From Melioribacteraceae bacterium (GTDB taxonomy: Bacteria; Bacteroidota; Ignavibacteria; Ignavibacteriales; Melioribacteraceae): 64,000 bases of DNA. Positions 1-64,000 of the stretch are shown here, one piece after another (positions within the stretch are counted from its first letter, which is position 1; each line of letters begins with the position of its first letter). The stretch covers positions 248,001-312,000 of the forward strand of contig JAEINS010000001.1 in the NCBI GenBank assembly GCA_016342755.1. The letters run 5' to 3'. The notes beneath the pieces are model-generated. The model did no database searches, was not told the origin of the DNA, and saw nothing but the letters and a program-made list of their open reading frames with translations. A program made the translations under genes and the position numbers.

Positions 1-2
1 CA

Positions 3-650
3 CAAGCATACTATTCTGTTTATACAATATGCCTTGCTTTTTTTAAGGTAGCTGGTTTCACCGAATCAAGCCATACTTCAGTAATATCAAAAGTCGGTAA
101 ACTTATGTATGAAGGAAAATACCCAAACGTAATTAGTTTTTTATCAGATGGGGGAATGAAAAAAATAAGTTTTACAAATATTAATAGAGTTGAACTTCCT
201 TCAACAATTTACTTCGCAAAAACTCCCGAAGTAATAGATACTCATATATGTCAGTTCTTAAAATCTACACGCGAAATGGATTTAGATGATAGAAAAGTTA
301 ATATTAAATGCTACACAGTTAAAGGCAAAAGAAAAGTAAATTTTTCTGAATTGGATTGGGAAAAAGTTTCACATAATCTTGGTTATACTTCAATAATGAG
401 TTTATTATATCGAAAGAGGATTAAATCGAACTACAGAGATATAGAAACTTTTTTATGTGAAGAATTGAATGTTGATGAAGTTTATAAATATCTAATTGCT
501 ATTACATCGTCTATAAATATAGTTCACGAATCATTTATAATGAAAGGATTAGGTGAAACACAATATATTTCACTTTATCAAAAACTAAATGATGAGATAA
601 AAGAAATTATTTTCAAAAGAAGCTCTGCAATAAGTAAAATAATTGCCTAA
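3..650 (+). CDS. Hypothetical protein, 5' end outside the window
   Basis: The frame is open from base 3, so the ATG at 105 is probably internal. The 34 codons before it encode a plausible segment beginning QAYYSVYTICLAFFKVAGF, and no Shine-Dalgarno sequence precedes the 105 ATG. The visible product (215 residues) is lysine- and isoleucine-rich, without membrane segments or a signal peptide in the visible part. The Y-SVY helical pattern is loosely reminiscent of HEPN-type helical proteins, but no catalytic motif is clear. I do not recognise the family. The gene ends 34 bp before the TPR gene, so both may belong to the cassette closed by the attC-like site at 1726. Confidence 0.7.
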   Translation, partial: QAYYSVYTICLAFFKVAGFTESSHTSVISKVGKLMYEGKYPNVISFLSDGGMKKISFTNINRVELPSTIYFAKTPEVIDTHICQFLKSTREMDLDDRKVNIKCYTVKGKRKVNFSELDWEKVSHNLGYTSIMSLLYRKRIKSNYRDIETFLCEELNVDEVYKYLIAITSSINIVHESFIMKGLGETQYISLYQKLNDEIKEIIFKRSSAISKIIA

Positions 651-684
651 TCAATAATCAAGCAACTAAATTAAAGGAGTTATT

Positions 685-1710
685 ATGAGTATTTATGATT
701 TATTTAAAAACAGTAAACCTACTCCTCTTAATTATGCAGATTTAGTAAATGATGGTGTTAGAATGGCTTCCGCTGGAGATATTCACAAAGCCATAAATAA
801 TTATAAAGAAGCTATTAATTTAGACCCTACACGGGAAGAAGCATATGCAAATCTCGCAAATGCTTATGATGACCTTAATGATTATGAAAATGCTATAGCA
901 ATTTATGAAAAGTGCATTGAAATTAATCCTACTAATCCCAATCATTATTTTAACTTGGGAATAATCTATAATAATTTCAGAAATAAAAGTGCGTTAAATA
1001 TTTTTGATTTAGACCAACCTATTGGTCAAGTTTCAGAAAACGAGGAAAATTCAAATGCTTGTTTTTTAATGGCAACATATTTAGGAGACGAAGAAGCTAA
1101 ACGATTTTTAGAAACCAGAGAAATAGTCGTTTCATCTAAAGGGAAAATTGAACGGAAAAAACCAAATCTTTCAACCAAATTAGGTATTATAAAAGACCTC
1201 ATACTTATAGCTCAATATAAAATCGAATGGGGATTCTATCGTTCCGCGAAAAAAATCTTTACTTACGTTCTATCTGTTGACAAATCAAATAAAGATGCAA
1301 TTACTGGAATAAATGCTTGTGAAAATTATGATGAAGATATGGACACTGCTCCAAGTGAAACGAATAATAGTTTTAAAAAATTCGTAGCTGACTTAAATAC
1401 TCTCTCCTTAACTAAAAAATACAGATGTGATGTTTATAAGGAAACTGATCAAAAGTTAATAAATAACGAAAAAGGATTCATAAGAATTCAAAATGATATA
1501 GTGACTTTAGAAACAGATGATGAATCTGGCGATAAGATTTTATTTTATCCAAAAGAAGATAAATTATTTTGTAAATATGTGGTTATGAATGGAAGAATAA
1601 TGGTAGATGAAACTTTTAAAAGCGTTGAATTTCAAATGGTAGAATTTCCCAACACTAAATTAAATATTGAAGTTCAGAATGATGATGGTGATCTGGAAGT
1701 TTATTTTTAA
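685..1710 (+). CDS. TPR-repeat protein
   Basis: Three consecutive tetratricopeptide repeats are visible at about residues 17-98 (spacing near 34, with the usual A-N-A-Y and A-Y-KCIEINP pattern). A further helical pair lies near residues 165-205, and the C-terminal ~120 residues are of unknown fold. There is no signal peptide, so it is probably a cytoplasmic protein-binding scaffold. The start is set by AAAGGAG seven bases before the ATG. The attC-like site begins 16 bp after the stop, the usual position of a recombination site behind a cassette gene. The binding partner is unknown. Confidence 0.8.
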   Translation: MSIYDLFKNSKPTPLNYADLVNDGVRMASAGDIHKAINNYKEAINLDPTREEAYANLANAYDDLNDYENAIAIYEKCIEINPTNPNHYFNLGIIYNNFRNKSALNIFDLDQPIGQVSENEENSNACFLMATYLGDEEAKRFLETREIVVSSKGKIERKKPNLSTKLGIIKDLILIAQYKIEWGFYRSAKKIFTYVLSVDKSNKDAITGINACENYDEDMDTAPSETNNSFKKFVADLNTLSLTKKYRCDVYKETDQKLINNEKGFIRIQNDIVTLETDDESGDKILFYPKEDKLFCKYVVMNGRIMVDETFKSVEFQMVEFPNTKLNIEVQNDDGDLEVYF

Positions 1711-1725
1711 ATTAACTAAAAGGTT

Positions 1726-1914
1726 GCCTAACAAGTGCATCAAGCCGACAGCGTTTTCGCATTCGGCATTTTTAAATTTTTCAAGGTAGTTGCTCCGTTT
1801 TGGGTAACTTGTTCGGCTTTGTTCTACTAAACAAAATTTTTTAAATCATTAATGTTTGTGCTTCTATTCGGTAGCCTTGTAATGGGCTGCGGGTTAAGCA
1901 CAACGCCGTTATAC
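1726..1914 (+). repeat. attC-like cassette recombination site 1
   Basis: The left box GCCTAAC (1726-1732) fits RYYYAAC and is followed by a stretch ending TCAAGCCGAC, much like the start of the aadA1-type attC. The right box is GTTATAC (1908-1914), preceded by GGGTTAAGCACAACGCC. The segments inside the boxes pair imperfectly (GTGCATCAAGCCGACAGC with GGGCTGCGGGTTAAGCAC), giving the long imperfect hairpin expected of attC. At 189 bp it is longer than the 57-141 bp usually quoted for attC sites. It shares GCAACGCC/GTTATAC-type ends with the two other sites in the window. Confidence 0.65.
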
Positions 1915-1936
1915 ATCTTAAACATTCGGAGAAAAT

Positions 1937-2185
1937 ATGTCAAAAACAAAAGTGTTCTGGCTCGTATTCATCATTACAACAATTATTTCATTTATTATAG
2001 GTAGTTCTATGGTTAGAGAATCTTTTTTAAGTGCTGTTGGTCGTGACTTATCTTATAGCCAGTCTAAATCTTTATGGGATGGCAATTCTGGTGGCATTCA
2101 ATTTTTAATATTTGGTGGTTCTATTGTTATTGGTCTTATTTTAGGTGGAATTACCTCAGCTTTAAAATCAAAATCACAAAATTAA
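1937..2185 (+). CDS. Small two-TM membrane protein (cassette gene)
   Basis: 82 residues. A hydrophobic segment at about residues 7-25 and a second at about 55-74 are separated by a polar loop (SYSQSKSLWDGNSGG), and the end is basic (KSKSQN). There is a clear GGAG eight bases before the ATG. It is the first gene after attC-like site 1 and is followed 36 bp later by a lipoprotein gene with no recombination site between, so these genes travel together in one multi-gene cassette. No family is recognised. Confidence 0.65.
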   Translation: MSKTKVFWLVFIITTIISFIIGSSMVRESFLSAVGRDLSYSQSKSLWDGNSGGIQFLIFGGSIVIGLILGGITSALKSKSQN

Positions 2186-2221
2186 TAACCATTTTATCAA
2201 AAAATAATCTATGGAGTTTTA

Positions 2222-3145
2222 ATGTCCCGCATCTATCCTTTACTCATATTGATATTTTTATCCTACTCTTGTAAAGAAGTAAAATTACCTCCAATCCAAG
2301 AAAGTAAAAAAGATATCGAAATTATAAACGCTACTGTTACGAGTGGCGAAATAAGTAATAAAAATACAAATATTTCACTATTTGCTAGTCCGAACGAATC
2401 AAATCCAGTTACTGTAAGAATAACTTACAAAGAAAATGGGAGAGAAAAATCAAAAAATGTCATTTTCAATATTAAAAGAACCTCGGCAAACTCAGATAAC
2501 TTCTTAATTTTCCCAGTTTCGGATTACCTTTATGATATGGATTTAAATAAAACTCATATTACGAAAATTCAGAGTTTAATCGCAAACTCAATGAACAATA
2601 AAATGAAGAAGAAGGTAAAGAATAGAATAACAAATGATATTTTCAACGCAATTATGACCAGTGATTTTTTAGCAAAAGGCAAAAAGCCTGATTATGACAT
2701 TGATCTAAATAGTATTGATGTTATTGAGGACAAAGAGGAAAAAGTTTCAATGGATATTGTTTTTCAGCATAATGTAATGGAATACAACACACAAATTGAT
2801 TTTTTAAAGAGCAATACCAGTTTGAAGGTTCTGGACATAAATGTAATATCTACAATACTAAAGCCAGTTGGAAAATGGTATGATTTTTCTGGAGAATTCG
2901 AAAGAACCTTTGAAATTAGTGACGATGGGAATTTCTCCATAATGGAAAAAAATAGCACTAATAGTGAAAATATCAACTTGGTTGGCACTTGGAAATATTC
3001 CCCAAAACTCAACACTTTAGTTTTTCACTTTGAACAATTAAATAAAGAATTCGAGGCTACTATTGAAACAAAGACACCACAAAAAGACAAAGAGGATAGG
3101 TTTTACTTCTTTAATCTACAAGGTATGACTTTCATCAATATTTAA
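2222..3145 (+). CDS. Putative lipoprotein (cassette gene)
   Basis: 307 residues. The N-terminus MSRIYPLLILIFLSYSCKEV is a lipoprotein signal with the modified cysteine at residue 17 (lipobox LSYSC). The mature part is lysine/asparagine-rich. The last ~90 residues (from about KPVGKWYDF) resemble a small beta-rich domain with repeated W-x-Y/F-type strands. TATGGAG precedes the ATG by six bases. Its stop overlaps an ATG of the next frame (TAATG), suggesting coupled translation. Family and substrate are not recognised. Confidence 0.7.
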   Translation: MSRIYPLLILIFLSYSCKEVKLPPIQESKKDIEIINATVTSGEISNKNTNISLFASPNESNPVTVRITYKENGREKSKNVIFNIKRTSANSDNFLIFPVSDYLYDMDLNKTHITKIQSLIANSMNNKMKKKVKNRITNDIFNAIMTSDFLAKGKKPDYDIDLNSIDVIEDKEEKVSMDIVFQHNVMEYNTQIDFLKSNTSLKVLDINVISTILKPVGKWYDFSGEFERTFEISDDGNFSIMEKNSTNSENINLVGTWKYSPKLNTLVFHFEQLNKEFEATIETKTPQKDKEDRFYFFNLQGMTFINI

Positions 3146-3159
3146 TGTTATGGAGTGCT

Positions 3160-3744
3160 ATGAAGACCATTCTAGTGAATCTAACCGGGAATAGGGATAA
3201 TTTCGAGAATAATTTTTGTGCCAATATTATAAATAATTGTAAAGTAAATATTGATTTATGTGAATTAATGGGTTTAAGTTTGTTTGAATCAGCGAATTTA
3301 ATAAACAACTATGATTTTGTATTAGTTGTGGCACACGCTAGCAATAATAAACTTGACAATTGTATTATTGATACGGGTTTGAACCTAAATCAAAGCATTC
3401 CTGTAAGTATATTAAATATGCTAAACTCCCCTTCAGTATTATCTCAAATTCTGGGTAAGAATACAAAAAAATACATTCTTTTTTATTGTGCTTGTAGCGC
3501 TTTATCTGCTGAACTTATTACATCTGCAACTGATGACCCAAATTGCATTGGTATTATTTCAAGCAAAGATGAAGTATCCGCATCAGAGTTTGCTCATATT
3601 TCAAAAATAATTGAAGAAATTCATAATAAATTTATAGATAATGTTATTTCAACCAAAGCAATCATTGATATTTTGAATACTGTAAATATGCCGAATTTAT
3701 TTTATTGTGAAAACACTATAAATGTTGAGGAAACCGATGTATAA
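3160..3744 (+). CDS. Hypothetical protein with possible caspase-like fold
   Basis: 194 residues from the ATG at 3160, preferred because TGGAG lies six bases upstream. An in-frame ATG at 3145 overlapping the previous stop would add five residues. Two conserved-looking strand ends stand out: FVLVVAHASNNK with His59 and YILFYCACSALSAE with Cys110 and Cys112. Hydrophobic strand-His and strand-Cys about 50 residues apart is the arrangement of the His/Cys dyad in CHAT and other caspase-fold proteases. This is pattern recognition only; the rest is not recognisable. The stop codon overlaps the left box of an attC site (GTATAAC, 3739-3745) that the insertion sequence has split. Confidence 0.6.
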   Translation: MKTILVNLTGNRDNFENNFCANIINNCKVNIDLCELMGLSLFESANLINNYDFVLVVAHASNNKLDNCIIDTGLNLNQSIPVSILNMLNSPSVLSQILGKNTKKYILFYCACSALSAELITSATDDPNCIGIISSKDEVSASEFAHISKIIEEIHNKFIDNVISTKAIIDILNTVNMPNLFYCENTINVEETDV

Positions 3745-3798
3745 CCAGTTATTCCGGTTAAAGTCAACAAGGATCAGATAATCAAGATTTTATAGAAA

Positions 3799-3816
3799 GA
3801 GGCATAGTGATGCCTC
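3799..3816 (-). terminator. Hairpin downstream of the IS110 transposase
   Basis: A seven-base perfect stem, GAGGCAT/ATGCCTC with an AGTG loop, lies inside the element about 90 bp beyond the transposase stop. On the minus strand it is followed by TTTC rather than a long T-run, so termination is plausible but not certain. It could also be a structural element of the IS end. Confidence 0.35.
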
Positions 3817-3902
3817 ATATGACAAAAAAGTTCTTTGACATATTGATAATAATTCAAGATTTAGTTTTGGAGAGAGGTTAAGAATGATCTCGAAAAAATC
3901 CG

Positions 3903-5247
3903 TTAGTTACCGGATTCTGCTTTTTGCAGTTTAACAAAGTGAGACTTTTTTTCCTCTTTCCTTTTATTTCCTTGCCTTCTTGAAACCGGTGCATTAGAAT
4001 CATAAGATTGATAACGCCTCGATTTACTAATCGTAATTTTCTTTGATTTAGATTCGCATTTACGTTGATTTGCTTTATCAATCTCCGGATTAAAGTTTTG
4101 TTTGTTTTTTAACATTCCAAAAACAATTCTGAGTATTTTATGCATAACACAACCAAGTGCTGCCATTTTGGACATCCCACGTTTAACATGTTTCTCGTAG
4201 ACTTCTTTTATTAAAGGATTGCAGTTGATGGCTGTTCTGGCAACATTAAAAAGTATAAGCCTTGGTTCACGTCTGCCTTTTTTGCTCATTCTCACTGCTG
4301 CATGGCCATCACCACTGCTTTTAAGTGTTGGGTGAAGGCCAAAAAATGAAGCAAGCTTTTTAGCCGAAGAAAATCTCTCAATGGTTCCGATTTCAAGAAT
4401 TAGTCCAACGGCAGAATAAGTTGCTATTCCATTGAAGCTTTCAAGTATTTTTACTTCTGGAAGATTGCATCCATCAGACATTAGCTTTTCATGGTGGTTA
4501 ATGGTTTTATCAAGTTGAAGTATCTGATCAACAGTAGCTTTAATTATGGTTTCTGTAATCTCATCATTGGATGATGAAATAGATAGTTTTGCTTTAGCTA
4601 TAAGACCTTCAGCTTTTTCACGGCTTACATATGGAATTTTAACAAGCGAAGAGACGTTAGCACGGGAAAGGCGTTTGGCAGTTGGATACTTTCTAAGAAC
4701 AGATAATAACCAATTGGGAGTTGAGTGTTTGCAATAAGTGAGTACTTCAGTATTTGATGTATAAACAATAGCTTCGAGTTGGTTAAGAAGCTGCACTCTT
4801 TGTTTAACCAGTAATTTTACAAAACTCCATTGTTTGCGTAATGATGAATAATAACTGTTAGTACTCGGCTGAATTTTGTTTTGGTGATTAATTAAATATT
4901 CTGAGATGTTCTTAGCGCTTATTTGGTCTGTAATAGCCCTATTCATAACGGCTTTTTTAATTGTGGCTGACACCATGTGGAATGAGTCTGAGAACTTGGA
5001 TATTCAGTATTTCACCAAGTGTATTAAACCAATTGTTTTCATAACCTCCGGTTGACTCAACAGCAGAGAGGATAATAGAACTGGGATGTTCTTTATGAAA
5101 GTCGACAAGAATTGAGTATAACTTATTATGACCTTTGAAAGTATCGTCGAGCTGGAAATTATTCTCAATAATATTTTTTGAAGAATCGAGAATTACAAAA
5201 TCGGCATAGCCTTTTGAAACATCACAGCCTAAGAAATATTTTTTCAT
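3903..5247 (-). pseudogene. IS110-family transposase, frameshifted
   Basis: The 5' frame (5247 to 4957, 96 aa) carries the RuvC-like start GCDVSKGYADF with the first Asp and AVESTGGYE with the Glu. It then runs out at IPHGVSHN-stop. The 3' frame (from about 4976 to 3903) continues with VSATIKKAVMNRAITDQIS and the Transposase_20 part (FFGLHPTLKSSGDG, supplying the Ser nucleophile region). The overlap at PHGVS/MVSAT shows that one protein was broken by a net +1 shift near 4965-4972. The usual TD-x-x-D pair reads TDQIS, so the last acidic residue is Ser. Both features suggest an inactive enzyme, unless the shift is a sequencing error. Confidence 0.8.
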
Positions 5248-5462
5248 AAGTATCTCCTACATTATGTTATGGAGAAATATCGGGTATCATCATACTTGTG
5301 GATATACGGTTTCAAAAGAACCAGGTTATTCCACGACTTTAGCCCGAAGGGAAGGAAGAAACTGGTTAACAGGTTCAAATGACCTAGCCGCTCACCCTTC
5401 TCTTCCCAACAGTATCCAATTATTATCAATAAGTCTATTTTTTTGATCAGTTTAAACATACA
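5248..5462 (-). ncRNA. Candidate bridge RNA region of the IS110 element
   Basis: IS110-group elements encode a bridge RNA in the flank before the transposase. In transposase orientation this flank has, in order: ATTGG (5416-5420), matching the left target half GATTGG; TAACCAG (5362-5368), matching the complement of the right target half across the CT core; and GGAATAACCT (5323-5332), nearly identical to the element's own end GGAATAACT. The second motif sits in the loop of a stem formed by 5349-5358 and 5397-5407. This follows the target-loop then donor-loop order of known bridge RNAs. It is an inference from short matches. Confidence 0.35.
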
Positions 5463-5642
5463 AGCCAATCAAGGCGGACGCCGCTTTTCAGCGCGGCATT
5501 GTTCTAATTCTATTGTTTGGTTGCAAAACCAAATTGCTCTTTGAAGTATGTAGTATTAAAAAACATTTTTATAAATAAAAAGTTGTTGGTATTGTTTGGC
5601 GTTCTTGTTCTGGGGCGCCGCTTATCGGCAACGCCGTTATAC
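5463..5642 (+). repeat. attC-like site 2 (right part; left box at 3739-3745)
   Basis: The site begins with AGCCAATCAAGGCGGACGCC and ends with GGGGCGCCGCTTATCGGCAACGCC plus the box GTTATAC (5636-5642). The two arms pair as GCC-AAT-AAG-GCGG-CGCC with an extra base, the attC-like imperfect stem. Its left box GTATAAC is now 1.7 kb away at 3739-3745, overlapping the stop of the caspase-like gene, because the IS110 element sits between them. Joining the two halves gives a site of about 190 bp, like sites 1 and 3. Confidence 0.65.
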
Positions 5643-5683
5643 CGGATTCATATAATATAAGAGGAGTGTTTTTGTTCTTTGAA

Positions 5684-6064
5684 TTATTGAAGAGAAAGAG
5701 AAACTTTTAGAGCTTTATCAACTTCAAGCATTTTGCTTTTATCCAGAGTCCCAAATTTTGTTATTAGTCTTTGGTCTTTGTCAACGGTTCTTATTTGACC
5801 ACAATCAACATAGCTGTCTTCAGATAATCCACCTTCACCTTTTTTAAGAAATATCATTATTGGCAGCGGTTTTGTAATTTCTTTTACACTTGAGATTGGA
5901 GCAATAATTGTAACTGGGCTGAATTTATTTCCTATATCATTTTGGATTATAACAGATGGTCTGGCTTTGCCAATTTCTTTGCCAATTATCGGATCAAGAT
6001 TTACTAGATAAACATCGCCACGCAGAAGTGGGAAAATTATTCCGGTTTTATTCTTTATCTGCAT
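5684..6064 (-). CDS. PemK/MazF-family toxin
   Basis: 126 residues. LLRGDVYLVNLDPIIGKEIGKARPSVIIQND is the PemK/MazF N-terminal signature (the RGDVY strand, then the G-K-A/x-RP-x-V/I-I/VIQND loop). SPVTIIAPISSV and VDCGQIRTVDKDQRL complete the beta-barrel core. This family is a sequence-specific endoribonuclease toxin. It overlaps the antitoxin stop by 17 bp, with GAGGAG inside the antitoxin gene, so translation is coupled. It is encoded against the direction of the array within a cassette bounded by attC-like sites 2 and 3. Toxin-antitoxin cassettes are thought to stabilise such arrays. Confidence 0.85.
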   Translation of the reverse strand: MQIKNKTGIIFPLLRGDVYLVNLDPIIGKEIGKARPSVIIQNDIGNKFSPVTIIAPISSVKEITKPLPIMIFLKKGEGGLSEDSYVDCGQIRTVDKDQRLITKFGTLDKSKMLEVDKALKVSLSLQ

Positions 6065-6302
6065 ATTTCCACTCCTCTTGAGATTTTAGATAATATTCAT
6101 AGTTTGCTTTGTAGCCAGCTTCGAGCTCATTTTCAATTTTCTCTTTCTCAATTTGGTCAATATAATTTTGTAAAGCGTTTCGTGCGATCTCACTGATTGT
6201 CAATTTTGTTTGCTTTGAAATTTTATTGACTTTATCAGATAATTCCGAGTTCACAAAGAAACTGAGTCTTTCTTTTTTATTTGTTGATTGTATAGAAGGC
6301 AT
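6048..6302 (-). CDS. Ribbon-helix-helix-type antitoxin
   Basis: 84 residues from the ATG at 6302, preceded by AAAGGAG. A longer open frame to 6410 exists, but its first 36 codons run into the recombination site and lack an SD sequence. The N-terminal KKERLSFFVNSELSDKVNKI strand and helices (about residues 9-50) look like a MetJ/Arc-type ribbon-helix-helix DNA-binding domain. The acidic C-terminal tail (about residues 52-84, EWKYADKE at the end) would bind the toxin. Directly upstream of the MazF-type toxin and probably autoregulating the pair. Confidence 0.75.
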   Translation of the reverse strand: MPSIQSTNKKERLSFFVNSELSDKVNKISKQTKLTISEIARNALQNYIDQIEKEKIENELEAGYKANYEYYLKSQEEWKYADKE

Positions 6303-6397
6303 AAAAACTCCTTTTTGCAATAATGTTGTCGTAAATATGTGCATAAATATGGGTATAATCAAGTGTATAATTAGGTGCGTATTAATGTGATGTTCCG

Positions 6398-6622
6398 GTA
6401 TAACAAGCAAATCAACACGGACGCCGTAATGTAAGCTGCATTTATCTGTTCTTAAGTTTAGTTAAGTAAACAACATTGCTGTTCGGCAGTTGTGAAATAA
6501 ACTAAATTGTTGCAGCCGGTGCGTACGATGAAAGTTACGCACCGGCTGCTAAATTACTGGCATTGTGCTTTTAATCGGCATTCCAGTGTTGGGGCATCGG
6601 GTTATTTGCAACGTCGTTATAC
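6398..6622 (+). repeat. attC-like cassette recombination site 3
   Basis: The left box GTATAAC (6398-6404) is followed by AAGCAAATCAACACGGACGCC. The right part ends CATCGGGTTATTTGCAACGTC plus the box GTTATAC (6616-6622). The arms GCAAATCAA-CGGACGCC and GGCATCGGGTTATTTGC are near-complementary. The 225-bp site also contains a strong internal stem, GCAGCCGGTGCGTA with TTACGCACCGGCTGC, near 6514-6553. It is the largest of the three sites. Confidence 0.65.
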
Positions 6623-6726
6623 CTATTAAAAAACATGTGTAAATATGATGTATTATAAATCTCTATCAATTGGAAAATTCTTCTTATATTTTATGATATC
6701 TTAAAGTAATTGATGAGGATCTCGAA

Positions 6727-6999
6727 ATGAACAAATTCCAAAATGTTGGAATAGCCTGGTTTTACGAAGATGACTGGGAAGAGTGGAAGAATATCTCTGA
6801 GGATCAGATTGAAGAAACATATGAGAATTGGTTGATCTCTGCAAAAATAACAGAATCAAATTTGGAGAAAGAATATGAACATGTTGAAGAAGTATTTATA
6901 GTACCAAGTGAATTTAAACGCTGGTGCAAAAAACATATTAAAAAAATAAATTCTTCTTCACGGTCAGAATATGTCACTTGGTTATTGCTAAATAAATAA
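6727..6999 (+). CDS. Hypothetical 90-aa protein (last cassette gene)
   Basis: An acidic, tryptophan-rich N-terminal half (WFYEDDWEEWKNISED) and a basic C-terminal half (EFKRWCKKHIKKINSS). No signal peptide or membrane segment. GAGG lies about eight bases before the ATG. It sits alone between attC-like site 3 and the lone GTATAAC box at 7005-7011, exactly as a single-gene cassette would. The small size, high helix content and isolation could suit an immunity or anti-phage accessory protein, but nothing in the sequence establishes that. Family not recognised. Confidence 0.65.
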   Translation: MNKFQNVGIAWFYEDDWEEWKNISEDQIEETYENWLISAKITESNLEKEYEHVEEVFIVPSEFKRWCKKHIKKINSSSRSEYVTWLLLNK

Positions 7000-7235
7000 A
7001 ATAGGTATAACCCCTTTAATAAGTAGCTATTCAAGGGATAAAAAATCCCTACGCAATAAATAGAGTTTTTATGCATGATAAGTTTTTTGAAAAAATGATT
7101 ATGTTACTTCTCAAATTATATCGTTAGATTCTAAAGGCGAACCAAACCCCTTTACGGGCTTACTGTTAATTTATTACAGTTGTCATAACTGACTATCCCA
7201 GATATTAAATAGGTCCCGACAAGTCGGGATAACGT

Positions 7236-7265
7236 CCCAAGGCTGTCACGGTCGCACCATGACAG
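7236..7265 (+). repeat. Dispersed repeat, copy A
   Basis: Begins CCCAAGGCTGTCACGGTCGC and carries a six-base stem CTGTCA (7243-7248) / TGACAG (7260-7265). Related copies lie at 7584 and 48452. All three are intergenic. Confidence 0.55.
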
Positions 7266-7383
7266 GTAACTAAAGAACTAAAGCTTATTTTCAGCCTAAA
7301 AATCAAGAAAAATTTGTAGGTTGGTTTTAAATTTAGCAGAGCAATTTGCAAATACAAATTGGGTATCAAAAAAATGAGGTCGA

Positions 7384-7522
7384 TTGCATTTAGTCAAGAG
7401 TCGCCAGGGCACACTTTCTTGCAATTTGCATTTAGTTAAGGGGTGCCAGGGCAAACTTTCTTGCAAATTGTATTTAGTTAAGGGGTGCCAGGGCAAACTT
7501 TCTTGCAATTTGCATTTAGTTA
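7384..7522. repeat. 42-bp tandem repeat, three full copies plus a partial
   Basis: Units start at 7384, 7426 and 7468, with a 13-base partial copy from 7510. Each begins TTGCATTTAGT and ends ACTTTCTTGCAA. Units 2 and 3 are almost identical, and unit 1 differs at several positions. Function unknown; copy number may vary between strains. Confidence 0.85.
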
Positions 7523-7583
7523 TGTAAAGAAAAGCCAAAAAATTGTTTTTAGTATTTAGTAGCAGCATCAAATAGATAGAATT

Positions 7584-7620
7584 CCCAGGCTGTTGTGGTC
7601 GCATTTAAATGCTTTGGCAG
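7584..7620 (+). repeat. Dispersed repeat, copy B
   Basis: Begins CCCAGGCTGTTGTGGTCGCA, similar to copies at 7236 and 48452. Here the loop is extended by a GCATTTAAATGC palindrome. It lies just beyond the bshC terminator. Confidence 0.45.
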
Positions 7621-7644
7621 TCTGTGCCAATTATAAAGTAACTT

Positions 7645-7673
7645 AAAAAAAGGAGCCATGATCTAATCATGGC
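7645..7673 (-). terminator. Rho-independent terminator of bshC
   Basis: On the minus strand, GCCATGAT/ATCATGGC with a three-base loop (7655-7673) is followed by TCC and a seven-T run (complement of 7645-7651), just after the bshC stop at 7680. Confidence 0.85.
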
Positions 7674-7679
7674 ACTAAA

Positions 7680-9305
7680 CTAAAGTTCAATCACCTGATG
7701 TTCAAACTTATTTATTGTTAATTCATTCATCAGTAGCTTAATAAAATCCAACCCATACTTATTGGCAAAGTAAATAAAATTAATTTCGCGTTCCTGTAGA
7801 TTAGAATTAGGCATAATAAAATCAACAGCCTTCCCAATCTGATTTAAGGTTGTTTCATACTGCCTTTCCTGAGCTTTCTCTGTTTTTTGTTCTAGCTGAT
7901 TTAAGATTTGTTCTATTTTTAACGAGGATTTATTTGCCAATTCCTTCAAAGTTGGATCAACTGCAAAAAGCTTCTCTTTTAATTTATCTATTGTCAATTC
8001 AATTTCATTACGAGTATTATTGAATTCTTTCTTCACTTCAATTTCTTCAAGCGATCTAATGATTTTATCTTTTATACTTATACCGCCATAAAAGAAATCT
8101 TGATATTTAAGATCAAATTTTTCCATCACTTTTAAAACAGATTTTTCAACTATTGTAGCGGAAGAACGCGGATATAGAATTGGCTGAACTACATTAAACA
8201 TATCATACAAAGGTATTACCTGGGCAAAATAACTTATTTCACCTGGGCCGCCAATATACATTCCAGTCGGTAACAAATAATCTTGGCAAATGGGTCTTAA
8301 TAAAACATTCGGACTGAAATTGCCTGGATTTGAATCAAGCAACTCTAAAATATCATCCAGACTATATTTAGTTTTTTTCCCTTTTAATCTGAAATGATCA
8401 TCAACGGGTTCAAGCAGATATCTTCCGGTTTCATCGGATATAAACATGTTTATTGGCTTAACCTTTACCTGAGCATGATATAAGTCTTCTAATTCAGCGC
8501 TTCGTTCTACCGCAAGATTAGCATGTTCTCTAAAATTAATAATTTCATTTTTGAAAACCGGGGTTAGAAGTTTTTTTACATTCCTATCTTGCGGATCAAA
8601 TATAACTAAGCCATATTCATCAAACAGCCTGAATATCAGTTTCTTAAATGCTGATTTAAATGTAGCGTTTTCTTTATAGTAACTATACATCAGATCCAGC
8701 AGTTCATCGGTGAATTCGGTTCCGCGCAAAGTTTCATTTAACAATTTGAATACTTCATTTATATTTCTATTAAAAGGTATTGAGCCAACACCTCCTCTGT
8801 TTATATCTTCTTCCAAGCCATCATCATATTTAAGATTACTTAACTGATTATTTTTATCAATAAAATTAAATGATGTAACTTCATCAAAATCATGATCGTC
8901 AGCTTCCAGCCAAAATACCGGTACAAAATTATAACCGTCGTATTGATTTTTAAGTGAGCTGGCTAATTTAATGGCGGTTATTATTTTATAAAGCGTATAA
9001 AGCGGTCCACCCATTATACCAAGCTGCTGGCCGGTTGTTATTGCAACAGTATTTTTTTCTTCAAGAGCTCTAATATTTAATTGAGTCTGTTTAGAAGGCT
9101 TTAATTCTTCATACTGGTTTGAAATAATATGCGCGACAAGTTTACGATGAGGTCGTTTCTGATTAACTAAATTATCAAAAACATTATTATAATTTTGGGT
9201 TTTACGAAAATCTATTTTATAATATTTTTCAACATTTTCAAATTCATATAAATAATCAAGAAATATATTATTATGTCCGGCAATTTCACTGAAATTTATA
9301 AACAT
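7680..9305 (-). CDS. bshC: Bacillithiol biosynthesis cysteine-adding enzyme BshC
   Basis: 541 residues, the normal BshC length. Diagnostic motifs are TGQQLGIMGGPLYTLYK (about residues 93-109), VPVFWLEADDHDFDEV (about 130-145) and YPRSSATIVE in the C-terminal half. BshC joins cysteine to glucosaminyl-malate in the last step of bacillithiol synthesis, and (N-methyl-)bacillithiol is known from green sulfur bacteria. GGAG seven bases before the ATG sets the start. The coiled-coil region of BshC (KLKEKLFAVDPTLKELANK) is present near residues 435-500. bshA and bshB are not in this window. Confidence 0.93.
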   Translation of the reverse strand: MFINFSEIAGHNNIFLDYLYEFENVEKYYKIDFRKTQNYNNVFDNLVNQKRPHRKLVAHIISNQYEELKPSKQTQLNIRALEEKNTVAITTGQQLGIMGGPLYTLYKIITAIKLASSLKNQYDGYNFVPVFWLEADDHDFDEVTSFNFIDKNNQLSNLKYDDGLEEDINRGGVGSIPFNRNINEVFKLLNETLRGTEFTDELLDLMYSYYKENATFKSAFKKLIFRLFDEYGLVIFDPQDRNVKKLLTPVFKNEIINFREHANLAVERSAELEDLYHAQVKVKPINMFISDETGRYLLEPVDDHFRLKGKKTKYSLDDILELLDSNPGNFSPNVLLRPICQDYLLPTGMYIGGPGEISYFAQVIPLYDMFNVVQPILYPRSSATIVEKSVLKVMEKFDLKYQDFFYGGISIKDKIIRSLEEIEVKKEFNNTRNEIELTIDKLKEKLFAVDPTLKELANKSSLKIEQILNQLEQKTEKAQERQYETTLNQIGKAVDFIMPNSNLQEREINFIYFANKYGLDFIKLLMNELTINKFEHQVIEL

Positions 9306-9369
9306 TCATGCTCCATTTTTCAAATTTAAACAAATAAAAATAGTAAAATTAAGATTAAAGAATCAAAGT

Positions 9370-9741
9370 TTAATACTTAATTCTGGGAATTTTAAAATAA
9401 GAATTTTTGAAAATATCATTTATTTCAAGTGTTATTTGAAACCGGTGCTGTGTAAAACACTGATAATAAAAGTCTTCCAGTACTTTCATTATTTCCCATC
9501 CTATTTTTCTTTTTAATTCTTCTTCCCGTCCTTCCAGAAGTCTTATAGCCAGATGAATAAACGCGTTTTCAATTTCTCCATTCCCTATATAATAATCATC
9601 CAGTTTAATAGCTCTGCTTTTGCAATTATTAATATCAATATTACCAACATCACTCAATACACGATGAACTTCCGCAAAGAGTTCGTTAAAATTAATATCA
9701 TGATTTATGTTCGAAGTATATTCTAATGTAATCTGCGGCAT
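9370..9741 (-). CDS. CHMI-like tautomerase-superfamily protein
   Basis: 123 residues resembling 5-carboxymethyl-2-hydroxymuconate delta-isomerase (HpaF/CHMI). It starts M-P, so Pro would become the N-terminal catalytic residue, followed by QITLEYTSNI, and it has the family's later IHLAIRLLEGR and LEDFYYQCFTQHRFQITLEI segments. No aromatic-catabolism genes accompany it, so the substrate is unclear. GAGG precedes the ATG. It lies beyond the argH terminator and 64 bp before bshC, and may be co-transcribed with bshC. Confidence 0.8.
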   Translation of the reverse strand: MPQITLEYTSNINHDINFNELFAEVHRVLSDVGNIDINNCKSRAIKLDDYYIGNGEIENAFIHLAIRLLEGREEELKRKIGWEIMKVLEDFYYQCFTQHRFQITLEINDIFKNSYFKIPRIKY

Positions 9742-9825
9742 GTAATCCTCTAAATTAGTCTGGTAAATATAAACTTTTGAATTAGAATAATAAATAAGGA
9801 TTAGTATTAAAAAGTAATTCTATAT

Positions 9826-9863
9826 AAAAAGATTCCGGTTCTCAAACTTCTGAAAACCGGAAT
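9826..9863 (-). terminator. Terminator downstream of argH
   Basis: ATTCCGGTT (9832-9840) pairs with AACCGGAAT (9855-9863). On the minus strand the stem is followed by CTTTTTATATA. This ends the arg operon before the tautomerase gene. Confidence 0.8.
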
Positions 9864-9902
9864 TGTTTCGACTTTATATAGGCTCAAAAGACGAATTAAA
9901 AT

Positions 9903-11276
9903 TTAGTTAGATAATTTCAGCTCCCAATTTTCAATCTGCCCGGAAACAAGCTTAGGATTAGGGGAGCCATAAGTTACTTTTCTTTGAAGCGCGGTTGATA
10001 TCTCAAAACATTTAAGCGCGGATTTATCAAAAATTGTATTGATGGATTTTAGATCGTCTATAGTTAAATCATTCAGCTTCTTGTTTTTATCTTCCGCAAG
10101 ATTTACAACTTTACCAACTATATGATGTGATTCTCTGAATGGAATACCTTTTAATACCAGCCAGTCTGCCAGATCAGTGGCTAAGGAAAAGTCACCTTCT
10201 AGTTCTTTCTTAAAACGATCCGCATTTACATTTATTGTTCCCATCATTCCAGCCATTATATTTAAACTATCGAGGTATGCACGGGCAGAATCGAATACTG
10301 GTTCTTTATCCTCTTGTAAATCACGGTTATAACTAAGCGGAAGACCTTTCATTGTTGTTAACAGAGAAATATAATTTCCAAACACACGGCCACTTTTACC
10401 GCGGATTAACTCTGCCATATCCGGGTTCTTTTTCTGCGGCATTAATGAAGATCCGGTTGTGTACTGATCTCCAATTTTTATAAACCCCCATTCTTTAGAC
10501 GACCAGTTTATCAGCTCTTCTGTAAGTCTGCTTAAATGCATCATCCCTAGATTACAAGCGTTTAAGAAGTCCAGAAGAAAATCTCTTTCAGAAATACTAT
10601 CCATCGCGTTATTTCCAACAGATTTAAATCCGAGTATCTTTGCTGTAAATTCACGATCCAGAGGTAATGTTGAACCGGCTATAGCACCGGATCCGAGTGC
10701 TGATATATCTGTTGCTTCTTTCGCAAATAGAATCCTTTTTTTATCACGTTCAAGCATTTCAATATAAGCAAGTAAATGAAACGCAAATGAAATTGGCTGA
10801 GCTCTTTGGAGATGTGTATAACCGGGCATTATCGTTTCAGTGTGATTTTTAGCTATATTTAATAGTACTTTTTGAAGTTTTATTTGAGATTCAAAAACTT
10901 TATCCGATTTTTTCTTAAGCCATAATTTTACAGCCGTTGTAATCTGATCATTTCTACTTCGCCCACTATGAAGCTTCCCAGCAACGTCTCCAATTAGGTT
11001 TGTCAGTTCACTTTCAATCGCTGAATGAATATCCTCAAACTTTAATGGATCAGGATTCCAGTTCCCTTTAACATAAGCTTCTTTTATTTTGAATAGACCA
11101 GAGCAAATTTTTTCTGCTTCGTGCGATTGTATAATGCCGACCTTAGCTAACATTTTAGCATGAGCAATACTGCCTTCTATATCTTCCTCAAAAAGGTTTA
11201 TATCAAAATAAAGCGATGAAGAAAAGGCCATGGCTTCATTGTCCAGACCTTTTTCAAAACGGCTACCCCACAACAT
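9903..11276 (-). CDS. argH: Argininosuccinate lyase
   Basis: 457 residues from MLWGSRFEKGLD, the length and start typical of ArgH. A frame extension to 11330 lies within argG and is rejected. The fumarase/aspartase-superfamily signature GSSLMPQKKNPD is present (about residues 278-289), as are HSGRSRNDQ and PGYTHLQRAQP. It splits argininosuccinate into arginine and fumarate, the last step of arginine synthesis. The start overlaps the argG end by 14 bp, with GAGG inside argG, so the two are translationally coupled. Confidence 0.96.
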   Translation of the reverse strand: MLWGSRFEKGLDNEAMAFSSSLYFDINLFEEDIEGSIAHAKMLAKVGIIQSHEAEKICSGLFKIKEAYVKGNWNPDPLKFEDIHSAIESELTNLIGDVAGKLHSGRSRNDQITTAVKLWLKKKSDKVFESQIKLQKVLLNIAKNHTETIMPGYTHLQRAQPISFAFHLLAYIEMLERDKKRILFAKEATDISALGSGAIAGSTLPLDREFTAKILGFKSVGNNAMDSISERDFLLDFLNACNLGMMHLSRLTEELINWSSKEWGFIKIGDQYTTGSSLMPQKKNPDMAELIRGKSGRVFGNYISLLTTMKGLPLSYNRDLQEDKEPVFDSARAYLDSLNIMAGMMGTINVNADRFKKELEGDFSLATDLADWLVLKGIPFRESHHIVGKVVNLAEDKNKKLNDLTIDDLKSINTIFDKSALKCFEISTALQRKVTYGSPNPKLVSGQIENWELKLSN

Positions 11277-12486
11277 TTGCAGTTTCCTCTTTTTGATGAA
11301 CCTTGCAGATAGTTCTATAAGGTAATCCAAATATTTTCATAAATCCGTCCGATGCCTTATGATCAAACACATCATCTTTTGAATATGTCGCAAGTTCCTT
11401 ATTATAAAGGCTAAACTCAGAGTCACGTGACTGAACTGTCATATTCCCTTTATATAACTCCATAACAATTTCGCCGCTTATAAATTCTTGGGTAGTTTCA
11501 ACAAATGACATTAGAGCGTTAAATAGGGGAGAGTACCAAAGTCCGTCGTAAATTAAATTTGAAATCTTGTTAGAAACATCTTGTTTGTAACGGAACGTTT
11601 CTCTATCCATAATTAATTTTTCTAATTCCATGTGAGCTTTATGAAGAATAATAGCAGCCGGTGCTTCATAAATTTCACGTGACTTTATGCCTACAACACG
11701 GTTTTCAATCATATCAATTCTGCCTATACCGTTTTTACCGCCAATATCATTAAGGTATTTTACTAATTCAACAGGAGGAAGTTCAATTCCGTTTACCGCG
11801 GTAGGAATACCTTTTTCAAAACTTATTGAAACAGTTGTAGATTGCTCCGGAGCATTTTTAGGATTTTCTGTAATCTGGAAAGCTCCTTCCGGCGGCGCGG
11901 CTTTGGGATCTTCCAATACTCCGCATTCCGTAGCAATTCCCCAAAGGTTTTCATCTATTGAATAAGGTGATTCTTTGGAAATCTGAATCGGGATTTCATT
12001 TTTAATAGCATAATCTATTTCATCTTCACGGCTCTTAAATTCCCAGTCGCGCAGTGGCCCAATAATTTTTAGATCAGGAGCCAACGATTGTATCCCGACT
12101 TCAAAACGTACCTGGTCATTACCTTTTCCGGTACAGCCGTGAGCAACCAGGTTTGCGCCTTCTGCCTTAGCAACATCAACCATCAGTTTAGCTAAAAGAG
12201 GCCGGCCTATTGCGCATGCCAATGGATACTGACCTTCATAGAGTGTTCCGGCTTTAAGTGATTTCCAAACGTATTCTGTGATAAACTCTTCTTGTAAATC
12301 CGCAATATAAGATTTAGAAGCACCGGTAGCTTTTGCTTTCTCTTCAAGCCCTTCTAATTCAGCTTTCTGACCAAGATTACCAGTTACAGTAATAATCTCA
12401 GCATCATATTTTTGACTTAACCATTTAACCATCACGGAAGTATCTAATCCGCCGGAATAGGCAACAACAATTTTATTTTTAGACAT
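11263..12486 (-). CDS. argG: Argininosuccinate synthase
   Basis: 407 residues. The N-type ATP-pyrophosphatase loop VAYSGGLDTSV lies at residues 8-18, followed by HGCTGKGNDQVRFE (about residues 116-129) and SPYSIDENLWG. It joins citrulline and aspartate using ATP. GGAG lies before the ATG, and argR ends 21 bp upstream on the same strand. The order argR-argG-argH agrees with a single arginine-regulated transcript. Confidence 0.96.
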   Translation of the reverse strand: MSKNKIVVAYSGGLDTSVMVKWLSQKYDAEIITVTGNLGQKAELEGLEEKAKATGASKSYIADLQEEFITEYVWKSLKAGTLYEGQYPLACAIGRPLLAKLMVDVAKAEGANLVAHGCTGKGNDQVRFEVGIQSLAPDLKIIGPLRDWEFKSREDEIDYAIKNEIPIQISKESPYSIDENLWGIATECGVLEDPKAAPPEGAFQITENPKNAPEQSTTVSISFEKGIPTAVNGIELPPVELVKYLNDIGGKNGIGRIDMIENRVVGIKSREIYEAPAAIILHKAHMELEKLIMDRETFRYKQDVSNKISNLIYDGLWYSPLFNALMSFVETTQEFISGEIVMELYKGNMTVQSRDSEFSLYNKELATYSKDDVFDHKASDGFMKIFGLPYRTICKVHQKEETANVVG

Positions 12487-12506
12487 ATTATATTCTCCTT
12501 AATGCT

Positions 12507-12962
12507 CTAAGAGGATTGAGCGTTCATTATTTCTTTAATCATTTTAATTATGTTCGGAATCTCTAAAGAACTGCTTGGTATAATTAGAACAGTATCATCA
12601 CCGCCAACAGTTCCTAAAATTTCTGGCTTGTTCAATCTGTCTATATAATGAGCAACACCTTGTGCTCTGCCAGCTAACGAGCGGATAACAATTAGAGATT
12701 CATTATGTTCAATCGAGATTATTTCGAATCCGATTAGCTTCTCAATTTGTTTACCGGACTCAGTGCTGTTTATTATATAACGAACACCGCCATTAATGAA
12801 CGACCTTATAACACCAAGCTCAGCAAAGTCTCTGCTTAGCGTTGCCTGTGTCACCTCTACACCTTCTGCTTTAAGAAGATTTACTAAAAACTCTTGCGAT
12901 GTAACAACTTTTGTATTTAGCATCTCTTTAATTTTGTTTTGTCTTTTTAATTTAACCGACAT
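12507..12962 (-). CDS. argR: Arginine repressor ArgR
   Basis: 151 residues. An N-terminal winged helix with recognition helix ATLSRDFAELG (about residues 40-50), and a C-terminal arginine-binding hexamerisation domain with GTVGGDDT at 117-124 (the GT-x-GDDT motif that contacts arginine). AGGAG lies before the ATG. It is embedded inside the arg operon between argD and argG, an arrangement that would allow autoregulation; a palindrome in the gap before it (12983-13007) is a candidate operator. Confidence 0.94.
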   Translation of the reverse strand: MSVKLKRQNKIKEMLNTKVVTSQEFLVNLLKAEGVEVTQATLSRDFAELGVIRSFINGGVRYIINSTESGKQIEKLIGFEIISIEHNESLIVIRSLAGRAQGVAHYIDRLNKPEILGTVGGDDTVLIIPSSSLEIPNIIKMIKEIMNAQSS

Positions 12963-12982
12963 TCTAAATTTGCTCCTATTAA

Positions 12983-13007
12983 ATATGGATTAAATGTATA
13001 TCCATAT
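12983..13007. promoter_or_regulatory. Palindrome in the argD-argR gap
   Basis: ATATGGAT and ATCCATAT are eight-base perfect arms separated by nine bases, within the 61 bp between argD and argR. It could be an operator for internal regulation of argRGH or an RNA hairpin. It is only loosely like an ARG box. Confidence 0.4.
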
Positions 13008-13023
13008 TCTTACAGTAAATGGT

Positions 13024-14235
13024 TTAGTTTTTGTTTTCTTCTAAATAGGAATTTGTTGCTGATATAAATTCATGCAACTTCACTATTTCTCTAAATTTAT
13101 TTATAAATAATTTAATCTGTTGTTCATCAATTATAAACGGAGGAAGTAAACGCAGCACTTGTTCACCCGAAGTTCCGACAATAATTTTATTATCAAGTAA
13201 TTTTGAAGCAATAGTTTTTGCGCTGAATCCGTCTTTAAACTCAATACCTAACATCAATCCTTTACCTCTTACTTCTTTTATTATGCTAGAATTTAAAGCC
13301 TTTATTTTTTCTTTGATAAGGATTCCATTCATCTCTATTTTTTTAATGCAGTCTTCATCAAGTAGATCCATTACTTTATTAGCTGCCGCAACAGCAATTG
13401 GATTTCCGCCAAATGTTGAACCGTGAGAACCGGGTGTTATTTTTTCAGCAACTTTATCGTTACATATAACTGCTCCTAAAGGTAATCCGTTTGCTATACC
13501 TTTTGCCGAGGTAATTATATCTGGTTTTATTTCACTCCATTGATACGCAAAGTATTTACCGGTTCTTCCTATTCCAGCCTGAACCTCGTCAATAATTAGT
13601 AATAGATTCTGTTTATCGCAGATGTTTCTTAACCGGGCAAAATAATCTTCAGAAGGAACCATTATTCCTCCTTCACCCTGGATTGGTTCAACCATTATTG
13701 CAACAACATCCTTAGTAATTGAATACTCAATAGCCTCGGTATCATTGTAAGGTACATACTTAAACCCCGGGCATAAAGGAGCAAATCCCTGCCAAAGTTT
13801 ATATTGTCCCGATGCTGCTAAACTTCCCATTGTACGGCCATGAAAACTATTAATTGCAGTTATGATAGTTGATCTTTCTCCGTCCCATTTTCGGGCAAAC
13901 TTAATTGCGGCTTCGTTGGCTTCAGTCCCCGAATTACAGAAAAACACTTTGTCTAATCCTGTTTTATCAGTTAAAGATGCCGCTAGTTTTTCCTGACCGG
14001 AAGATTCAAATAAATTTGAAACATGCCACAGGTTTTCTGTTTGTTCTTTTACTGCATCAACTATTTTGGGATGACAATGACCAAAACTGGTTACCGCAAT
14101 TCCGCTTAAGAAGTCTAAATATTCATTCCCGTTTTTATCAAATAATAAAGCACCTTTCCCATGAGTAAACTCAATAGGATAACGTGAATAATTTTTTAAA
14201 AGAGAACTAGTTTGCAATTTGGTTTGAGTCAACAA
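13024..14235 (-). CDS. argD: Acetylornithine aminotransferase
   Basis: 403 residues, class III PLP aminotransferase. FCNSGTEANEAAIKFAR (about residues 98-114), LLIIDEVQAGIGRTG and SAKGIANGLPLG with the PLP lysine are all present, as is GSHGSTFGGNP. It converts N-acetylglutamate semialdehyde to N-acetylornithine. The start is a TTG (14235 or the adjacent 14232). No ATG lies nearby, and GAGG is found inside the end of argB, giving a ~29-bp overlap and coupled translation. Confidence 0.94.
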   Translation of the reverse strand: MLTQTKLQTSSLLKNYSRYPIEFTHGKGALLFDKNGNEYLDFLSGIAVTSFGHCHPKIVDAVKEQTENLWHVSNLFESSGQEKLAASLTDKTGLDKVFFCNSGTEANEAAIKFARKWDGERSTIITAINSFHGRTMGSLAASGQYKLWQGFAPLCPGFKYVPYNDTEAIEYSITKDVVAIMVEPIQGEGGIMVPSEDYFARLRNICDKQNLLLIIDEVQAGIGRTGKYFAYQWSEIKPDIITSAKGIANGLPLGAVICNDKVAEKITPGSHGSTFGGNPIAVAAANKVMDLLDEDCIKKIEMNGILIKEKIKALNSSIIKEVRGKGLMLGIEFKDGFSAKTIASKLLDNKIIVGTSGEQVLRLLPPFIIDEQQIKLFINKFREIVKLHEFISATNSYLEENKN

Positions 14236-14992
14236 TCCAGGTTCCTCGCATATTAGTTTGTTGTTGAAAATTTAGATTGAATAGATCATTACCAATCCAA
14301 ATCTTATTTATACCTTCGTTCAATAATTCTAACGAACTTTTTAATTTGGGAATCATACCGTCTGTAATATCTCCAGATGCAATTCCTTCATTTATATCTT
14401 TTTCGGTTATTGTTGCAATATCAATGCCTTTAAGTTTTACACCAGTTATATCCGACATAAAAAACACTGTATCTGTTTTAAGTGCTATGGCTAAAGCTCT
14501 TGTAAAGACATCAGCATTTACATTCATTAAATGACCTTCTGAATCTCTGCATACGCTTGAGAATACAGGAATCACTTTATCCATAAGCATATTTTTAATC
14601 CATGTTGTATTTCCGTTTATTTTAGGATTACCAACATAGCCAAGTTTTTCACTTATATAATCGGCAATAAATAAACCGCGGTCACTTCCGGTGAGACCCG
14701 CGCATTCAATATCATTTGCGGAAAGATGACCTATAATCTTTGAATTAAATAAGCCGGACTGAACTGCGGCAACAATATCCATAGTATCTTTACAAGTTAC
14801 GCGCTGACCATCGATAAACTTTGATTGATGATTTAAAGCATGTGACCATTCAGAAATTTTATTCCCTGCACCATGAACAATTATTACACCATCAAATTGA
14901 GACTGCAGATATTTTAGTGTTGATATCCACTGCTTATTATCTAAAAAATTATTTAACGCTTTCCCGCTAAGTTTAACAATTACAGTTTTCAT
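14207..14992 (-). CDS. argB: N-acetylglutamate kinase
   Basis: 261 residues, amino-acid kinase family. VIVKLSGKALNN at the N-terminus supplies the phosphate-binding lysine, VIIVHGAGNKISEW the glycine loop and GLTGSDRGLF the sugar/phosphate-binding segment; MNVNADVFTRALAIAL completes the fold. It phosphorylates N-acetylglutamate in the second step of the acetylated pathway. GGGG lies before the ATG, 10 bp after argJ. The length is typical of the shorter ArgB proteins. Confidence 0.93.
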   Translation of the reverse strand: MKTVIVKLSGKALNNFLDNKQWISTLKYLQSQFDGVIIVHGAGNKISEWSHALNHQSKFIDGQRVTCKDTMDIVAAVQSGLFNSKIIGHLSANDIECAGLTGSDRGLFIADYISEKLGYVGNPKINGNTTWIKNMLMDKVIPVFSSVCRDSEGHLMNVNADVFTRALAIALKTDTVFFMSDITGVKLKGIDIATITEKDINEGIASGDITDGMIPKLKSSLELLNEGINKIWIGNDLFNLNFQQQTNMRGTWIVDSNQIAN

Positions 14993-15002
14993 TTCATTCC
15001 CC

Positions 15003-16244
15003 TTAGCTTCTGTATGAAGCGTTAATCTGAATATACTGTTCCGAAAAATCGCATGTCCACCAGGTTGTATCAGATGTTCCCGCGTTTAGATCAATGTTGA
15101 TCTCTATTTCATCATTCGATAAAATTTCTTTTGCTTCAGTTTCGCAAAAGTCACTTTTATAATTAGGCGAAAGAATTGTAAAATCATTAAATTTTATTGT
15201 TACTTTTGCAGGGTCAAATTCTGCTCCGCTATAACCGGCAGCAGAAATAATTCGTCCCCAGTTAGCATCGCTGCCATTAATTGCAGTTTTTACAAGAGGG
15301 GAGTTACAAATAGCTTTTCCTACTTTATTTGCGTCTTCATCACTGGTAGCATTTGTAACATTTACTGTAATTAGTTTTGTTGCGCCTTCTCCGTCACCGG
15401 CAATTGATTTTGACATTTTTTTACATAGATCTGTCAAAGCCTCTTGGAATATATCATAATCATTTGTTCCTTCAACTAAGGTGATTGCTGATTTCCCGTT
15501 TGCCATCAAAATAACCATATCATTAGTACTTGTATCACCATCAACAGAAATTTTGTTGAATGAATCTAATACTGAAGTTGAAATGAGATTTTGAACTGTG
15601 TGCTTATCAATATCCGCGTCTGTAGTTACAAATGCCAGCATAGTTGCCATATTAGGCATTATCATTCCGCTTCCTTTACATATAGCACCAATAGTAACCT
15701 GACCTTTTGAAAGATTAACTTTAACAGCAAAGTTTTTATTTCTCAGATCTGTAGTCATAATGGCTTCTGCAGCGTCAATTCCGCCATCATCTGTAACAGA
15801 ATCAGCTATATTCTCTATTCCGTTAATAATGGACGCAAGATTCATTCTTTGTCCTATAACTCCGGTTGAACTGATTAGTACCTGATTGGCTTCAACACCA
15901 AGCTTATTGGCACAATATTTTTGAGTTGCCAAAGCATCTTCATATCCGTCTTGTCCAGTACAGGCGTTTGCATTTCCAGAGTTAACAAGAACAGCTTTAA
16001 ATTTATTGTGGTTCTTAAGTAATTCTTGCGAAATTAATAAAGGTGCGGCTTTAACTTTATTTAATGTAAAAGTACCGCCGGCATTACATTCCGTATCCGA
16101 AGTTATAAGAGCCAGATCTTTACGTTTTTTCTTTAAGCCGCAATGTATGCCCGCTGCTTTAAATCCGTTAACAGAAGTAACACTGCCGTTTTCTATATAT
16201 TTAAATTTTATATTTTCGTTAACCAAAACTGTTTCCTGCCACAT
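15003..16244 (-). CDS. argJ: Glutamate/ornithine acetyltransferase ArgJ
   Basis: 413 residues. MPNMATMLAFVTTDA contains the autoprocessing site and Thr nucleophile (A-T-M-L). ALVNSGNANACTG and SVDGDTSTND are further family motifs, and NGSDANWGRIISAAGYSG lies in the C-terminal part. It recycles the acetyl group from N-acetylornithine to glutamate. Whether it also makes N-acetylglutamate from acetyl-CoA cannot be read from the sequence; no separate argA is present here. A GGGGG run sits before the ATG. It is eight bases after argC. Confidence 0.95.
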   Translation of the reverse strand: MWQETVLVNENIKFKYIENGSVTSVNGFKAAGIHCGLKKKRKDLALITSDTECNAGGTFTLNKVKAAPLLISQELLKNHNKFKAVLVNSGNANACTGQDGYEDALATQKYCANKLGVEANQVLISSTGVIGQRMNLASIINGIENIADSVTDDGGIDAAEAIMTTDLRNKNFAVKVNLSKGQVTIGAICKGSGMIMPNMATMLAFVTTDADIDKHTVQNLISTSVLDSFNKISVDGDTSTNDMVILMANGKSAITLVEGTNDYDIFQEALTDLCKKMSKSIAGDGEGATKLITVNVTNATSDEDANKVGKAICNSPLVKTAINGSDANWGRIISAAGYSGAEFDPAKVTIKFNDFTILSPNYKSDFCETEAKEILSNDEIEINIDLNAGTSDTTWWTCDFSEQYIQINASYRS

Positions 16245-16252
16245 ATTTCCCC

Positions 16253-17296
16253 CTATGCTGAAATTAATTTTTTATCAATTACATTTAATTTAGAATCCAT
16301 TATTCCAAGTGTGTTTTCCCATCCGAAATACTGATTCATATTTTGCATTGCCTGACCAGAAGCGCCTTTAATCAAATTATCGATAGCCGATGTAATGATC
16401 AAAGTTTTCCCGGATAGACAAATGTTTATATCGCAATAATTAGTATTAACAACCCAGCTAAGATCGGGGGGAGTTGTTCTTAACCGGATATAATTTGAGT
16501 TGGTATAATCATTTTTATAAGTCTCAAGAATTGAATTCTCATCTAATTCATTTTTTAAGTGAATTGAACAAGTTGTATATATTCCTTTACTAATAGGAAG
16601 TAAATGAGTTGTAAAGCTCAGATTTCTATTATAACCGGCTTTTGCAAGTTCTTGGGCAATTTCTGGTAAATGACGATGTTTATTAACATTATATGCTTTT
16701 ACATTACCATCCATTTCAGAAAGCATTAAATCGGCCTTTGGAGATTTGCCTGCTCCGCTTGTTCCAGAATAAGCAGAAATACTAATTGATAAAATATTTT
16801 CTGAAAAGTTTTTTACTAATGGCAATAATGCTAAAAGACTTCCTGTAGGATAACATCCCGGATTGGAAATTAAATTTGTGTTTGTATAATCAATTGATTC
16901 GTCTGCCAGTCCGTAAACTTTTTTACTTAAAAGGTAAGATGATGAATGTGTATAATTATACCATTTTTCATAAAGTGATTCTTCATCTAATCTGTAATCT
17001 CCGCCAAGATCAATTACTAATTTATTTGTTGATTCTAAAGACGGGATGTAATTTAAAGATTCACCATGGGGCAAAGCTATAAAATAGGCATCATGATTTA
17101 ACGAAATGTTTTCAACTGAATTTATAGTCTGATCTTCAACAGTTCCAACAAGCTGCGGGAAGACTGAATGTAGATTTTCACCAGCCGATGTTTTTGCATA
17201 AATATTGAAGTCTTTTATATATGGATGTTTAGTGCAATATTCTATTAGGTATTTTCCGGTATAACCGGTTCCTCCAATGATTCCTACCGAGATCAT
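16253..17296 (-). CDS. argC: N-acetyl-gamma-glutamyl-phosphate reductase
   Basis: 347 residues. The NADP-binding start is VGIIGGTGYTGKYLIEY, and the active-site cysteine lies in LISNPGCYPTGSLLAL (about residue 148). HLLPISKGIYTT marks the C-terminal domain. It reduces the ArgB product to the semialdehyde. AGGAG precedes the ATG. First gene of the arg block, after a 406-bp gap that holds candidate ARG boxes. Confidence 0.95.
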   Translation of the reverse strand: MISVGIIGGTGYTGKYLIEYCTKHPYIKDFNIYAKTSAGENLHSVFPQLVGTVEDQTINSVENISLNHDAYFIALPHGESLNYIPSLESTNKLVIDLGGDYRLDEESLYEKWYNYTHSSSYLLSKKVYGLADESIDYTNTNLISNPGCYPTGSLLALLPLVKNFSENILSISISAYSGTSGAGKSPKADLMLSEMDGNVKAYNVNKHRHLPEIAQELAKAGYNRNLSFTTHLLPISKGIYTTCSIHLKNELDENSILETYKNDYTNSNYIRLRTTPPDLSWVVNTNYCDINICLSGKTLIITSAIDNLIKGASGQAMQNMNQYFGWENTLGIMDSKLNVIDKKLISA

Positions 17297-17553
17297 TATG
17301 TTTACTCCTTAGTTTGAATTTAAATTTGATGTACTTATAGTTATAGTTTACAGCTATTTTTACCCCCAGAGGGGAATCCTATAAGATAATGGTAGGCTGG
17401 GCCTGCTGGCATGTACAGTTTGTGTGTTTTTTATTGAGGCGATATTTAATAAAATTAAATTCATTGGATGTAAAAATATTAAATCAAATTCTATATAGCA
17501 AGCTAAAATAGTATAAATATTAAAAAAAATGGATATTAAGAAATAATATTGCG

Positions 17554-17601
17554 TATTTATGAATAAATATACAAAAAATATTATTTGCTGAATTTATTCA
17601 G
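17554..17601 (-). promoter_or_regulatory. Pair of candidate ARG boxes
   Basis: CTGAATTTATTCAG (17588-17601) is a perfect 14-bp palindrome. TATTTATGAATAAATA (17554-17569) has seven-base arms. Both recall the TGAAT...ATTCA form of ArgR sites, though spacing differs from the E. coli consensus. The 12-mer ATGAATAAATAT (17559-17570) occurs again before carA at 22088-22099. Confidence 0.5.
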
Positions 17602-17618
17602 TGTTACAAATAAGTGCC

Positions 17619-17685
17619 ATGCCGGTTTTGATTTAAACCGGCATCTAAATTTTTTAAGAACCAGATTCCGGCAGAAAACCGGAAT
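17619..17685 (-). terminator. Two hairpins after carB
   Basis: ATTCCGG/CCGGAAT (17665-17685) and ATGCCGGTTT/AAACCGGCAT (17619-17644) follow the carB stop. Neither has a clean T-run on the minus strand, so partial termination or a REP-like role is possible. Confidence 0.5.
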
Positions 17686-17702
17686 GACAAAACTAAAAAT
17701 TT

Positions 17703-20700
17703 CTATTCGTATTCATCCCAGCTTTTTATTGCAAGGTTATCGAGATTATATTTTTTTAATGCTTTAACATATCTTTTTGCAAACTGCAAATTAGTAATCA
17801 ATGGAATATTTAAATCAATTGCACTTCTTCTAATTATATAATCAGCGTCAAGTTCATTTTTCTCAGATGTTTTAGGAATATTGATAACAAGATCAATTTT
17901 ACCATCATCTAAATATTTAAGAGTTGATGGTTCTTTATCCTGATTAGGGCGATAAAGAATAGTAACATCAATTCCATTTTCATTGTAAAAATCTGCTGTA
18001 CCTTTTGTGCCGTAGAATTTAAGTCCCATATTTTTTAAGATTTTTAATTCATCAATAAATTCTGCTTTTTCTTTTAGAGTTCCGGTTGAAAGTAAAACAC
18101 CTTTTTCAGGAATTTTAAAACTGGTTGATAAAAGACTTTTTAAGAAAGCCTCGTTAAAATCATCTCCAAGACAAGCAACCTCTCCAGTTGATGACATTTC
18201 TACACCAACTACCGGATCAGACCCTTTTAATCGTGTGAAAGAGAACTGTGAAGCTTTAACCCCAACATAATCAAGGTCAAATGATGATTTATCAATTTTA
18301 TTAACTTTTTCACCAAGCATAATTTTAGTAGCTATGTTAATGAAATTTTTCTTCAGAACTTTTGAAACAAACGGGAAACTTCTTGAAGCCCGTAAGTTAC
18401 ATTCAATTACTTTAACTTCATTATCCTTTGCAATAAACTGAATATTAAACGGACCGGTAATTTCCAAAGCTTTTGCAATCTGTTTTGTTATAATCTTAAC
18501 ACGTCTCATTGTTTCTAAGTAAGTTCTCTGAGGAGGCAGAACAATTGTTGCGTCACCAGAGTGAACACCGGCATTCTCAACATGTTCAGAAATCGCATAA
18601 CAGAAAAGCTCGCCTTTATCCGCAACCGCATCAACTTCAATCTCACGACCATCAGTAATAAACTTACTAATTACAACCGGATGTTCCTTACTGATATCAG
18701 AAGCCAAATTTAAGTAGTGTTCAAGCTCATCTTCTGATAGAACAATACTCATAGCGGCACCACTTAAAACATAACTTGGTCTTATTAGAACCGGATACTC
18801 AACTGATTGAGAGAATTTTTTTGCGGATACAAGATCAGTTAATTCTTCCCATTCTGGCTGATCAATATCAAGTTCATCAAGAATTGAAGAGAATTTATGC
18901 CTGCTTTCAGCATTGTCAATTTGTTTCGGGCTTGTACCAAGAATACGAACATTATTTTCGTACAACTTCATAGCAAGATTATTTGGAATCTGTCCACCCA
19001 TAGAAACCACAACACCTTGTGGATTTTCTTTCTCATATATATCAAGAACTCTTTCAAGTCCCATTTCTTCAAAATATAATTTGTTGCAAATATCATGATC
19101 TGTGCTAACTGTTTCCGGATTAAAGTTGATCATAATAGATTTATAATTATGCTGATTCAAAGTTAATACTGTATTTACACAGCACCAATCGAACTCCACT
19201 GAGGAACCAATTCTGTAAGCGCCGCCGCCGAGTACAACAATTTGTTTATCCTCGCCAACTTCAATATCATCTTCGGTGCCATTGTAAGTCATGTATAAAT
19301 AGTTAGTCATAGCTGGATATTCAGCAGCCATAGTATCAATTTGCTTAACACAAGGCACAATACCCATTTCTTTACGTTTACTTCTAACTTCATACTCGTA
19401 TGAATTAGTTAATAACGAAATTTGTTTATCCGAGAAACCTTTCTGTTTAGCTTCTAAGATTGAATCTTCATCCAGATCTGATAATGATTTACCATTCAAC
19501 TGATTTTTTACATCAATTATATTCTGCATTTTGTAAAGGAACCATTTTGTTATCTTCGATAGTTCATGAATTTTATCAACAGAATAGCCTTTTTCAAATG
19601 CTGCAGCCAGACTAAAAATTCGTCTGTCATTGGGCTGTTCAATTTCATGATCCAGATCTATAACTTCAAAATCGTTACAGGTAAAACCGTTCATACCAGT
19701 ATCCAGCATTCTTATTGACTTTTGCAGAACTTCTTCAAAACTTCGTCCGATAGCCATTACTTCGCCAACGGATTTCATTTCGCTGCCAAGTTTTGTACTA
19801 ACTTGTTTGAACTTTTGAAGATCCCAGCGGGGGAATTTTAGTACACAATAATCTAATGCTGGTTCAAAACATGAAGCTGTTTCTTTGGTTATAATATTTT
19901 CAATTTCGTTTAAGCCATATTGCAAAGCTAGTTTAGTGGCTACAAATGCAAGTGGATAACCGGTAGCTTTAGATGCTAACGCAGAACTGCGGCTAAGACG
20001 CGCGTTTACTTCAATAATTCTATAATCATCTGAGTTTGGATCAAGCGCGTACTGAATATTACACTCGCCAATTATTCCAAGATGTCTAATTAGTTTTATA
20101 CCAATAGAACGAAGTTTGAAATTTTCATGGGCTGATAAAGTCTGTACAGGAGCCACAACAATACTATCACCAGTGTGAATTCCCATTGGATCGAGGTTTT
20201 CCATGGAACAGATTGTTATACAGTTATTATACTGATCCCGAACTATTTCATACTCAACTTCTTTCCAGCCGTATAGAGATTCTTCAACAAGTATCTGACC
20301 TGTAAACTTAAATGCCTTTCTGGCTTTTTCAAGTAATTCCTCTTTATTAGCTACTATACCGGAACCAAGACCTCCCAATGCATAAGCAATACGCACCATA
20401 CAAGGGAATCCAATTTCTTTTGCCGCCATAATAGCTTCTTTTTCGTTTGTTACAATTCTGCTATTGGCAATTTTTAATCCGGCTTCAAGAACTCTTTCGC
20501 CAAACAACTGACGATCTTCAGTATCCTTAATTGTTTCAATGGAAGTTCCTAAAACTCGAACATTATATTTCTCGAGTATACCTTTATCAAAAAGATCAAC
20601 ACCACAGTTAAGCGCAGTCTGACCGCCGAATCCGAGCAGTATACTATCTGGTTTTTCTTTTACAATAATTTTTTCTACAAAGTCAGCAGTAATAGGTAAG

Positions 20701-20897
20701 AAATAAACTTTATCAGCAAACTCTTCCGATGTCTGTATAGTAGCAATATTTGGATTAACTAATACGGTAGAAATTCCATCTTCCTTTAACGCCTTTATTG
20801 CCTGACTTCCAGAATAATCAAATTCTCCGGCTTGTCCAATTTGCAGAGCACCGGAACCTAATATTAAAACTTTTTTTGGTCTTCTAATTTTTATCAT
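17703..20897 (-). CDS. carB: Carbamoyl-phosphate synthase large subunit
   Basis: 1064 residues, the standard CarB length. It has two homologous ATP-grasp halves: the first starts KVLILGSGALQIGQAGEFDYSG, the second near residue 550 with IVVLGGGAYRIGSSVEFDWC. NVDPMGIHTGDS-like (MENLDPMGIHTGDSIVV) and ENAGVHSGDATIVLPP loops are present. An MGS-like allosteric domain occupies about residues 930-1064. It makes carbamoyl phosphate from bicarbonate, ammonia and ATP for arginine and pyrimidines. It overlaps carA by ATGA. Confidence 0.97.
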   Translation of the reverse strand: MIKIRRPKKVLILGSGALQIGQAGEFDYSGSQAIKALKEDGISTVLVNPNIATIQTSEEFADKVYFLPITADFVEKIIVKEKPDSILLGFGGQTALNCGVDLFDKGILEKYNVRVLGTSIETIKDTEDRQLFGERVLEAGLKIANSRIVTNEKEAIMAAKEIGFPCMVRIAYALGGLGSGIVANKEELLEKARKAFKFTGQILVEESLYGWKEVEYEIVRDQYNNCITICSMENLDPMGIHTGDSIVVAPVQTLSAHENFKLRSIGIKLIRHLGIIGECNIQYALDPNSDDYRIIEVNARLSRSSALASKATGYPLAFVATKLALQYGLNEIENIITKETASCFEPALDYCVLKFPRWDLQKFKQVSTKLGSEMKSVGEVMAIGRSFEEVLQKSIRMLDTGMNGFTCNDFEVIDLDHEIEQPNDRRIFSLAAAFEKGYSVDKIHELSKITKWFLYKMQNIIDVKNQLNGKSLSDLDEDSILEAKQKGFSDKQISLLTNSYEYEVRSKRKEMGIVPCVKQIDTMAAEYPAMTNYLYMTYNGTEDDIEVGEDKQIVVLGGGAYRIGSSVEFDWCCVNTVLTLNQHNYKSIMINFNPETVSTDHDICNKLYFEEMGLERVLDIYEKENPQGVVVSMGGQIPNNLAMKLYENNVRILGTSPKQIDNAESRHKFSSILDELDIDQPEWEELTDLVSAKKFSQSVEYPVLIRPSYVLSGAAMSIVLSEDELEHYLNLASDISKEHPVVISKFITDGREIEVDAVADKGELFCYAISEHVENAGVHSGDATIVLPPQRTYLETMRRVKIITKQIAKALEITGPFNIQFIAKDNEVKVIECNLRASRSFPFVSKVLKKNFINIATKIMLGEKVNKIDKSSFDLDYVGVKASQFSFTRLKGSDPVVGVEMSSTGEVACLGDDFNEAFLKSLLSTSFKIPEKGVLLSTGTLKEKAEFIDELKILKNMGLKFYGTKGTADFYNENGIDVTILYRPNQDKEPSTLKYLDDGKIDLVINIPKTSEKNELDADYIIRRSAIDLNIPLITNLQFAKRYVKALKKYNLDNLAIKSWDEYE

Positions 20898-21970
20898 TTT
20901 AACGCTCTCACAAACATGTCAAAAATAAATTCTGTATCATCTGGGCCGGGTGAAGCTTCCGGGTGAAACTGTGCACCGAAAAATGGTTTTGAAATATGTA
21001 TTATTCCTTCGTTAGTGCCATCGTTATCGTTGGTGAACCATTCACGCCAGTCAACTGGCAAAGTTGCTGAATCAATTGCATAACCATGATTTTGTGAAGT
21101 TATATAACATCTTCTTGTACCAGACTCGTTAGCAGGCTGATTATGACTGCGATGCCCGTAAGTTAATTTATAAGTATTGGCTCCGGCGGCTAAAGCAAGT
21201 ATCTGACTTCCTAAACATATTCCTAAAATCGGCATTCCTTCTGCCATAGCTTTTTTAGCGTTTTCAATTGTAGCCGGACATTGTTTTGGATCGCCGGGTC
21301 CGTTTGAGAGAACAATCCCGTCAACATCAAGAGAGTTGAAATCGTAATCGTGCGGAACTCTAATTACTGTAATGTCTCTTCTCAAAAAGGCTTGTATAAT
21401 ATTGTTCTTAGTTCCGCAGTCAACAACAGCAATAGTCTTTTCACCTTTTTTGTAAGTAACAGGTTCTTTTACACAAACCTTTGCCGCAAGATTTTCCAGA
21501 TTTGGATCAGCAAATTCAAGTTTGTTTTCATCATCACCATCTAAAACAATTTTGCCAAGAAGTGAACCTTCTTCACGTATTTTCCTGGTTAGGGCTCTTG
21601 TATCAATTCCGTAAATTCCAATAATTTTTTCTTCAGCCATCCAATCATGTAATGATCTTTCAGCATTCCAGTGAGAGTAGTTTTCAGAATAATCTGAAAT
21701 AATTAATCCTCTTACCTGAATTTTGTCTGATTCAAAATTTTTGAGAATGTTGTTTTCTAACTCTTTACCTGGAACTCCATAGTTCCCAATCAGCGGATAT
21801 GTGCAGACTAAAATCTGTCCGCAATAGGATGGATCCGTTAATGTTTCCGGATAACCGACCATTCCGGTATTAAACACAACTTCACCAGCAACAGATTTAG
21901 GATGACCGAATATGTATCCCTTAAATTCTGTTCCGTCTTTTAATATTAGTTTTGCTTTTTGTTTTGCCAT
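20894..21970 (-). CDS. carA: Carbamoyl-phosphate synthase small subunit
   Basis: 358 residues. The N-terminal CPSase_sm domain has ILKDGTEFKGYIFG and GMVGYPETLTDPSYCGQIL. The C-terminal class I glutamine amidotransferase domain has the nucleophile cysteine in LGICLGSQILALA and the histidine in GAQFHPEASPGP. It supplies ammonia to CarB. The SD before the ATG is weak (GAG). Position at the head of the arginine cluster, plus a shared motif with argC, suggests arginine control. Confidence 0.96.
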   Translation of the reverse strand: MAKQKAKLILKDGTEFKGYIFGHPKSVAGEVVFNTGMVGYPETLTDPSYCGQILVCTYPLIGNYGVPGKELENNILKNFESDKIQVRGLIISDYSENYSHWNAERSLHDWMAEEKIIGIYGIDTRALTRKIREEGSLLGKIVLDGDDENKLEFADPNLENLAAKVCVKEPVTYKKGEKTIAVVDCGTKNNIIQAFLRRDITVIRVPHDYDFNSLDVDGIVLSNGPGDPKQCPATIENAKKAMAEGMPILGICLGSQILALAAGANTYKLTYGHRSHNQPANESGTRRCYITSQNHGYAIDSATLPVDWREWFTNDNDGTNEGIIHISKPFFGAQFHPEASPGPDDTEFIFDMFVRALK

Positions 21971-22314
21971 TATCTCGTTTGGTTTTAATTATTAAGAAAA
22001 TTATTAATAACAGACTTATAAATTAACCCTAAAGATAGATATAAAATTAATAATAAAGAAATCTAAACTTTATAATTATAAGTGTAAATGAATAAATATT
22101 TATACTTATCGATGTTTTTTTATAAATATTATTTTAGAATGATAAATAAAGTATTTTCAATTTTATGATTGAATGGAAAATCGACAAATATTTATTATTT
22201 TAGTAAATTAGTTTGTTATTTAACAACTTATTTTGAGTTTTTTCACATCCCGGCCAGCTTGATGTGACAATAAGTAATTAAAAATATTGAGAGCAGCTTA
22301 TATCGGAGAAACAA
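21971..22314. promoter_or_regulatory. Divergent promoter region of carA and the coiled-coil gene
   Basis: A 344-bp gene-free region. It contains ATGAATAAATAT (22088-22099), shared with the argC upstream region, inside a palindromic ATAAATATTTAT. It also holds TTGTTA/TAACAA arms with a two-base spacer (22213-22226) and a TCACATC/GATGTGA hairpin with an 11-base loop (22243-22267). Roles are inferred, not shown. Confidence 0.45.
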
Positions 22315-24927
22315 ATGGGTATCCTATCTAAACCAGAAAAGATGATTGAAAATCTAAAAAAAGAGAATGATGAACTTAGAAATAAACTTCATGAGGTAAT
22401 TATTAAGAATAATTCTTATGAGGAACTGGAAAAAAAACTTGATTCTTCTAAAGGAAGTCTGGTTGAATTAGAAAAGGAAGAAGAAGTTGTTTCTGAAAAT
22501 ATTATTAACAAAGAAAAACTTTTTGAAGAAAGAAAAAAGCAATTTGAAGAACTTGAAAAGAAATTGGGTGAACTGGAAAATCAGAAAGATGATTTATCTA
22601 TAAACATTGGAAAATATATTGATGAAATAAATGAACTGGAAAAAAAGAGGGAAGCCGGGGAAGCAAGTCTTAACAAAGTAACTGGTGAATTAAGTAAGCT
22701 TGAAGAAAAGTTTGCGGAGGTTTCTAAAGATCATTCTGAAACCAAGGTAGAATATGAAAAGATGAAATCTGAAATTGAGATGTGGAGAAAAGAGGTTTTA
22801 TCACTTAAAAATGAGAAAGAAAAACTTATTGAAGAAGTTGATATAAAAAAGAAAATAAATGAAACTATCCAGAAAGAAATTGACGCACTTAAAGAGAAAA
22901 AAAAATCAGAGGAAAAAGAAGCGGCTGTTGTTGACAAGAAACTTGGCGAATTGAAGAATAAGGAAACTTCTTTAATTAAGTCTGTTGAAGAACAATCGCA
23001 GTTGTTTAGGGAAAGAGATGAAACTAATAAATCATTAAAATCTGATAACGAGACTATTCAGAAAACAATGAATAAAACTGAAGCTGCGGTTAAGGGTTTA
23101 AGAACGGAAGAAGATGAACTGACAACTTCTATTACAAAAAACAGACAGACTATAGAAACTGAATTGACCCGGAAAAAAGAACTTCAGGAAAAGAATGATG
23201 CTTTCTGGGAAGAGGTAAACGCGTTAGAGAAAAATCTTAATAAGCTGCGTGATAAGGAAGAAATTCTTAACAGCGAATTAGAAGAGAAGCAGAGAGTTAT
23301 TGAGGATACTGATAAACGGACATCTGAAATTATTTCTTTGTACGAAGAAAGCAAAGCTGAAATTGAAAATACAAAAAAGAAAATTGATGAATTAAATGAT
23401 GAAAAAGTAGTTTTGATTAAGCAGCTTGAAAGTACTAAAGACAAAATTGAATACAATAATGTTGAGATTGAATCGTTAAGTAAAAAACATGATGATGCTA
23501 AAACCCAGTTAGAATCGGTTAAATCGGAAGTAGATAACTTAAAAGGAATTGAATCTAATCGTAGAAGTGAAATTGAAGAATTAAGCAGTTTAATTAGTAA
23601 GCAAAACGCGGTTATTAATGATCTTAAAAATGAAAATGCAGAATTAAATTCTGAGAAAGAAAAAGTTTCCACGATTGTTGCTAATCTTAATAATGAAATT
23701 ATAACCTTAACTAAAAATATTGAGTATTCGCAAAGCAAGATTGAAGCCCAGTATAATGAAATTGATTTTAATAAAGCCGAACTTGCTAAGTTAAAAGAAG
23801 ACTGCAAAGGTTTATCGAGAGATAAAGATAAATTAGTTAATCATGTAAATAATCTGATTTTTGAAAAGGAAGAAAAACTTAAAAAAGTTCAAGATCTAAA
23901 CTCAAATATAATTTCAAAATCTGAACAGTTAATGACTCTTGATTCAAATTTTGATGATCTGCTTAAACAAATAATTGAAAAGAATTCTCAGTATCAGAAA
24001 CTGACTGGTGAGCAGCAGTCAGTTCTTAACGAAATCAGTAAGAACCAGGAGATACTTTTAGAGCTGGACAAAGAAATTTTGGAGAAAGAAGATAAAAGAA
24101 TTGCGCTTGAGTTTGAATTTAAAAGTATTGAGCAAAAAAAAGAAGCGGCTATTTCCGAGATTAATGATTATGAATCTACTAAGAATGAAATTGATAATGA
24201 TATACTGGTTAAAAAAGAAGAAGAAATAAGATTAAATGAGCAGATTGATTCTCTTAAAAAAGAAATAAAAGATCTGGATGTTAAGAAGAGTGAATCGGAA
24301 AAAAAATCTCTTGAGCTTGAAAGAAAAGTTATAGAAATATTTAACGGAATCCCAAATGAAATTGCTGATGCTGAAGGAAATATAAATAAACTGAAATTGG
24401 AGATTTTGTCAAAAGAAAAACAGCTTCATAGTCTTGAGCGTTTAATACTGGAGCAAGGTGTTCAGCTGAGTAAAAATGAGAGCAGACTTCAAATTTCGAA
24501 TAAAGAGCATTCTAATATTATTGATTCAATTACATATCTTAATAAAGAGAAACAAACACTTATTACTGATATTCATGGATTTAGAGAGAAACAGCAGAAA
24601 CAGAAAAAGTATTCTAACGAACTTAAACTTGAATCCCGGTTTTTTAATCAGAGAAGGGAAGCGTTAAATAAAAAAATGATGAAAGTGTTGAGTAACATGA
24701 ATAAAGATGTTTCTATTGTTACTAAACAGAAGGAAGAATTTGATAGAGAAATTTCGCTTTCTAAAAATGCGCTTAATACTTTTGATGAAAGAATTAAAAA
24801 CAGCAGTAAGCAATTGGAAGAAAGAAATCTGGAAGTTAAGAAAGCTGAAAAGGAATTAGAGGAATATACTCATAGAATTTCAAAACTGATTGTACTTGAG
24901 AAATCTGTTAAGGGTGGAGCAGAATAG
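22315..24927 (+). CDS. Large coiled-coil protein of unknown function
   Basis: 870 residues, almost entirely Glu/Lys/Leu/Ser/Asn heptads from about residue 10 to 860, with almost no proline or tryptophan. There is no signal peptide, TM segment or recognisable ATPase head, so it is not a complete SMC or Rad50 protein. CGGAG lies eight bases before the ATG. A stand-alone gene transcribed away from carA. A cytoskeletal or cell-shape filament role (as for crescentin or FilP) is one possibility; repetitive sequence makes homology weak evidence. Confidence 0.8.
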   Translation: MGILSKPEKMIENLKKENDELRNKLHEVIIKNNSYEELEKKLDSSKGSLVELEKEEEVVSENIINKEKLFEERKKQFEELEKKLGELENQKDDLSINIGKYIDEINELEKKREAGEASLNKVTGELSKLEEKFAEVSKDHSETKVEYEKMKSEIEMWRKEVLSLKNEKEKLIEEVDIKKKINETIQKEIDALKEKKKSEEKEAAVVDKKLGELKNKETSLIKSVEEQSQLFRERDETNKSLKSDNETIQKTMNKTEAAVKGLRTEEDELTTSITKNRQTIETELTRKKELQEKNDAFWEEVNALEKNLNKLRDKEEILNSELEEKQRVIEDTDKRTSEIISLYEESKAEIENTKKKIDELNDEKVVLIKQLESTKDKIEYNNVEIESLSKKHDDAKTQLESVKSEVDNLKGIESNRRSEIEELSSLISKQNAVINDLKNENAELNSEKEKVSTIVANLNNEIITLTKNIEYSQSKIEAQYNEIDFNKAELAKLKEDCKGLSRDKDKLVNHVNNLIFEKEEKLKKVQDLNSNIISKSEQLMTLDSNFDDLLKQIIEKNSQYQKLTGEQQSVLNEISKNQEILLELDKEILEKEDKRIALEFEFKSIEQKKEAAISEINDYESTKNEIDNDILVKKEEEIRLNEQIDSLKKEIKDLDVKKSESEKKSLELERKVIEIFNGIPNEIADAEGNINKLKLEILSKEKQLHSLERLILEQGVQLSKNESRLQISNKEHSNIIDSITYLNKEKQTLITDIHGFREKQQKQKKYSNELKLESRFFNQRREALNKKMMKVLSNMNKDVSIVTKQKEEFDREISLSKNALNTFDERIKNSSKQLEERNLEVKKAEKELEEYTHRISKLIVLEKSVKGGAE

Positions 24928-25054
24928 AGGTCTATATTAATTTGGACATCATGATTCCAAGACTGTTAACCAGCACTTTCAAGTGTTGGATTTGAAGCTA
25001 GAACAGATTGAAAAAACAGCGGATAAATCCATTGGTTTACAAAATAGAAGACAA

Positions 25055-25083
25055 AACCCGACCACCAAAATGGAAGTCGGGTT
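25055..25083. terminator. Bidirectional terminator
   Basis: AACCCGAC (25055-25062) pairs with GTCGGGTT (25076-25083), between the convergent coiled-coil gene and the YhcH-family gene. On the minus strand it is followed by TTGTCTTC. Confidence 0.7.
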
Positions 25084-25088
25084 ACAAA

Positions 25089-25538
25089 TTAAATCTTAAC
25101 CTTAATTACCATTTTATGAACCGGCTCATTTTCTTCAACCTTAATTCCGGGCTTATGTGCGTCATCCGGGAAGAACATTACAAATTCGCCTTCACTAATC
25201 TGAACAAAATCTCCGTCGCCGTCTAAAAGTTCAACGTCTTTTTCTTCATTATAGTCTTCCACAACATCTAAATAATCAGCTAATACAAACCCTATGTTTT
25301 CTGTCCCGGCAACCATGTACTGAATATCAATATACTTTTGATGAGCTTCAAACTTTGCTTCTTCAGGATCTTTTGTATCATACTTTTGAACCAAAGCAAA
25401 AATATTATTGCCATCAATTTCAATTTTGCCTTCTTTTAAAAGACTGCAGTCATTAGTTTTAATAAACTCAAAAGCTGTTTTAATTCTTTCGCCAAGACCA
25501 AAATAAAGCCGGGCGTTTTCAATTGAATCGTAAATCAT
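25089..25538 (-). CDS. YhcH/YjgK/YiaL family protein
   Basis: 149 residues, DUF386 cupin-like family. AHQKYIDIQYMVAGTENIG contains the conserved H-x-x-Y/F-I-D-I-Q-Y core (about residues 67-85). EGEFVMFFPDDAHKPGI holds the later Asp/His cluster that binds a metal in this fold. Members are linked to sialic acid or other sugar metabolism (anomerase-like). AGGAG precedes the ATG. No partner sugar genes adjoin, so the exact substrate is unknown. Confidence 0.88.
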   Translation of the reverse strand: MIYDSIENARLYFGLGERIKTAFEFIKTNDCSLLKEGKIEIDGNNIFALVQKYDTKDPEEAKFEAHQKYIDIQYMVAGTENIGFVLADYLDVVEDYNEEKDVELLDGDGDFVQISEGEFVMFFPDDAHKPGIKVEENEPVHKMVIKVKI

Positions 25539-25905
25539 TTTATTCTCCTAGTTAATAATTATTTATAAAAATAATATAGTGAAACTATAAGTTCAAACAA
25601 TATAAAATCTTCATTGTAAAGCTTTATTTTGTGAACTTTCTTTCCTTCTTCATACTCCAAAATATCTTCAGGCTGTAATATAATCTATTGTCTTGGTTAA
25701 TAGGATATTGATAATGATATGAAATTTAGAATTAGTTCCAGACTGTTATATAAAGGTTTTTCAATATTAATGTTTCGTGATTAGTAAAAAGTGCCGTTAT
25801 AATTAAGTTTAATGAATAATGATTCATTATTAAATAATAATCAAAGCTTTTAATCCTTATAATATTTTTCGTATTTTTACAGCTTACATTTTTTAGAGGA
25901 GGTGT
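25539..25905. promoter_or_regulatory. Promoter region between the YhcH-type gene and etfB
   Basis: A 367-bp gene-free, AT-rich region that must hold divergent promoters. Its notable element is the palindrome at 25810-25829. A GAGGAGG SD sits just before the etfB start. I see no other gene or RNA in it. Confidence 0.5.
25810..25829. promoter_or_regulatory. Operator-like palindrome upstream of etfB
   Basis: TAATGAAT and ATTCATTA are perfect eight-base arms separated by AATG, 76 bp before the etfB start. The TGAAT-N4-ATTCA core resembles TetR-family FadR sites of Bacillus (fatty-acid genes) and also the ARG box. Confidence 0.5.
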
Positions 25906-26793
25906 ATGTACAAGATAATTGTGATGGTTAAGCAGGTTCCGGATACTTCAAATATTTCCGGTAAGGTGATGAAAGAAGATGGAACTGTAAACCGTGCTAT
26001 GCTGCCTGCTGTTTTTAACCATGAGGACAAAGAAGCTTTAGAATTAGCCCTACAGGTTAAAGATAAATATGGAGCTGAAGTTAGTGTAATTACAATGGGT
26101 CCGCCAAGAGCGGTTGAAATGTTAAAAGAATGTCTGTATATGGGTGCGGATGATGCATATTTAGTTAGTGACAGGAAATTTGCCGGTTCGGATACACTGG
26201 CTACATCGTATGTAATAAGTGAAGCAATTAAACATATTGGTGAATTTGATTTTGTTTTTGCCGGAAGACAAGCTATAGATGGCGATACCGCACAGGTTGG
26301 TCCGCAAACAGCAGATAAGTTGAACCTTCCGCAAATAACTTATGCTGAAGATGTTTTAGATCTTAAGGAAAAAACTGCTACAATTAAGAGAAGAATTGAT
26401 GGCGGTTATGAGATTCTTGAAGCAAAACTACCTTTACTTATTACAGTTGTTAAAGGTGCTAAAGAGCCTCGTCCTTTTAGCGCAAAAAGAGTAATGGCAT
26501 TTAAAAATTCAAAATCGTTGCTCGATATCGAAAAAATGGGAAATGAAAATGCGCTTCTCCCATACACAAATCTATTAGAGGAATACAAATCACGCAATCT
26601 TTTTATTAATACTTTAACAATGGAAGACTTACAGCTCGATATATCGCGTCTTGGTATTAAAGGCTCGCCAACCAAAGTTCATAAAGTTGAATCAGTAGTT
26701 TTAGCCGGTGGACAAGCGAAACAGGTTGATGCGAACAGAGAAGGGTTAAGTACTTTAATTGATGAATTATTGCATGATCATATTTTAGGATAA
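25906..26793 (+). CDS. etfB: Electron transfer flavoprotein subunit beta
   Basis: 295 residues, longer than the ~250 of mitochondrial-type EtfB. IIVMVKQVPDTS opens the fold, and FVFAGRQAIDGDTAQVGPQTA (about residues 116-136) is the nucleotide-binding loop. DGDTAQVGP is the form seen in EtfB of bifurcating or anaerobic systems rather than the DDD-x-NQTGQ loop of classical ETF. It forms the ETF dimer with EtfA, taking electrons from the acyl-CoA dehydrogenase encoded next. A strong GAGGAGG lies before the ATG. Confidence 0.94.
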   Translation: MYKIIVMVKQVPDTSNISGKVMKEDGTVNRAMLPAVFNHEDKEALELALQVKDKYGAEVSVITMGPPRAVEMLKECLYMGADDAYLVSDRKFAGSDTLATSYVISEAIKHIGEFDFVFAGRQAIDGDTAQVGPQTADKLNLPQITYAEDVLDLKEKTATIKRRIDGGYEILEAKLPLLITVVKGAKEPRPFSAKRVMAFKNSKSLLDIEKMGNENALLPYTNLLEEYKSRNLFINTLTMEDLQLDISRLGIKGSPTKVHKVESVVLAGGQAKQVDANREGLSTLIDELLHDHILG

Positions 26794-26798
26794 CATTT

Positions 26799-27818
26799 AT
26801 GGAAAATATTACTAAAGAGGTATGGGTATTTGTTGAGCAGAGAGACGGTATTGCCGCTGATGTTAGCCTTGAGTTATTAAGTAAAGGGCGAAAGTTAGCG
26901 GATAGTTTAGGAGGTGTATTAAAAGCCGTTGTGATAGGCCATAATGTTAAAGGTATTGCTGAAAATACTTTTAAGTATGGAGTTGATGAAGCTTTATTAA
27001 TTGATCATCCTAAGTTAGAAAAATATCTTGCTCAGCCTTATAGCAGAATTTTAAATGATTTAATAAAAGAGAAGCGGCCGCGAATTGTATTGTTTGGAGC
27101 AACAATAATTGGCCGCGGATTAGCTCCCAGAGTTGCATCCAGTACTTTAAGCGGTTTAACTGCCGACTGTACAGAATTAGTTATTGAGGATGTAACTTAT
27201 TTAAAGAAAGATTATCCAAAATTATTACTTCAAATTCGCCCTGCGTTTGGCGGAAATATAATCGCGACAATCATTACCCCCGATAATCCGGTTCAGATGG
27301 CAACTGTACGTGAAGGTGTTATGGAAATGCACGAAGTTGAAACACCTAATACAGTTATTATTACTGAGATTAATTATGAACCTAATGAAACTGATGACGT
27401 AATTAAAATTATTAAGCAGTTTAGAGAAGAGAGTAAAGTTAATCTTAAAACTTCTCAGATAATTGTTGCTGGCGGATACGGACTTGGTACAAAAGACAAT
27501 TTTAAACTTATTCATGAATTAGCGGAATGTGTTGGCGGCGAGGTTGCAGGAAGCCGTGCGGCAGTTGATGCTGGTTTTTGTGAGTCTGAAAGACAAGTTG
27601 GTCAGACCGGTGTAACAGTCCGCCCAAAATTGATTTTCTCAGTTGGTATCTCAGGTGCTATTCAGCATCGTGCGGGAATGCAGGACGCAAATAAAATTAT
27701 TGCGATAAACAACGATCCGGAAGCTCCTATATTTGGTATTGCGCATTATAAAATAGTTGGTAATGCCGAGGATGTAATTCCAATGTTTATCGAAACATTT
27801 AAACAAAAATTGAAGTAG
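26799..27818 (+). CDS. etfA: Electron transfer flavoprotein subunit alpha
   Basis: 339 residues. The C-terminal FAD-binding domain is clear: IIVAGGYGLGTKDNF, VGGEVAGSRAAVDAGF, RQVGQTGVTVRPKLIFSVG and SGAIQHRAGM (about residues 285-294), which holds the flavin. It lies five bases after etfB with AGGA before the ATG. Together with EtfB it passes electrons from the dehydrogenase toward the quinone pool or a second acceptor; the second partner is not in this window. Confidence 0.95.
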   Translation: MENITKEVWVFVEQRDGIAADVSLELLSKGRKLADSLGGVLKAVVIGHNVKGIAENTFKYGVDEALLIDHPKLEKYLAQPYSRILNDLIKEKRPRIVLFGATIIGRGLAPRVASSTLSGLTADCTELVIEDVTYLKKDYPKLLLQIRPAFGGNIIATIITPDNPVQMATVREGVMEMHEVETPNTVIITEINYEPNETDDVIKIIKQFREESKVNLKTSQIIVAGGYGLGTKDNFKLIHELAECVGGEVAGSRAAVDAGFCESERQVGQTGVTVRPKLIFSVGISGAIQHRAGMQDANKIIAINNDPEAPIFGIAHYKIVGNAEDVIPMFIETFKQKLK

Positions 27819-27826
27819 GGGATAAG

Positions 27827-29545
27827 ATGCCAAATTTCTTCACAGAAAATAAGGATATACAATATCATTTTAATAAACTTGATTTAAAAGATATTCTTGA
27901 GGTTTCTGAAGATAATTATGAACAATCTAAAGAATATAATTATGCTCCTGAGGATTATGAAGACGCAATGGAAAACTTCAAAAAGGTACTTGAAGTAGTT
28001 GGTGATATTTCCGGTAACTTTATAAATGAACGTGCGGCCGGTGTTGATGAAGAAGGCGCGCATTTTGATAACGGAGTTGTTACTTATGCAAAAGGAACTC
28101 AGGAAAATTTAGACAGATTAGCAAAAGCAGATTTAATGGGAATGATTTTGCCAAGAAAATACGGCGGATTAAATTTCCCGTTTACTGTTTATATGATGGC
28201 GGTTGAAATTGTTTCAAGAGCTGATGCATCGCTAATGAATTTATTTGGACTTCAGGATATTGCCGATACAATTTATAAGTTTGGAACTGTGGAACAGCAT
28301 CAGGAATATCTGCCAAAGTTTGTAACAGGTGAATATAGCGGAGCAATGGTTTTAACTGAGCCAGATGCCGGTTCGGATCTGCAGGCATGTAAGTTAAGTG
28401 CTTATCAGGATAAAGATGGCCAATGGCGATTAAAAGGTGTTAAACGCTTTATAACAAACGGTAATGGCGATGTACTCTTGGTTTTAGCAAGATCGGAATC
28501 GGGTACAAAAGACGGACGTGGTTTAAGTATGTTTGTCTGTTATGGCGATGATACTGTTAAAATAAGACGTATAGAACACAAGCTTGGAATTCATGGCTCT
28601 CCAACGTGTGAAATGCAGTTTAATGATACTAAAGCTGAGCTGGTTGGTAAAAGACGTTTTGGACTAATTAAATATGTATTAGAATTAATGTTCCGTGCCC
28701 GAATGGGTGTATCGGCTCAGGCATTAGGAATTTGTCAGGCTGCTTATGAAGAAGCTTATAAATATGCTTCGGAAAGAGAACAGTTTGGAAAACCAATTCT
28801 TCAAATTCCGGCAGTTACAAATATGCTTTTAGATATGCGTGTACTTTTGGAAAGCAGCAGAACTTTATTCTATAGTACTTCCCGTTTAGTTGACTGGAAA
28901 GAACAGCTTGAAGAAAAAATTGATAGATTAAAAGAGAAAGGAGAACCATTCTCTAAAGAGGCTAACGAATTAAAGAGAGCTACAAGAGTTGCCAATCTAT
29001 TAACACCTATATCAAAATATATTTTAGCCGAAGCATCAAATAAAATAACTTATGACGCGCTTCAAATACATGGCGGTACCGGTTATATGCAGGAGTTTAA
29101 CATTGAGCGTTTAGCCAGAGACGCACGTATTACTAATATTTATGAAGGTACATCGCAGCTTCAAATAGTTGCGGCAACCGGCGGTATTATTAACGATATT
29201 CTTAAAGAATATTTTGCGGAAAAAGCACATAAAGAATACAAAGGTACACTTTCAAGATTAAATGAACTTCTTAAGGAAATAAGAGAAATTTATGAAGAAT
29301 GTTTAAAATATGTTCTTGATAAAAAGGATGTAAGCTTCCAGGAAGTTTCCGCAAAAGATTTAGTTGAAATGTATACATATCTGTATACGGGTTATTTATT
29401 ATTAGAAGAAGCAGAGTTAGAGCCTAGAAAAGTATTTATAGCTAATAGATATATTATTAATGCTATTTCTAATGCCAGAAAAAATGCGGCGTCAATTAAA
29501 AACGAGTTATTTAACGATCTTATGCACGTTGATGAAATTCTGTAA
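27827..29545 (+). CDS. Acyl-CoA dehydrogenase
   Basis: 572 residues, about 190 longer than a short-chain enzyme. An N-terminal helical extension and a C-terminal ~150-residue helical domain follow the core. Core motifs are MVLTEPDAGSDLQACKL (about residues 177-193), YASEREQFGKPI and RDARITNIYEGTSQLQ, where the Glu of YEGTS is the usual catalytic base. FAD-dependent oxidation of an acyl-CoA is expected, with electrons going to EtfAB. GGGG lies before the ATG. The chain specificity cannot be read; the carboxylase genes downstream hint at a short-chain or branched route. Confidence 0.93.
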   Translation: MPNFFTENKDIQYHFNKLDLKDILEVSEDNYEQSKEYNYAPEDYEDAMENFKKVLEVVGDISGNFINERAAGVDEEGAHFDNGVVTYAKGTQENLDRLAKADLMGMILPRKYGGLNFPFTVYMMAVEIVSRADASLMNLFGLQDIADTIYKFGTVEQHQEYLPKFVTGEYSGAMVLTEPDAGSDLQACKLSAYQDKDGQWRLKGVKRFITNGNGDVLLVLARSESGTKDGRGLSMFVCYGDDTVKIRRIEHKLGIHGSPTCEMQFNDTKAELVGKRRFGLIKYVLELMFRARMGVSAQALGICQAAYEEAYKYASEREQFGKPILQIPAVTNMLLDMRVLLESSRTLFYSTSRLVDWKEQLEEKIDRLKEKGEPFSKEANELKRATRVANLLTPISKYILAEASNKITYDALQIHGGTGYMQEFNIERLARDARITNIYEGTSQLQIVAATGGIINDILKEYFAEKAHKEYKGTLSRLNELLKEIREIYEECLKYVLDKKDVSFQEVSAKDLVEMYTYLYTGYLLLEEAELEPRKVFIANRYIINAISNARKNAASIKNELFNDLMHVDEIL

Positions 29546-29605
29546 TAAATAAAATCTTTTGTTATATTAAAAAATGTTTCAAAAAAACTATTAGAGAAGA
29601 GGAAA

Positions 29606-31153
29606 ATGTCTATAGCAAGTAAGATATTAGATTTTTTCACACGTAAGTCTAAAGTTGTAGAAGGCGGCGGTGAAAAGGCGATACAAAAACAGCAAGCGAT
29701 GGGTAAGATGACTGCTCGTGAACGAATAGAGTCTTTATTAGATCCTGATTCATTTCAGGAAATGGATTTATTTGTTGAGCATAACTGTACTGATTTCAAC
29801 ATGGATAAAAAACAGCTTAATGCTGATGGCGTTGTAACTGGTACCGGCACAATTTACGGCGGATTTCCTGTCGCAATTTATGCTCAGGATTTTACAGTTG
29901 CAGGTGGCTCGTTAGGGTTAGCGCATGCGCGCAAAATTACAAAACTAATGGATCATGCAGTTAAATTTGGTATGCCGATAATTGGTATTAATGATTCCGG
30001 CGGTGCCCGTATACAAGAAGGTGTTAACTCACTTGCCGGTTATGGTGAAATATTTTACCGTAATACAAGAGCATCAGGGGTTGTACCGCAAATCTCAGTT
30101 ATATTAGGTCCTTGTGCAGGGGGTGCTGTTTATTCTCCGGCATTAACTGACTTTACGTTTGTGGTCGATAAAATTTCAAAAATGTTTATCACGGGTCCTG
30201 AAGTAATAAAATCGGTACTTGGTGAAGAAATATCGATGGAAGATCTTGGTGGTGCCCGTGTTCATACTGAAGTTACCGGTAATGCCCATTTCTTTGCTGA
30301 AAGTGAAATAGAATGTTTTGAACAGATAAAAAAACTTCTTTCATACATTCCATGGAACAATAGAAAAACGGCGGATGCTATTAAACCGAGAGAACCAAAG
30401 ATTACCTATGATATAACAAAGGTAATTCCTTCAGATCCTCGTAAACCTTATGATGTTAGAAATGTTATAAAAAGTATTAGTGATGATTCTGACTTTTTCG
30501 AAATTCAGGATGGGTGGGCAAAAAATGTTGTAATAGGTTTTGCCAGATTTGATGGTGCTACAGTTGGTATTGTTGCTAATCAGCCAATGCATTTGGCCGG
30601 TGTACTAGATGTTGATTCATCCGATAAAGCGGCAAGATTTATCCGTTACTGTAATGCATTTAATATTCCGCTATTAACTTTGGTCGATCTTCCGGGATAC
30701 CTTCCGGGTGCTGATCAGGAACATGCCGGTGTAATTAGACATGGTGCAAAAATACTTTATGCATATAGCGAGGCTACTGTTCCAAAGGTTACTCTTATTC
30801 TAAGAAAAGCTTATGGCGGCGGTTATATTGCTATGTGTTCCAGACATTTAGGTGCTGACTTTGTTTATGCATGGCCTACGGCTGAGATTGCAGTAATGGG
30901 TTCAGAAGGTGCGGCAAATATTATTTTCAGAAGAGAGATTATGGCTTCTTCGGATCCAGAAAAAACTCGTCAGGAAAAAATTAAAGAGTATACAGATAAA
31001 TTTTCAAATCCGTATGTTGCCGCAAGTGCCGGTCACGTAGATGCGGTTATCAATCCTGAAGATACAAGAAAAAGTATTATTCATGCTTTAATGGTTTCTA
31101 AAAACAAAGAAGAAGTTACTGTTAAAAGAAAACATGGTATTGCACCATTCTAA
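29606..31153 (+). CDS. Acyl-CoA carboxylase carboxyltransferase (PccB/MmdA type)
   Basis: 515 residues. KMTARERIESLLDPDSFQE (about residues 34-52), GGARIQEGVNSLAGYG and GPCAGGAVYSPALTDF form the acyl-CoA site. GYLPGADQEHAGVIRHGAKIL and RKAYGGGYIAMCS form the carboxybiotin site. It closely resembles propionyl-CoA carboxylase beta and methylmalonyl-CoA decarboxylase alpha. The biotin carrier follows. No biotin carboxylase and no membrane decarboxylase subunit are in the operon; a carboxylase encoded elsewhere is the simpler reading. Confidence 0.92.
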   Translation: MSIASKILDFFTRKSKVVEGGGEKAIQKQQAMGKMTARERIESLLDPDSFQEMDLFVEHNCTDFNMDKKQLNADGVVTGTGTIYGGFPVAIYAQDFTVAGGSLGLAHARKITKLMDHAVKFGMPIIGINDSGGARIQEGVNSLAGYGEIFYRNTRASGVVPQISVILGPCAGGAVYSPALTDFTFVVDKISKMFITGPEVIKSVLGEEISMEDLGGARVHTEVTGNAHFFAESEIECFEQIKKLLSYIPWNNRKTADAIKPREPKITYDITKVIPSDPRKPYDVRNVIKSISDDSDFFEIQDGWAKNVVIGFARFDGATVGIVANQPMHLAGVLDVDSSDKAARFIRYCNAFNIPLLTLVDLPGYLPGADQEHAGVIRHGAKILYAYSEATVPKVTLILRKAYGGGYIAMCSRHLGADFVYAWPTAEIAVMGSEGAANIIFRREIMASSDPEKTRQEKIKEYTDKFSNPYVAASAGHVDAVINPEDTRKSIIHALMVSKNKEEVTVKRKHGIAPF

Positions 31154-31171
31154 ATAACAGGAGAACTGAGC

Positions 31172-31471
31172 ATGGAAAAAATAAATATTGATTTTACGAA
31201 CTATGAAACTGAATTATCTGAGAAATTCAAAAATAGGAAAAATTTTGAACCTCATAATCCTAAAATGATATCTTCAATAATACCGGGAACTATAATTGAT
31301 GTATTTGTAAAACCTGGTGTTAATGTTAGGGAAGGTGATAAACTGCTTATTCTTGAAGCTATGAAAATGCAGAATTTAGTTGTCTCACCTGTTCGCGGCA
31401 AGGTTAAAGATGTCAGAATTAAACAGGGTCAGATGGTTCCCAAAAATCATTTGCTTATTGAAATAGAATAA
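31172..31471 (+). CDS. Biotin carboxyl carrier protein
   Basis: 99 residues. A biotinyl domain spans about residues 33-99, with LILEAMKMQNLV placing the biotinylated lysine at residue 65 and the usual IPGTIIDVFVKPG first strand. The N-terminal 30 residues are a charged linker. AGGAG lies before the ATG, and it is 18 bp after the carboxyltransferase, so it carries the carboxyl group for that enzyme. Last gene of the etfBA operon. Confidence 0.93.
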   Translation: MEKINIDFTNYETELSEKFKNRKNFEPHNPKMISSIIPGTIIDVFVKPGVNVREGDKLLILEAMKMQNLVVSPVRGKVKDVRIKQGQMVPKNHLLIEIE

Positions 31472-31475
31472 AATT

Positions 31476-31498
31476 AAGCCCCGGTTTTATCGGGGCTT
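31476..31498 (+). terminator. Hairpin after the biotin carrier gene, copy 1
   Basis: An eight-base stem AAGCCCCG/CGGGGCTT with a GTTTTAT loop begins five bases after the stop. It lacks a T-run (followed by GAATC), unlike the identical copy at 31637. Confidence 0.7.
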
Positions 31499-31636
31499 GA
31501 ATCTCTTGATAAACTTATTACCAGAGAAAATTAATAATAATGTCAGTTCGAGCGAAGTCGAGAACTAGCTGTTGTAGGGTGTTTTCACTCTTCGACCAGG
31601 CTCAGAGTGACATAATAAAATTTTGTCAACAGTCTT

Positions 31637-31663
31637 AAGCCCCGGTTTTATCGGGGCTTTTTT
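31637..31663 (+). terminator. Rho-independent terminator, copy 2
   Basis: Same stem and loop as the hairpin at 31476, here running into a TTTTTT tract. This is probably the working terminator of the etfBA-carboxylase operon. Confidence 0.8.
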
Positions 31664-31840
31664 GTTTCAGCATATCACTTCCCCAATTTTTATAGCTAAA
31701 ATAAAATCTGTAATTATTTTATACTACAAAAGATCAAAAAAAATTGAACGGAGAGATAATTATTTTTAAATTTACGTTTAATTAAAATTAATATTGTACT
31801 CACTAAAATTTCAGGTCTTATTATTTTGAAGTCACTTACC

Positions 31841-32803
31841 ATGGTATTAAAACAATTATTTTCTTATAAACTCTTTTTTCTGTTATTAATAAACTGGAGT
31901 TTAATTAATGCGCAGGATCAGGTTTATGAAATTGAGGGGAATAAATATCTGTATAGTAAACCTAATGCTTTTGATTTTATATTAAATATGCCAACTACAT
32001 TTGCATCAGTTGGTTCAAGCATGTTCAATAAAGAGTATACCGTTCCAAACATTATAATAGGAACTAGTACCGCGGCTTTCATTCTAGTTGATCAGCCAGT
32101 ATATGATCAAGTTTCTGAATGGGGCAGACAATGGGGTCTTGGTAATGGTGATAATACCAAAACAGTTTTAACCGTCGGCGGTTATCCTTTATTTAGGGGT
32201 CCAACTGATTGGGGTTCAGCAATGTATTTTTTAGGCGACGGCTGGACTCATCTTGGTTTAGGATTATCTTTTTTAACAGCAGGTTTAATTAATGATGATA
32301 ATCGTGCTTTACAAACGGCTTCCCAAATTGCGCAGGGAATGTTAACTGTTGGTTTTACAACTCAATTTATGAAACATATTTTTGGAAGGGAGACACCGGG
32401 CAAGGCAACTAGTACCGCCGGGAAATGGAGGTTCTTTCCAAATCAAATTGATTATCATAAACATGTTCCTAAATATGACGCGTTTCCATCCGGGCATGTT
32501 GCTACTGCAATGATGACTTTGACTGTTATTGCTAATAACTATGAGGAATATAAATGGATTAATCCTGTGGGATATGGTTTAATTACGGTATTAAGTTTTC
32601 AAATGATTAATAATGGTGTTCATTGGATTAGTGATTATCCTTTAGCCTTAGGGATTGGATATTTATTTGGAAAGATAATTGTTGACAGCGGCAGAAAAAA
32701 ATTAAATGATAATGTACTAACTAAAGAAAAAGTAAGTTATAGTATATTTCCGCAAATTGGTTTAGATAATTCATATCGATTATCATTTCATTTAACATTT
32801 TAA
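31841..32803 (+). CDS. PAP2-family phosphatase
   Basis: 320 residues from the ATG at 31841; a TTG at 31826 in frame would add five residues, and neither has a strong SD. The N-terminus is a signal peptide ending LINAQ. The acid-phosphatase motifs are partly visible: MKHIFGRETP (weak first motif), AFPSGHVATAMM (PSGH, about residues 218-221) and NNGVHWISDYPLALG with the catalytic His and Asp. Probably a periplasmic or membrane-linked lipid/undecaprenyl-phosphate phosphatase. The end (IGLDNSYRLSFHLTF) ends in aromatic Phe, recalling an outer-membrane strand. A single-gene unit. Confidence 0.85.
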   Translation: MVLKQLFSYKLFFLLLINWSLINAQDQVYEIEGNKYLYSKPNAFDFILNMPTTFASVGSSMFNKEYTVPNIIIGTSTAAFILVDQPVYDQVSEWGRQWGLGNGDNTKTVLTVGGYPLFRGPTDWGSAMYFLGDGWTHLGLGLSFLTAGLINDDNRALQTASQIAQGMLTVGFTTQFMKHIFGRETPGKATSTAGKWRFFPNQIDYHKHVPKYDAFPSGHVATAMMTLTVIANNYEEYKWINPVGYGLITVLSFQMINNGVHWISDYPLALGIGYLFGKIIVDSGRKKLNDNVLTKEKVSYSIFPQIGLDNSYRLSFHLTF

Positions 32804-33191
32804 TAGTTAGTAATAGTTAATATCAATTGGATTAAGTATAAAACTAATTGACAAAATTACCATTACAAAAGCCTCAGTGCGTTTTTTCCCTTTACAAATT
32901 TATTTTTAATAAGTTCAAACCCATCGGCTTGAATTGGATCTTAATAATTCTAAAAAAAATGCGATAATCACAATTGGTTATTTAAAGAATAAAAAATATT
33001 AAATTGGAGCTTATATCCAGTTTACAAATGTAAATTGAAAAAATTGTGTTTCGTTTTAGTATGGATTAAATTTGCTTTTTGTAATAAAATCTAAGGTTTG
33101 GCTATCTTATTGATTTGAAAAGGTTTATATTAGTCACCTAAATTTTAAAAAGTTTTTTAATCAAAATAAACAATATAAATAAAAGGAAGAC
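32804..33191. promoter_or_regulatory. Upstream region of the nqr operon
   Basis: 388 bp, gene-free, AT-rich. A palindrome TTTACA/TGTAAA with a two-base spacer lies at 33021-33034, about 160 bp before nqrA. AAAAGGAAG forms the nqrA SD. No RNA gene is recognised. Confidence 0.4.
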
Positions 33192-34544
33192 ATGGGATTA
33201 ACTAAGATCAAAAAAGGATTGAATCTTCCTATAACAGGTGAACCGGAACAGAAAATATCTGCTGCAAAAGCCGTTAAAAATGTTGCTATTCTTGGTGATG
33301 ATTTTGTAGGAATGAAACCTACAATGATTGTTAAAGAGGGTGATATTGTTAAACTTGGCGAAGCAGTGTTTACTGACAAAAAAATACCGGCAATTAAATT
33401 TACATCACCTGGTAGTGGAAAGGTTACCTCGATTAATCGTGGTGAAAAAAGAGTATTTTTATCCCTTGTAGTTGAGCTTGACGGTGCAGACGATCAAGTT
33501 ACTTTTTCTTCATATTCTGAAAGTGAATTATCTTCTCTTGACAAAGAAAAAGTTAAAGAACAGCTACTTGAATCTGGTCATTGGACTTCAATCAGAGTCC
33601 GTCCGTTTAGTAAGATTGCAAATCCGGAAACAGTTCCGCATTCAATTTTTGTAAACGCAATGGATACTAATCCGTTAGCACCATCAATTTCAGTAATTAT
33701 GAAAGGCTCTGAAAGAGATTTTGAAAACGGCTTAAAAGTTATTTCAAAATTAACTGATGGCAAAGTTTTTATTTGTAGAGAAGCAGGATCTTCAATTCCT
33801 GGTTCGGAAGTTAAAAACGTTTCAGTAGAAGAATTTTCTGGCCCTCATCCGGCTGGATTATCTGGTACACACATCCATTTTATCGATTCGGTAAGTCAGC
33901 ACAAATTTGTCTGGTATATTAATGCCGAAGATGTAATTGCAATTGGAAGTCTGTTTACCACTGGTAAAATTAAAACTGAAAAAGTAATTTCGTTAGCTGG
34001 CCCTCAGGTAAATTCTCCAAGATTATTAAAAACAAGAGTTGGTGCTTCTATAACTGAACTTGTTACGGGTGAATTAAAAGAAGGTGAAAACAGAGTGATT
34101 TCTGGTTCAGTATTATCTGGAAGAATAGCTGAAGGAACAACCGCGTTTATCGGCAAGTTTCATCGTACAATTTCAGTTTTGCAAGAATCTTACGAAAGGA
34201 AATTCTTAGGCTGGGCAAATCCGTTTGCTAATTTCTTTTCACTTAAAAGAGTGGTGCTTTCAAGTTTTATAAGAAGCAGGAAATTTGATTTTACTACAGA
34301 TAATCATGGTGGCGAAAGAGCAATAGTTCCTTGTGGAAGTTATGAATCTGTTATGCCTTTAGATATTCTTCCAACATTTTTATTACGCTCAATAGCTGTT
34401 GATGATGTTGAAGAAGCAGAAAAATTAGGTGTTTTAGAACTTGATGAAGAAGATTTAGCACTTTGTACGTTTGTTGATCCATCGAAAATAGATCATGGTC
34501 CAATTTTAAGAAGAAATTTAACCTTAATAGAAAAGGAAGGATAG
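33192..34544 (+). CDS. nqrA: Na+-translocating NADH:quinone reductase subunit A
   Basis: 450 residues, the normal NqrA length. It opens [20 protein letters not shown], the family start, and contains [15 protein letters not shown] and [18 protein letters not shown] of the barrel-like N-terminal domain. A peripheral, cofactor-poor subunit facing the cytoplasm and thought to contact quinone. AAGGAAG lies before the ATG. First of six nqr genes in the standard order. Its stop overlaps the nqrB start. Confidence 0.96.
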
Positions 34545-35746
34545 TGAAGTTTTTAAGAAATATTTTAGACAAACAGGAAAAGCACTTTGAAAAGGGCGGA
34601 AAGTTAGAAAAACTTTTTCCTCTCTTTGAAGCAACTGACACATTGCTTTTTACAACAGGGTCTAGAACCAAAACTGCTTCACATGTTCGTGATGCAATTG
34701 ACCTTAAAAGAATGATGATGACGGTTGTTATTGCTTTAGTTCCTGCGGTATTAATGGCGTTATATAATACCGGATTTCAGGCAAATACTGGCTTGGAACA
34801 AATAGGACTTTCAGCAGCCGAAGGATGGCGCGGAAGTTTAATAGAAGCAATGGGCATTGGTTTTGATCCCAAAAATCTATTAGCAAATGTTATCCACGGA
34901 GCACTCTATTTCTTACCATTATATATGATCACTTTAGCAGTTGGTGGTTTTTGGGAAGTTGTATTTGCATCTGTTAGAAAACATGAAATTAATGAAGGCT
35001 TTTTAGTTACAAGTCTTTTATTTCCATTAATCTTACCACCTGATTTACCTTTCTGGCAGGCGGCAATTGGTATATCTTTTGGTGTTGTTATAGGTAAAGA
35101 AGTTTTTGGCGGTGTAGGAATGAACATTTTAAATCCTGCATTAGTATCAAGAGCGTTTTTATTCTTTGCTTATCCTGCGCAAATTTCTGGTGATAAAGTC
35201 TGGGTTGCAGTTGATGGAATGAGTAAAGCTACTCCGTTAGCACAGTTTTCGGATGCAAGTATTCAATTAACAACTACATGGTGGGATGCTTTTATTGGTT
35301 TAGTTCCTGGTTCAATGGGCGAAACATCGGCCTTAGCATGTTTAATTGGAGCGGCTGTTCTAATTATTTCAGGTGTAGGTTCATGGCGAATTATGCTTAA
35401 CATTCTGATTGGTATGGTTGTTATGACATCCATTTTTAACCTTATTGGAAGCGATACAAATGCAATGTTCCAGGTTACACCGGCGTGGCATTTAGTAATA
35501 GGCGGATTTGCGTTTGGTGCTGTATTTATGGCAACTGATCCGGTTTCTGCATCAATGGTTCCTAAAGGACAAATTTATTATGGTTTATTAATTGGTATTC
35601 TGGTTGTATTAATCAGAGTTGTTAACCCTGCCTTCCCTGAAGGTATGATGCTGGCAATTCTATTTGGAAATGTGTTTGCACCAATTATTGATAAAGTTTT
35701 TATAAATAAAAATATTAAGAGGAGGCTAGCGAGAAATGCAGGCTGA
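34544..35746 (+). CDS. nqrB: Na+-NQR subunit B
   Basis: 400 residues, GTG start overlapping the nqrA stop (TAGTG) with AGGAAGG just before. About ten membrane helices. FMN is attached covalently in this family to a Thr in an S-x-A-T motif: [12 protein letters not shown] (about residues 224-235) fits. [18 protein letters not shown] and [11 protein letters not shown] are further family segments. It holds the ion-pumping channel and binds riboflavin in characterised complexes. Confidence 0.96.
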
Positions 35747-36524
35747 TAGCATAAAAAAAACACTTGGGGTATCAATCGGTGTTTGTCTGATATGCTCCAT
35801 ACTTGTGTGTTCTGCGGTTGTATCTCTTAAAGCCATTCAGAACGATAACAAGAAAATTGATAAATTAAAAAATATTTTATTGGCTGGTGATCTTTTAGAA
35901 GAAAACACCAATATCGAAGAAACATTCAAATCAAAGATAAAATCAGCGGTAGTTGATTTAGGTTCAGGAAAAGAAGTTGATGAAACTGACGTTCTTAACG
36001 CAGAATCATTTGATATTAAAACTATGGCTCGTGATCCTGAATTTGGAATGGATATTCCTTCCGAAAAAGATCTGGCAAGTATTAAAAGAATGCCTAAAAA
36101 TATGGTGGTTTATAAAGTTTCCGGTAAAGACGGTGTTGAAAAAATTATTCTTCCTCTTTATGGTAAAGGACTTTGGTCAACTATGTATGGATTTATGGCA
36201 TTAGATAAAGATCTAAAAACTATTAAAGGATTTACTTTCTACGAGCATGGCGAAACTCCAGGTCTTGGCGGTGAAGTTGATAATCCTAAATGGAAATCCC
36301 AGTGGAACGGAAAAAAAGCATTTGACGATAATGGTGAAATTCTAATTACAGTTATTAAAGGATTAGTTGATCCTACCAATGCTAAAGCTGGTCACCAAAT
36401 TGATGGTCTTTCTGGTTCTACTTTAACAACTAGAGGAATTGATAATCTTATCAAATTCTGGTTAGGCAAAGATGGTTACGGCCCTTATTTAAAACAATTA
36501 AAAGGCGGAGGGCTTAATGGCTAG
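35736..36524 (+). CDS. nqrC: Na+-NQR subunit C
   Basis: 262 residues. One N-terminal TM helix (about residues 10-30) and a periplasmic FMN-binding domain. The FMN attachment motif is [12 protein letters not shown] (about residues 226-237, S-G-S-T in place of the commoner S-G-A-T), modified by ApbE, which is encoded downstream. [20 protein letters not shown] is a conserved family stretch. Starts 11 bp inside nqrB with GAGG. Confidence 0.96.
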
Positions 36525-37140
36525 TAAATATAAAAAGGTTTTACTGGATCCCTTATTTAACAATAACCCGATTGCATTACAGATTTTAGGTGTTTGTTCA
36601 GCGTTAGCTGTAACATCGCAGCTTAAAACTTCTGTTGTAATGTCAATGGCTGTTATATTTGTGGTTGCTTTTTCAAACCTGGCTGTAAGTTTAATTAGAA
36701 ATCATATTCCAAGTAGTGTACGTATTATTGTTGAAATGACAATTATTGCATCACTTGTAATTATTGCTGATCAGCTTATTAAAGCTTTTGCCTTCGATGT
36801 AAGTAAACAATTATCAGTTTATGTAGGCTTAATTATAACAAACTGTATTATTATGGGTAGAGCAGAAGCTTACGCGTTACAGAATCCTCCCGGAGCAAGT
36901 TTTATTGATGGTCTTGGAAACGGATTGGGATATAGTTTTGTTTTAATTGTAGTAGGATTTGTTAGGGAATTATTTGGTGCCGGAAAATTATTCGGTTATG
37001 CTGTTCTTCCATCCGTAAATGATGGCGGATTTTATGTCCCTAACGGTCTTTTATTATTGCCTCCAAGTGCGTTTTTCTTAATCGGACTTTTAATTTGGGC
37101 AATAAGAACTTGGAAACCAGAGCAAATAGAAGAGGAATAA
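36517..37140 (+). CDS. nqrD: Na+-NQR subunit D
   Basis: 207 residues, six TM helices. [15 protein letters not shown] (about residues 106-120) and [11 protein letters not shown] (about 27-37) carry the conserved cysteines that, with those of NqrE, hold the intramembrane iron centre. The C-terminus [17 protein letters not shown] is typical. GGAGGG lies before the ATG, with an eight-base overlap with nqrC. Confidence 0.96.
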
Positions 37141-37141
37141 C

Positions 37142-37753
37142 ATGTTAGAGCATTATTTAAGTTTAATTGTAAAATCTATTTTTATAGAGAACATGGCTCT
37201 TGCATTCTTTCTTGGTATGTGTACTTACCTTGCGGTTTCCAAGAAAGTTGAAACAGCCTTTGGATTAGGTATTGCGGTAGTTGTTGTACAGGCTATTACA
37301 GTACCAGTTAATAATTTATTATTTCAGTATGTATTAAAAGAAGGTGCGTTAAGCTGGGCCGGATTAGAAAATGTTGATCTGTCTTTTCTAGGCTTAATCA
37401 CTTATATCGGTGTCATTGCAGCTATGGTTCAGATTCTTGAAATGGCATTAGACAAATTTGTACCTAGTTTATATAACGCTTTAGGTATTTTCTTACCATT
37501 AATTACTGTTAACTGCGCAATACTTGGCGGTTCATTATTTATGGTTGAAAGAGATTATAACTTTCCGGAAAGTATTGCCTACGGATTCGGTTCAGGTATT
37601 GGCTGGGCTTTAGCTATTGTAGCATTAGCCGGTATCAGAGAAAAAATGAAATATAGCAACGTACCTCCGGGATTAAGAGGATTAGGAATTACTTTTATTA
37701 CTGTTGGTCTTATGGCTATAGCGTTTATGTTGTTTTCAGGAATTCAATTGTAG
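37142..37753 (+). CDS. nqrE: Na+-NQR subunit E
   Basis: 203 residues, six TM helices, inverted-topology homologue of Nqr[21 protein letters not shown] (about residues 23-42) and [15 protein letters not shown] (about 119-133) hold the cysteines of the iron centre. The C-terminal [18 protein letters not shown] is conserved. GAGGAA lies before the ATG, one base after nqrD. Confidence 0.96.
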
Positions 37754-37762
37754 GGGATGAGT

Positions 37763-38992
37763 ATGGATGGAATAAGTCTTATAGTTTTAGGCGTAGCGAT
37801 GTTCACACTCATTGTTACGCTGTTAGTTTTAGTAATATTGTTTGCTAAATCTAAACTTGTTGCTAGCGGAGAAGCTAAGATAACAATTAATAGTGATAAA
37901 GAAATATCTGTTGGATTTGGCGGTAAACTTCTTGGAGCGTTAGCTGAACAAGAAATTTATCTTCCTTCAGCATGCGGCGGCGGCGGTACCTGCGGCGAAT
38001 GTAAATGTCAGGTTACTGAAGGTGGCGGAGATGTTCTGCCTACTGAAACCTCAAAACTTTCGCGTAAACAGATTAAAGAAAATTACCGTCTTTCATGCCA
38101 GGTTGCTGTTAAAAATGATATGAAAATTGAAGTGCCTGCAGAGGTATTTGAAATTAAGAAATGGGAATGTACAGTCCGTTCTAATGATAATGTTGCTACA
38201 TTTATTAAAGAACTTGTACTAGAACTTCCTAAAGGTGAAGAAGTTAATTTCCGTGCCGGAGGCTACATTCAGATTGAAGCACCAAAGCATGTTGTAAATT
38301 ACAAAGATTTTGAAGTTGCTGAAGAATATAGAGGCGATTGGGATAAATTCAATTTATGGAAATTTGTTTCTAAAGTTGATGAAGATATAGTTAGAGCATA
38401 TTCAATGGCTAATTATCCTCAAGAAGAAGGTATAATTATGCTTAATGTTAGAATTGCGTCTCCTCCTCCTCATGTACCGGATGCACCTCCCGGACAAATG
38501 TCTTCGTTCATATTTAACCTGAAACCAGGTGATAAAGTTACTATTTCTGGTCCTTATGGCGAATTCTTTGCGCGTGAGACTGATAATGAAATGGTATTTA
38601 TTGGCGGTGGTGCCGGTATGGCTCCAATGCGTTCTCATATTTTTGATCAGTTAAAAAGAATTAAAACTGATAGAAAAATGACATTCTGGTATGGTGCAAG
38701 AAGTTTAAGAGAAGTTTTCTATGCAGACGAATTTGATAAACTGCAGGAAGAAAATCCAAACTTTACATGGCATTTAGCTTTGTCTGATCCATTACCTGAA
38801 GATAATTGGACCGGACCAACTGGATTTATACATCAGGTGTTAGAAGAAGAATATCTGAAAAACCATCAGGCGCCGGAAGATAATGAATATTATATGTGCG
38901 GACCTCCTATGATGAACTCAGCGGTTATAAATATGTTGTTAAATCTGGGTGTTGAACCTGAAAACATTATGCTAGATGATTTTGGCGGTTAA
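37763..38992 (+). CDS. nqrF: Na+-NQR subunit F, NADH-oxidising
   Basis: 409 residues from the ATG at 37763, chosen because GGGG directly abuts an alternative ATG at 37757, leaving it no SD spacing. One TM helix, then a 2Fe-2S ferredoxin domain with [16 protein letters not shown] and LSCQVAV (about residues 70-115). A ferredoxin-reductase domain follows, with RAYSMANYP for FAD and YMCGPPMMN for NADH; it ends DDFGG. It is the electron entry point of the complex. Last gene of the nqr set. Confidence 0.96.
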
Positions 38993-39005
38993 TAAATATT
39001 TCTAA

Positions 39006-39036
39006 AACCTTCGAAGTTTTTAAAACCTCGAAGGTT
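39006..39036 (+). terminator. Hairpin after nqrF
   Basis: AACCTTCGA pairs with TCGAAGGTT across a 13-base loop, starting 14 bp after the nqrF stop and followed by TATTTG. It may give partial termination, leaving apbE at lower dosage. Confidence 0.6.
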
Positions 39037-39056
39037 TATTTGAATGCGCAAATTTT

Positions 39057-39080
39057 AAGGAGTTAATAACTCCTTTTCTT
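39057..39080 (+). terminator. Hairpin before apbE
   Basis: AAGGAGTT/AACTCCTT with a three-base loop, running into TTTCTT, ends 15 bp before the apbE start. It could terminate the nqr transcript or act as a local structure; the apbE SD (AAGGAAA) lies just beyond. Confidence 0.5.
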
Positions 39081-39094
39081 ATTTAAGGAAACTT

Positions 39095-40132
39095 ATGAAT
39101 TCATTCTTTAAAATACTGCCTCTGGTTTTTATAATATTAGTTTCATGTACACAGAATAATGTTAAAGAAGTTTATACATTGTCTGGCACAACTATGGGCA
39201 CTACTTTTAGCATAAAAGTTGTTAAAGAGTCGAAATTTGCGGAAGAAAATTATACTTCTATAAACTCTGATGTGGATCTTTTATTAAAAGAAGTTAACCG
39301 TCAAATGTCAACATACATTCCTACATCTGAAATTTCGGAATTTAATAAATCTGAAAGTACCGATTGGATCGGGGTTTCAGAAGATTTTGCGTTTGTTGTT
39401 AATGAAGCCTTAAAATTAGGTGAAGATTCTGAAGGATATTTTGATATAACTATCGGAGCTCTTGTTAATCTATGGGGATTTGGTCCTGAAAACAGACCAA
39501 CAATAATTCCTACCGATGAAGAAATTGCTGAAAGAATGAAAGAAGTCGGTTTTAGTAAAATTTCTGTAAAATTTAATCTGCCAATGTTAAAAAAATCTAA
39601 TCCCAAAATGTATATTGATTTATCTGCCATTGCTAAAGGGTTTGGAGTTGATAAGGTTGCAGAATATTTTAATTCGAAAGGCTATAAAGATTATATGGTA
39701 GAAATTGGCGGTGAAGTAAGAACCCGGGGGAAAAACCAGGACTCAGAAGACTGGAGAATAGGTATTTCAACTCCTGATTCTAAAATGGGAATTCAAAAAG
39801 TAGCGAATATTAGTAATCTGGCAATGGCAACATCCGGTGATTATTATAACTATTTCGAAAAAGACGACATTCGATTTTCTCATACTATTGATCCCAAAAA
39901 CGGCAAACCAATAACACATAAGTTGGCTTCTGTAACTGTGCTGCATAAATCATGTGCTATGGCTGATGGAATAGCGACAGCCATAAATGTTATGGGTCCA
40001 ATAAAAGGATATGAATTTGCCTTGAAAAAGAAACTTACAATTTTTATGATTGTAAGAGAAAACAATAAATTTATTGAAAAAATGTCACCTGAGTTTAAAA
40101 AGGTATTAACAAAAGCGAAAGTGAGTGAATAA
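39095..40132 (+). CDS. apbE: FAD:protein FMN transferase (ApbE)
   Basis: 345 residues. Lipoprotein signal MNSFFKILPLVFIILVSC with the cysteine at residue 18. Family motifs are SGTTMGTTFSIKV, DIDLSAIAKGFGVDKVAEY-like (YIDLSAIAKGFGVDK) and SHTIDPKNGKPI. MADGIATAINVMG supplies the metal-binding part. It attaches FMN to threonines of NqrB and NqrC, which explains its place behind the operon. It acts in the periplasm, anchored by lipid. It overlaps the next gene by one base. Confidence 0.95.
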   Translation: MNSFFKILPLVFIILVSCTQNNVKEVYTLSGTTMGTTFSIKVVKESKFAEENYTSINSDVDLLLKEVNRQMSTYIPTSEISEFNKSESTDWIGVSEDFAFVVNEALKLGEDSEGYFDITIGALVNLWGFGPENRPTIIPTDEEIAERMKEVGFSKISVKFNLPMLKKSNPKMYIDLSAIAKGFGVDKVAEYFNSKGYKDYMVEIGGEVRTRGKNQDSEDWRIGISTPDSKMGIQKVANISNLAMATSGDYYNYFEKDDIRFSHTIDPKNGKPITHKLASVTVLHKSCAMADGIATAINVMGPIKGYEFALKKKLTIFMIVRENNKFIEKMSPEFKKVLTKAKVSE

Positions 40133-40356
40133 TGGAAACTGTATTAGTTGCAATGGTATTTTTTATGTTAGCTGTTGGATTTATGGCAACAGCATTAAAC
40201 TTTGCAAAATATAAAAAAAGAAAATCAGCTTGTTGCGGAGGCGGTAGTTGTGCAACAAATTTTGATAAAAAAGATTTTCAAAAAGAGGATACAAGAACAC
40301 TTGATATCCAGACTATGAAAGGCGCAACCGGCTGCTGTAATGAACACGCGCATTAA
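40132..40356 (+). CDS. NqrM-like maturation protein
   Basis: 74 residues. One N-terminal TM helix (about residues 3-23) followed by a cysteine cluster, SACCGGGSCATNF, and a terminal GCCNEHAH. NqrM (DUF539) proteins have this size, single helix and a four-cysteine region; they are needed to mature the iron centre of Na+-NQR and usually follow apbE. The Cys pattern here is not the textbook SCGGL form, so I keep the call tentative. Its start overlaps the apbE stop (TAATG). Confidence 0.7.
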   Translation: METVLVAMVFFMLAVGFMATALNFAKYKKRKSACCGGGSCATNFDKKDFQKEDTRTLDIQTMKGATGCCNEHAH

Positions 40357-40362
40357 ATTTTA

Positions 40363-40392
40363 AAACTGTCCAATTTCAATGTTGGACAGTTT
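40363..40392 (+). terminator. Terminator of the nqr-apbE unit
   Basis: An eleven-base stem AAACTGTCCAA/TTGGACAGTTT with an eight-base loop, followed by CTTCTTCTTC, seven bases after the NqrM-like stop. Confidence 0.8.
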
Positions 40393-40486
40393 CTTCTTCT
40401 ACTTTTTAGTAAAATTTCAAATCCAAATTCCAATAAATTATTATTTTGTATATTTGTTGCGGTAATAATAAAAACTACTGAATTTA

Positions 40487-41833
40487 TTGGATAGAAAAGA
40501 GAACATATTCAAAAGGATTAAAAACTCAGTCTCTGATGGTTCAATTAATCCTTCTTCCGATCGTGATAGAATTTTACTTGTTTTAAAAAGTTTAATATTA
40601 CATCTCCATCCGCCAATGGTTAATGAAAAAACTATAAAGTTTAATCACACTTTTGGTTTAGGAGGTATGGCAGTTGTTTTAATTTGTCTTCAATTTATAA
40701 CCGGACTTCTTTTAAGATTTACTTATGCACCATTTCCCGGGAGCGCATACGATTCAATTCTTCATTTGCAGAGCACTGTATTATTCGGCCAGCTGATTAG
40801 AAATATACATCACTGGAGCGGATTATTATTAGTGATTATAACATCCCTACATTTGTTAAGAGTATTTTTTACAAGTGGTTTTCACGGTAAGCGGCAATTT
40901 AACTGGGTAATAGGAGTTTGTTTATTACTGCTGGTTGTCTTTTCAAATTTCACGGGATATTTATTGCCCTGGGATCAGCTTGCTTATTGGGCTGTTACAG
41001 TTGCAACGGGAATGCTTGAATATATTCCAATTATTGGAACTGGTTTAATGGAAATTCTTCTTGGCGGAAAGCAGGTTGGTAGTTCAACTCTTTTAATTTT
41101 CTATAATCTGCATACGGGAATATTCCCAATTCTGATTATACTTATTATGGCATTCCATTTTTGGAGAGTTAGAAAAGCCGGCGGAGTTGTTGTTCCTGCT
41201 GATAAGTCTGAAAATAAAATGGTTCCTGCAGTTCCAAATTTGGTTGCCAAAGAATTTGTTGTGATGCTTGTTTTATTAGCCTTTGTATTTTTGTTAGCTC
41301 TAATTTTTGATGCTCCATTATTAGAGAAAGCTAATCCTGCCTTTAGTCCAAATCCGGCAAAAGCACCCTGGTATTTTTTAGGAATACAGGAATTGATGCT
41401 GCATTTTCATCCGTTGTTTTCCGCAATCATAATCCCAATTACATCTCTTATATTCTTATTATTGATACCATATTTTCTATACGAAACAGAGGATAATGGA
41501 GTTTGGTTTTATTCAGGAAAAGGAAAACAATTAGCAATAAGATCTGCTGTTATATCCGGCGCAGCTTCTCTTGCGTTTATTCTGATAAATGAATTTTTAT
41601 TTAAATCAGGTAAATTACTCGGTTTTTTACCTGATGAAATTAGTAATGGATTAATTCCATTTATAATTTTTATGTCAGGGTTCTATGGATTTTATAAATT
41701 CTTAATTAATAAAAAAGGCGCAAATAAAAATGAAGCGATACAAACTTTGGTTGTTTCAATTTTAACTGTGTTTATTGTTTTAACAATTGTCGGAATATTT
41801 TTCCGCGGTAAAGGGATGGCTCTTACTTTTTAA
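40487..41833 (+). CDS. Cytochrome b of a bc-type complex
   Basis: 448 residues from a TTG at 40487; no ATG is available before the conserved LHLHPPMVNEKTIKFNHTFGLGG segment, and a stop lies six codons upstream. Four haem-b histidines are visible: RNIHHWSGL and TSLHLLRV, YNLHTG and MAFHFWRV. The quinol-site loop reads KAPWYFLGIQEL, an APWY variant of PEWY. The C-terminal helices of subunit IV are fused. It is the quinol-oxidising core of the complex with the Rieske protein encoded 11 bp later. Confidence 0.92.
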   Translation: MDRKENIFKRIKNSVSDGSINPSSDRDRILLVLKSLILHLHPPMVNEKTIKFNHTFGLGGMAVVLICLQFITGLLLRFTYAPFPGSAYDSILHLQSTVLFGQLIRNIHHWSGLLLVIITSLHLLRVFFTSGFHGKRQFNWVIGVCLLLLVVFSNFTGYLLPWDQLAYWAVTVATGMLEYIPIIGTGLMEILLGGKQVGSSTLLIFYNLHTGIFPILIILIMAFHFWRVRKAGGVVVPADKSENKMVPAVPNLVAKEFVVMLVLLAFVFLLALIFDAPLLEKANPAFSPNPAKAPWYFLGIQELMLHFHPLFSAIIIPITSLIFLLLIPYFLYETEDNGVWFYSGKGKQLAIRSAVISGAASLAFILINEFLFKSGKLLGFLPDEISNGLIPFIIFMSGFYGFYKFLINKKGANKNEAIQTLVVSILTVFIVLTIVGIFFRGKGMALTF

Positions 41834-41844
41834 CTGGTTGTATA

Positions 41845-42357
41845 TTGAGAAAAAATGTAAAAAAAATATCGAAAGATAAAACGTATAAAAAAGAAACCCG
41901 ACGCGATTTTCTTAAAACTGCATGGAAAGGTTTGGGCATTGTCGCGGGATTAGAGTTTGCCGGATTAGCAATACACTATTTGAATGATCACGCGCAAGAG
42001 CCGGATTTAAATAATATTTTTGATGCCGGATTAGCTGAAGAAATTCCAAAGGGAACTGTAACGCCTTTTAGAAGAGGCCGTTTTTATTTGGTGCGTTTAG
42101 CGGATGGTGGATTTTTAGCGGTTTCTATTAAGTGTACACATCTTGGCTGTTCTATTTTGTGGGATGAAGAAAAACAAGAATTTATATGTCCATGCCATTC
42201 TTCTCATTTTGCAATAAATGGTGATGTGAATAATCCACCTGCACCAAGAGCTTTAGATATTTATGAATTAAAAATTGAAAATGGACAGATAGTAATTGAT
42301 CTAAATAAAAAAAACAAACGTGCTGGTTTTGAAAAATCACAATTAACTTACGCTTAA
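41845..42357 (+). CDS. Rieske iron-sulfur protein, Tat-exported
   Basis: 170 residues, TTG start. ETRRDFLKTAWKGLG (about residues 18-32) is a twin-arginine signal that also serves as the membrane anchor. The Rieske cluster motifs are CTHLGC (about residues 104-109) and CPCHSSHF (about 121-128). It accepts electrons from quinol at cytochrome b and passes them to the multihaem cytochrome encoded next. The gene follows cytochrome b, the reverse of the common petA-petB order. Confidence 0.93.
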   Translation: MRKNVKKISKDKTYKKETRRDFLKTAWKGLGIVAGLEFAGLAIHYLNDHAQEPDLNNIFDAGLAEEIPKGTVTPFRRGRFYLVRLADGGFLAVSIKCTHLGCSILWDEEKQEFICPCHSSHFAINGDVNNPPAPRALDIYELKIENGQIVIDLNKKNKRAGFEKSQLTYA

Positions 42358-42363
42358 ATAAAT

Positions 42364-44655
42364 ATGAAGAACTGGAAATTAACTGGATTTATTGCGACTC
42401 TTATTATTGTATTGGCAATCCCAATATACATGCTATCCTTTTATCTAAAGGATAATGCTAATTCAGTTAATGAAAAAACGGAATTTATTGGGCGTGAAAA
42501 ATGCAGAGATTGTCATAAAAAGGAATATGATTCCTGGCTTGGTTCGCATCATGATAAAGCGATGGATATTGCGAATGATACAACAGTCATGGGTGATTTT
42601 AATAACGCTGAGTTTGAATACGATGGAATAAAAAGTCGTTTCTACAAAAAGGATGGCAAGTTCTGGGTCTATACAAACGGTCCCGGCGGCAAGATGGGCG
42701 ATTTTGAAATCACACACACTTTTGGCTATACACCTTTGCAGCAATACTTAATTCCGTTTGAGAAGGGAAGATATCAATGTTTGCCTATTGCCTGGAATAC
42801 TGAAAAGGGAAAGTGGTTTTCATTAGTTGAAGCCGCGTATCCTGATCAGTCTCCGGCTCCAAGCGACTGGCTCTACTGGACAAACAACGGGCAAAACTGG
42901 AACGGGATGTGCGCTGAATGTCATTCCACCAATCTGCAAAAAAATTATGATCCGGTTACAAAAACATTCAATACAACTTATTCTGAAATTGATGTAAGCT
43001 GTGAAGCATGCCATGGTCCCGGCTCTAAACATGAAGAATGGGCGCAGTTGCCCGAAATGGCTCGTCCGGTAAACACTAATTTTAACCTGGCAGTTAAAAC
43101 CAGCGGTATCACTAATAAAGAGTACGTTGATCTATGTGTGTATTGCCATTCAAGAAGATCTTCACTTGATAAGTTGACTTATGACAACAGACATGCTATG
43201 GATATTGTAATTCCGCGTGTGCTGGATGAAAACTACTTTCCGGACGGGCAAATTCTTGAAGAGGATTATGTTTACGGTTCATTTATACAAAGCAAAATGT
43301 TTGATAGTGATATTCAGTGTAATGATTGTCACGATGTACACAGCGGGAAAAGACTTTTCGAAAACAATGAACTTTGTACACAGTGTCACAAGACGGAAAT
43401 ATACAATACATACGATCATCACTTTCATAAAAAGAAAGGTGAAAAAGGAAATCCAATTAAGCTGAAGGATAAAACGTATGAAGTTGGTGAAGGCGCGCTC
43501 TGTGCAAACTGCCATATGCCTGCAAAATATTATATGGGTAATGATCTTAGAAATGATCATAGTCTGCGTGTTCCAAGACCCGATTTAACAATGTCAATCG
43601 GTGTTCCAAACGCATGTAATCAATGTCATGAAGATAAATCGGCAAAATGGGCGGACGAATATGTTACTAAGTGGTACGGAGTAAAAAGAAAAGCTCATAC
43701 CGGGACTACTTTTGCTGCTGCCCGTAATGCGGATCCAAAAGTGTTAAAGGATTTAATTAGGATAATTAAAGACGGATTGTATTTGCCAATTGTAAGAGCA
43801 ACAGCTATTTCACTTCTTCAGAATTACAATAACAATGAAAGCCTTGAAGCTGTAAAATGGGCGATGAAAGCTGATGAACCGATTATAAGATACAACTCCG
43901 TTCAGGTTTTCAATTCAGCAGATGCCGATGAACTGAAAAAGTACTTAGTTCCTTTATTAAGTGATCCGGTAAGATCAATTAGAATGGAGGCGGGATTTAA
44001 ACTTTCAGTTTTGCCAAAAGGGAATTTAGCCACGGATAAAAATAAATTATTGAACGATGTTATAAATGAATATATGACAGCTATGAATTATTCTGCTGAT
44101 TTCGCCGGTTCCAGATTTAATCTCGGTATTTTATATGCGAATCTGCAAGATTTTAAAAAATCGATTTCAAACTATTATGAAGCAATTGAAATTGACAGTC
44201 TGTTTTATCCCGCAAAAGTTAATTTAGCCGTTGTATTAAATAAAGCCGGGAAAAATGATGAAGCTGAAACGATTCTTCGTGATTTAATTATGACTCATCC
44301 GGAAATACATGATTCATATTATTCACTTGGACTTTTATTAGCTGAGCGGCAGAAATATGATGAAGCAATTGTTTATCTGGAAAAAGCATCTGAATTATTA
44401 CCTGAAAGGCCAAGAATTTTATATAATCTGGCTCTGATTTTACAGTTCCAAAAAAAGGATGAAGCGGCTGAATTAAATCTTATTAAGGCTATAAAAATTT
44501 CGCCGGACAATTTTGATTTCCTATATGCTTTAGCTGATCATTACATAAAAAATAATCAGTTTGGTAAAGCCCTAAAAATTTCAAATCAAATCAAAATAAA
44601 GTTTCCTTCCAGTCAGACCGGAGATCAATTGTTAAACTACTTATCGGATAAGTAA
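42364..44655 (+). CDS. Octahaem cytochrome c with HEAT-like and TPR repeats
   Basis: 763 residues. An N-terminal TM helix (about residues 7-29), then eight CxxCH sites between about residues 47 and 422: CRDCH, CAECH, CEACH, CVYCH, CNDCH, CTQCH, CANCH and CNQCH. A HEAT-like helical stretch (about 455-565) and several TPRs (about 570-760) follow. Anchored outside the cytoplasmic membrane, it should take electrons from the Rieske protein, replacing a small cytochrome c1. The TPR half may dock another redox partner. Only six bases separate it from the Rieske gene. Confidence 0.9.
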   Translation: MKNWKLTGFIATLIIVLAIPIYMLSFYLKDNANSVNEKTEFIGREKCRDCHKKEYDSWLGSHHDKAMDIANDTTVMGDFNNAEFEYDGIKSRFYKKDGKFWVYTNGPGGKMGDFEITHTFGYTPLQQYLIPFEKGRYQCLPIAWNTEKGKWFSLVEAAYPDQSPAPSDWLYWTNNGQNWNGMCAECHSTNLQKNYDPVTKTFNTTYSEIDVSCEACHGPGSKHEEWAQLPEMARPVNTNFNLAVKTSGITNKEYVDLCVYCHSRRSSLDKLTYDNRHAMDIVIPRVLDENYFPDGQILEEDYVYGSFIQSKMFDSDIQCNDCHDVHSGKRLFENNELCTQCHKTEIYNTYDHHFHKKKGEKGNPIKLKDKTYEVGEGALCANCHMPAKYYMGNDLRNDHSLRVPRPDLTMSIGVPNACNQCHEDKSAKWADEYVTKWYGVKRKAHTGTTFAAARNADPKVLKDLIRIIKDGLYLPIVRATAISLLQNYNNNESLEAVKWAMKADEPIIRYNSVQVFNSADADELKKYLVPLLSDPVRSIRMEAGFKLSVLPKGNLATDKNKLLNDVINEYMTAMNYSADFAGSRFNLGILYANLQDFKKSISNYYEAIEIDSLFYPAKVNLAVVLNKAGKNDEAETILRDLIMTHPEIHDSYYSLGLLLAERQKYDEAIVYLEKASELLPERPRILYNLALILQFQKKDEAAELNLIKAIKISPDNFDFLYALADHYIKNNQFGKALKISNQIKIKFPSSQTGDQLLNYLSDK

Positions 44656-44770
44656 TTATTCAAAACTTCTTTCTTTCATTTTGCATCCTCTTTTTGTATT
44701 TTAAATCCGGTTTTAAGTTATCGGTTAAGTCAAATTGGGTTATGTAAGCAGTATCTCTACCGTTTTAACA

Positions 44771-44782
44771 GTTGCAACGTTG
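44771..44782. promoter_or_regulatory. GTTGCAACGTTG motif before the glycan locus
   Basis: A double-palindromic motif (GTTGCAAC overlapping CAACGTTG), 100 bp before the first DUF1080 gene. Nearly the same 12-mer is at 48767, before the dehydrogenase operon. LacI-type operators often have this look. Confidence 0.4.
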
Positions 44783-44881
44783 TTTTTGTGATTTTAGAAA
44801 ATTATTTTCAACTTGGATTAAAAGAAAAAGATACGGTAAAAAACTAATTGAAAAGTAAAACTCATTTTTAAGGAAAGGATT

Positions 44882-46270
44882 ATGCAAAAAGTAAAGTGGT
44901 TATTTTTAATATTTATTGTAAGTATAATTTCGTTTGGGTGTAATGAAGAACTTCCATGGGTAAAAATATTTAATGGAGAAAATCTTGATGGCTGGAAAAA
45001 ATTAAATGGAACAGCCGGGTATAAAATTATTGATAATACAATTGTCGGGATCTCTAAATTAAATACTCCAAATACTTTTTTGGCAACCGAAAAAGAGTAT
45101 GGTGATTTTATACTTGAATATGAAGTCTGGTTAGACAATCGATTAAATTCTGGTGTGCAGATCAGAAGTTTAAGTAAATCAGATTATAATGATGGAAGAG
45201 TTCATGGATATCAGGTTGAATTAGATCCGTCAGAGAGAGCCTGGAGCGGCGGTATTTTTGATGAATCAAGAAGAGGGTGGATTTATAATCTGGAAAATAA
45301 TCCGGTATCTAAAACTGCTTTTAAAAAAGAAGAATGGAATAAGTTTAGAGTCGAAGCAATTGGAAATAATATACGTGTCTGGGTTAATGATATTCAGACA
45401 GTTGACTTAGTAGACGATATGACTCTGAAAGGTTTTATTGCTCTGCAAGTTCACAGCATACATGATTCTACGATAGCAGGGGCGGAAGTAAAGTTTAAGA
45501 ATATTAGAATTATAGAAGATAATGCAAGTAAGTTTGCAACTCCTCTTAATAACCAAATTCCTCAGGTTAGTTATCTTAAAAACCAGTTAACTGAAAGAGA
45601 AAAGAAAGAAGGCTGGAAACTCCTTTGGGATGGAACAACAACAACCGGCTGGAAAGGTGCAAAACTAGAAGCATTCCCGGAAAGCGGCTGGAGCATTAAT
45701 GATGGAATTTTATCTGTTCAAAAAAGCGGCGGCGGTGAAGCAGCAAATGGCGGCGATATTGTAACTATGGAAAAGTTTGGGCATTTTATTTTAGAAGTTG
45801 ATTTCAAATATACAGAAGGCGCAAACAGCGGAATAAAATATTTTGTTGATACAGATTTGAATAAAGGGGCTGGATCATCAATTGGCTGCGAGTTCCAGAT
45901 ACTGGATGATGATTTGCATCCTGACGCAAAAATGGGAATTAATGGCAATAGAACTTTAGCTTCGCTTTATGACTTAATAAGAGCGGACGCACATGTTTTT
46001 ACCCCGGCCGAAAGTACCTCAAAAAGGGTAAACAAATATAATTGGAATAGAGCAAAAATTGTTTCTAAAGACGGTTATACCGCTCATTACTTAAATGGAA
46101 TTAAGGTAGTTGAATATGATAGAACTACGCAGATGTGGAAAGCTCTTGTAGCCTACAGCAAATATAAAGACTGGCCAAACTTTGGAGAACTTCCTGTTGG
46201 CAATATTCTTCTTCAGGATCACGGTGATGAAGTGCATTTTAAAAATATTAAGATAAAAGCTTTAGACTAA
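44882..46270 (+). CDS. Two-domain DUF1080 lipoprotein
   Basis: 462 residues. Lipoprotein signal [20 protein letters not shown]. Two tandem DUF1080 (LamG-like jelly-roll) domains: the first, about residues 25-205, begins [15 protein letters not shown]; the second, about 235-460, begins [15 protein letters not shown] and has [10 protein letters not shown] and [21 protein letters not shown]1080 proteins are linked to cleavage of 3-keto-glycosides made by Gfo/Idh oxidoreductases, such as the one encoded 10 bp downstream. AAGGAAAGG lies before the ATG. Confidence 0.88.
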
Positions 46271-46279
46271 GGAGAATAA

Positions 46280-47611
46280 ATGAAAAGAAGAGATTTTTTA
46301 AAGGCAACATCAATTGTTTCTACCGGAATGTTTTTAGGTGCTTCATCAATTTCGGCTAAAAGTTATGCTAATATTTATGGTGCTAATGAAAGGCTTAATT
46401 TTGCGGTTGTTGGTGTTAGAAGCAGAGCACACGCTCATAGAGAGGCTATAAAATATTGTGAAAACGCGATTATATCTCATATCTGCGAAGTTGATAAAAG
46501 ATATGAAGCTGATTTTTCTAATAAGGTTAAAGAGCAATTTGGCACAGCTCCAAAATCGGTAAAAGATTTTAGAAAACTTGTTGAAGAAAAGGATATAGAT
46601 GTAATTACAATTGCTACTCCCGAACACTGGCACGCGCCAATGTCTATTATGGCGTTACAAAACGGGAAACATGTTTATGTTGAAAAACCGTGCGCGCATA
46701 ATCCCAGAGAAGGAGAACTGTTAGTTCTTGCGCAAAAACGTTATGATAAACTTATACAGATGGGAAACCAGCAGCGATCTTCTAAACATACAATTGAAAT
46801 AGTTAACAGAATTAAAGACGGTCTTATTGGAACTCCGTATTATGGAAAAGCATGGTACAATAATAAACGTCAGGGAATTGGAGTTGGTAAAGTTGTTCCT
46901 GTACCCAATTATTTAGATTGGGAATTGTGGCAGGGTCCCGCGCCAAGAACAGCCTACAGAGATAATGTTCATCCATATAACTGGCATTGGTTCTGGAGAT
47001 GGGGAACTGGTGAAACTTTGAATAATGGAACTCATGAAGTTGATGTCTGCCGCTGGGCACTTGGTCTTGATTATCCCGACAGAGTAACAGCAAATGGCGG
47101 ACGATATCATTATAACGACGACTGGGAATTTTATGATACGCTAAACACCAGCTTTGAATATGATGACGGAAAAATGATTACATGGGAAGGTAAAAGCTGT
47201 AACGGTCTTACTGATTATAATCGTGGAAGAGGTTCGCTTATACAGGGTACAAATGGTTCTGTGTTAGTTGATAGAGGCGGCTATATTGTTTATAATCTGG
47301 GTGGTGAAATTATTGAAGAATATGATCCTATGAAAGATGCTGCTTCTGCGACATCGGATTTGGTTGGAATGGATAACATGACAATTGATCACTTTAGAAA
47401 TTTATGCAACGGTATTAGAAATGGTGAAAAATTACGTTCTCCAATTAATGAAGGAAATATTTCGGTAACAATGTTACTTCTTTCAAATATAGCATGGAAA
47501 TATAACCGTGTTCTTAATCTTGATTCAAAAACCGGCCGCATAGAAAATGATAGTGAAGCAATGAGTATGTGGTCCAGAGAATATGAACCAGGCTGGGAAC
47601 CAAAAGTATAA
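46280..47611 (+). CDS. Tat-exported Gfo/Idh/MocA oxidoreductase
   Basis: 443 residues. Twin-arginine signal MKRRDFLKATSIVSTGMFLG. Rossmann domain LNFAVVGVRSRAHAH (about residues 38-52), with VITIATPEHWHAPMSIMAL and HVYVEKPCAHNPREGE (EKP motif, about residues 135-137). The C-terminal domain ends EYEPGWEPKV. These enzymes oxidise or epimerise sugars with tightly held NAD. Its placement between two DUF1080 genes suggests periplasmic C3 oxidation of a glycoside. AAGGAG lies before the ATG. Confidence 0.92.
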   Translation: MKRRDFLKATSIVSTGMFLGASSISAKSYANIYGANERLNFAVVGVRSRAHAHREAIKYCENAIISHICEVDKRYEADFSNKVKEQFGTAPKSVKDFRKLVEEKDIDVITIATPEHWHAPMSIMALQNGKHVYVEKPCAHNPREGELLVLAQKRYDKLIQMGNQQRSSKHTIEIVNRIKDGLIGTPYYGKAWYNNKRQGIGVGKVVPVPNYLDWELWQGPAPRTAYRDNVHPYNWHWFWRWGTGETLNNGTHEVDVCRWALGLDYPDRVTANGGRYHYNDDWEFYDTLNTSFEYDDGKMITWEGKSCNGLTDYNRGRGSLIQGTNGSVLVDRGGYIVYNLGGEIIEEYDPMKDAASATSDLVGMDNMTIDHFRNLCNGIRNGEKLRSPINEGNISVTMLLLSNIAWKYNRVLNLDSKTGRIENDSEAMSMWSREYEPGWEPKV

Positions 47612-47633
47612 TCTAAAAAATAAAGGTATAATT

Positions 47634-48395
47634 ATGTTTAATCAATTATTATTAAAAAAAGATTTATTCGCGGCAATAATTGCTGTAGTAATTTTTTCAA
47701 CTAGCTGCTTCGGGCAGACTGATGCGGAAAAATCGAAATTAACAGAAGTATGGGAACCGGTTCCTGGAGTGGTAACTCCGGGAATTAATAATTCAGCTCC
47801 TTCAGATGCTATTGTATTATTCGACGGAAAAGATATTTCTAAATGGGAAAGCAGTGAAGGTAATCCCGCGGAATGGAAAGTTGAAGATAACTGTGTAACT
47901 GTTGTGAAGAAAAAGGGGAACATTCAGACTAAACAGGGTTTTGGCGACTGCCAATTACATATTGAATGGCGTTCTCCAATTGAAGTTATAGGTGAGAGTC
48001 AGGGCAGAGGAAACAGCGGAATATTTTTGATGGGAAGATATGAAGTTCAGGTTCTTGATTCTTATGATAACAAAACATATTCCAATGGACAGGCCGGAAG
48101 TATTTACAAACAGCACATTCCGCTTGTAAATGCTACTAAAAAACCTGGTGAATGGCAGATGTACGATATTATCTTCAAAGCTCCTGCATTTAATGAAGAT
48201 GGTTCAGTAAAAACAAAAGCTTACGCAACAGTTATACATAACGGAATTCTTGTGCAGAATCATGTTGAAATTGAAGGCACAACTGTTTGGATTGGTAAAC
48301 CTTATTATGAAAAACATAATGATAAAGAGCCTATAGTTTTGCAAGATCATGGAAATCCGGTTAGTTATAGAAATATCTGGATTAGAGAATTGTAA
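47634..48395 (+). CDS. DUF1080 protein, exported
   Basis: 253 residues from the ATG at 47634, with AAAGG upstream; an earlier in-frame ATG at 47583 lies inside the previous gene. Signal-like N-terminus with FSTSCFGQ (possible lipobox). A single DUF1080 domain spans about residues 60-253: IVLFDGKDISKWESSEG, GRGNSGIFLMGRYEVQVLDS and VLQDHGNPVSYRNIWIREL. Predicted partner of the Gfo/Idh enzyme before it, cleaving or hydrating a 3-keto sugar product. Confidence 0.88.
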   Translation: MFNQLLLKKDLFAAIIAVVIFSTSCFGQTDAEKSKLTEVWEPVPGVVTPGINNSAPSDAIVLFDGKDISKWESSEGNPAEWKVEDNCVTVVKKKGNIQTKQGFGDCQLHIEWRSPIEVIGESQGRGNSGIFLMGRYEVQVLDSYDNKTYSNGQAGSIYKQHIPLVNATKKPGEWQMYDIIFKAPAFNEDGSVKTKAYATVIHNGILVQNHVEIEGTTVWIGKPYYEKHNDKEPIVLQDHGNPVSYRNIWIREL

Positions 48396-48408
48396 AATTT
48401 CACTTTAT

Positions 48409-48441
48409 AAAGATGACATCTTTTTAAAAGATGTCATCTTT
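48409..48441 (+). terminator. Terminator-like hairpin after DUF1080 gene
   Basis: Perfect 15-base arms AAAGATGACATCTTT and AAAGATGTCATCTTT with a three-base loop, 14 bp after the stop. The 3' arm and its next seven bases recur at 48613-48634. Confidence 0.7.
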
Positions 48442-48451
48442 AATCAAATTT

Positions 48452-48482
48452 CCCAGGGCTGTTACGGTCGCACCTTGAGAGC
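48452..48482 (+). repeat. Dispersed repeat, copy C
   Basis: Begins CCCAGGGCTGTTACGGTCGC, matching copies A (7236) and B (7584) about 41 kb away. Here it lies between the two hairpin copies. Confidence 0.55.
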
Positions 48483-48766
48483 TTAAAATGACAAATCATA
48501 CTTTTGAGACAGCTTCTTCGACCATGGTACCTATGGAAACGAAAGAATACTTCTTTTTAATTAAAAAACAAGATTCCTCACTTTGTTCGGAATGACAAAT
48601 TGTTCACTTTAAAAAGATGTCATCTTTAATCAAAAATTCTTGAAGGTTTTTTACATCCGCTTCTAATTAAACACATCTAAACGTTAATTCAACATTTGTA
48701 AAATCATCGGATTAGCGTGTAAAATCAAAACAAACAATTTGATCTAAATTACAACAGTTTTACACT

Positions 48767-48778
48767 GTTGCAACCTTG
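48767..48778. promoter_or_regulatory. GTTGCAACCTTG motif before dehydrogenase operon
   Basis: Differs by one base from the motif at 44771. It overlaps a CAACAG/CTGTTG palindrome and lies about 110 bp before the start of the zinc-type dehydrogenase gene. Confidence 0.4.
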
Positions 48779-48887
48779 TATTTATTTATTACCTGAAGTA
48801 ACTTCACCTTGCATTTCCTTAGTTATGTAAATATTAAAATTATGTGACTAACCGGGCGAAGCTATATTAAAACTTTTGGAGGAATTT

Positions 48888-49889
48888 TTGTTAAAATCTA
48901 AAACTATTATTTTTACCGCACCATTAAAAGTTGAGATTGGTGAATTTGAATTACCTGAATTAGAGGCCGGACAAATTTTAACTAAAACTTTATTATCGGG
49001 TGTTAGTACCGGAACTGAAACACGGGTCTTAAGTGGTAAACAAGAAGGTGCAGAATTTCCATTAATTCCCGGGTATGAAAATCTTGGCGAAATAGTAAAA
49101 GTCGGTGAAGGTGTAAATCTTAATATTGGCGCCAGAGTTTTTACCGGTACATCAGAATTAACCGGGCATTACAATAAAAGCTGGGGTGCTCATCTTGAAT
49201 ACGCTATTGTAAACGAAAATTCAGTTATTCCGGTTCCAGAATCAGTTACCGATGAAGAAGCAATTTTCACAAAGATAGGAGCTATTTCTCTTCACGGAGT
49301 AAAAAGGGCAAAGGTTTCGGAGAATGAAAAAGTTGTTGTAATAGGTCTTGGTTTAATTGGCTGTTTAGCAGGATTTTGTTGTAAAGCGTTTGGAGCTGAG
49401 GTTATAGCTGTTGATCCTTCTGATGAGAGATTAGAAATTGCAAAAAAAGGCGGTGCTGATTATATACTTAATCCTACAAAAGTTAATTTGTCTGCTGAGA
49501 TTATTAAGTTGACAAACGGCGGTGCTGATGTAGTAATTGATGCAACCGGTATTGCTAAATTAGCAGATAGTTCAGCAAGGTTATTAAAAGGTAAAGACTG
49601 GGATAATTTATATCACCCGTCCGGCAGATTCCTGCTGCTCGGAAGTTGTGTTGATCCAATTATATTTAATTATAATGACACATTGTTTATGAATGAAATT
49701 GACATAATGGCTTCAAGAGATACAGTTAAGGAAGATTTAGTAGATATGTTAAATTTAATTAGAGATAAAAAAGTTGATGTTAAGGCAATTAAGCAAAATA
49801 TATTTAATTATGAAGAAGCTCCAAATGCGTATAACAAACTTCTAGATGAAAAATTAATGAGAATTGTGTTTGATTGGAGGAATAAATGA
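48888..49889 (+). CDS. Medium-chain (zinc-type) alcohol/polyol dehydrogenase
   Basis: 333 residues from a TTG at 48888; GGAGG at 48878-48882 overlaps the alternative upstream TTG, which is therefore rejected. MDR fold: GVSTGTETRVLSG and IPGYENLGEIVKVGEGV in the catalytic domain, then the NAD(P) site VVVIGLGLIGCLAGF (about residues 144-158). The usual GHE zinc motif reads GYE, so zinc binding is doubtful. Probably oxidises a sugar or sugar alcohol; paired with the overlapping Gfo/Idh gene. Confidence 0.88.
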   Translation: MLKSKTIIFTAPLKVEIGEFELPELEAGQILTKTLLSGVSTGTETRVLSGKQEGAEFPLIPGYENLGEIVKVGEGVNLNIGARVFTGTSELTGHYNKSWGAHLEYAIVNENSVIPVPESVTDEEAIFTKIGAISLHGVKRAKVSENEKVVVIGLGLIGCLAGFCCKAFGAEVIAVDPSDERLEIAKKGGADYILNPTKVNLSAEIIKLTNGGADVVIDATGIAKLADSSARLLKGKDWDNLYHPSGRFLLLGSCVDPIIFNYNDTLFMNEIDIMASRDTVKEDLVDMLNLIRDKKVDVKAIKQNIFNYEEAPNAYNKLLDEKLMRIVFDWRNK

Positions 49890-50905
49890 AAAAAGTGAAT
49901 ATTGGTGTTATTGGCGGCGGAATGATTGGAGAAGTTCATATTAGAACTATTCTTCAGGATGGCAGAGCAAATGTAAAATGGCTAACAACACGAAATAAAA
50001 AAGCATTAAAAGAATTGGTAACAAAATATTCAATTAAAAATTCCTCAAATAATTATAAAGATATGTTAAAGGATCCTGAACTTGATGCTGTTGTAGTTGC
50101 AACACCTCCTTTTACACATTTGGAAATTGGCCGCGAAGTATTAAAAGCTAATAAAAATCTTATAATGGAAAAACCGTTAGCCGTTAATAAAAAAGAATTA
50201 TTAAGTTTTGAAAAACTGGCTAAGTCTAAAAAAGATTTATTGGTTATGGAGTGTTCGGCCAGACACGCCAGACTTCAGCCTAAGTTTCAGTTTATAAAAA
50301 AAATAATTGAGAATGGAGAAATAGGTGAAGTTTACCATATTGATCACCGTCATTTAACTCACGGTGTTTTTGTTGAATACAATCCAAAAGGTAAATGGGC
50401 ATTAGATAAAACTAAAGCGGGCGGCGGTCCGTTTATGGATTGGGGAGTTTATGATCTTTCATTTCATCTGGGTTTATTTGATGATAAGCCTGAACTAAAA
50501 TCAGTTAAGAAGTTCATGAAAACCAATCTGCGCAAAGATATTAAAACTGATGTTGAACAGCATGGCGCTGCTTATTTAGAATTTTCGAATGGATTAACCT
50601 ATTATTATGAAAGAGGCAGCGGTGTTCATAGAGAAACCGCTAACGAATCAGTTATATATGGCACAAACGGTTCTCTTAGATTTAATCTTTGTTCATGGGA
50701 TTCGAATGAAGTGGAAGTAAATATTGAAGATAAAAAGGGAAAGATTAATAAAAAAATAAGAAAAGTTAATATGTCCAGGCATAAAGGTGATAACGAAGTT
50801 TTTGCATCGCATTTTATCGATTGTCTTTTAGGCAAAACAACACCGTTATTGCCTATAGAAACAGCTATAAAAAATATGAAAATATTGTTCGGGATATTGA
50901 ATTAA
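49886..50905 (+). CDS. Gfo/Idh/MocA-family oxidoreductase
   Basis: 339 residues, cytoplasmic (no signal). Rossmann start VNIGVIGGGMIGEVH, then AVVVATPPFTHLEIGREVL and NLIMEKPLAVNKKELL with the EKP motif (about residues 95-97). GGGPFMDWGVYDLSFHLGL carries the usual D-x-G-x-Y/H-x-x-D/H-type catalytic region. GGAGG lies before the ATG, four-base overlap with the MDR gene. The two dehydrogenases likely act in one route for a sugar released by the nearby glycosidases. Confidence 0.9.
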   Translation: MKKVNIGVIGGGMIGEVHIRTILQDGRANVKWLTTRNKKALKELVTKYSIKNSSNNYKDMLKDPELDAVVVATPPFTHLEIGREVLKANKNLIMEKPLAVNKKELLSFEKLAKSKKDLLVMECSARHARLQPKFQFIKKIIENGEIGEVYHIDHRHLTHGVFVEYNPKGKWALDKTKAGGGPFMDWGVYDLSFHLGLFDDKPELKSVKKFMKTNLRKDIKTDVEQHGAAYLEFSNGLTYYYERGSGVHRETANESVIYGTNGSLRFNLCSWDSNEVEVNIEDKKGKINKKIRKVNMSRHKGDNEVFASHFIDCLLGKTTPLLPIETAIKNMKILFGILN

Positions 50906-50918
50906 TAAGGAGATAAAA

Positions 50919-52097
50919 GTGACACAAGAAGATTTTAAGAAAAAGCTTGAAGAATTATACGCAAAATATAATGAGATAATTGAAACGCCAAATGAGCCAA
51001 GTGAAGATTATAACGGAATTTATACCAGGTATAAAAATCCGGTTGTAACAGCAGCTCATTCTCCAATTGAATGGCGGTTTGATTTGAATTATGAAACAAA
51101 TCCGTTTTTACAGCAGAGACTAGGCGTAAACTGCACATTAAATGCAGGTGCTATAGAATTTGAAGGGAAATATCTTTTGGCTGTAAGAGTAGAAGGTGAT
51201 GACAGAAAATCATTTTTTGCAATAGCAGAATCTCCAAACGGAATAGATAATTTTAAGTTTTGGGAATACCCTGTTCTTATGCCGGAGACAGAAAATCCTG
51301 ATACTAATGTTTACGATATGAGATTAGTAAAACATGAAGACGGCTGGATCTACGGCTTGTTCTGTTCCGAAAGACACGATGATACAAGGCCTGAAGACAC
51401 ATCCGCGGCAATAGCATCATGTGGAATTGCCAGAACAAAGGATCTTAAAGAATGGGAAAGATTACCCGATTTAATAACTTATTCCGGTCAGCAGCGTAAT
51501 GTTGTTCTGCATCCTGAATTTGTTAATGGTAAATATGCTTTGTACACAAGACCGCAGGACGGATTTGTTGATACAGGAAAAGGTGGCGGAATTGGCTGGG
51601 GATTAACAGACAGTATGGAGAATGCGGAAGTAAAAGAAGAAATTATTATGGATGCAAAAGAATACCATACTGTTTATGAAGTTAAAAATGGATTGGGTCC
51701 TGCTCCCATTAAAACTAAAGAAGGCTGGCTTCATTTAGCTCACGGGGTCAGGAATACAGCAGCCGGACTTAGATATGTTTTATACTTATTTTTAACTGAT
51801 TTGGCAGATCCTTCAAAAATAATATATAAGCCGTCAGGACATTTTATTGCTCCTGAAGGTGAAGAACGGGTTGGAGATGTATCGAATGTAGTATTTGCAA
51901 ACGGCTGGATTCCAAAAGATAATGGTGATGTACTAATATATTATGCGTCTTCGGATACACGTATGCATGTTGCCACTTCAACGGTTGCCCGTCTTCTGGA
52001 TTATGTTAAAAACACTCCGCCTGATCGTTTAAGATCGTTTACATCCGTAGAAGATCGAATTGCGTTGATTAATAAAAACAAAAAAATTAAAAACTAA
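50919..52097 (+). CDS. GH130 family mannoside phosphorylase
   Basis: 392 residues, GTG start with AAGGAG. Family segments: NCTLNAGAIEFEGKYLLAVR (about residues 68-87), TNVYDMRLVKHEDGWIYG with the catalytic Asp region, PLLITYS-like QQRNVVLHPEFVNGKYAL and YYASSDTRMHVATSTVARLL near the end. This set matches GH130_1-type 4-O-beta-mannosyl-glucose phosphorylases; phosphorolysis of Man-beta-1,4-Glc would give mannose-1-phosphate. No signal peptide, so it works on imported disaccharide. Confidence 0.9.
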   Translation: MTQEDFKKKLEELYAKYNEIIETPNEPSEDYNGIYTRYKNPVVTAAHSPIEWRFDLNYETNPFLQQRLGVNCTLNAGAIEFEGKYLLAVRVEGDDRKSFFAIAESPNGIDNFKFWEYPVLMPETENPDTNVYDMRLVKHEDGWIYGLFCSERHDDTRPEDTSAAIASCGIARTKDLKEWERLPDLITYSGQQRNVVLHPEFVNGKYALYTRPQDGFVDTGKGGGIGWGLTDSMENAEVKEEIIMDAKEYHTVYEVKNGLGPAPIKTKEGWLHLAHGVRNTAAGLRYVLYLFLTDLADPSKIIYKPSGHFIAPEGEERVGDVSNVVFANGWIPKDNGDVLIYYASSDTRMHVATSTVARLLDYVKNTPPDRLRSFTSVEDRIALINKNKKIKN

Positions 52098-52126
52098 ATT
52101 GCTCCTAGTTAGTGCAAAGTGATAAA

Positions 52127-52166
52127 AAGCCTGTATAGTCCTTTTGGCTATACGGGCTTATTTTTG
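52127..52166 (+). terminator. Terminator between GH130 and GH97
   Basis: AAGCCTGTATAG (52127-52138) pairs with CTATACGGGCTT (52148-52159), one G-U pair, followed by ATTTTTG. It ends the MDR-Gfo-GH130 operon and rules out an upstream start for GH97. Confidence 0.85.
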
Positions 52167-52214
52167 AACAATTATGAATTTAAAGTATTACCAATCAGAA
52201 AACGGCAGGTTGAT

Positions 52215-54191
52215 ATGAGTGATCGCTATGTTAAGAATGTGATAAGCCTAGTTATATTTTTATTATTTTCCAAGCAATTTATAGGCTGTTCCGGTTTGGA
52301 AAAAAATAATAAATGGATGATTAAATCGCCAAATCAGAATTATTCTGTTGAAGTAGCTCTCGATAAAACTACGGGGGAATTAAGTTATATGGCTAAATTT
52401 TCCGGTGAAGATAAGTACATTCTTGAGAAATCGGGCTTAGGAATTACTCTTGGCGAAATGGAGTTCAACAGTCAGCTTGATTTTAAATCTGCAAGTAAGA
52501 TTATCCAGAAAGAAGAAAGTTATAAAATGGTAAGCGGCAAAATAATCAATGTCAATCATATTTATAATGTGTGTGAGTTTGTTTTTACCAATGAAAATGG
52601 TAATGAATTAAACCTAGAGTTTAGAGCATTCGAAGAAGGATTTGCATATCGTTATTCAGTTGAAGGATTTTCCGGGAGGACTGCCGTAATACACCATGAA
52701 AACACATCATTCAATTTGCCTGTAAATGGTAAAGCCTGGCTGCAGCCTTACGATCAGATAACTAAATGGACTCCTGGTTATGAGCTGCCTTATACAGACG
52801 GCAGTAAAATTGGTGAAGACGCGCCTGAGCCGTTTAACGGCTGGTGTTTTCCAATGTTATTTGAAGTTGATAATAATTGGGTTTTTATAACTGAAGCTGA
52901 TTTAGATAATAATAACTGCGGAATGCATATTGACAAAGATAGTAAAGACGGGGACTACAAAATAACATTCCCGGTTGAAAATGAAGCGTTTACAAAGGGT
53001 GATAACAAGCCGGAAATTTCATTCCCGTGGAAATCATCCTGGCGTGTAATTATGTTAAGCCATAATTTAAAAAACATTTTCAAATCAAATATAGTTAACT
53101 CTCTTAGTGAGCCTGCACCAAAAGACGATTATAATTGGATTAAACCTGGCAGAGCAGCCTGGAGCTGGTGGTCGGAAAGTGATAGTCCAAAAAATTACAA
53201 ATCTCAAATAGAATTTATAGACTTTGCCGCAAATATGGGATGGGAATATTTATTAGTTGATGCAAATTGGAATTTGATGAAAGGCGACGATGTTGAGAAA
53301 CTATCTATTTATGCTAAAGAAAAAAATGTTGGATTACTTCTTTGGTATAATTCGGGCGGTTTAAATAACGAAGTTGAAGAAGAACCCCGTGACAAATTGG
53401 ATAAAGAAGAAACAAGAAAAAAAGAATTTGCATGGATGAAGAAACTCAGTATTAAAGGGATAAAAGTTGATTTCTTTCAAAGTGATAAAAAACATATTAT
53501 TGAACAGTACCATGCAATTTTAAAAGACGCATTGGATTATAATCTGCTTGTAAATTTTCATGGCTGTACAATGCCAAGAGGCTGGAGCAGAACATATCCA
53601 AATCTAGTAACAATGGAAGCAGTAAGGGGCGGTGAGTGTTATAAGTTTAGCAGTAGTTTTCCTACTGACGCGGTATTGCTTAATACAATTTATCCGTTTA
53701 CTAGAAATGTTACAGGTCCAATGGATTACACTCCGGTTATGTTTACTGAAAACACATATCCACATTTAACTACTAATGCTCATGAATTGGCTACGTCAAT
53801 TGTTTTTGAAAGCGGTATAACTCATTTTGCCGATAATTATAAAGTTTACAAAAAGCAGCCAAAGTATGTAATCGATTTTCTTAAGGAACTAAAAACTTTT
53901 TGGGATGAAAGTAAGATGCTGTATGGATATCCCGGTAAAAACATTGGTGTAGCAAGAAGGTTTAGTAATAAGTGGTTTATAGCCGGTCTAAACGGTTTGG
54001 CAAAAAATGATAAAGCTAATATTAAACTGGATTTTCTTTCAGAGGGGAAATATAAGGTTAGAATAATTAGTGATGGTAACAGCAGCCGTGAATTTAAATA
54101 CGTTGAAACAATGGTTGATAATACAACTGCTTTAGATATAGATTTACTGCCGTACGGCGGTTATTCGGCAATACTAACTAAAGTTGATTAG
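52215..54191 (+). CDS. GH97 family glycoside hydrolase, lipoprotein
   Basis: 658 residues from the ATG at 52215 (GCAGG eight bases upstream). A frame extension to 52119 spans a terminator and is rejected. Lipoprotein signal with QFIGCSG. The N-terminal beta-sandwich (about residues 35-280) includes WLQPYDQITKWTPGYELPY; the catalytic barrel has RAAWSWWSESDSP, WEYLLVDANW, IKVDFFQSD and TMEAVRGGE. The C-terminal beta domain ends LLPYGGYSAILTKVD. GH97 acts on alpha-glucosides or alpha-galactosides; which one is not decided here. Confidence 0.92.
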   Translation: MSDRYVKNVISLVIFLLFSKQFIGCSGLEKNNKWMIKSPNQNYSVEVALDKTTGELSYMAKFSGEDKYILEKSGLGITLGEMEFNSQLDFKSASKIIQKEESYKMVSGKIINVNHIYNVCEFVFTNENGNELNLEFRAFEEGFAYRYSVEGFSGRTAVIHHENTSFNLPVNGKAWLQPYDQITKWTPGYELPYTDGSKIGEDAPEPFNGWCFPMLFEVDNNWVFITEADLDNNNCGMHIDKDSKDGDYKITFPVENEAFTKGDNKPEISFPWKSSWRVIMLSHNLKNIFKSNIVNSLSEPAPKDDYNWIKPGRAAWSWWSESDSPKNYKSQIEFIDFAANMGWEYLLVDANWNLMKGDDVEKLSIYAKEKNVGLLLWYNSGGLNNEVEEEPRDKLDKEETRKKEFAWMKKLSIKGIKVDFFQSDKKHIIEQYHAILKDALDYNLLVNFHGCTMPRGWSRTYPNLVTMEAVRGGECYKFSSSFPTDAVLLNTIYPFTRNVTGPMDYTPVMFTENTYPHLTTNAHELATSIVFESGITHFADNYKVYKKQPKYVIDFLKELKTFWDESKMLYGYPGKNIGVARRFSNKWFIAGLNGLAKNDKANIKLDFLSEGKYKVRIISDGNSSREFKYVETMVDNTTALDIDLLPYGGYSAILTKVD

Positions 54192-54218
54192 AACGAAATT
54201 AATAATGAGGTTTTTGAA

Positions 54219-56822
54219 GTGAAAAAAATATTCATTTTAGCAATAAGTTTTTTATTCGCGGCAAATATATTTGCGCAGGAAATTTATAAATCGTCTTATC
54301 GCCCAAGAAGCGGCATAGCTCATGGCGGTATTGGTACGGGCTCAATTGAGCTTAGAAAAGATGGTCAGTTTTATAATTGGTCAATATTTAATAACTATCC
54401 CAGGGGAACCGGACCAATATTTAACATTAAATCCAGACCAAGAACTTACGATGATTTCTCAACATTGTTTTTCTTAGTACGCTACCAGGTTGAAGGTGAA
54501 GAAGCCAGGATTAAATTACTTCAGCTAAATAATGAAATTAATGAAGGCGGACAAATAGGTATAGCTTATTATTATCCATGGATGACGGCAATTGAAAAAG
54601 TTGAATATGAGGCAAAATTCCCAAACACTAAAATTAAATTTACTGATAGTGAAATGCCTTTTGAAATAGAACTTACAGTAAATAGTCCTTTTATTCCGCA
54701 TGATGTGAAAAATTCTTCGCTTCCTGGAGTTTATTTCGATTTTAATGTTAAAAGTAAATCGGATAAAAAAGTTAATATATTTTTAATTGCGACTTTAAGA
54801 AATCTTGTTGGCTATGATACAATTGATAAGCTTTTTACCGCTTCTATAACTGAGGAAAAAGGGTATAAGTATTTTGATATGTCGGTTGATGGCATGGATA
54901 CTGAGTCTCCGGTCTGGGGACAAATGGGAATTGCCTCACTTTCGGATGAATCAACTTATTACTTAGGGTGGGAACATAAACACCCTTATTATGAACTATT
55001 AGTAGTGAATAATAAATTCCCGGATATAAATGATACAGAGGGCAGAAATTTTATTGATGAAAAAACCGGGAAAAAGGTTGGCCGTTATACAAGTGAATCT
55101 TACGACCAGAGACATTTTAGTTCCATTGGCATAACAAAGGAACTTGAATTTAATCAGTCGTTTAAGCACTCATTTGTATTTACATGGAATTTCCCTAATG
55201 CCTACGGTGCTCACAATGCTCCTACAATACAAGAGTCAGTTGAATGGAATAATAAAGAAGACTATTCTGTGATTCAAAAGGTAACTAAGAAAATAGGCAA
55301 CTATTATAATAACTTTTTCAATACTTCTTTAGATGTTGCCGATTATATGGTGAAAAACCGGGACGATCTCCAAAATAGAACAAACAGTTTTTTTAATGAT
55401 TTTTACTCAAGTGATTTAGACCAATGGTTTTTGGAACAAATCAGTTCAAATCTAAATACATTTCGAACTAGTTCTACATTTAATAAAAAAGGGCAGTTTG
55501 GAATTAGAGAAGGCTTAAGTGCCGATAAAAGCTGGGGTCCTAATATAACTTCGGATGTAACTTATTATGGTTCATCTTCAATAATTACATTATTCCCAAG
55601 TTTGCAGCTTTCTAGTATGAGGGCACACAAAAGTGTTCAGCAGCCTAATGGCGATATTGCACACGGCCTTGCTTATGATATGGATTATACTCAAAACGGT
55701 ACATGGGGAGTTAGCCACAGAGTTGATTTAGTCGGGAACTATATTCAGATGGTTGTTCGCGATTATTTATGGACAGACGATAATGAATTTATAAAAGAGA
55801 TGTGGCCTTCACTAAAAAAAGCATTTGATTTTGGAATAAATCAGTGGGATACAAATAATGATAATATGCCGGATATGCATGGCATAATGTCTAGCTATGA
55901 TAACTTCCCAATGAATGGGTTAGCCTCTTATATACAGTCTCAATGGTTAAATTCAGCCAAAGGAATGTATGAAGTAGCTAAAGTGCTTAATGATAGTGAT
56001 GAAGAAAAGTATAAAGAAATTTATGAAGACGCTGTTAAGTTAATGGAAGAACATATTTGGAACGGAGAATATTATGTTCTGGCAAACGATTATACCGGTG
56101 ATAAAGGTGTTGATAAAGGTATATTAACCGATCAGGCAATTGGGCAATGGATGGCTCATCAAAGCGGGTTTGGATCGTTATTAAAACCTGAGCGTGTTAG
56201 ACTAGCACTGAACAAAATTTTGGAAGTCTCATATAAACCGTCATTCGGATTAAGAAATTGCACATGGCCTGAGTACCCGGAATTATTCCCTATTCATGAA
56301 AGCGGTCTTTGGGTTGATCAGGCAAACTCTTGCTGGACTGGAGTTGAACTGGCATTCGCTTCTTTTTTAATGTATGAAGATATGTATGATGAAGCAATGA
56401 AGGTTACTAAAACTGTTGATGATAGATACAGAAAAAATGGTTTGTACTTTGACCATCAGGAATTTGGGGGACATTATTTGCGTCCGATGTCTGCATGGGG
56501 AATATTAAACGGTGCGTTAGGACTGGCAATAAGAAACAACAATTATATTTTTTCGCCATGTATTCCAAAAGATAATTATAAGGTGTTATTTGCTTACAAT
56601 AACGGCACAGCTTTTTTCAGTAAAAAAATGGATGAAGTTGCATTAGAAGTTAGAAGCGGTGAGATGAAAATTAATTCAATTTCATTACCTATGGAAATAA
56701 TTAAAGCGGTAAAGGGAATTTGTGTCGACGGTAAAAAACAAGAGTTCCAGTTAAAAGGAAATGTAATGAGATTTAATAACACAATAATCATTGAAGAAGG
56801 CAGCACTTTAACAATAAAATAA
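54219..56822 (+). CDS. GH116-like beta-glycosidase, secreted
   Basis: 867 residues, GTG start with GAGG upstream. Signal peptide ending NIFAQE. The N-terminal domain has GIAHGGIGTGSIELRKDGQF and NWSIFNN, the GBA2-type start (about residues 32-60). The alpha-helical toroid has DNMPDMHGIMSSYDNFPMNG, where the SYD aspartate fits the acid/base position, and SGLWVDQANSCWTGVELAFA. GH116 cleaves beta-glucosides or beta-xylosides. It lies 27 bp after GH97 with no terminator seen. Confidence 0.85.
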   Translation: MKKIFILAISFLFAANIFAQEIYKSSYRPRSGIAHGGIGTGSIELRKDGQFYNWSIFNNYPRGTGPIFNIKSRPRTYDDFSTLFFLVRYQVEGEEARIKLLQLNNEINEGGQIGIAYYYPWMTAIEKVEYEAKFPNTKIKFTDSEMPFEIELTVNSPFIPHDVKNSSLPGVYFDFNVKSKSDKKVNIFLIATLRNLVGYDTIDKLFTASITEEKGYKYFDMSVDGMDTESPVWGQMGIASLSDESTYYLGWEHKHPYYELLVVNNKFPDINDTEGRNFIDEKTGKKVGRYTSESYDQRHFSSIGITKELEFNQSFKHSFVFTWNFPNAYGAHNAPTIQESVEWNNKEDYSVIQKVTKKIGNYYNNFFNTSLDVADYMVKNRDDLQNRTNSFFNDFYSSDLDQWFLEQISSNLNTFRTSSTFNKKGQFGIREGLSADKSWGPNITSDVTYYGSSSIITLFPSLQLSSMRAHKSVQQPNGDIAHGLAYDMDYTQNGTWGVSHRVDLVGNYIQMVVRDYLWTDDNEFIKEMWPSLKKAFDFGINQWDTNNDNMPDMHGIMSSYDNFPMNGLASYIQSQWLNSAKGMYEVAKVLNDSDEEKYKEIYEDAVKLMEEHIWNGEYYVLANDYTGDKGVDKGILTDQAIGQWMAHQSGFGSLLKPERVRLALNKILEVSYKPSFGLRNCTWPEYPELFPIHESGLWVDQANSCWTGVELAFASFLMYEDMYDEAMKVTKTVDDRYRKNGLYFDHQEFGGHYLRPMSAWGILNGALGLAIRNNNYIFSPCIPKDNYKVLFAYNNGTAFFSKKMDEVALEVRSGEMKINSISLPMEIIKAVKGICVDGKKQEFQLKGNVMRFNNTIIIEEGSTLTIK

Positions 56823-56853
56823 TTATTTAATAAAATTGATCGGGATCCCTTTT

Positions 56854-57999
56854 ATGAAGGCTAATCTGTTTTCAATAATAATGGCTGTATGTATAATTAC
56901 TTCATGCACTAGTCAGGAACAGAATCAAAAAATATTTCAGCCCGGGAAATTATGGACTGATAACAACGGGGTTCATATAAACGCGCATGGAGGAGGAATA
57001 CTATTTCATGATGATGTTTATTACTGGTATGGTGAACACAAGATTGAAGGTTCAATTGGCAACAGTGCGCAGGTTGGAGTTCATGTTTATTCTTCCAAAG
57101 ACCTGTTTAACTGGCATGATGAAGGCATTGCCCTTAAAGTTGTTGAAGATGATTCAACAAGTGATATTGCCAAAGGTGCAATTATAGAAAGACCAAAAGT
57201 CTTATATAATAAAAAAACAGATAAGTTTGTTATGTGGTTTCATCTCGAGTTAAAAGGGAAAAGCTATGCGGCCGCAAGAAGCGGGATTGCCGTTTCCGAT
57301 AGTCCGGCTGGTCCTTTTGAATATATAAAAAGTGTAAGACCAAATAAAAATCATTGGCCTGTAAATGTGTTGGATGTTCATAAAAAAGAGATTAACAGAC
57401 ATGAGGTGAAAGACCTTTATTCCGGAGGCGACTTGCCGGCGCATCCTGATTCCTTAAATATTTTGGGCCGCGATTTTAACAATGGACAAATGGCCAGGGA
57501 TATGAATCTGTTTTTAGACGATAATGGAAAAGCATATCATATTTATTCTTCGGAAGAAAACAGTACGCTGCATATATCGGAATTAACCGATGATTTTCAA
57601 AATTACTCCGGTAAATATATAAGATTATTTGCCGGTAAATTTAACGAAGCTCCGGCAATGTTTAAACGAAATGGGAAATATTATCTTATTACTTCTGGCT
57701 GCACCGGCTGGGCTCCTAACGCAGCACGTTCTGCTGTAGCTGAATCAATTTGGGGTGAATGGAAAGAACTTAGCAATCCCTGTATCGGTGAAATGTCAGA
57801 GCTGACATTCAATTCGCAGAGTACTTTTGTTTTAGAAATAAAAGGCGGAAAAGATCAGTTCATCTTTATGGCAGATAGATGGAACCCGGAAAATCCAATT
57901 GATGGAAGATATATCTGGCTTCCTATTCAATTTGAAGAAGATAAAATTAAACTTGAGTTTATAGGAAAATGGGATATGGATTTTTATAACCGGAAATAA
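56854..57999 (+). CDS. GH43-like five-bladed propeller lipoprotein
   Basis: 381 residues from the ATG at 56854; a TTG at 56836 would add six residues. Lipoprotein signal with IITSCTSQ. Propeller motifs: INAHGGGILFHDDVYYWYGEH (the catalytic base blade), IERPKVLYNKKTDKFVMWFH, MARDMNLFLDDNGKAYHIYSS and NEAPAMFKRNGKYYLITSG with the acid Glu. Closest by look to the GH43_24/34-type galactan or arabinan enzymes. Part of the same run of secreted hydrolases. Confidence 0.85.
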   Translation: MKANLFSIIMAVCIITSCTSQEQNQKIFQPGKLWTDNNGVHINAHGGGILFHDDVYYWYGEHKIEGSIGNSAQVGVHVYSSKDLFNWHDEGIALKVVEDDSTSDIAKGAIIERPKVLYNKKTDKFVMWFHLELKGKSYAAARSGIAVSDSPAGPFEYIKSVRPNKNHWPVNVLDVHKKEINRHEVKDLYSGGDLPAHPDSLNILGRDFNNGQMARDMNLFLDDNGKAYHIYSSEENSTLHISELTDDFQNYSGKYIRLFAGKFNEAPAMFKRNGKYYLITSGCTGWAPNAARSAVAESIWGEWKELSNPCIGEMSELTFNSQSTFVLEIKGGKDQFIFMADRWNPENPIDGRYIWLPIQFEEDKIKLEFIGKWDMDFYNRK

Positions 58000-58070
58000 A
58001 AAACAAAACACTTTTATTTAAAACTAAATAAACTCAACAACTCCTGTTGGTAAATTTTATTGGGAAACAA

Positions 58071-59558
58071 ATGTTAAACAAGAATCTAAAATATTTTGTA
58101 CTGCTGATAATTTTATTTCTAAGTAGTAATTCTGCCGGTCAAATTAATCATACAATTCAGCTTCATCCTGATAATACTCACTATCTATTGTACAATAACA
58201 AACCAACGGTTTTGATTACATCGGGTGAACATTATGGTGCGGTTCTAAATCTTGATTTTGATTATAAAAAATATCTGGAAACAATGAATGCTGACGGTAT
58301 GAATTACACCAGAATATTTACCGGAAGTTATGTGGAGATTCCCGGAAGTTTTGGAATTAGCAATAATACACTTGCACCAGAAGTCGGGAAATTCCTTTCA
58401 CCATATAAAAGAGCTGATGAAAAGGGCTTATACAAAGGTGAACATAAATTTGATATCTCTGAATGGGATGAAAAGTACTTTAACAGGTTACATGATTTTA
58501 TTTCTCTGGCGGAAGAACTTAATATAGTAGTCGAGGTAACTTTTTTCTCGTCAAATTATGAAGATTCAAATTGGGAAAGAAATCCGTACAATCCCGAGAA
58601 TAATATAAATTCCTTGGATGAAAATCTTAATAGGCGAAAGGTAAATACTCTTGAAAATGGAAATTTGATCCGGTTCCAAAAAGAGCTGGTAAAAAAAATA
58701 GTGGAAGAATTAAATAATTATGGAAATGTTATTTATGAAATTCAGAATGAACCCTGGGCTGATAATGCTGTAAAAGTTATGAGAATTTTAAAAACTCATG
58801 AACCTCAGTCAGCATCGGGTGATTGGTTCAAATGGGTAGAAACAGCTTCAACAATTTCAATTGACTGGCAAAAAAAAATGACCGAAATTATAATAGAAAC
58901 TGAAGATAATTTACCCTATAAACATTTGCTAGCGCAAAATTTTACAAACTTTAAATACGCGGTAGAAACAGTTGATAGTAATATTTCAATTATGAATTTT
59001 CATTATGCGTGGCCTGAAGCAGTATTGCAGAATTATGGATGGGAAAAAGTTATTGGCTTCGATGAATCCGGTTTTTCAGGGTGTTCTGATACAGCATACT
59101 TAAAACAGGCATGGCAGTTTATATTAAGCGGCGGAGCAATATTCAACAACTTAGATTATTCTTTTTTTGTTGATAAGGAAGATGGAACCGGTGTAAATAA
59201 AGCTACTGGCGGAGGTTCTCCAAAGTTAAGAAAACAATTAAAGTATTTAAGGGAGTTTATTGAATCTTTCGATTTTATTAAGATGAGTCCCGACTTTAAT
59301 ATAGTATATCATTCACCCGGGGTAGAATGGAACGCTATTTCTGAAGAAGGGAAACAGTATGCCATTATTCTTAATGGAAATAAAACAGAATGGATAAAGT
59401 TAAATCTTCCCATGGGAACTTATCATTATCAAATTTTAAACCCGTTTGAAGGTGAAATTATACAAACAGCCTATTTGGAAGTTAATAGTGACGAGAAAGT
59501 AAAAATTAATCTTCCGGAATTTGAAAAACTACTTTCAATAAAAATTACAGAAAAATAG
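58071..59558 (+). CDS. GH-A clan (GH5-like) secreted hydrolase
   Basis: 495 residues from the ATG at 58071; TGGGAAAC lies upstream, and a TTG at 58047 is less likely. Signal peptide ending SSNSAGQ. The TIM barrel includes GMNYTRIFTGSYVEIPGSFG, NVIYEIQNEPWADN (acid/base Glu of NEPW) and IGFDESGFSG (nucleophile Glu), the spacing of clan GH-A enzymes. A C-terminal beta domain (about residues 410-495) follows. Target polymer unknown; mannan or glucan would fit neighbours. Confidence 0.8.
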   Translation: MLNKNLKYFVLLIILFLSSNSAGQINHTIQLHPDNTHYLLYNNKPTVLITSGEHYGAVLNLDFDYKKYLETMNADGMNYTRIFTGSYVEIPGSFGISNNTLAPEVGKFLSPYKRADEKGLYKGEHKFDISEWDEKYFNRLHDFISLAEELNIVVEVTFFSSNYEDSNWERNPYNPENNINSLDENLNRRKVNTLENGNLIRFQKELVKKIVEELNNYGNVIYEIQNEPWADNAVKVMRILKTHEPQSASGDWFKWVETASTISIDWQKKMTEIIIETEDNLPYKHLLAQNFTNFKYAVETVDSNISIMNFHYAWPEAVLQNYGWEKVIGFDESGFSGCSDTAYLKQAWQFILSGGAIFNNLDYSFFVDKEDGTGVNKATGGGSPKLRKQLKYLREFIESFDFIKMSPDFNIVYHSPGVEWNAISEEGKQYAIILNGNKTEWIKLNLPMGTYHYQILNPFEGEIIQTAYLEVNSDEKVKINLPEFEKLLSIKITEK

Positions 59559-59625
59559 TACAATCAAATTTAATAGCACAAAGTTAAGCACATAGTTGAA
59601 TTAGTAACTTATATAAGAGGAACCA

Positions 59626-60969
59626 ATGTCCCAAGTTTCGTTTAAGGAAAAAATAGGATTTAGTGTAGGTGAATATGCCGGAAGTGTAGTTTGGCAAACC
59701 TTAATGTTCTTTCTACCAATATTTTATACAGATACTTTCGGTCTTTCAGCAGCAGCAGTTGGAACAATGTTTTTAGTAGTTAGATTATTTGACGCGATTA
59801 ATGATCCAATAATGGGTACAATTGCTGATAGAACAAATACTAAATGGGGGAAATTTAGACCTTATCTATTATGGGCAGCCGTTCCTTATGGTTTAGGAAC
59901 TGTAATAATGTTTACTACACCGGATTTTGGTGAAACCGGGAAATTGATTTATGCCTATGCAACTTATGCTCTCATGATGATCATCTATACAGTAATGATG
60001 ATCCCCTATAATTCTTTAGTTGGTGTTATTTCAACTGATTCTGAGGAAAGAACAAGTGTGTCCCAATACAAATTTGTTTTTGCATACCTTGCCGGGGCAT
60101 CAGTTCAGTATCTTGTAATTCCTTTAGTGAAAAATTTAGGTGAAGGAGATAGTCAAAAAGGGTATTTATTAACTATGACTATATTTGGTGCTATATGCAT
60201 TATATGTTTTTTAATAGCCTTTTTCTCTGTAAGAGAAAGAGTTAAAACATCTGCTACCCAAAAAAGCAAAATAAAAGAAGATCTAAAAGATTTAATCAAA
60301 AATAAACCATGGATAATTGTTTTTTCCGTAACGCTTTGCACACTGATATATATTGCGATTAGAAGTGCAGTTACAATGTACTACTTTAAATATTTTATTG
60401 GTAACGAAGATGGTGCCGGAATATTTATGGTTGCTGGAACACTTGCAACTTTGTTAGGTGTTCTTCCAACTAAATGGCTTTCAACAAAATTAGGAAAGAA
60501 AAAACTTTATATAATTTGTATGTTTATTGTATCATTTGCATCCGCAGGATTTTTTATTGCATCTCCTGAAGATTTATTAATTATATATATATTCCAAATT
60601 ATATTTTCGCTTGCGTCAGGTCCAACTATGCCGCTTCTTTGGTCGATGCTTGCGGATATTGCTGATTATTCTGAATGGGAAAATAATAGACGGGCCACCG
60701 GATTGGTTTATTCTGCCACAACATTCAGTATGAAAGCCGGTTTTTCCATTGGAGGAGCAGTTTCAATGGGAGTTTTATCATACTTTGGTTATATTGCTGA
60801 CGCTGAGCAAACTGCGTCTGCATTACAGGGAATAAAGCTTTCCATAAGTGTTATTCCTGCTGCAATAGCTTTGATTGGCGCAATTTTATTGTTTTTCTAT
60901 GATTTAGACGATAAAAAAGTTGCAGAAATTCAATTAGAATTAGAAGAAAGAAAAAAGAATTTAATATAA
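59626..60969 (+). CDS. GPH-family sugar:cation symporter (MFS)
   Basis: 447 residues, twelve TM helices. The GPH signature is present: FFLPIFYTDTFGLSAA, RLFDAINDPIMGTIADRTNTKWGKFRPYLLW (about residues 49-79) and MLADIADYSEWENNRRATGL in the second half. It imports a di- or oligosaccharide with Na+ or H+. In the absence of a SusC/SusD pair it is the only importer in the locus. AGAGGAA lies before the ATG. Confidence 0.93.
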   Translation: MSQVSFKEKIGFSVGEYAGSVVWQTLMFFLPIFYTDTFGLSAAAVGTMFLVVRLFDAINDPIMGTIADRTNTKWGKFRPYLLWAAVPYGLGTVIMFTTPDFGETGKLIYAYATYALMMIIYTVMMIPYNSLVGVISTDSEERTSVSQYKFVFAYLAGASVQYLVIPLVKNLGEGDSQKGYLLTMTIFGAICIICFLIAFFSVRERVKTSATQKSKIKEDLKDLIKNKPWIIVFSVTLCTLIYIAIRSAVTMYYFKYFIGNEDGAGIFMVAGTLATLLGVLPTKWLSTKLGKKKLYIICMFIVSFASAGFFIASPEDLLIIYIFQIIFSLASGPTMPLLWSMLADIADYSEWENNRRATGLVYSATTFSMKAGFSIGGAVSMGVLSYFGYIADAEQTASALQGIKLSISVIPAAIALIGAILLFFYDLDDKKVAEIQLELEERKKNLI

Positions 60970-60989
60970 ATATTTAATCAGGAGAAAAG

Positions 60990-62123
60990 GTGAAAAAAGT
61001 TTTATTAACAATGTTTTGTACAATTATTTTTATAACAAATCTTTTTGCCGCTCAGGCAGATACTGTTAAAGTAAAGAATATATCAGCTGTTCCGATAATT
61101 GATGCTGTTGGAGATGATGAATGCTGGGTTAATACAGAGTGGCAGAGTATTGATCAGGTCTGGATGACTTACGGTGAAATAATTCCGGCGGCTGATTTTA
61201 CCGGTAAATATAAAGTTGTGTGGTCAAAAGAAACAAATCTGTTATACTTTTTAGTTGATGTGACAGATGATGTTTTTGTTGACGGCTGGCCCGGAGTTGA
61301 CGGTGATTATTTCGGATTTGATATTGTAGAAATTTTTATTGATGCTGATAAGTCAGGCGGTTTACACGTCTTTGATGGCACTGGGAATACGGGGAATGAC
61401 TGGGGTACAAATGGAGAGAACGCGTTTTCTTATCACATAAATATAGATTTGCCTGAAGATGGAGGAGTTTCAACAAGCTGTGTAGTAAACGATATGGCAG
61501 GAACAGACTGGAGTGATGTTTGGAATCCTAATTTTGCAGATCATTTCCCGGAGATTGCATTAAGAGAAAGTGATGGTAAGTATTTCTGGGAGTTTTCCTT
61601 AAAAGTTTATGGCGACTCATATGATTTTGATAATCCGGAAGCATCCAGAGTTATGATGCAGACTAGCGATATAATGGGTTTTACTATGGCCTATTGCGAT
61701 AATGACGGTGCGGACGAGGATCCGAAGACAAGGGACAATTTTTTTGGTTCAGTATGGGTTCCGGAAGCTAAGTATAATGATCATTGGATGGATGCGGATG
61801 GTTACGGTACTTTTCTGCTTGTAGACGATGTTACAGAGGTTTCAGAAAATCCAATAATTTATAATTTTGATTTAATGCAAAACTATCCAAATCCGTTTAA
61901 TCCAACTACTCAAATCGATTATTCAATTACTGATAATGGTTTTGTTAAATTAAAAATATTTGATGTTTTAGGAAATGAAGTTGCTGCGTTGGTAAATGAG
62001 ATGAAAAATAATGGTAACCATTCTGTAAATTTTGATGCTGAAAATTTATCGAGCGGAACTTATTTTTATTCTTTACAAGTTAACGGAAAAACTATAACTA
62101 AAAAGTTGATGCTTGTTAAATAG
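60990..62123 (+). CDS. CBM9-like secreted protein with T9SS sorting domain
   Basis: 377 residues, GTG start with AGGAG. Signal peptide ending NLFAAQA. A CBM9/DOMON-like carbohydrate-binding domain covers about residues 28-285 (IIDAVGDDECWVNTEWQSID, LLYFLVDVTDD, DIVEIFIDADKSGG). The C-terminal ~80 residues are a type A T9SS sorting domain: QNYPNPFNPTTQIDYSI, LKIFDVLGNEVA, LSSGTYFYSL and KKLMLVK. It is exported over the outer membrane by the type IX system and probably held at the surface to bind sugar polymers. Confidence 0.9.
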   Translation: MKKVLLTMFCTIIFITNLFAAQADTVKVKNISAVPIIDAVGDDECWVNTEWQSIDQVWMTYGEIIPAADFTGKYKVVWSKETNLLYFLVDVTDDVFVDGWPGVDGDYFGFDIVEIFIDADKSGGLHVFDGTGNTGNDWGTNGENAFSYHINIDLPEDGGVSTSCVVNDMAGTDWSDVWNPNFADHFPEIALRESDGKYFWEFSLKVYGDSYDFDNPEASRVMMQTSDIMGFTMAYCDNDGADEDPKTRDNFFGSVWVPEAKYNDHWMDADGYGTFLLVDDVTEVSENPIIYNFDLMQNYPNPFNPTTQIDYSITDNGFVKLKIFDVLGNEVAALVNEMKNNGNHSVNFDAENLSSGTYFYSLQVNGKTITKKLMLVK

Positions 62124-62160
62124 TATCAAGAAAAGAATATAAAAAAACTACGAGGGGAAT

Positions 62161-62925
62161 ATGTCTATTGTAAAAGAACTTGCAAAAATGATAGATCATT
62201 CATTATTGCATCCAACAATGACCGATGAAATTTTAAGACAAGAATGTGAAGTAGCAAAAAAGTATGATGTTGCCTCAGTTTGTATAAAACCTTATGCAGT
62301 TAAAGATGCTGTGAAATGGTTAGAGGGAAGTGATGTAATGGTAGGATCTGTAATTGGATTCCCGCATGGTAATAGTACAATTAAGATTAAAGTGAAGGAA
62401 ACTCTTCAGGCAATTGAAGATGGTGCCGTTGAAATTGATATGGTTGTGAACATTGGTAAAGTTTTAAATGAAGACTGGGCTTATGTAAATGAAGAAATTA
62501 AATCTATAAATGATGCGGCAGTAAATGGCGGGGCAATCTTAAAAGTAATATTTGAAAATGATTATTTAACTGACGATAAATACAAGATTAAACTTTGTGA
62601 AATTTGTTCTGAATTAAAAGTAGCTTTTGTAAAAACCTCATCGGGCTATGGATTTATTAAAGGCAGCGATGGTAAGTATTCTTATGAAGGCGCTACAGAA
62701 CACGATCTTAAACTGATGAGAAAACACTCAGCTCCGGAAGTGGAAGTTAAAGCTGCCGGCGGTGTTAGAACATTGGACGATCTGTTAAAGGTGCGTGAAT
62801 GGGGCGTTACACGAGTTGGTGCCACCGCAACTATTGCAATGATAGAAGATGCAAAAAAACGTTTTGAAGGAAAAAGCAGTGATGTTAATACTTCATCCGC
62901 TGCTTCAGAAATATCCGGTTATTAA
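62161..62925 (+). CDS. deoC: Deoxyribose-phosphate aldolase
   Basis: 254 residues. Class I aldolase TIM barrel: MIDHSLLHPTMTDE, VIGFPHGNST, AVEIDMVVNIGKVL (Asp of the proton relay) and VAFVKTSSGYGF with the Schiff-base lysine (about residue 160), then VKAAGGVRTLDDLL with the second lysine. It makes or splits 2-deoxyribose-5-phosphate. In a glycan locus it may serve a related aldol step, which cannot be told from sequence. GAGGGGAA lies before the ATG. Confidence 0.92.
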   Translation: MSIVKELAKMIDHSLLHPTMTDEILRQECEVAKKYDVASVCIKPYAVKDAVKWLEGSDVMVGSVIGFPHGNSTIKIKVKETLQAIEDGAVEIDMVVNIGKVLNEDWAYVNEEIKSINDAAVNGGAILKVIFENDYLTDDKYKIKLCEICSELKVAFVKTSSGYGFIKGSDGKYSYEGATEHDLKLMRKHSAPEVEVKAAGGVRTLDDLLKVREWGVTRVGATATIAMIEDAKKRFEGKSSDVNTSSAASEISGY

Positions 62926-63003
62926 ATTAATTGGTGAAGAATTTTTTTCACCAATTTCCCCTCCCAATTCACGCAATAATTTTGCAAATATTATTTAGAG
63001 CTT

Positions 63004-64000
63004 ATGAAAATGAAGTGCTATAAAAATTTTATTTTTTCAATAATATTAATTAGTTGTAATGTTCTTGCACAGTCAGATCCCACTGATTATGTAAACGTTT
63101 TTACCGGGACATCAAATTCAAGATGGATGTTGTTTCCCGGTCCAACTATGCCTTTCGGAATGGTTAAACTTAGTCCTGATAACCAAACCAACGTCTGGAA
63201 CGGAGGATACGAATATACAATAGGCTCAATCGCCGGGTTTAGTCATATTCATAGCTGGGCAATGGGCGGATTAAGTTTAATGCCGACAACAGGTGAAGTT
63301 AAAACATTTCCCGGTTCGGCTGACGGGCCTTTTAAGCACATGTGGACGGCCGGATACAGATCACGTTTTAATAAAACCACGGAAGTTGGAGAACCCGGTT
63401 ATTATAAAGTCAGGTTATATGATTATAACATAACAACTGAACTGACTTCAACTACACGCTGTGGTTACTTACGTTTCACATACCCAAAATCAGATAAATC
63501 AAATATACTTATCAATTTTGCCACTGAGTATGAAGAAAATAACGCCCAGATAAAATGCGCCTACTACAAAAAAGTAAGCAGCAATGAAATTGAGGGTTAC
63601 ATAAAACAATACAGCTCATTTGCCGATGAATACACTGTTCACTTTATCATGAAATTTAGTAAACCATTTAAAGAGATTAAAAGTTGGGAACAGGAACCAT
63701 TTAGCGGAAATGATTTATTTGGAACTGACTGGCAGATTAAAAATAATTTTTACTCAGATAATGAAAAAGAATTGAGCGGTAAATGTGGGGTTGCCCTGAT
63801 TTTTGATACAGGGGAAAATGAAGTAATAGAAGTGAAATCAGCTATTTCACTTGTAAGTATTGATCAGGCCAGATTAAATTACAAAACAGAGATTGAACCA
63901 TTTGGCTGGGATTTTAAAAGTGTTGTTGATAATAATAAAGCAGCATGGAATGAATTGCTTGGGAAAATAAAAGTTGAAGACAGTAATAAAGAATTAGAAA
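63004..64000 (+). CDS. GH92 family alpha-mannosidase, 3' end outside the window
   Basis: 332 codons are visible, open to the window end. Start ATG at 63004 (63010 is also possible). The N-terminus is a signal peptide ending NVLAQ, perhaps with a lipobox-like ISCN. DYVNVFTGTSNSRWMLFPGP and MPFGMVKLSPDNQT are the GH92 opening; GGYEYTIGSIAGFSHIHSW and AAWNELLGKIKVE close the N-terminal beta-sandwich. GH92 enzymes are Ca2+-dependent exo-alpha-mannosidases. The catalytic (alpha/alpha)6 part lies beyond the edge. It points to mannose-rich substrates, like GH130. Confidence 0.88.
   Translation, partial: MKMKCYKNFIFSIILISCNVLAQSDPTDYVNVFTGTSNSRWMLFPGPTMPFGMVKLSPDNQTNVWNGGYEYTIGSIAGFSHIHSWAMGGLSLMPTTGEVKTFPGSADGPFKHMWTAGYRSRFNKTTEVGEPGYYKVRLYDYNITTELTSTTRCGYLRFTYPKSDKSNILINFATEYEENNAQIKCAYYKKVSSNEIEGYIKQYSSFADEYTVHFIMKFSKPFKEIKSWEQEPFSGNDLFGTDWQIKNNFYSDNEKELSGKCGVALIFDTGENEVIEVKSAISLVSIDQARLNYKTEIEPFGWDFKSVVDNNKAAWNELLGKIKVEDSNKELE

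What the first reader, a model, noticed from the sequence alone, without database searches (positions are those of the whole stretch)
3739..5642. IS110-family element inserted precisely inside an attC site
The left box GTATAAC sits at 3739-3745 and the continuation CCAATCAAGGCGGACGCC starts at 5465, so removing the element rebuilds a site like the other two. IS1111/IS110 elements are known to target attC sites; here the host array is not a class 1 or Vibrio integron.
Basis: partly seen in the sequence, partly recalled or inferred. Interest (0 to 1): 0.65.

Follow-up and report, generated by a model that had tools for sequence, protein, structure and literature searches.

The report
RNA-guided IS110 element invading integron sites
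A small jumping gene that carries its own guide RNA has inserted exactly into a recombination site of a bacterial gene-cassette store, relatives with matching guides do the same, and broken remains of such elements appear to have become parts of cassette sites in related bacteria.

Summary
A 1,714-bp IS110 element (window 3749-5462, transposase on the minus strand) splits an attC site just after its R'' box, between two copies of AG (CT on the transposase strand). The host array consists of integron cassettes. The element is not of the IS1111 group already known to target attC: its conserved two-loop bridge RNA lies upstream of the transposase gene, as in the IS110 group. The target loop spells the attC R'' core and spacer. 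Across 16 elements with different guides, guides and flanks agree at 142 of 192 positions (0 of 20,000 permutations reach this). Elements with attC guides sit in attC at 8 of 8 left-end and 6 of 6 right-end junctions found; none of 20 readable right flanks of elements with other guides is R''-like. Beyond the finding, right-end remnants sit inside attC sites of related genomes. In one genome (G691) 17 of 17 such ends follow an R''-like box, and 11 share one deletion scar fused to one attC 3' half, behind unrelated cassette bodies. A second lineage (G149) and a two-copy one (the window's own genome) exist. I read these as IS-scarred attC alleles that stayed mobile; mobility is inferred, not shown.

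The parts
1908..1917 (+). Start of the cassette whose attC is interrupted (GTTATACATC; cassette begins at T1909)
   Evidence: reverse complement of the R'' box at 3736-3745, 10 nt
3739..3745 (+). attC R'' box GTATAAC
   Evidence: sequence; pairs with cassette start
3747..3748 (.). core dinucleotide AG (CT on transposase strand), first copy
   Evidence: comparison of copies and relatives
3749..5462 (-). IS110-group element
   Evidence: ends shared with second copy and relatives
3749..3770 (-). right end (RE) of the element, ...TTGACTTTAACCGGAATAA on the transposase strand; its last 15 bp recur in scarred attC sites
3837..3854 (.). subterminal inverted repeat, RE-side arm (18 nt, 94%)
3903..4976 (-). 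transposase, larger C-terminal ORF (357 aa)
   Evidence: Pfam Transposase_20 over its cut-off; NF033542 120 bits, below its cut-off of 140
4957..5247 (-). transposase, N-terminal ORF (96 aa) in another frame; relatives such as L065, L051 and L053 have one intact frame
5279..5428 (-). predicted bridge RNA: two stem-loops with internal loops
   Evidence: 20-sequence alignment and consensus fold, 13 of 31 pairs with two-sided changes
5386..5395 (-). left target guide GTGAGCGG plus core CT
5362..5368 (-). right target guide TAACC plus core AG (reads the R''-side target)
   Evidence: also inverted repeat I11
5418..5435 (.). subterminal inverted repeat, LE-side arm
5463..5464 (.). core dinucleotide AG, second copy
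5465..5642 (+). rest of the interrupted attC, to the R' box GTTATAC at 5636-5642
6398..6622 (+). uninterrupted attC of the next cassette (R'' matches its own start over 11 nt)

Best explanation
The element is an IS110-group insertion sequence that finds attC sites by RNA guidance. A bridge RNA made from the left end, upstream of the transposase gene, has a target loop whose right guide (TAACC-AG) copies the attC R'' core and whose left guide (GTGAGCGG-CT here) copies the spacer up to its TCA. The recombinase joins the circular element's CT core to the CT of the attC bottom strand, so the element lands just after R'', with its transposase gene opposite to the cassette. Shown here: ends, core, guide-target match, RNA covariation, and target choice over the insertions found. 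Read off the alignment: guide-donor match. Inferred from IS621 and ISEc21 work: RNA expression, circle formation, catalysis. The window copy and its twin have the same broken transposase frame, so they are probably not self-mobile now.
For: Two copies in one genome, both at the same position of different attC sites. 16 elements with distinct guides and both flanks readable, of 30 rows: 142 of 192 guide-flank positions identical, permutation mean 60.2, maximum 103, 0 of 20,000 reach it (an earlier run with 14 of 23 rows gave 126 of 168, mean 53.8, maximum 94). C53's left guide matches its target at 6 of 6 scored positions; the right guide GGTTA matches at its first five in WIN, C53 and L065. 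Consensus fold with two internal loops; 13 of 31 pairs have two-sided changes. Donor guide changes with the RE: GGAAAAA in L067 and L068, GGATTAA in L071, GGAACAA in L073 and L082, each in both guide and end. 8 of 8 LE junctions and 6 of 6 RE junctions of attC-guided elements lie at the same attC position. Of 22 rows with other guides, 20 have a readable right flank and 0 of these begin NGTTA.
Against: The window's own left target (GATTGG) matches the guide at only 4 of 6 positions; G008 targets match at 4, 2, 0 and 4 of 6, L074 and L085 at 2 of 6, L068, L071 and L080 at 3 of 6. A single-sequence fold of the window RNA is no more stable than its shuffles (z -0.65). Donor match in L085 is only partial. 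No transcription or transposition data. Several junctions are contig ends where only one side can be read; the two LE and two RE ends in G035 may belong to two elements. L086 lies in a shortened attC. One LE-like end in G149 (L125), a remnant without a readable bridge RNA, is followed by sequence that is not clearly attC and is not in the count.
Confidence: 0.92

Rival explanations
1. The element belongs to the known IS1111-attC group (ISKpn4, ISPst6, ISPa21), and attC is found by that group's seekRNA downstream of the transposase.
For: Same kind of host site, same enzyme superfamily, and also an inverted repeat near the ends (18 nt).
Against: The guide-bearing RNA is upstream of the gene in the 20 aligned elements. 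The inverted repeat is 27 bp from the LE and 88 bp from the RE, not 7 and 3 bp as a passage of PMC11187229 gives for IS1111. The three transposases read whole are 435, 441 and 466 aa, against 330-350 aa given there for IS1111.
Confidence: 0.04
2. The element recognises the folded attC hairpin, as group IIC introns and the integrase do, rather than a short linear sequence.
For: Insertions of attC-guided elements found are in attC, and the four attC sites folded are more stable than shuffles (z -3.6 to -6.7). But the control stretch in the same call, R'' plus IS right end, gave z -4.2, so the folds are not specific.
Against: Base pairing of a linear target explains position and orientation, and relatives with the same RNA scaffold hit other targets by the same rule.
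Confidence: 0.05
3. The right-end pieces in attC sites are not IS scars: the attC 5' arm is original and the IS took its right end from attC.
For: The scarred sites are numerous and look like ordinary cassette sites; 3' arms of this type occur also without the IS piece (L142, L145, L163, L166).
Against: The same kind of right end is present in relatives with other guides, from other phyla. The scar includes about 93 bp of element-specific RE with its hairpin, 80-94% identical to the intact IS in G035 in the seven sites aligned and ending at one place, then a segment 90% identical to an attC-like stretch in G035 that lacks the RE.
Confidence: 0.1

Closest known systems
IS1111-attC group (ISKpn4, ISPst6, ISPa21, ISPa25)
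   Same: DEDD transposase of the IS110/IS1111 superfamily; RNA-guided; [quoted passage not shown]
   Different: There the guide RNA lies downstream of the gene, with subterminal inverted repeats close to the ends (PMC11187229, passages); here it lies upstream and the transposase is longer. The exact attC position of the IS1111 group was not compared, as those papers are not held or not read
IS621 / ISEc21 (IS110 group with bridge RNA or seekRNA in the LE)
   Same: LE bridge RNA with target and donor loops; short core (CT here; CT for IS621 is recalled)
   Different: Target is the integron attC rather than the REP elements of IS621 (PMC11208160, passages)
Group IIC-attC introns
   Same: Mobile element associated with attC (PMC7923331, search listing only; PMC9229058, passages)
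   Different: Retroelement with another mechanism (recalled)

Membership tests
IS110 family (superfamily) | DEDD N-terminal domain and Transposase_20 C-terminal domain in one protein | tested here: met
   Relatives L065 and L056 match both Pfam models above cut-off; NF033542 in L065 147 bits and L053 142 bits, cut-off 140. In the window the frame is split and the N-terminal match is below cut-off
IS110 group | long non-coding end with bridge RNA upstream of the transposase | tested here: met
   LE RNA in 20 aligned elements, covariation and guides
IS110 group | target and donor loops complementary to target and element ends | tested here: met
   target, with permutation; donor, by reading the alignment only
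IS110 group | circular intermediate and RNA-dependent recombination | not testable with these tools
   needs experiment
IS1111 group | 11-13 bp subterminal inverted repeats about 7 and 3 bp from the ends, long NCR downstream | tested here: not met
   longest near-terminal pair is 27 bp from LE and 88 bp from RE
integron cassette / attC | R'' box complementary to the cassette's own first bases, R' box GTTRRRY at the other end (box names and motif recalled) | tested here: met
integron cassette / attC | single-strand hairpin with R'' paired to R' | tested here: inconclusive
   joined site z -3.6, but its best fold leaves R'' and R' unpaired, and the control stretch gave z -4.2
complete integron at this locus | integrase gene next to the array | tested here: not met
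   integrase is on contig C53, no hit on C12; as far as the contigs show, the window array is a cluster of attC without integrase

The most novel reading that the evidence does not exclude
Deletion remnants of attC-guided IS110 elements have been domesticated as attC arms: the element's right end now forms the 5' arm of working attC sites and has spread as an attC allele through many cassettes, at least three times in Ignavibacteria. A parasite's end sequence has thus become part of the host recombination site.
Probability: 0.5. Interest if true: 0.75.

Novelty: new variant of a known kind. Interest (0 to 1): 0.62.

Why it matters
attC targeting appears to have arisen in a second branch of the RNA-guided IS110/IS1111 recombinases, with a guide that reads the R'' core that cassettes must keep. 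It gives a natural set of guides and targets for bridge-RNA rules. The scarred attC sites raise a testable question: can integron integrases use sites whose arm came from an insertion sequence, and do such elements drive the diversity of attC sites?

Tried and rejected
Core dinucleotide first taken as AC on the top strand; the G008 copies showed AG (CT on the transposase strand). The 24-bp match on contig C7 was first read as a native attC type that happened to share the IS end; wider searches showed an IS end in attC. Pairing between the IS-derived 5' arm and the 3' arm was tested as proof of function: results were mixed (z from -4.4 to +0.7 over 10 sites), and the same 3' arm occurs without the IS piece, so I do not use it. 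Searches that gave nothing: viral contigs, plasmids, Rfam (one miRNA match far below cut-off), the cassette ORF outside its own genome. Searches (RE core, up to 3 mismatches; LE pattern, 1 mismatch) were too loose; only the 17 G691 hits with at most one mismatch, and only exact hits, were followed. Of those exact LE hits, L169 and L172 show no IS context and no readable guide loop. In one search relatives L070, L076, L078 and L080 were left out; one search adds them (left ends of L070, L076 and L078 not found). The distant L060 (39% identity) was not analysed for ends. In one search L083 was dropped as the same contig as L056. Searches list only right ends preceded by an AAC- or AAT-type box, so they do not test that rule; searches do, for G691.

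Full report
Setting. The window is contig C12:248001-312000 of a 4.73-Mb genome in 56 contigs. No call names the organism. The closest relatives of this element among named records are titled Bacterium BMS3Abin04 (80%), Ignavibacterium sp. (59%) and Ignavibacteria bacterium (58%). The left part of the window, to about 7011, holds gene cassettes. R'' boxes are reverse complements of the first bases of their own cassettes: 10 nt for the cassette starting at 1908, 11 for 5636, 12 for 6616. Further attC sites lie left of the window (L008). The genome has an integron integrase ORF of 318 aa on contig C53, with an attC about 1 kb away. No integrase hit fell on C12.

The insertion. An IS110-family element interrupts the attC of the cassette that starts at 1908. 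The second full copy, C53:84-1827, is 99% identical and also sits in an attC. Relatives fix the ends: LE starts TGTATG, RE ends GGAATAA (with variants) on the transposase strand, core CT. In window coordinates the body is 3749-5462 with AG on either side. The joined empty site is 188 nt; its fold is more stable than 100 mononucleotide shuffles (z -3.6), but leaves R'' and R' unpaired, and a control stretch with the IS end gave z -4.2. The two copies share the same broken transposase frame (ORFs of 96 and 357 aa); relatives such as L065, L051 and L053 have one frame.

How it finds attC. Upstream of the transposase gene is a conserved RNA. In 20 aligned elements it folds into two stem-loops with internal loops; 13 of 31 pairs show changes on both sides. 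A single fold of the window copy is not remarkable (z -0.65). In the first loop, the left guide lies before a CT (TT or CC in L066 and L086) and the right guide before an AG. In the window's genome these read GTGAGCGG-CT and TAACC-AG. The C53 target is GTTGAGCGG-CT-GGTTATGTG: 6 of 6 left and the first 5 right positions match. The window target GATTGG-CT-GGTTATAC matches 4 of 6 and the first 5. Over the 16 elements with distinct guides and both flanks readable (of 30 rows), 142 of 192 positions agree; 20,000 permutations gave a mean of 60.2 and a maximum of 103 (first run with 14 elements). Poor left matches exist: of 26 rows with a readable left flank, seven match at 3 or fewer of 6 positions: G008_L054 (2), G008_L055 (0), L068 (3), L071 (3), L074 (2), L080 (3), L085 (2). 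The second loop copies the element's own RE, and changes with it in L067, L068, L071, L073 and L082; L085 agrees only partly.

Specificity. Elements whose right guide reads GGTTA or TGTTA were found at 8 distinct LE junctions: WIN, C53, L065, L066, L086, L197, L198, L201. All 8 continue into attC; in L086 the attC is shortened. Six RE junctions (WIN, C53, L065, L086, L056, L199) are all preceded by an R''-like box, in L199 with one base different. The G035 ends (L056, L197, L198, L199) are contig ends and may be two elements. Of 22 rows with other guides, among them four copies in G008, 20 have a readable right flank and none begins NGTTA. One LE-like end in G149 (L125, remnant, no readable guide) is followed by sequence that is not clearly attC. 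In the transposase tree (29 rows, 27 different) attC elements form two well-supported clades, (WIN, C53, L065) and (G035, L066, L086); L086 fills only 26% of the columns. A single origin is neither shown nor excluded (52% of 200 bootstrap trees; 2 label changes, shuffled mean 5.5, 0 of 500 shuffles as low).

Remnants inside attC. The last 15 bp of the RE recur on contig C7 of the window's genome in two cassette sites: TAACC-AG-TTATTCCGGTTAAAG-CCGACCGCC. A neighbouring uninterrupted site on C7 reads TAACCCGCAGTACAAGCCGACCGC. The pattern R''+core+RE was found in 29 of 391 genomes of the class with up to 3 mismatches; the backward control hit at least 15 genomes once each (my count), so part of the 29 is chance; 11 genomes have an exact match (my count of the rows). 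In G691, all 17 right ends with at most one mismatch follow an R''-like box (16 TAAC, one TAAT); 11 of 17 share one scar, in 5 of 17 the IS continues, 1 is neither. The scar keeps about 93 bp of RE, 80-94% identical to the intact IS in G035 in the seven sites aligned, and ends at the same place. It is followed by a common attC half, ending TAACRCGCCG|TTA in 5 of the 8 sites aligned and a variant of it in 3. Bodies upstream of the 11 sites (three read from the G017 copy of the same stretch) have no blastn match to each other at E 1e-3. One scarred site aligns over bases 4-96 to the intact IS end in G035 and over 93-230 to another G035 attC-like stretch without the IS end, both at 90%. In G149, 14 RE-like sites were listed behind an AAC- or AAT-type box (required by the search), and 8 of 14 share another 3' arm under a loose pattern (up to 6 of 28 substitutions; one of the 8, L119 5618, is weak). 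Contig C30 of the window's genome begins with an internal piece of the IS fused to what looks like the inner part and 3' arm of an attC, without a clear R' box; it has the look of an intermediate.

Reading. Insertion into attC, then deletion of the LE side together with the attC 5' arm, leaves R''+RE+attC 3' half. That one scar sits behind 11 unrelated cassette bodies suggests that it moved with cassettes, hence that the site is still used. Among the 37 rows (three are duplicates, L118 of L117), 16 have an upstream stretch complementary to R'' over at least 8 nt, in 10 of them right after a CC as at an attC end (my count). Gene conversion between sites, or cassette formation by another route, is not excluded. 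Folding gave no clear support.

What is known. IS1111-group elements at attC, and their seekRNAs, are published (PMC11187229, passages; PMC11616780, start of abstract and passages). Bridge RNAs of the IS110 group are published (PMC11208160, passages). A survey of Shewanella integrons reports IS110-like elements in arrays but none in attC (PMC9229058, passage). PMC11089894 (passages) reports IS1111-group transposases in plant-associated cassettes. I found no report of an IS110-group element targeting attC, or of IS remnants as attC arms, in the listings of five searches of the open library; [quoted passage not shown]

Verdict. The element is a new attC-directed variant of the bridge-RNA IS110 group. 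The scarred attC sites are the more surprising part, and their function remains an inference.

Noticed in passing
window 5684-6410: The next cassette carries a PemK/MazF-like toxin gene and a ribbon-helix-helix partner on the minus strand, opposite to the array.
   Followed up: no
G017 C109 (L117) and G691 C164 (L118): Two genomes placed in different families share three consecutive scarred cassettes with the same spacing (926 and 905 bp); mis-binning or transfer.
   Followed up: partly
L126, L127, L128, L117, L134, L145, L149: A small hairpin of the form ACTTGTCCCG...CGGGATAAC, with variants, is present or absent in otherwise similar attC sites.
   Followed up: no
window 7375-7520: Imperfect tandem copies, about three, of a unit of about 60 bp containing GCCAGGGCAAACTTTCTTGCAA (seen by eye).
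   Followed up: no
L075: A relative of the element (52% identity) lies in a genome titled Thermoplasmata archaeon; transfer between domains or a wrong bin.
   Followed up: no
window 3837-3854 and 5418-5435: An 18-nt inverted repeat near both ends of the element, placed unlike IS1111 repeats; role unknown.
   Followed up: no
L125, minus strand near 2650-2780 (G149): A short remnant that seems to keep both a degenerate RE and an LE of the element with almost nothing between them.
   Followed up: no
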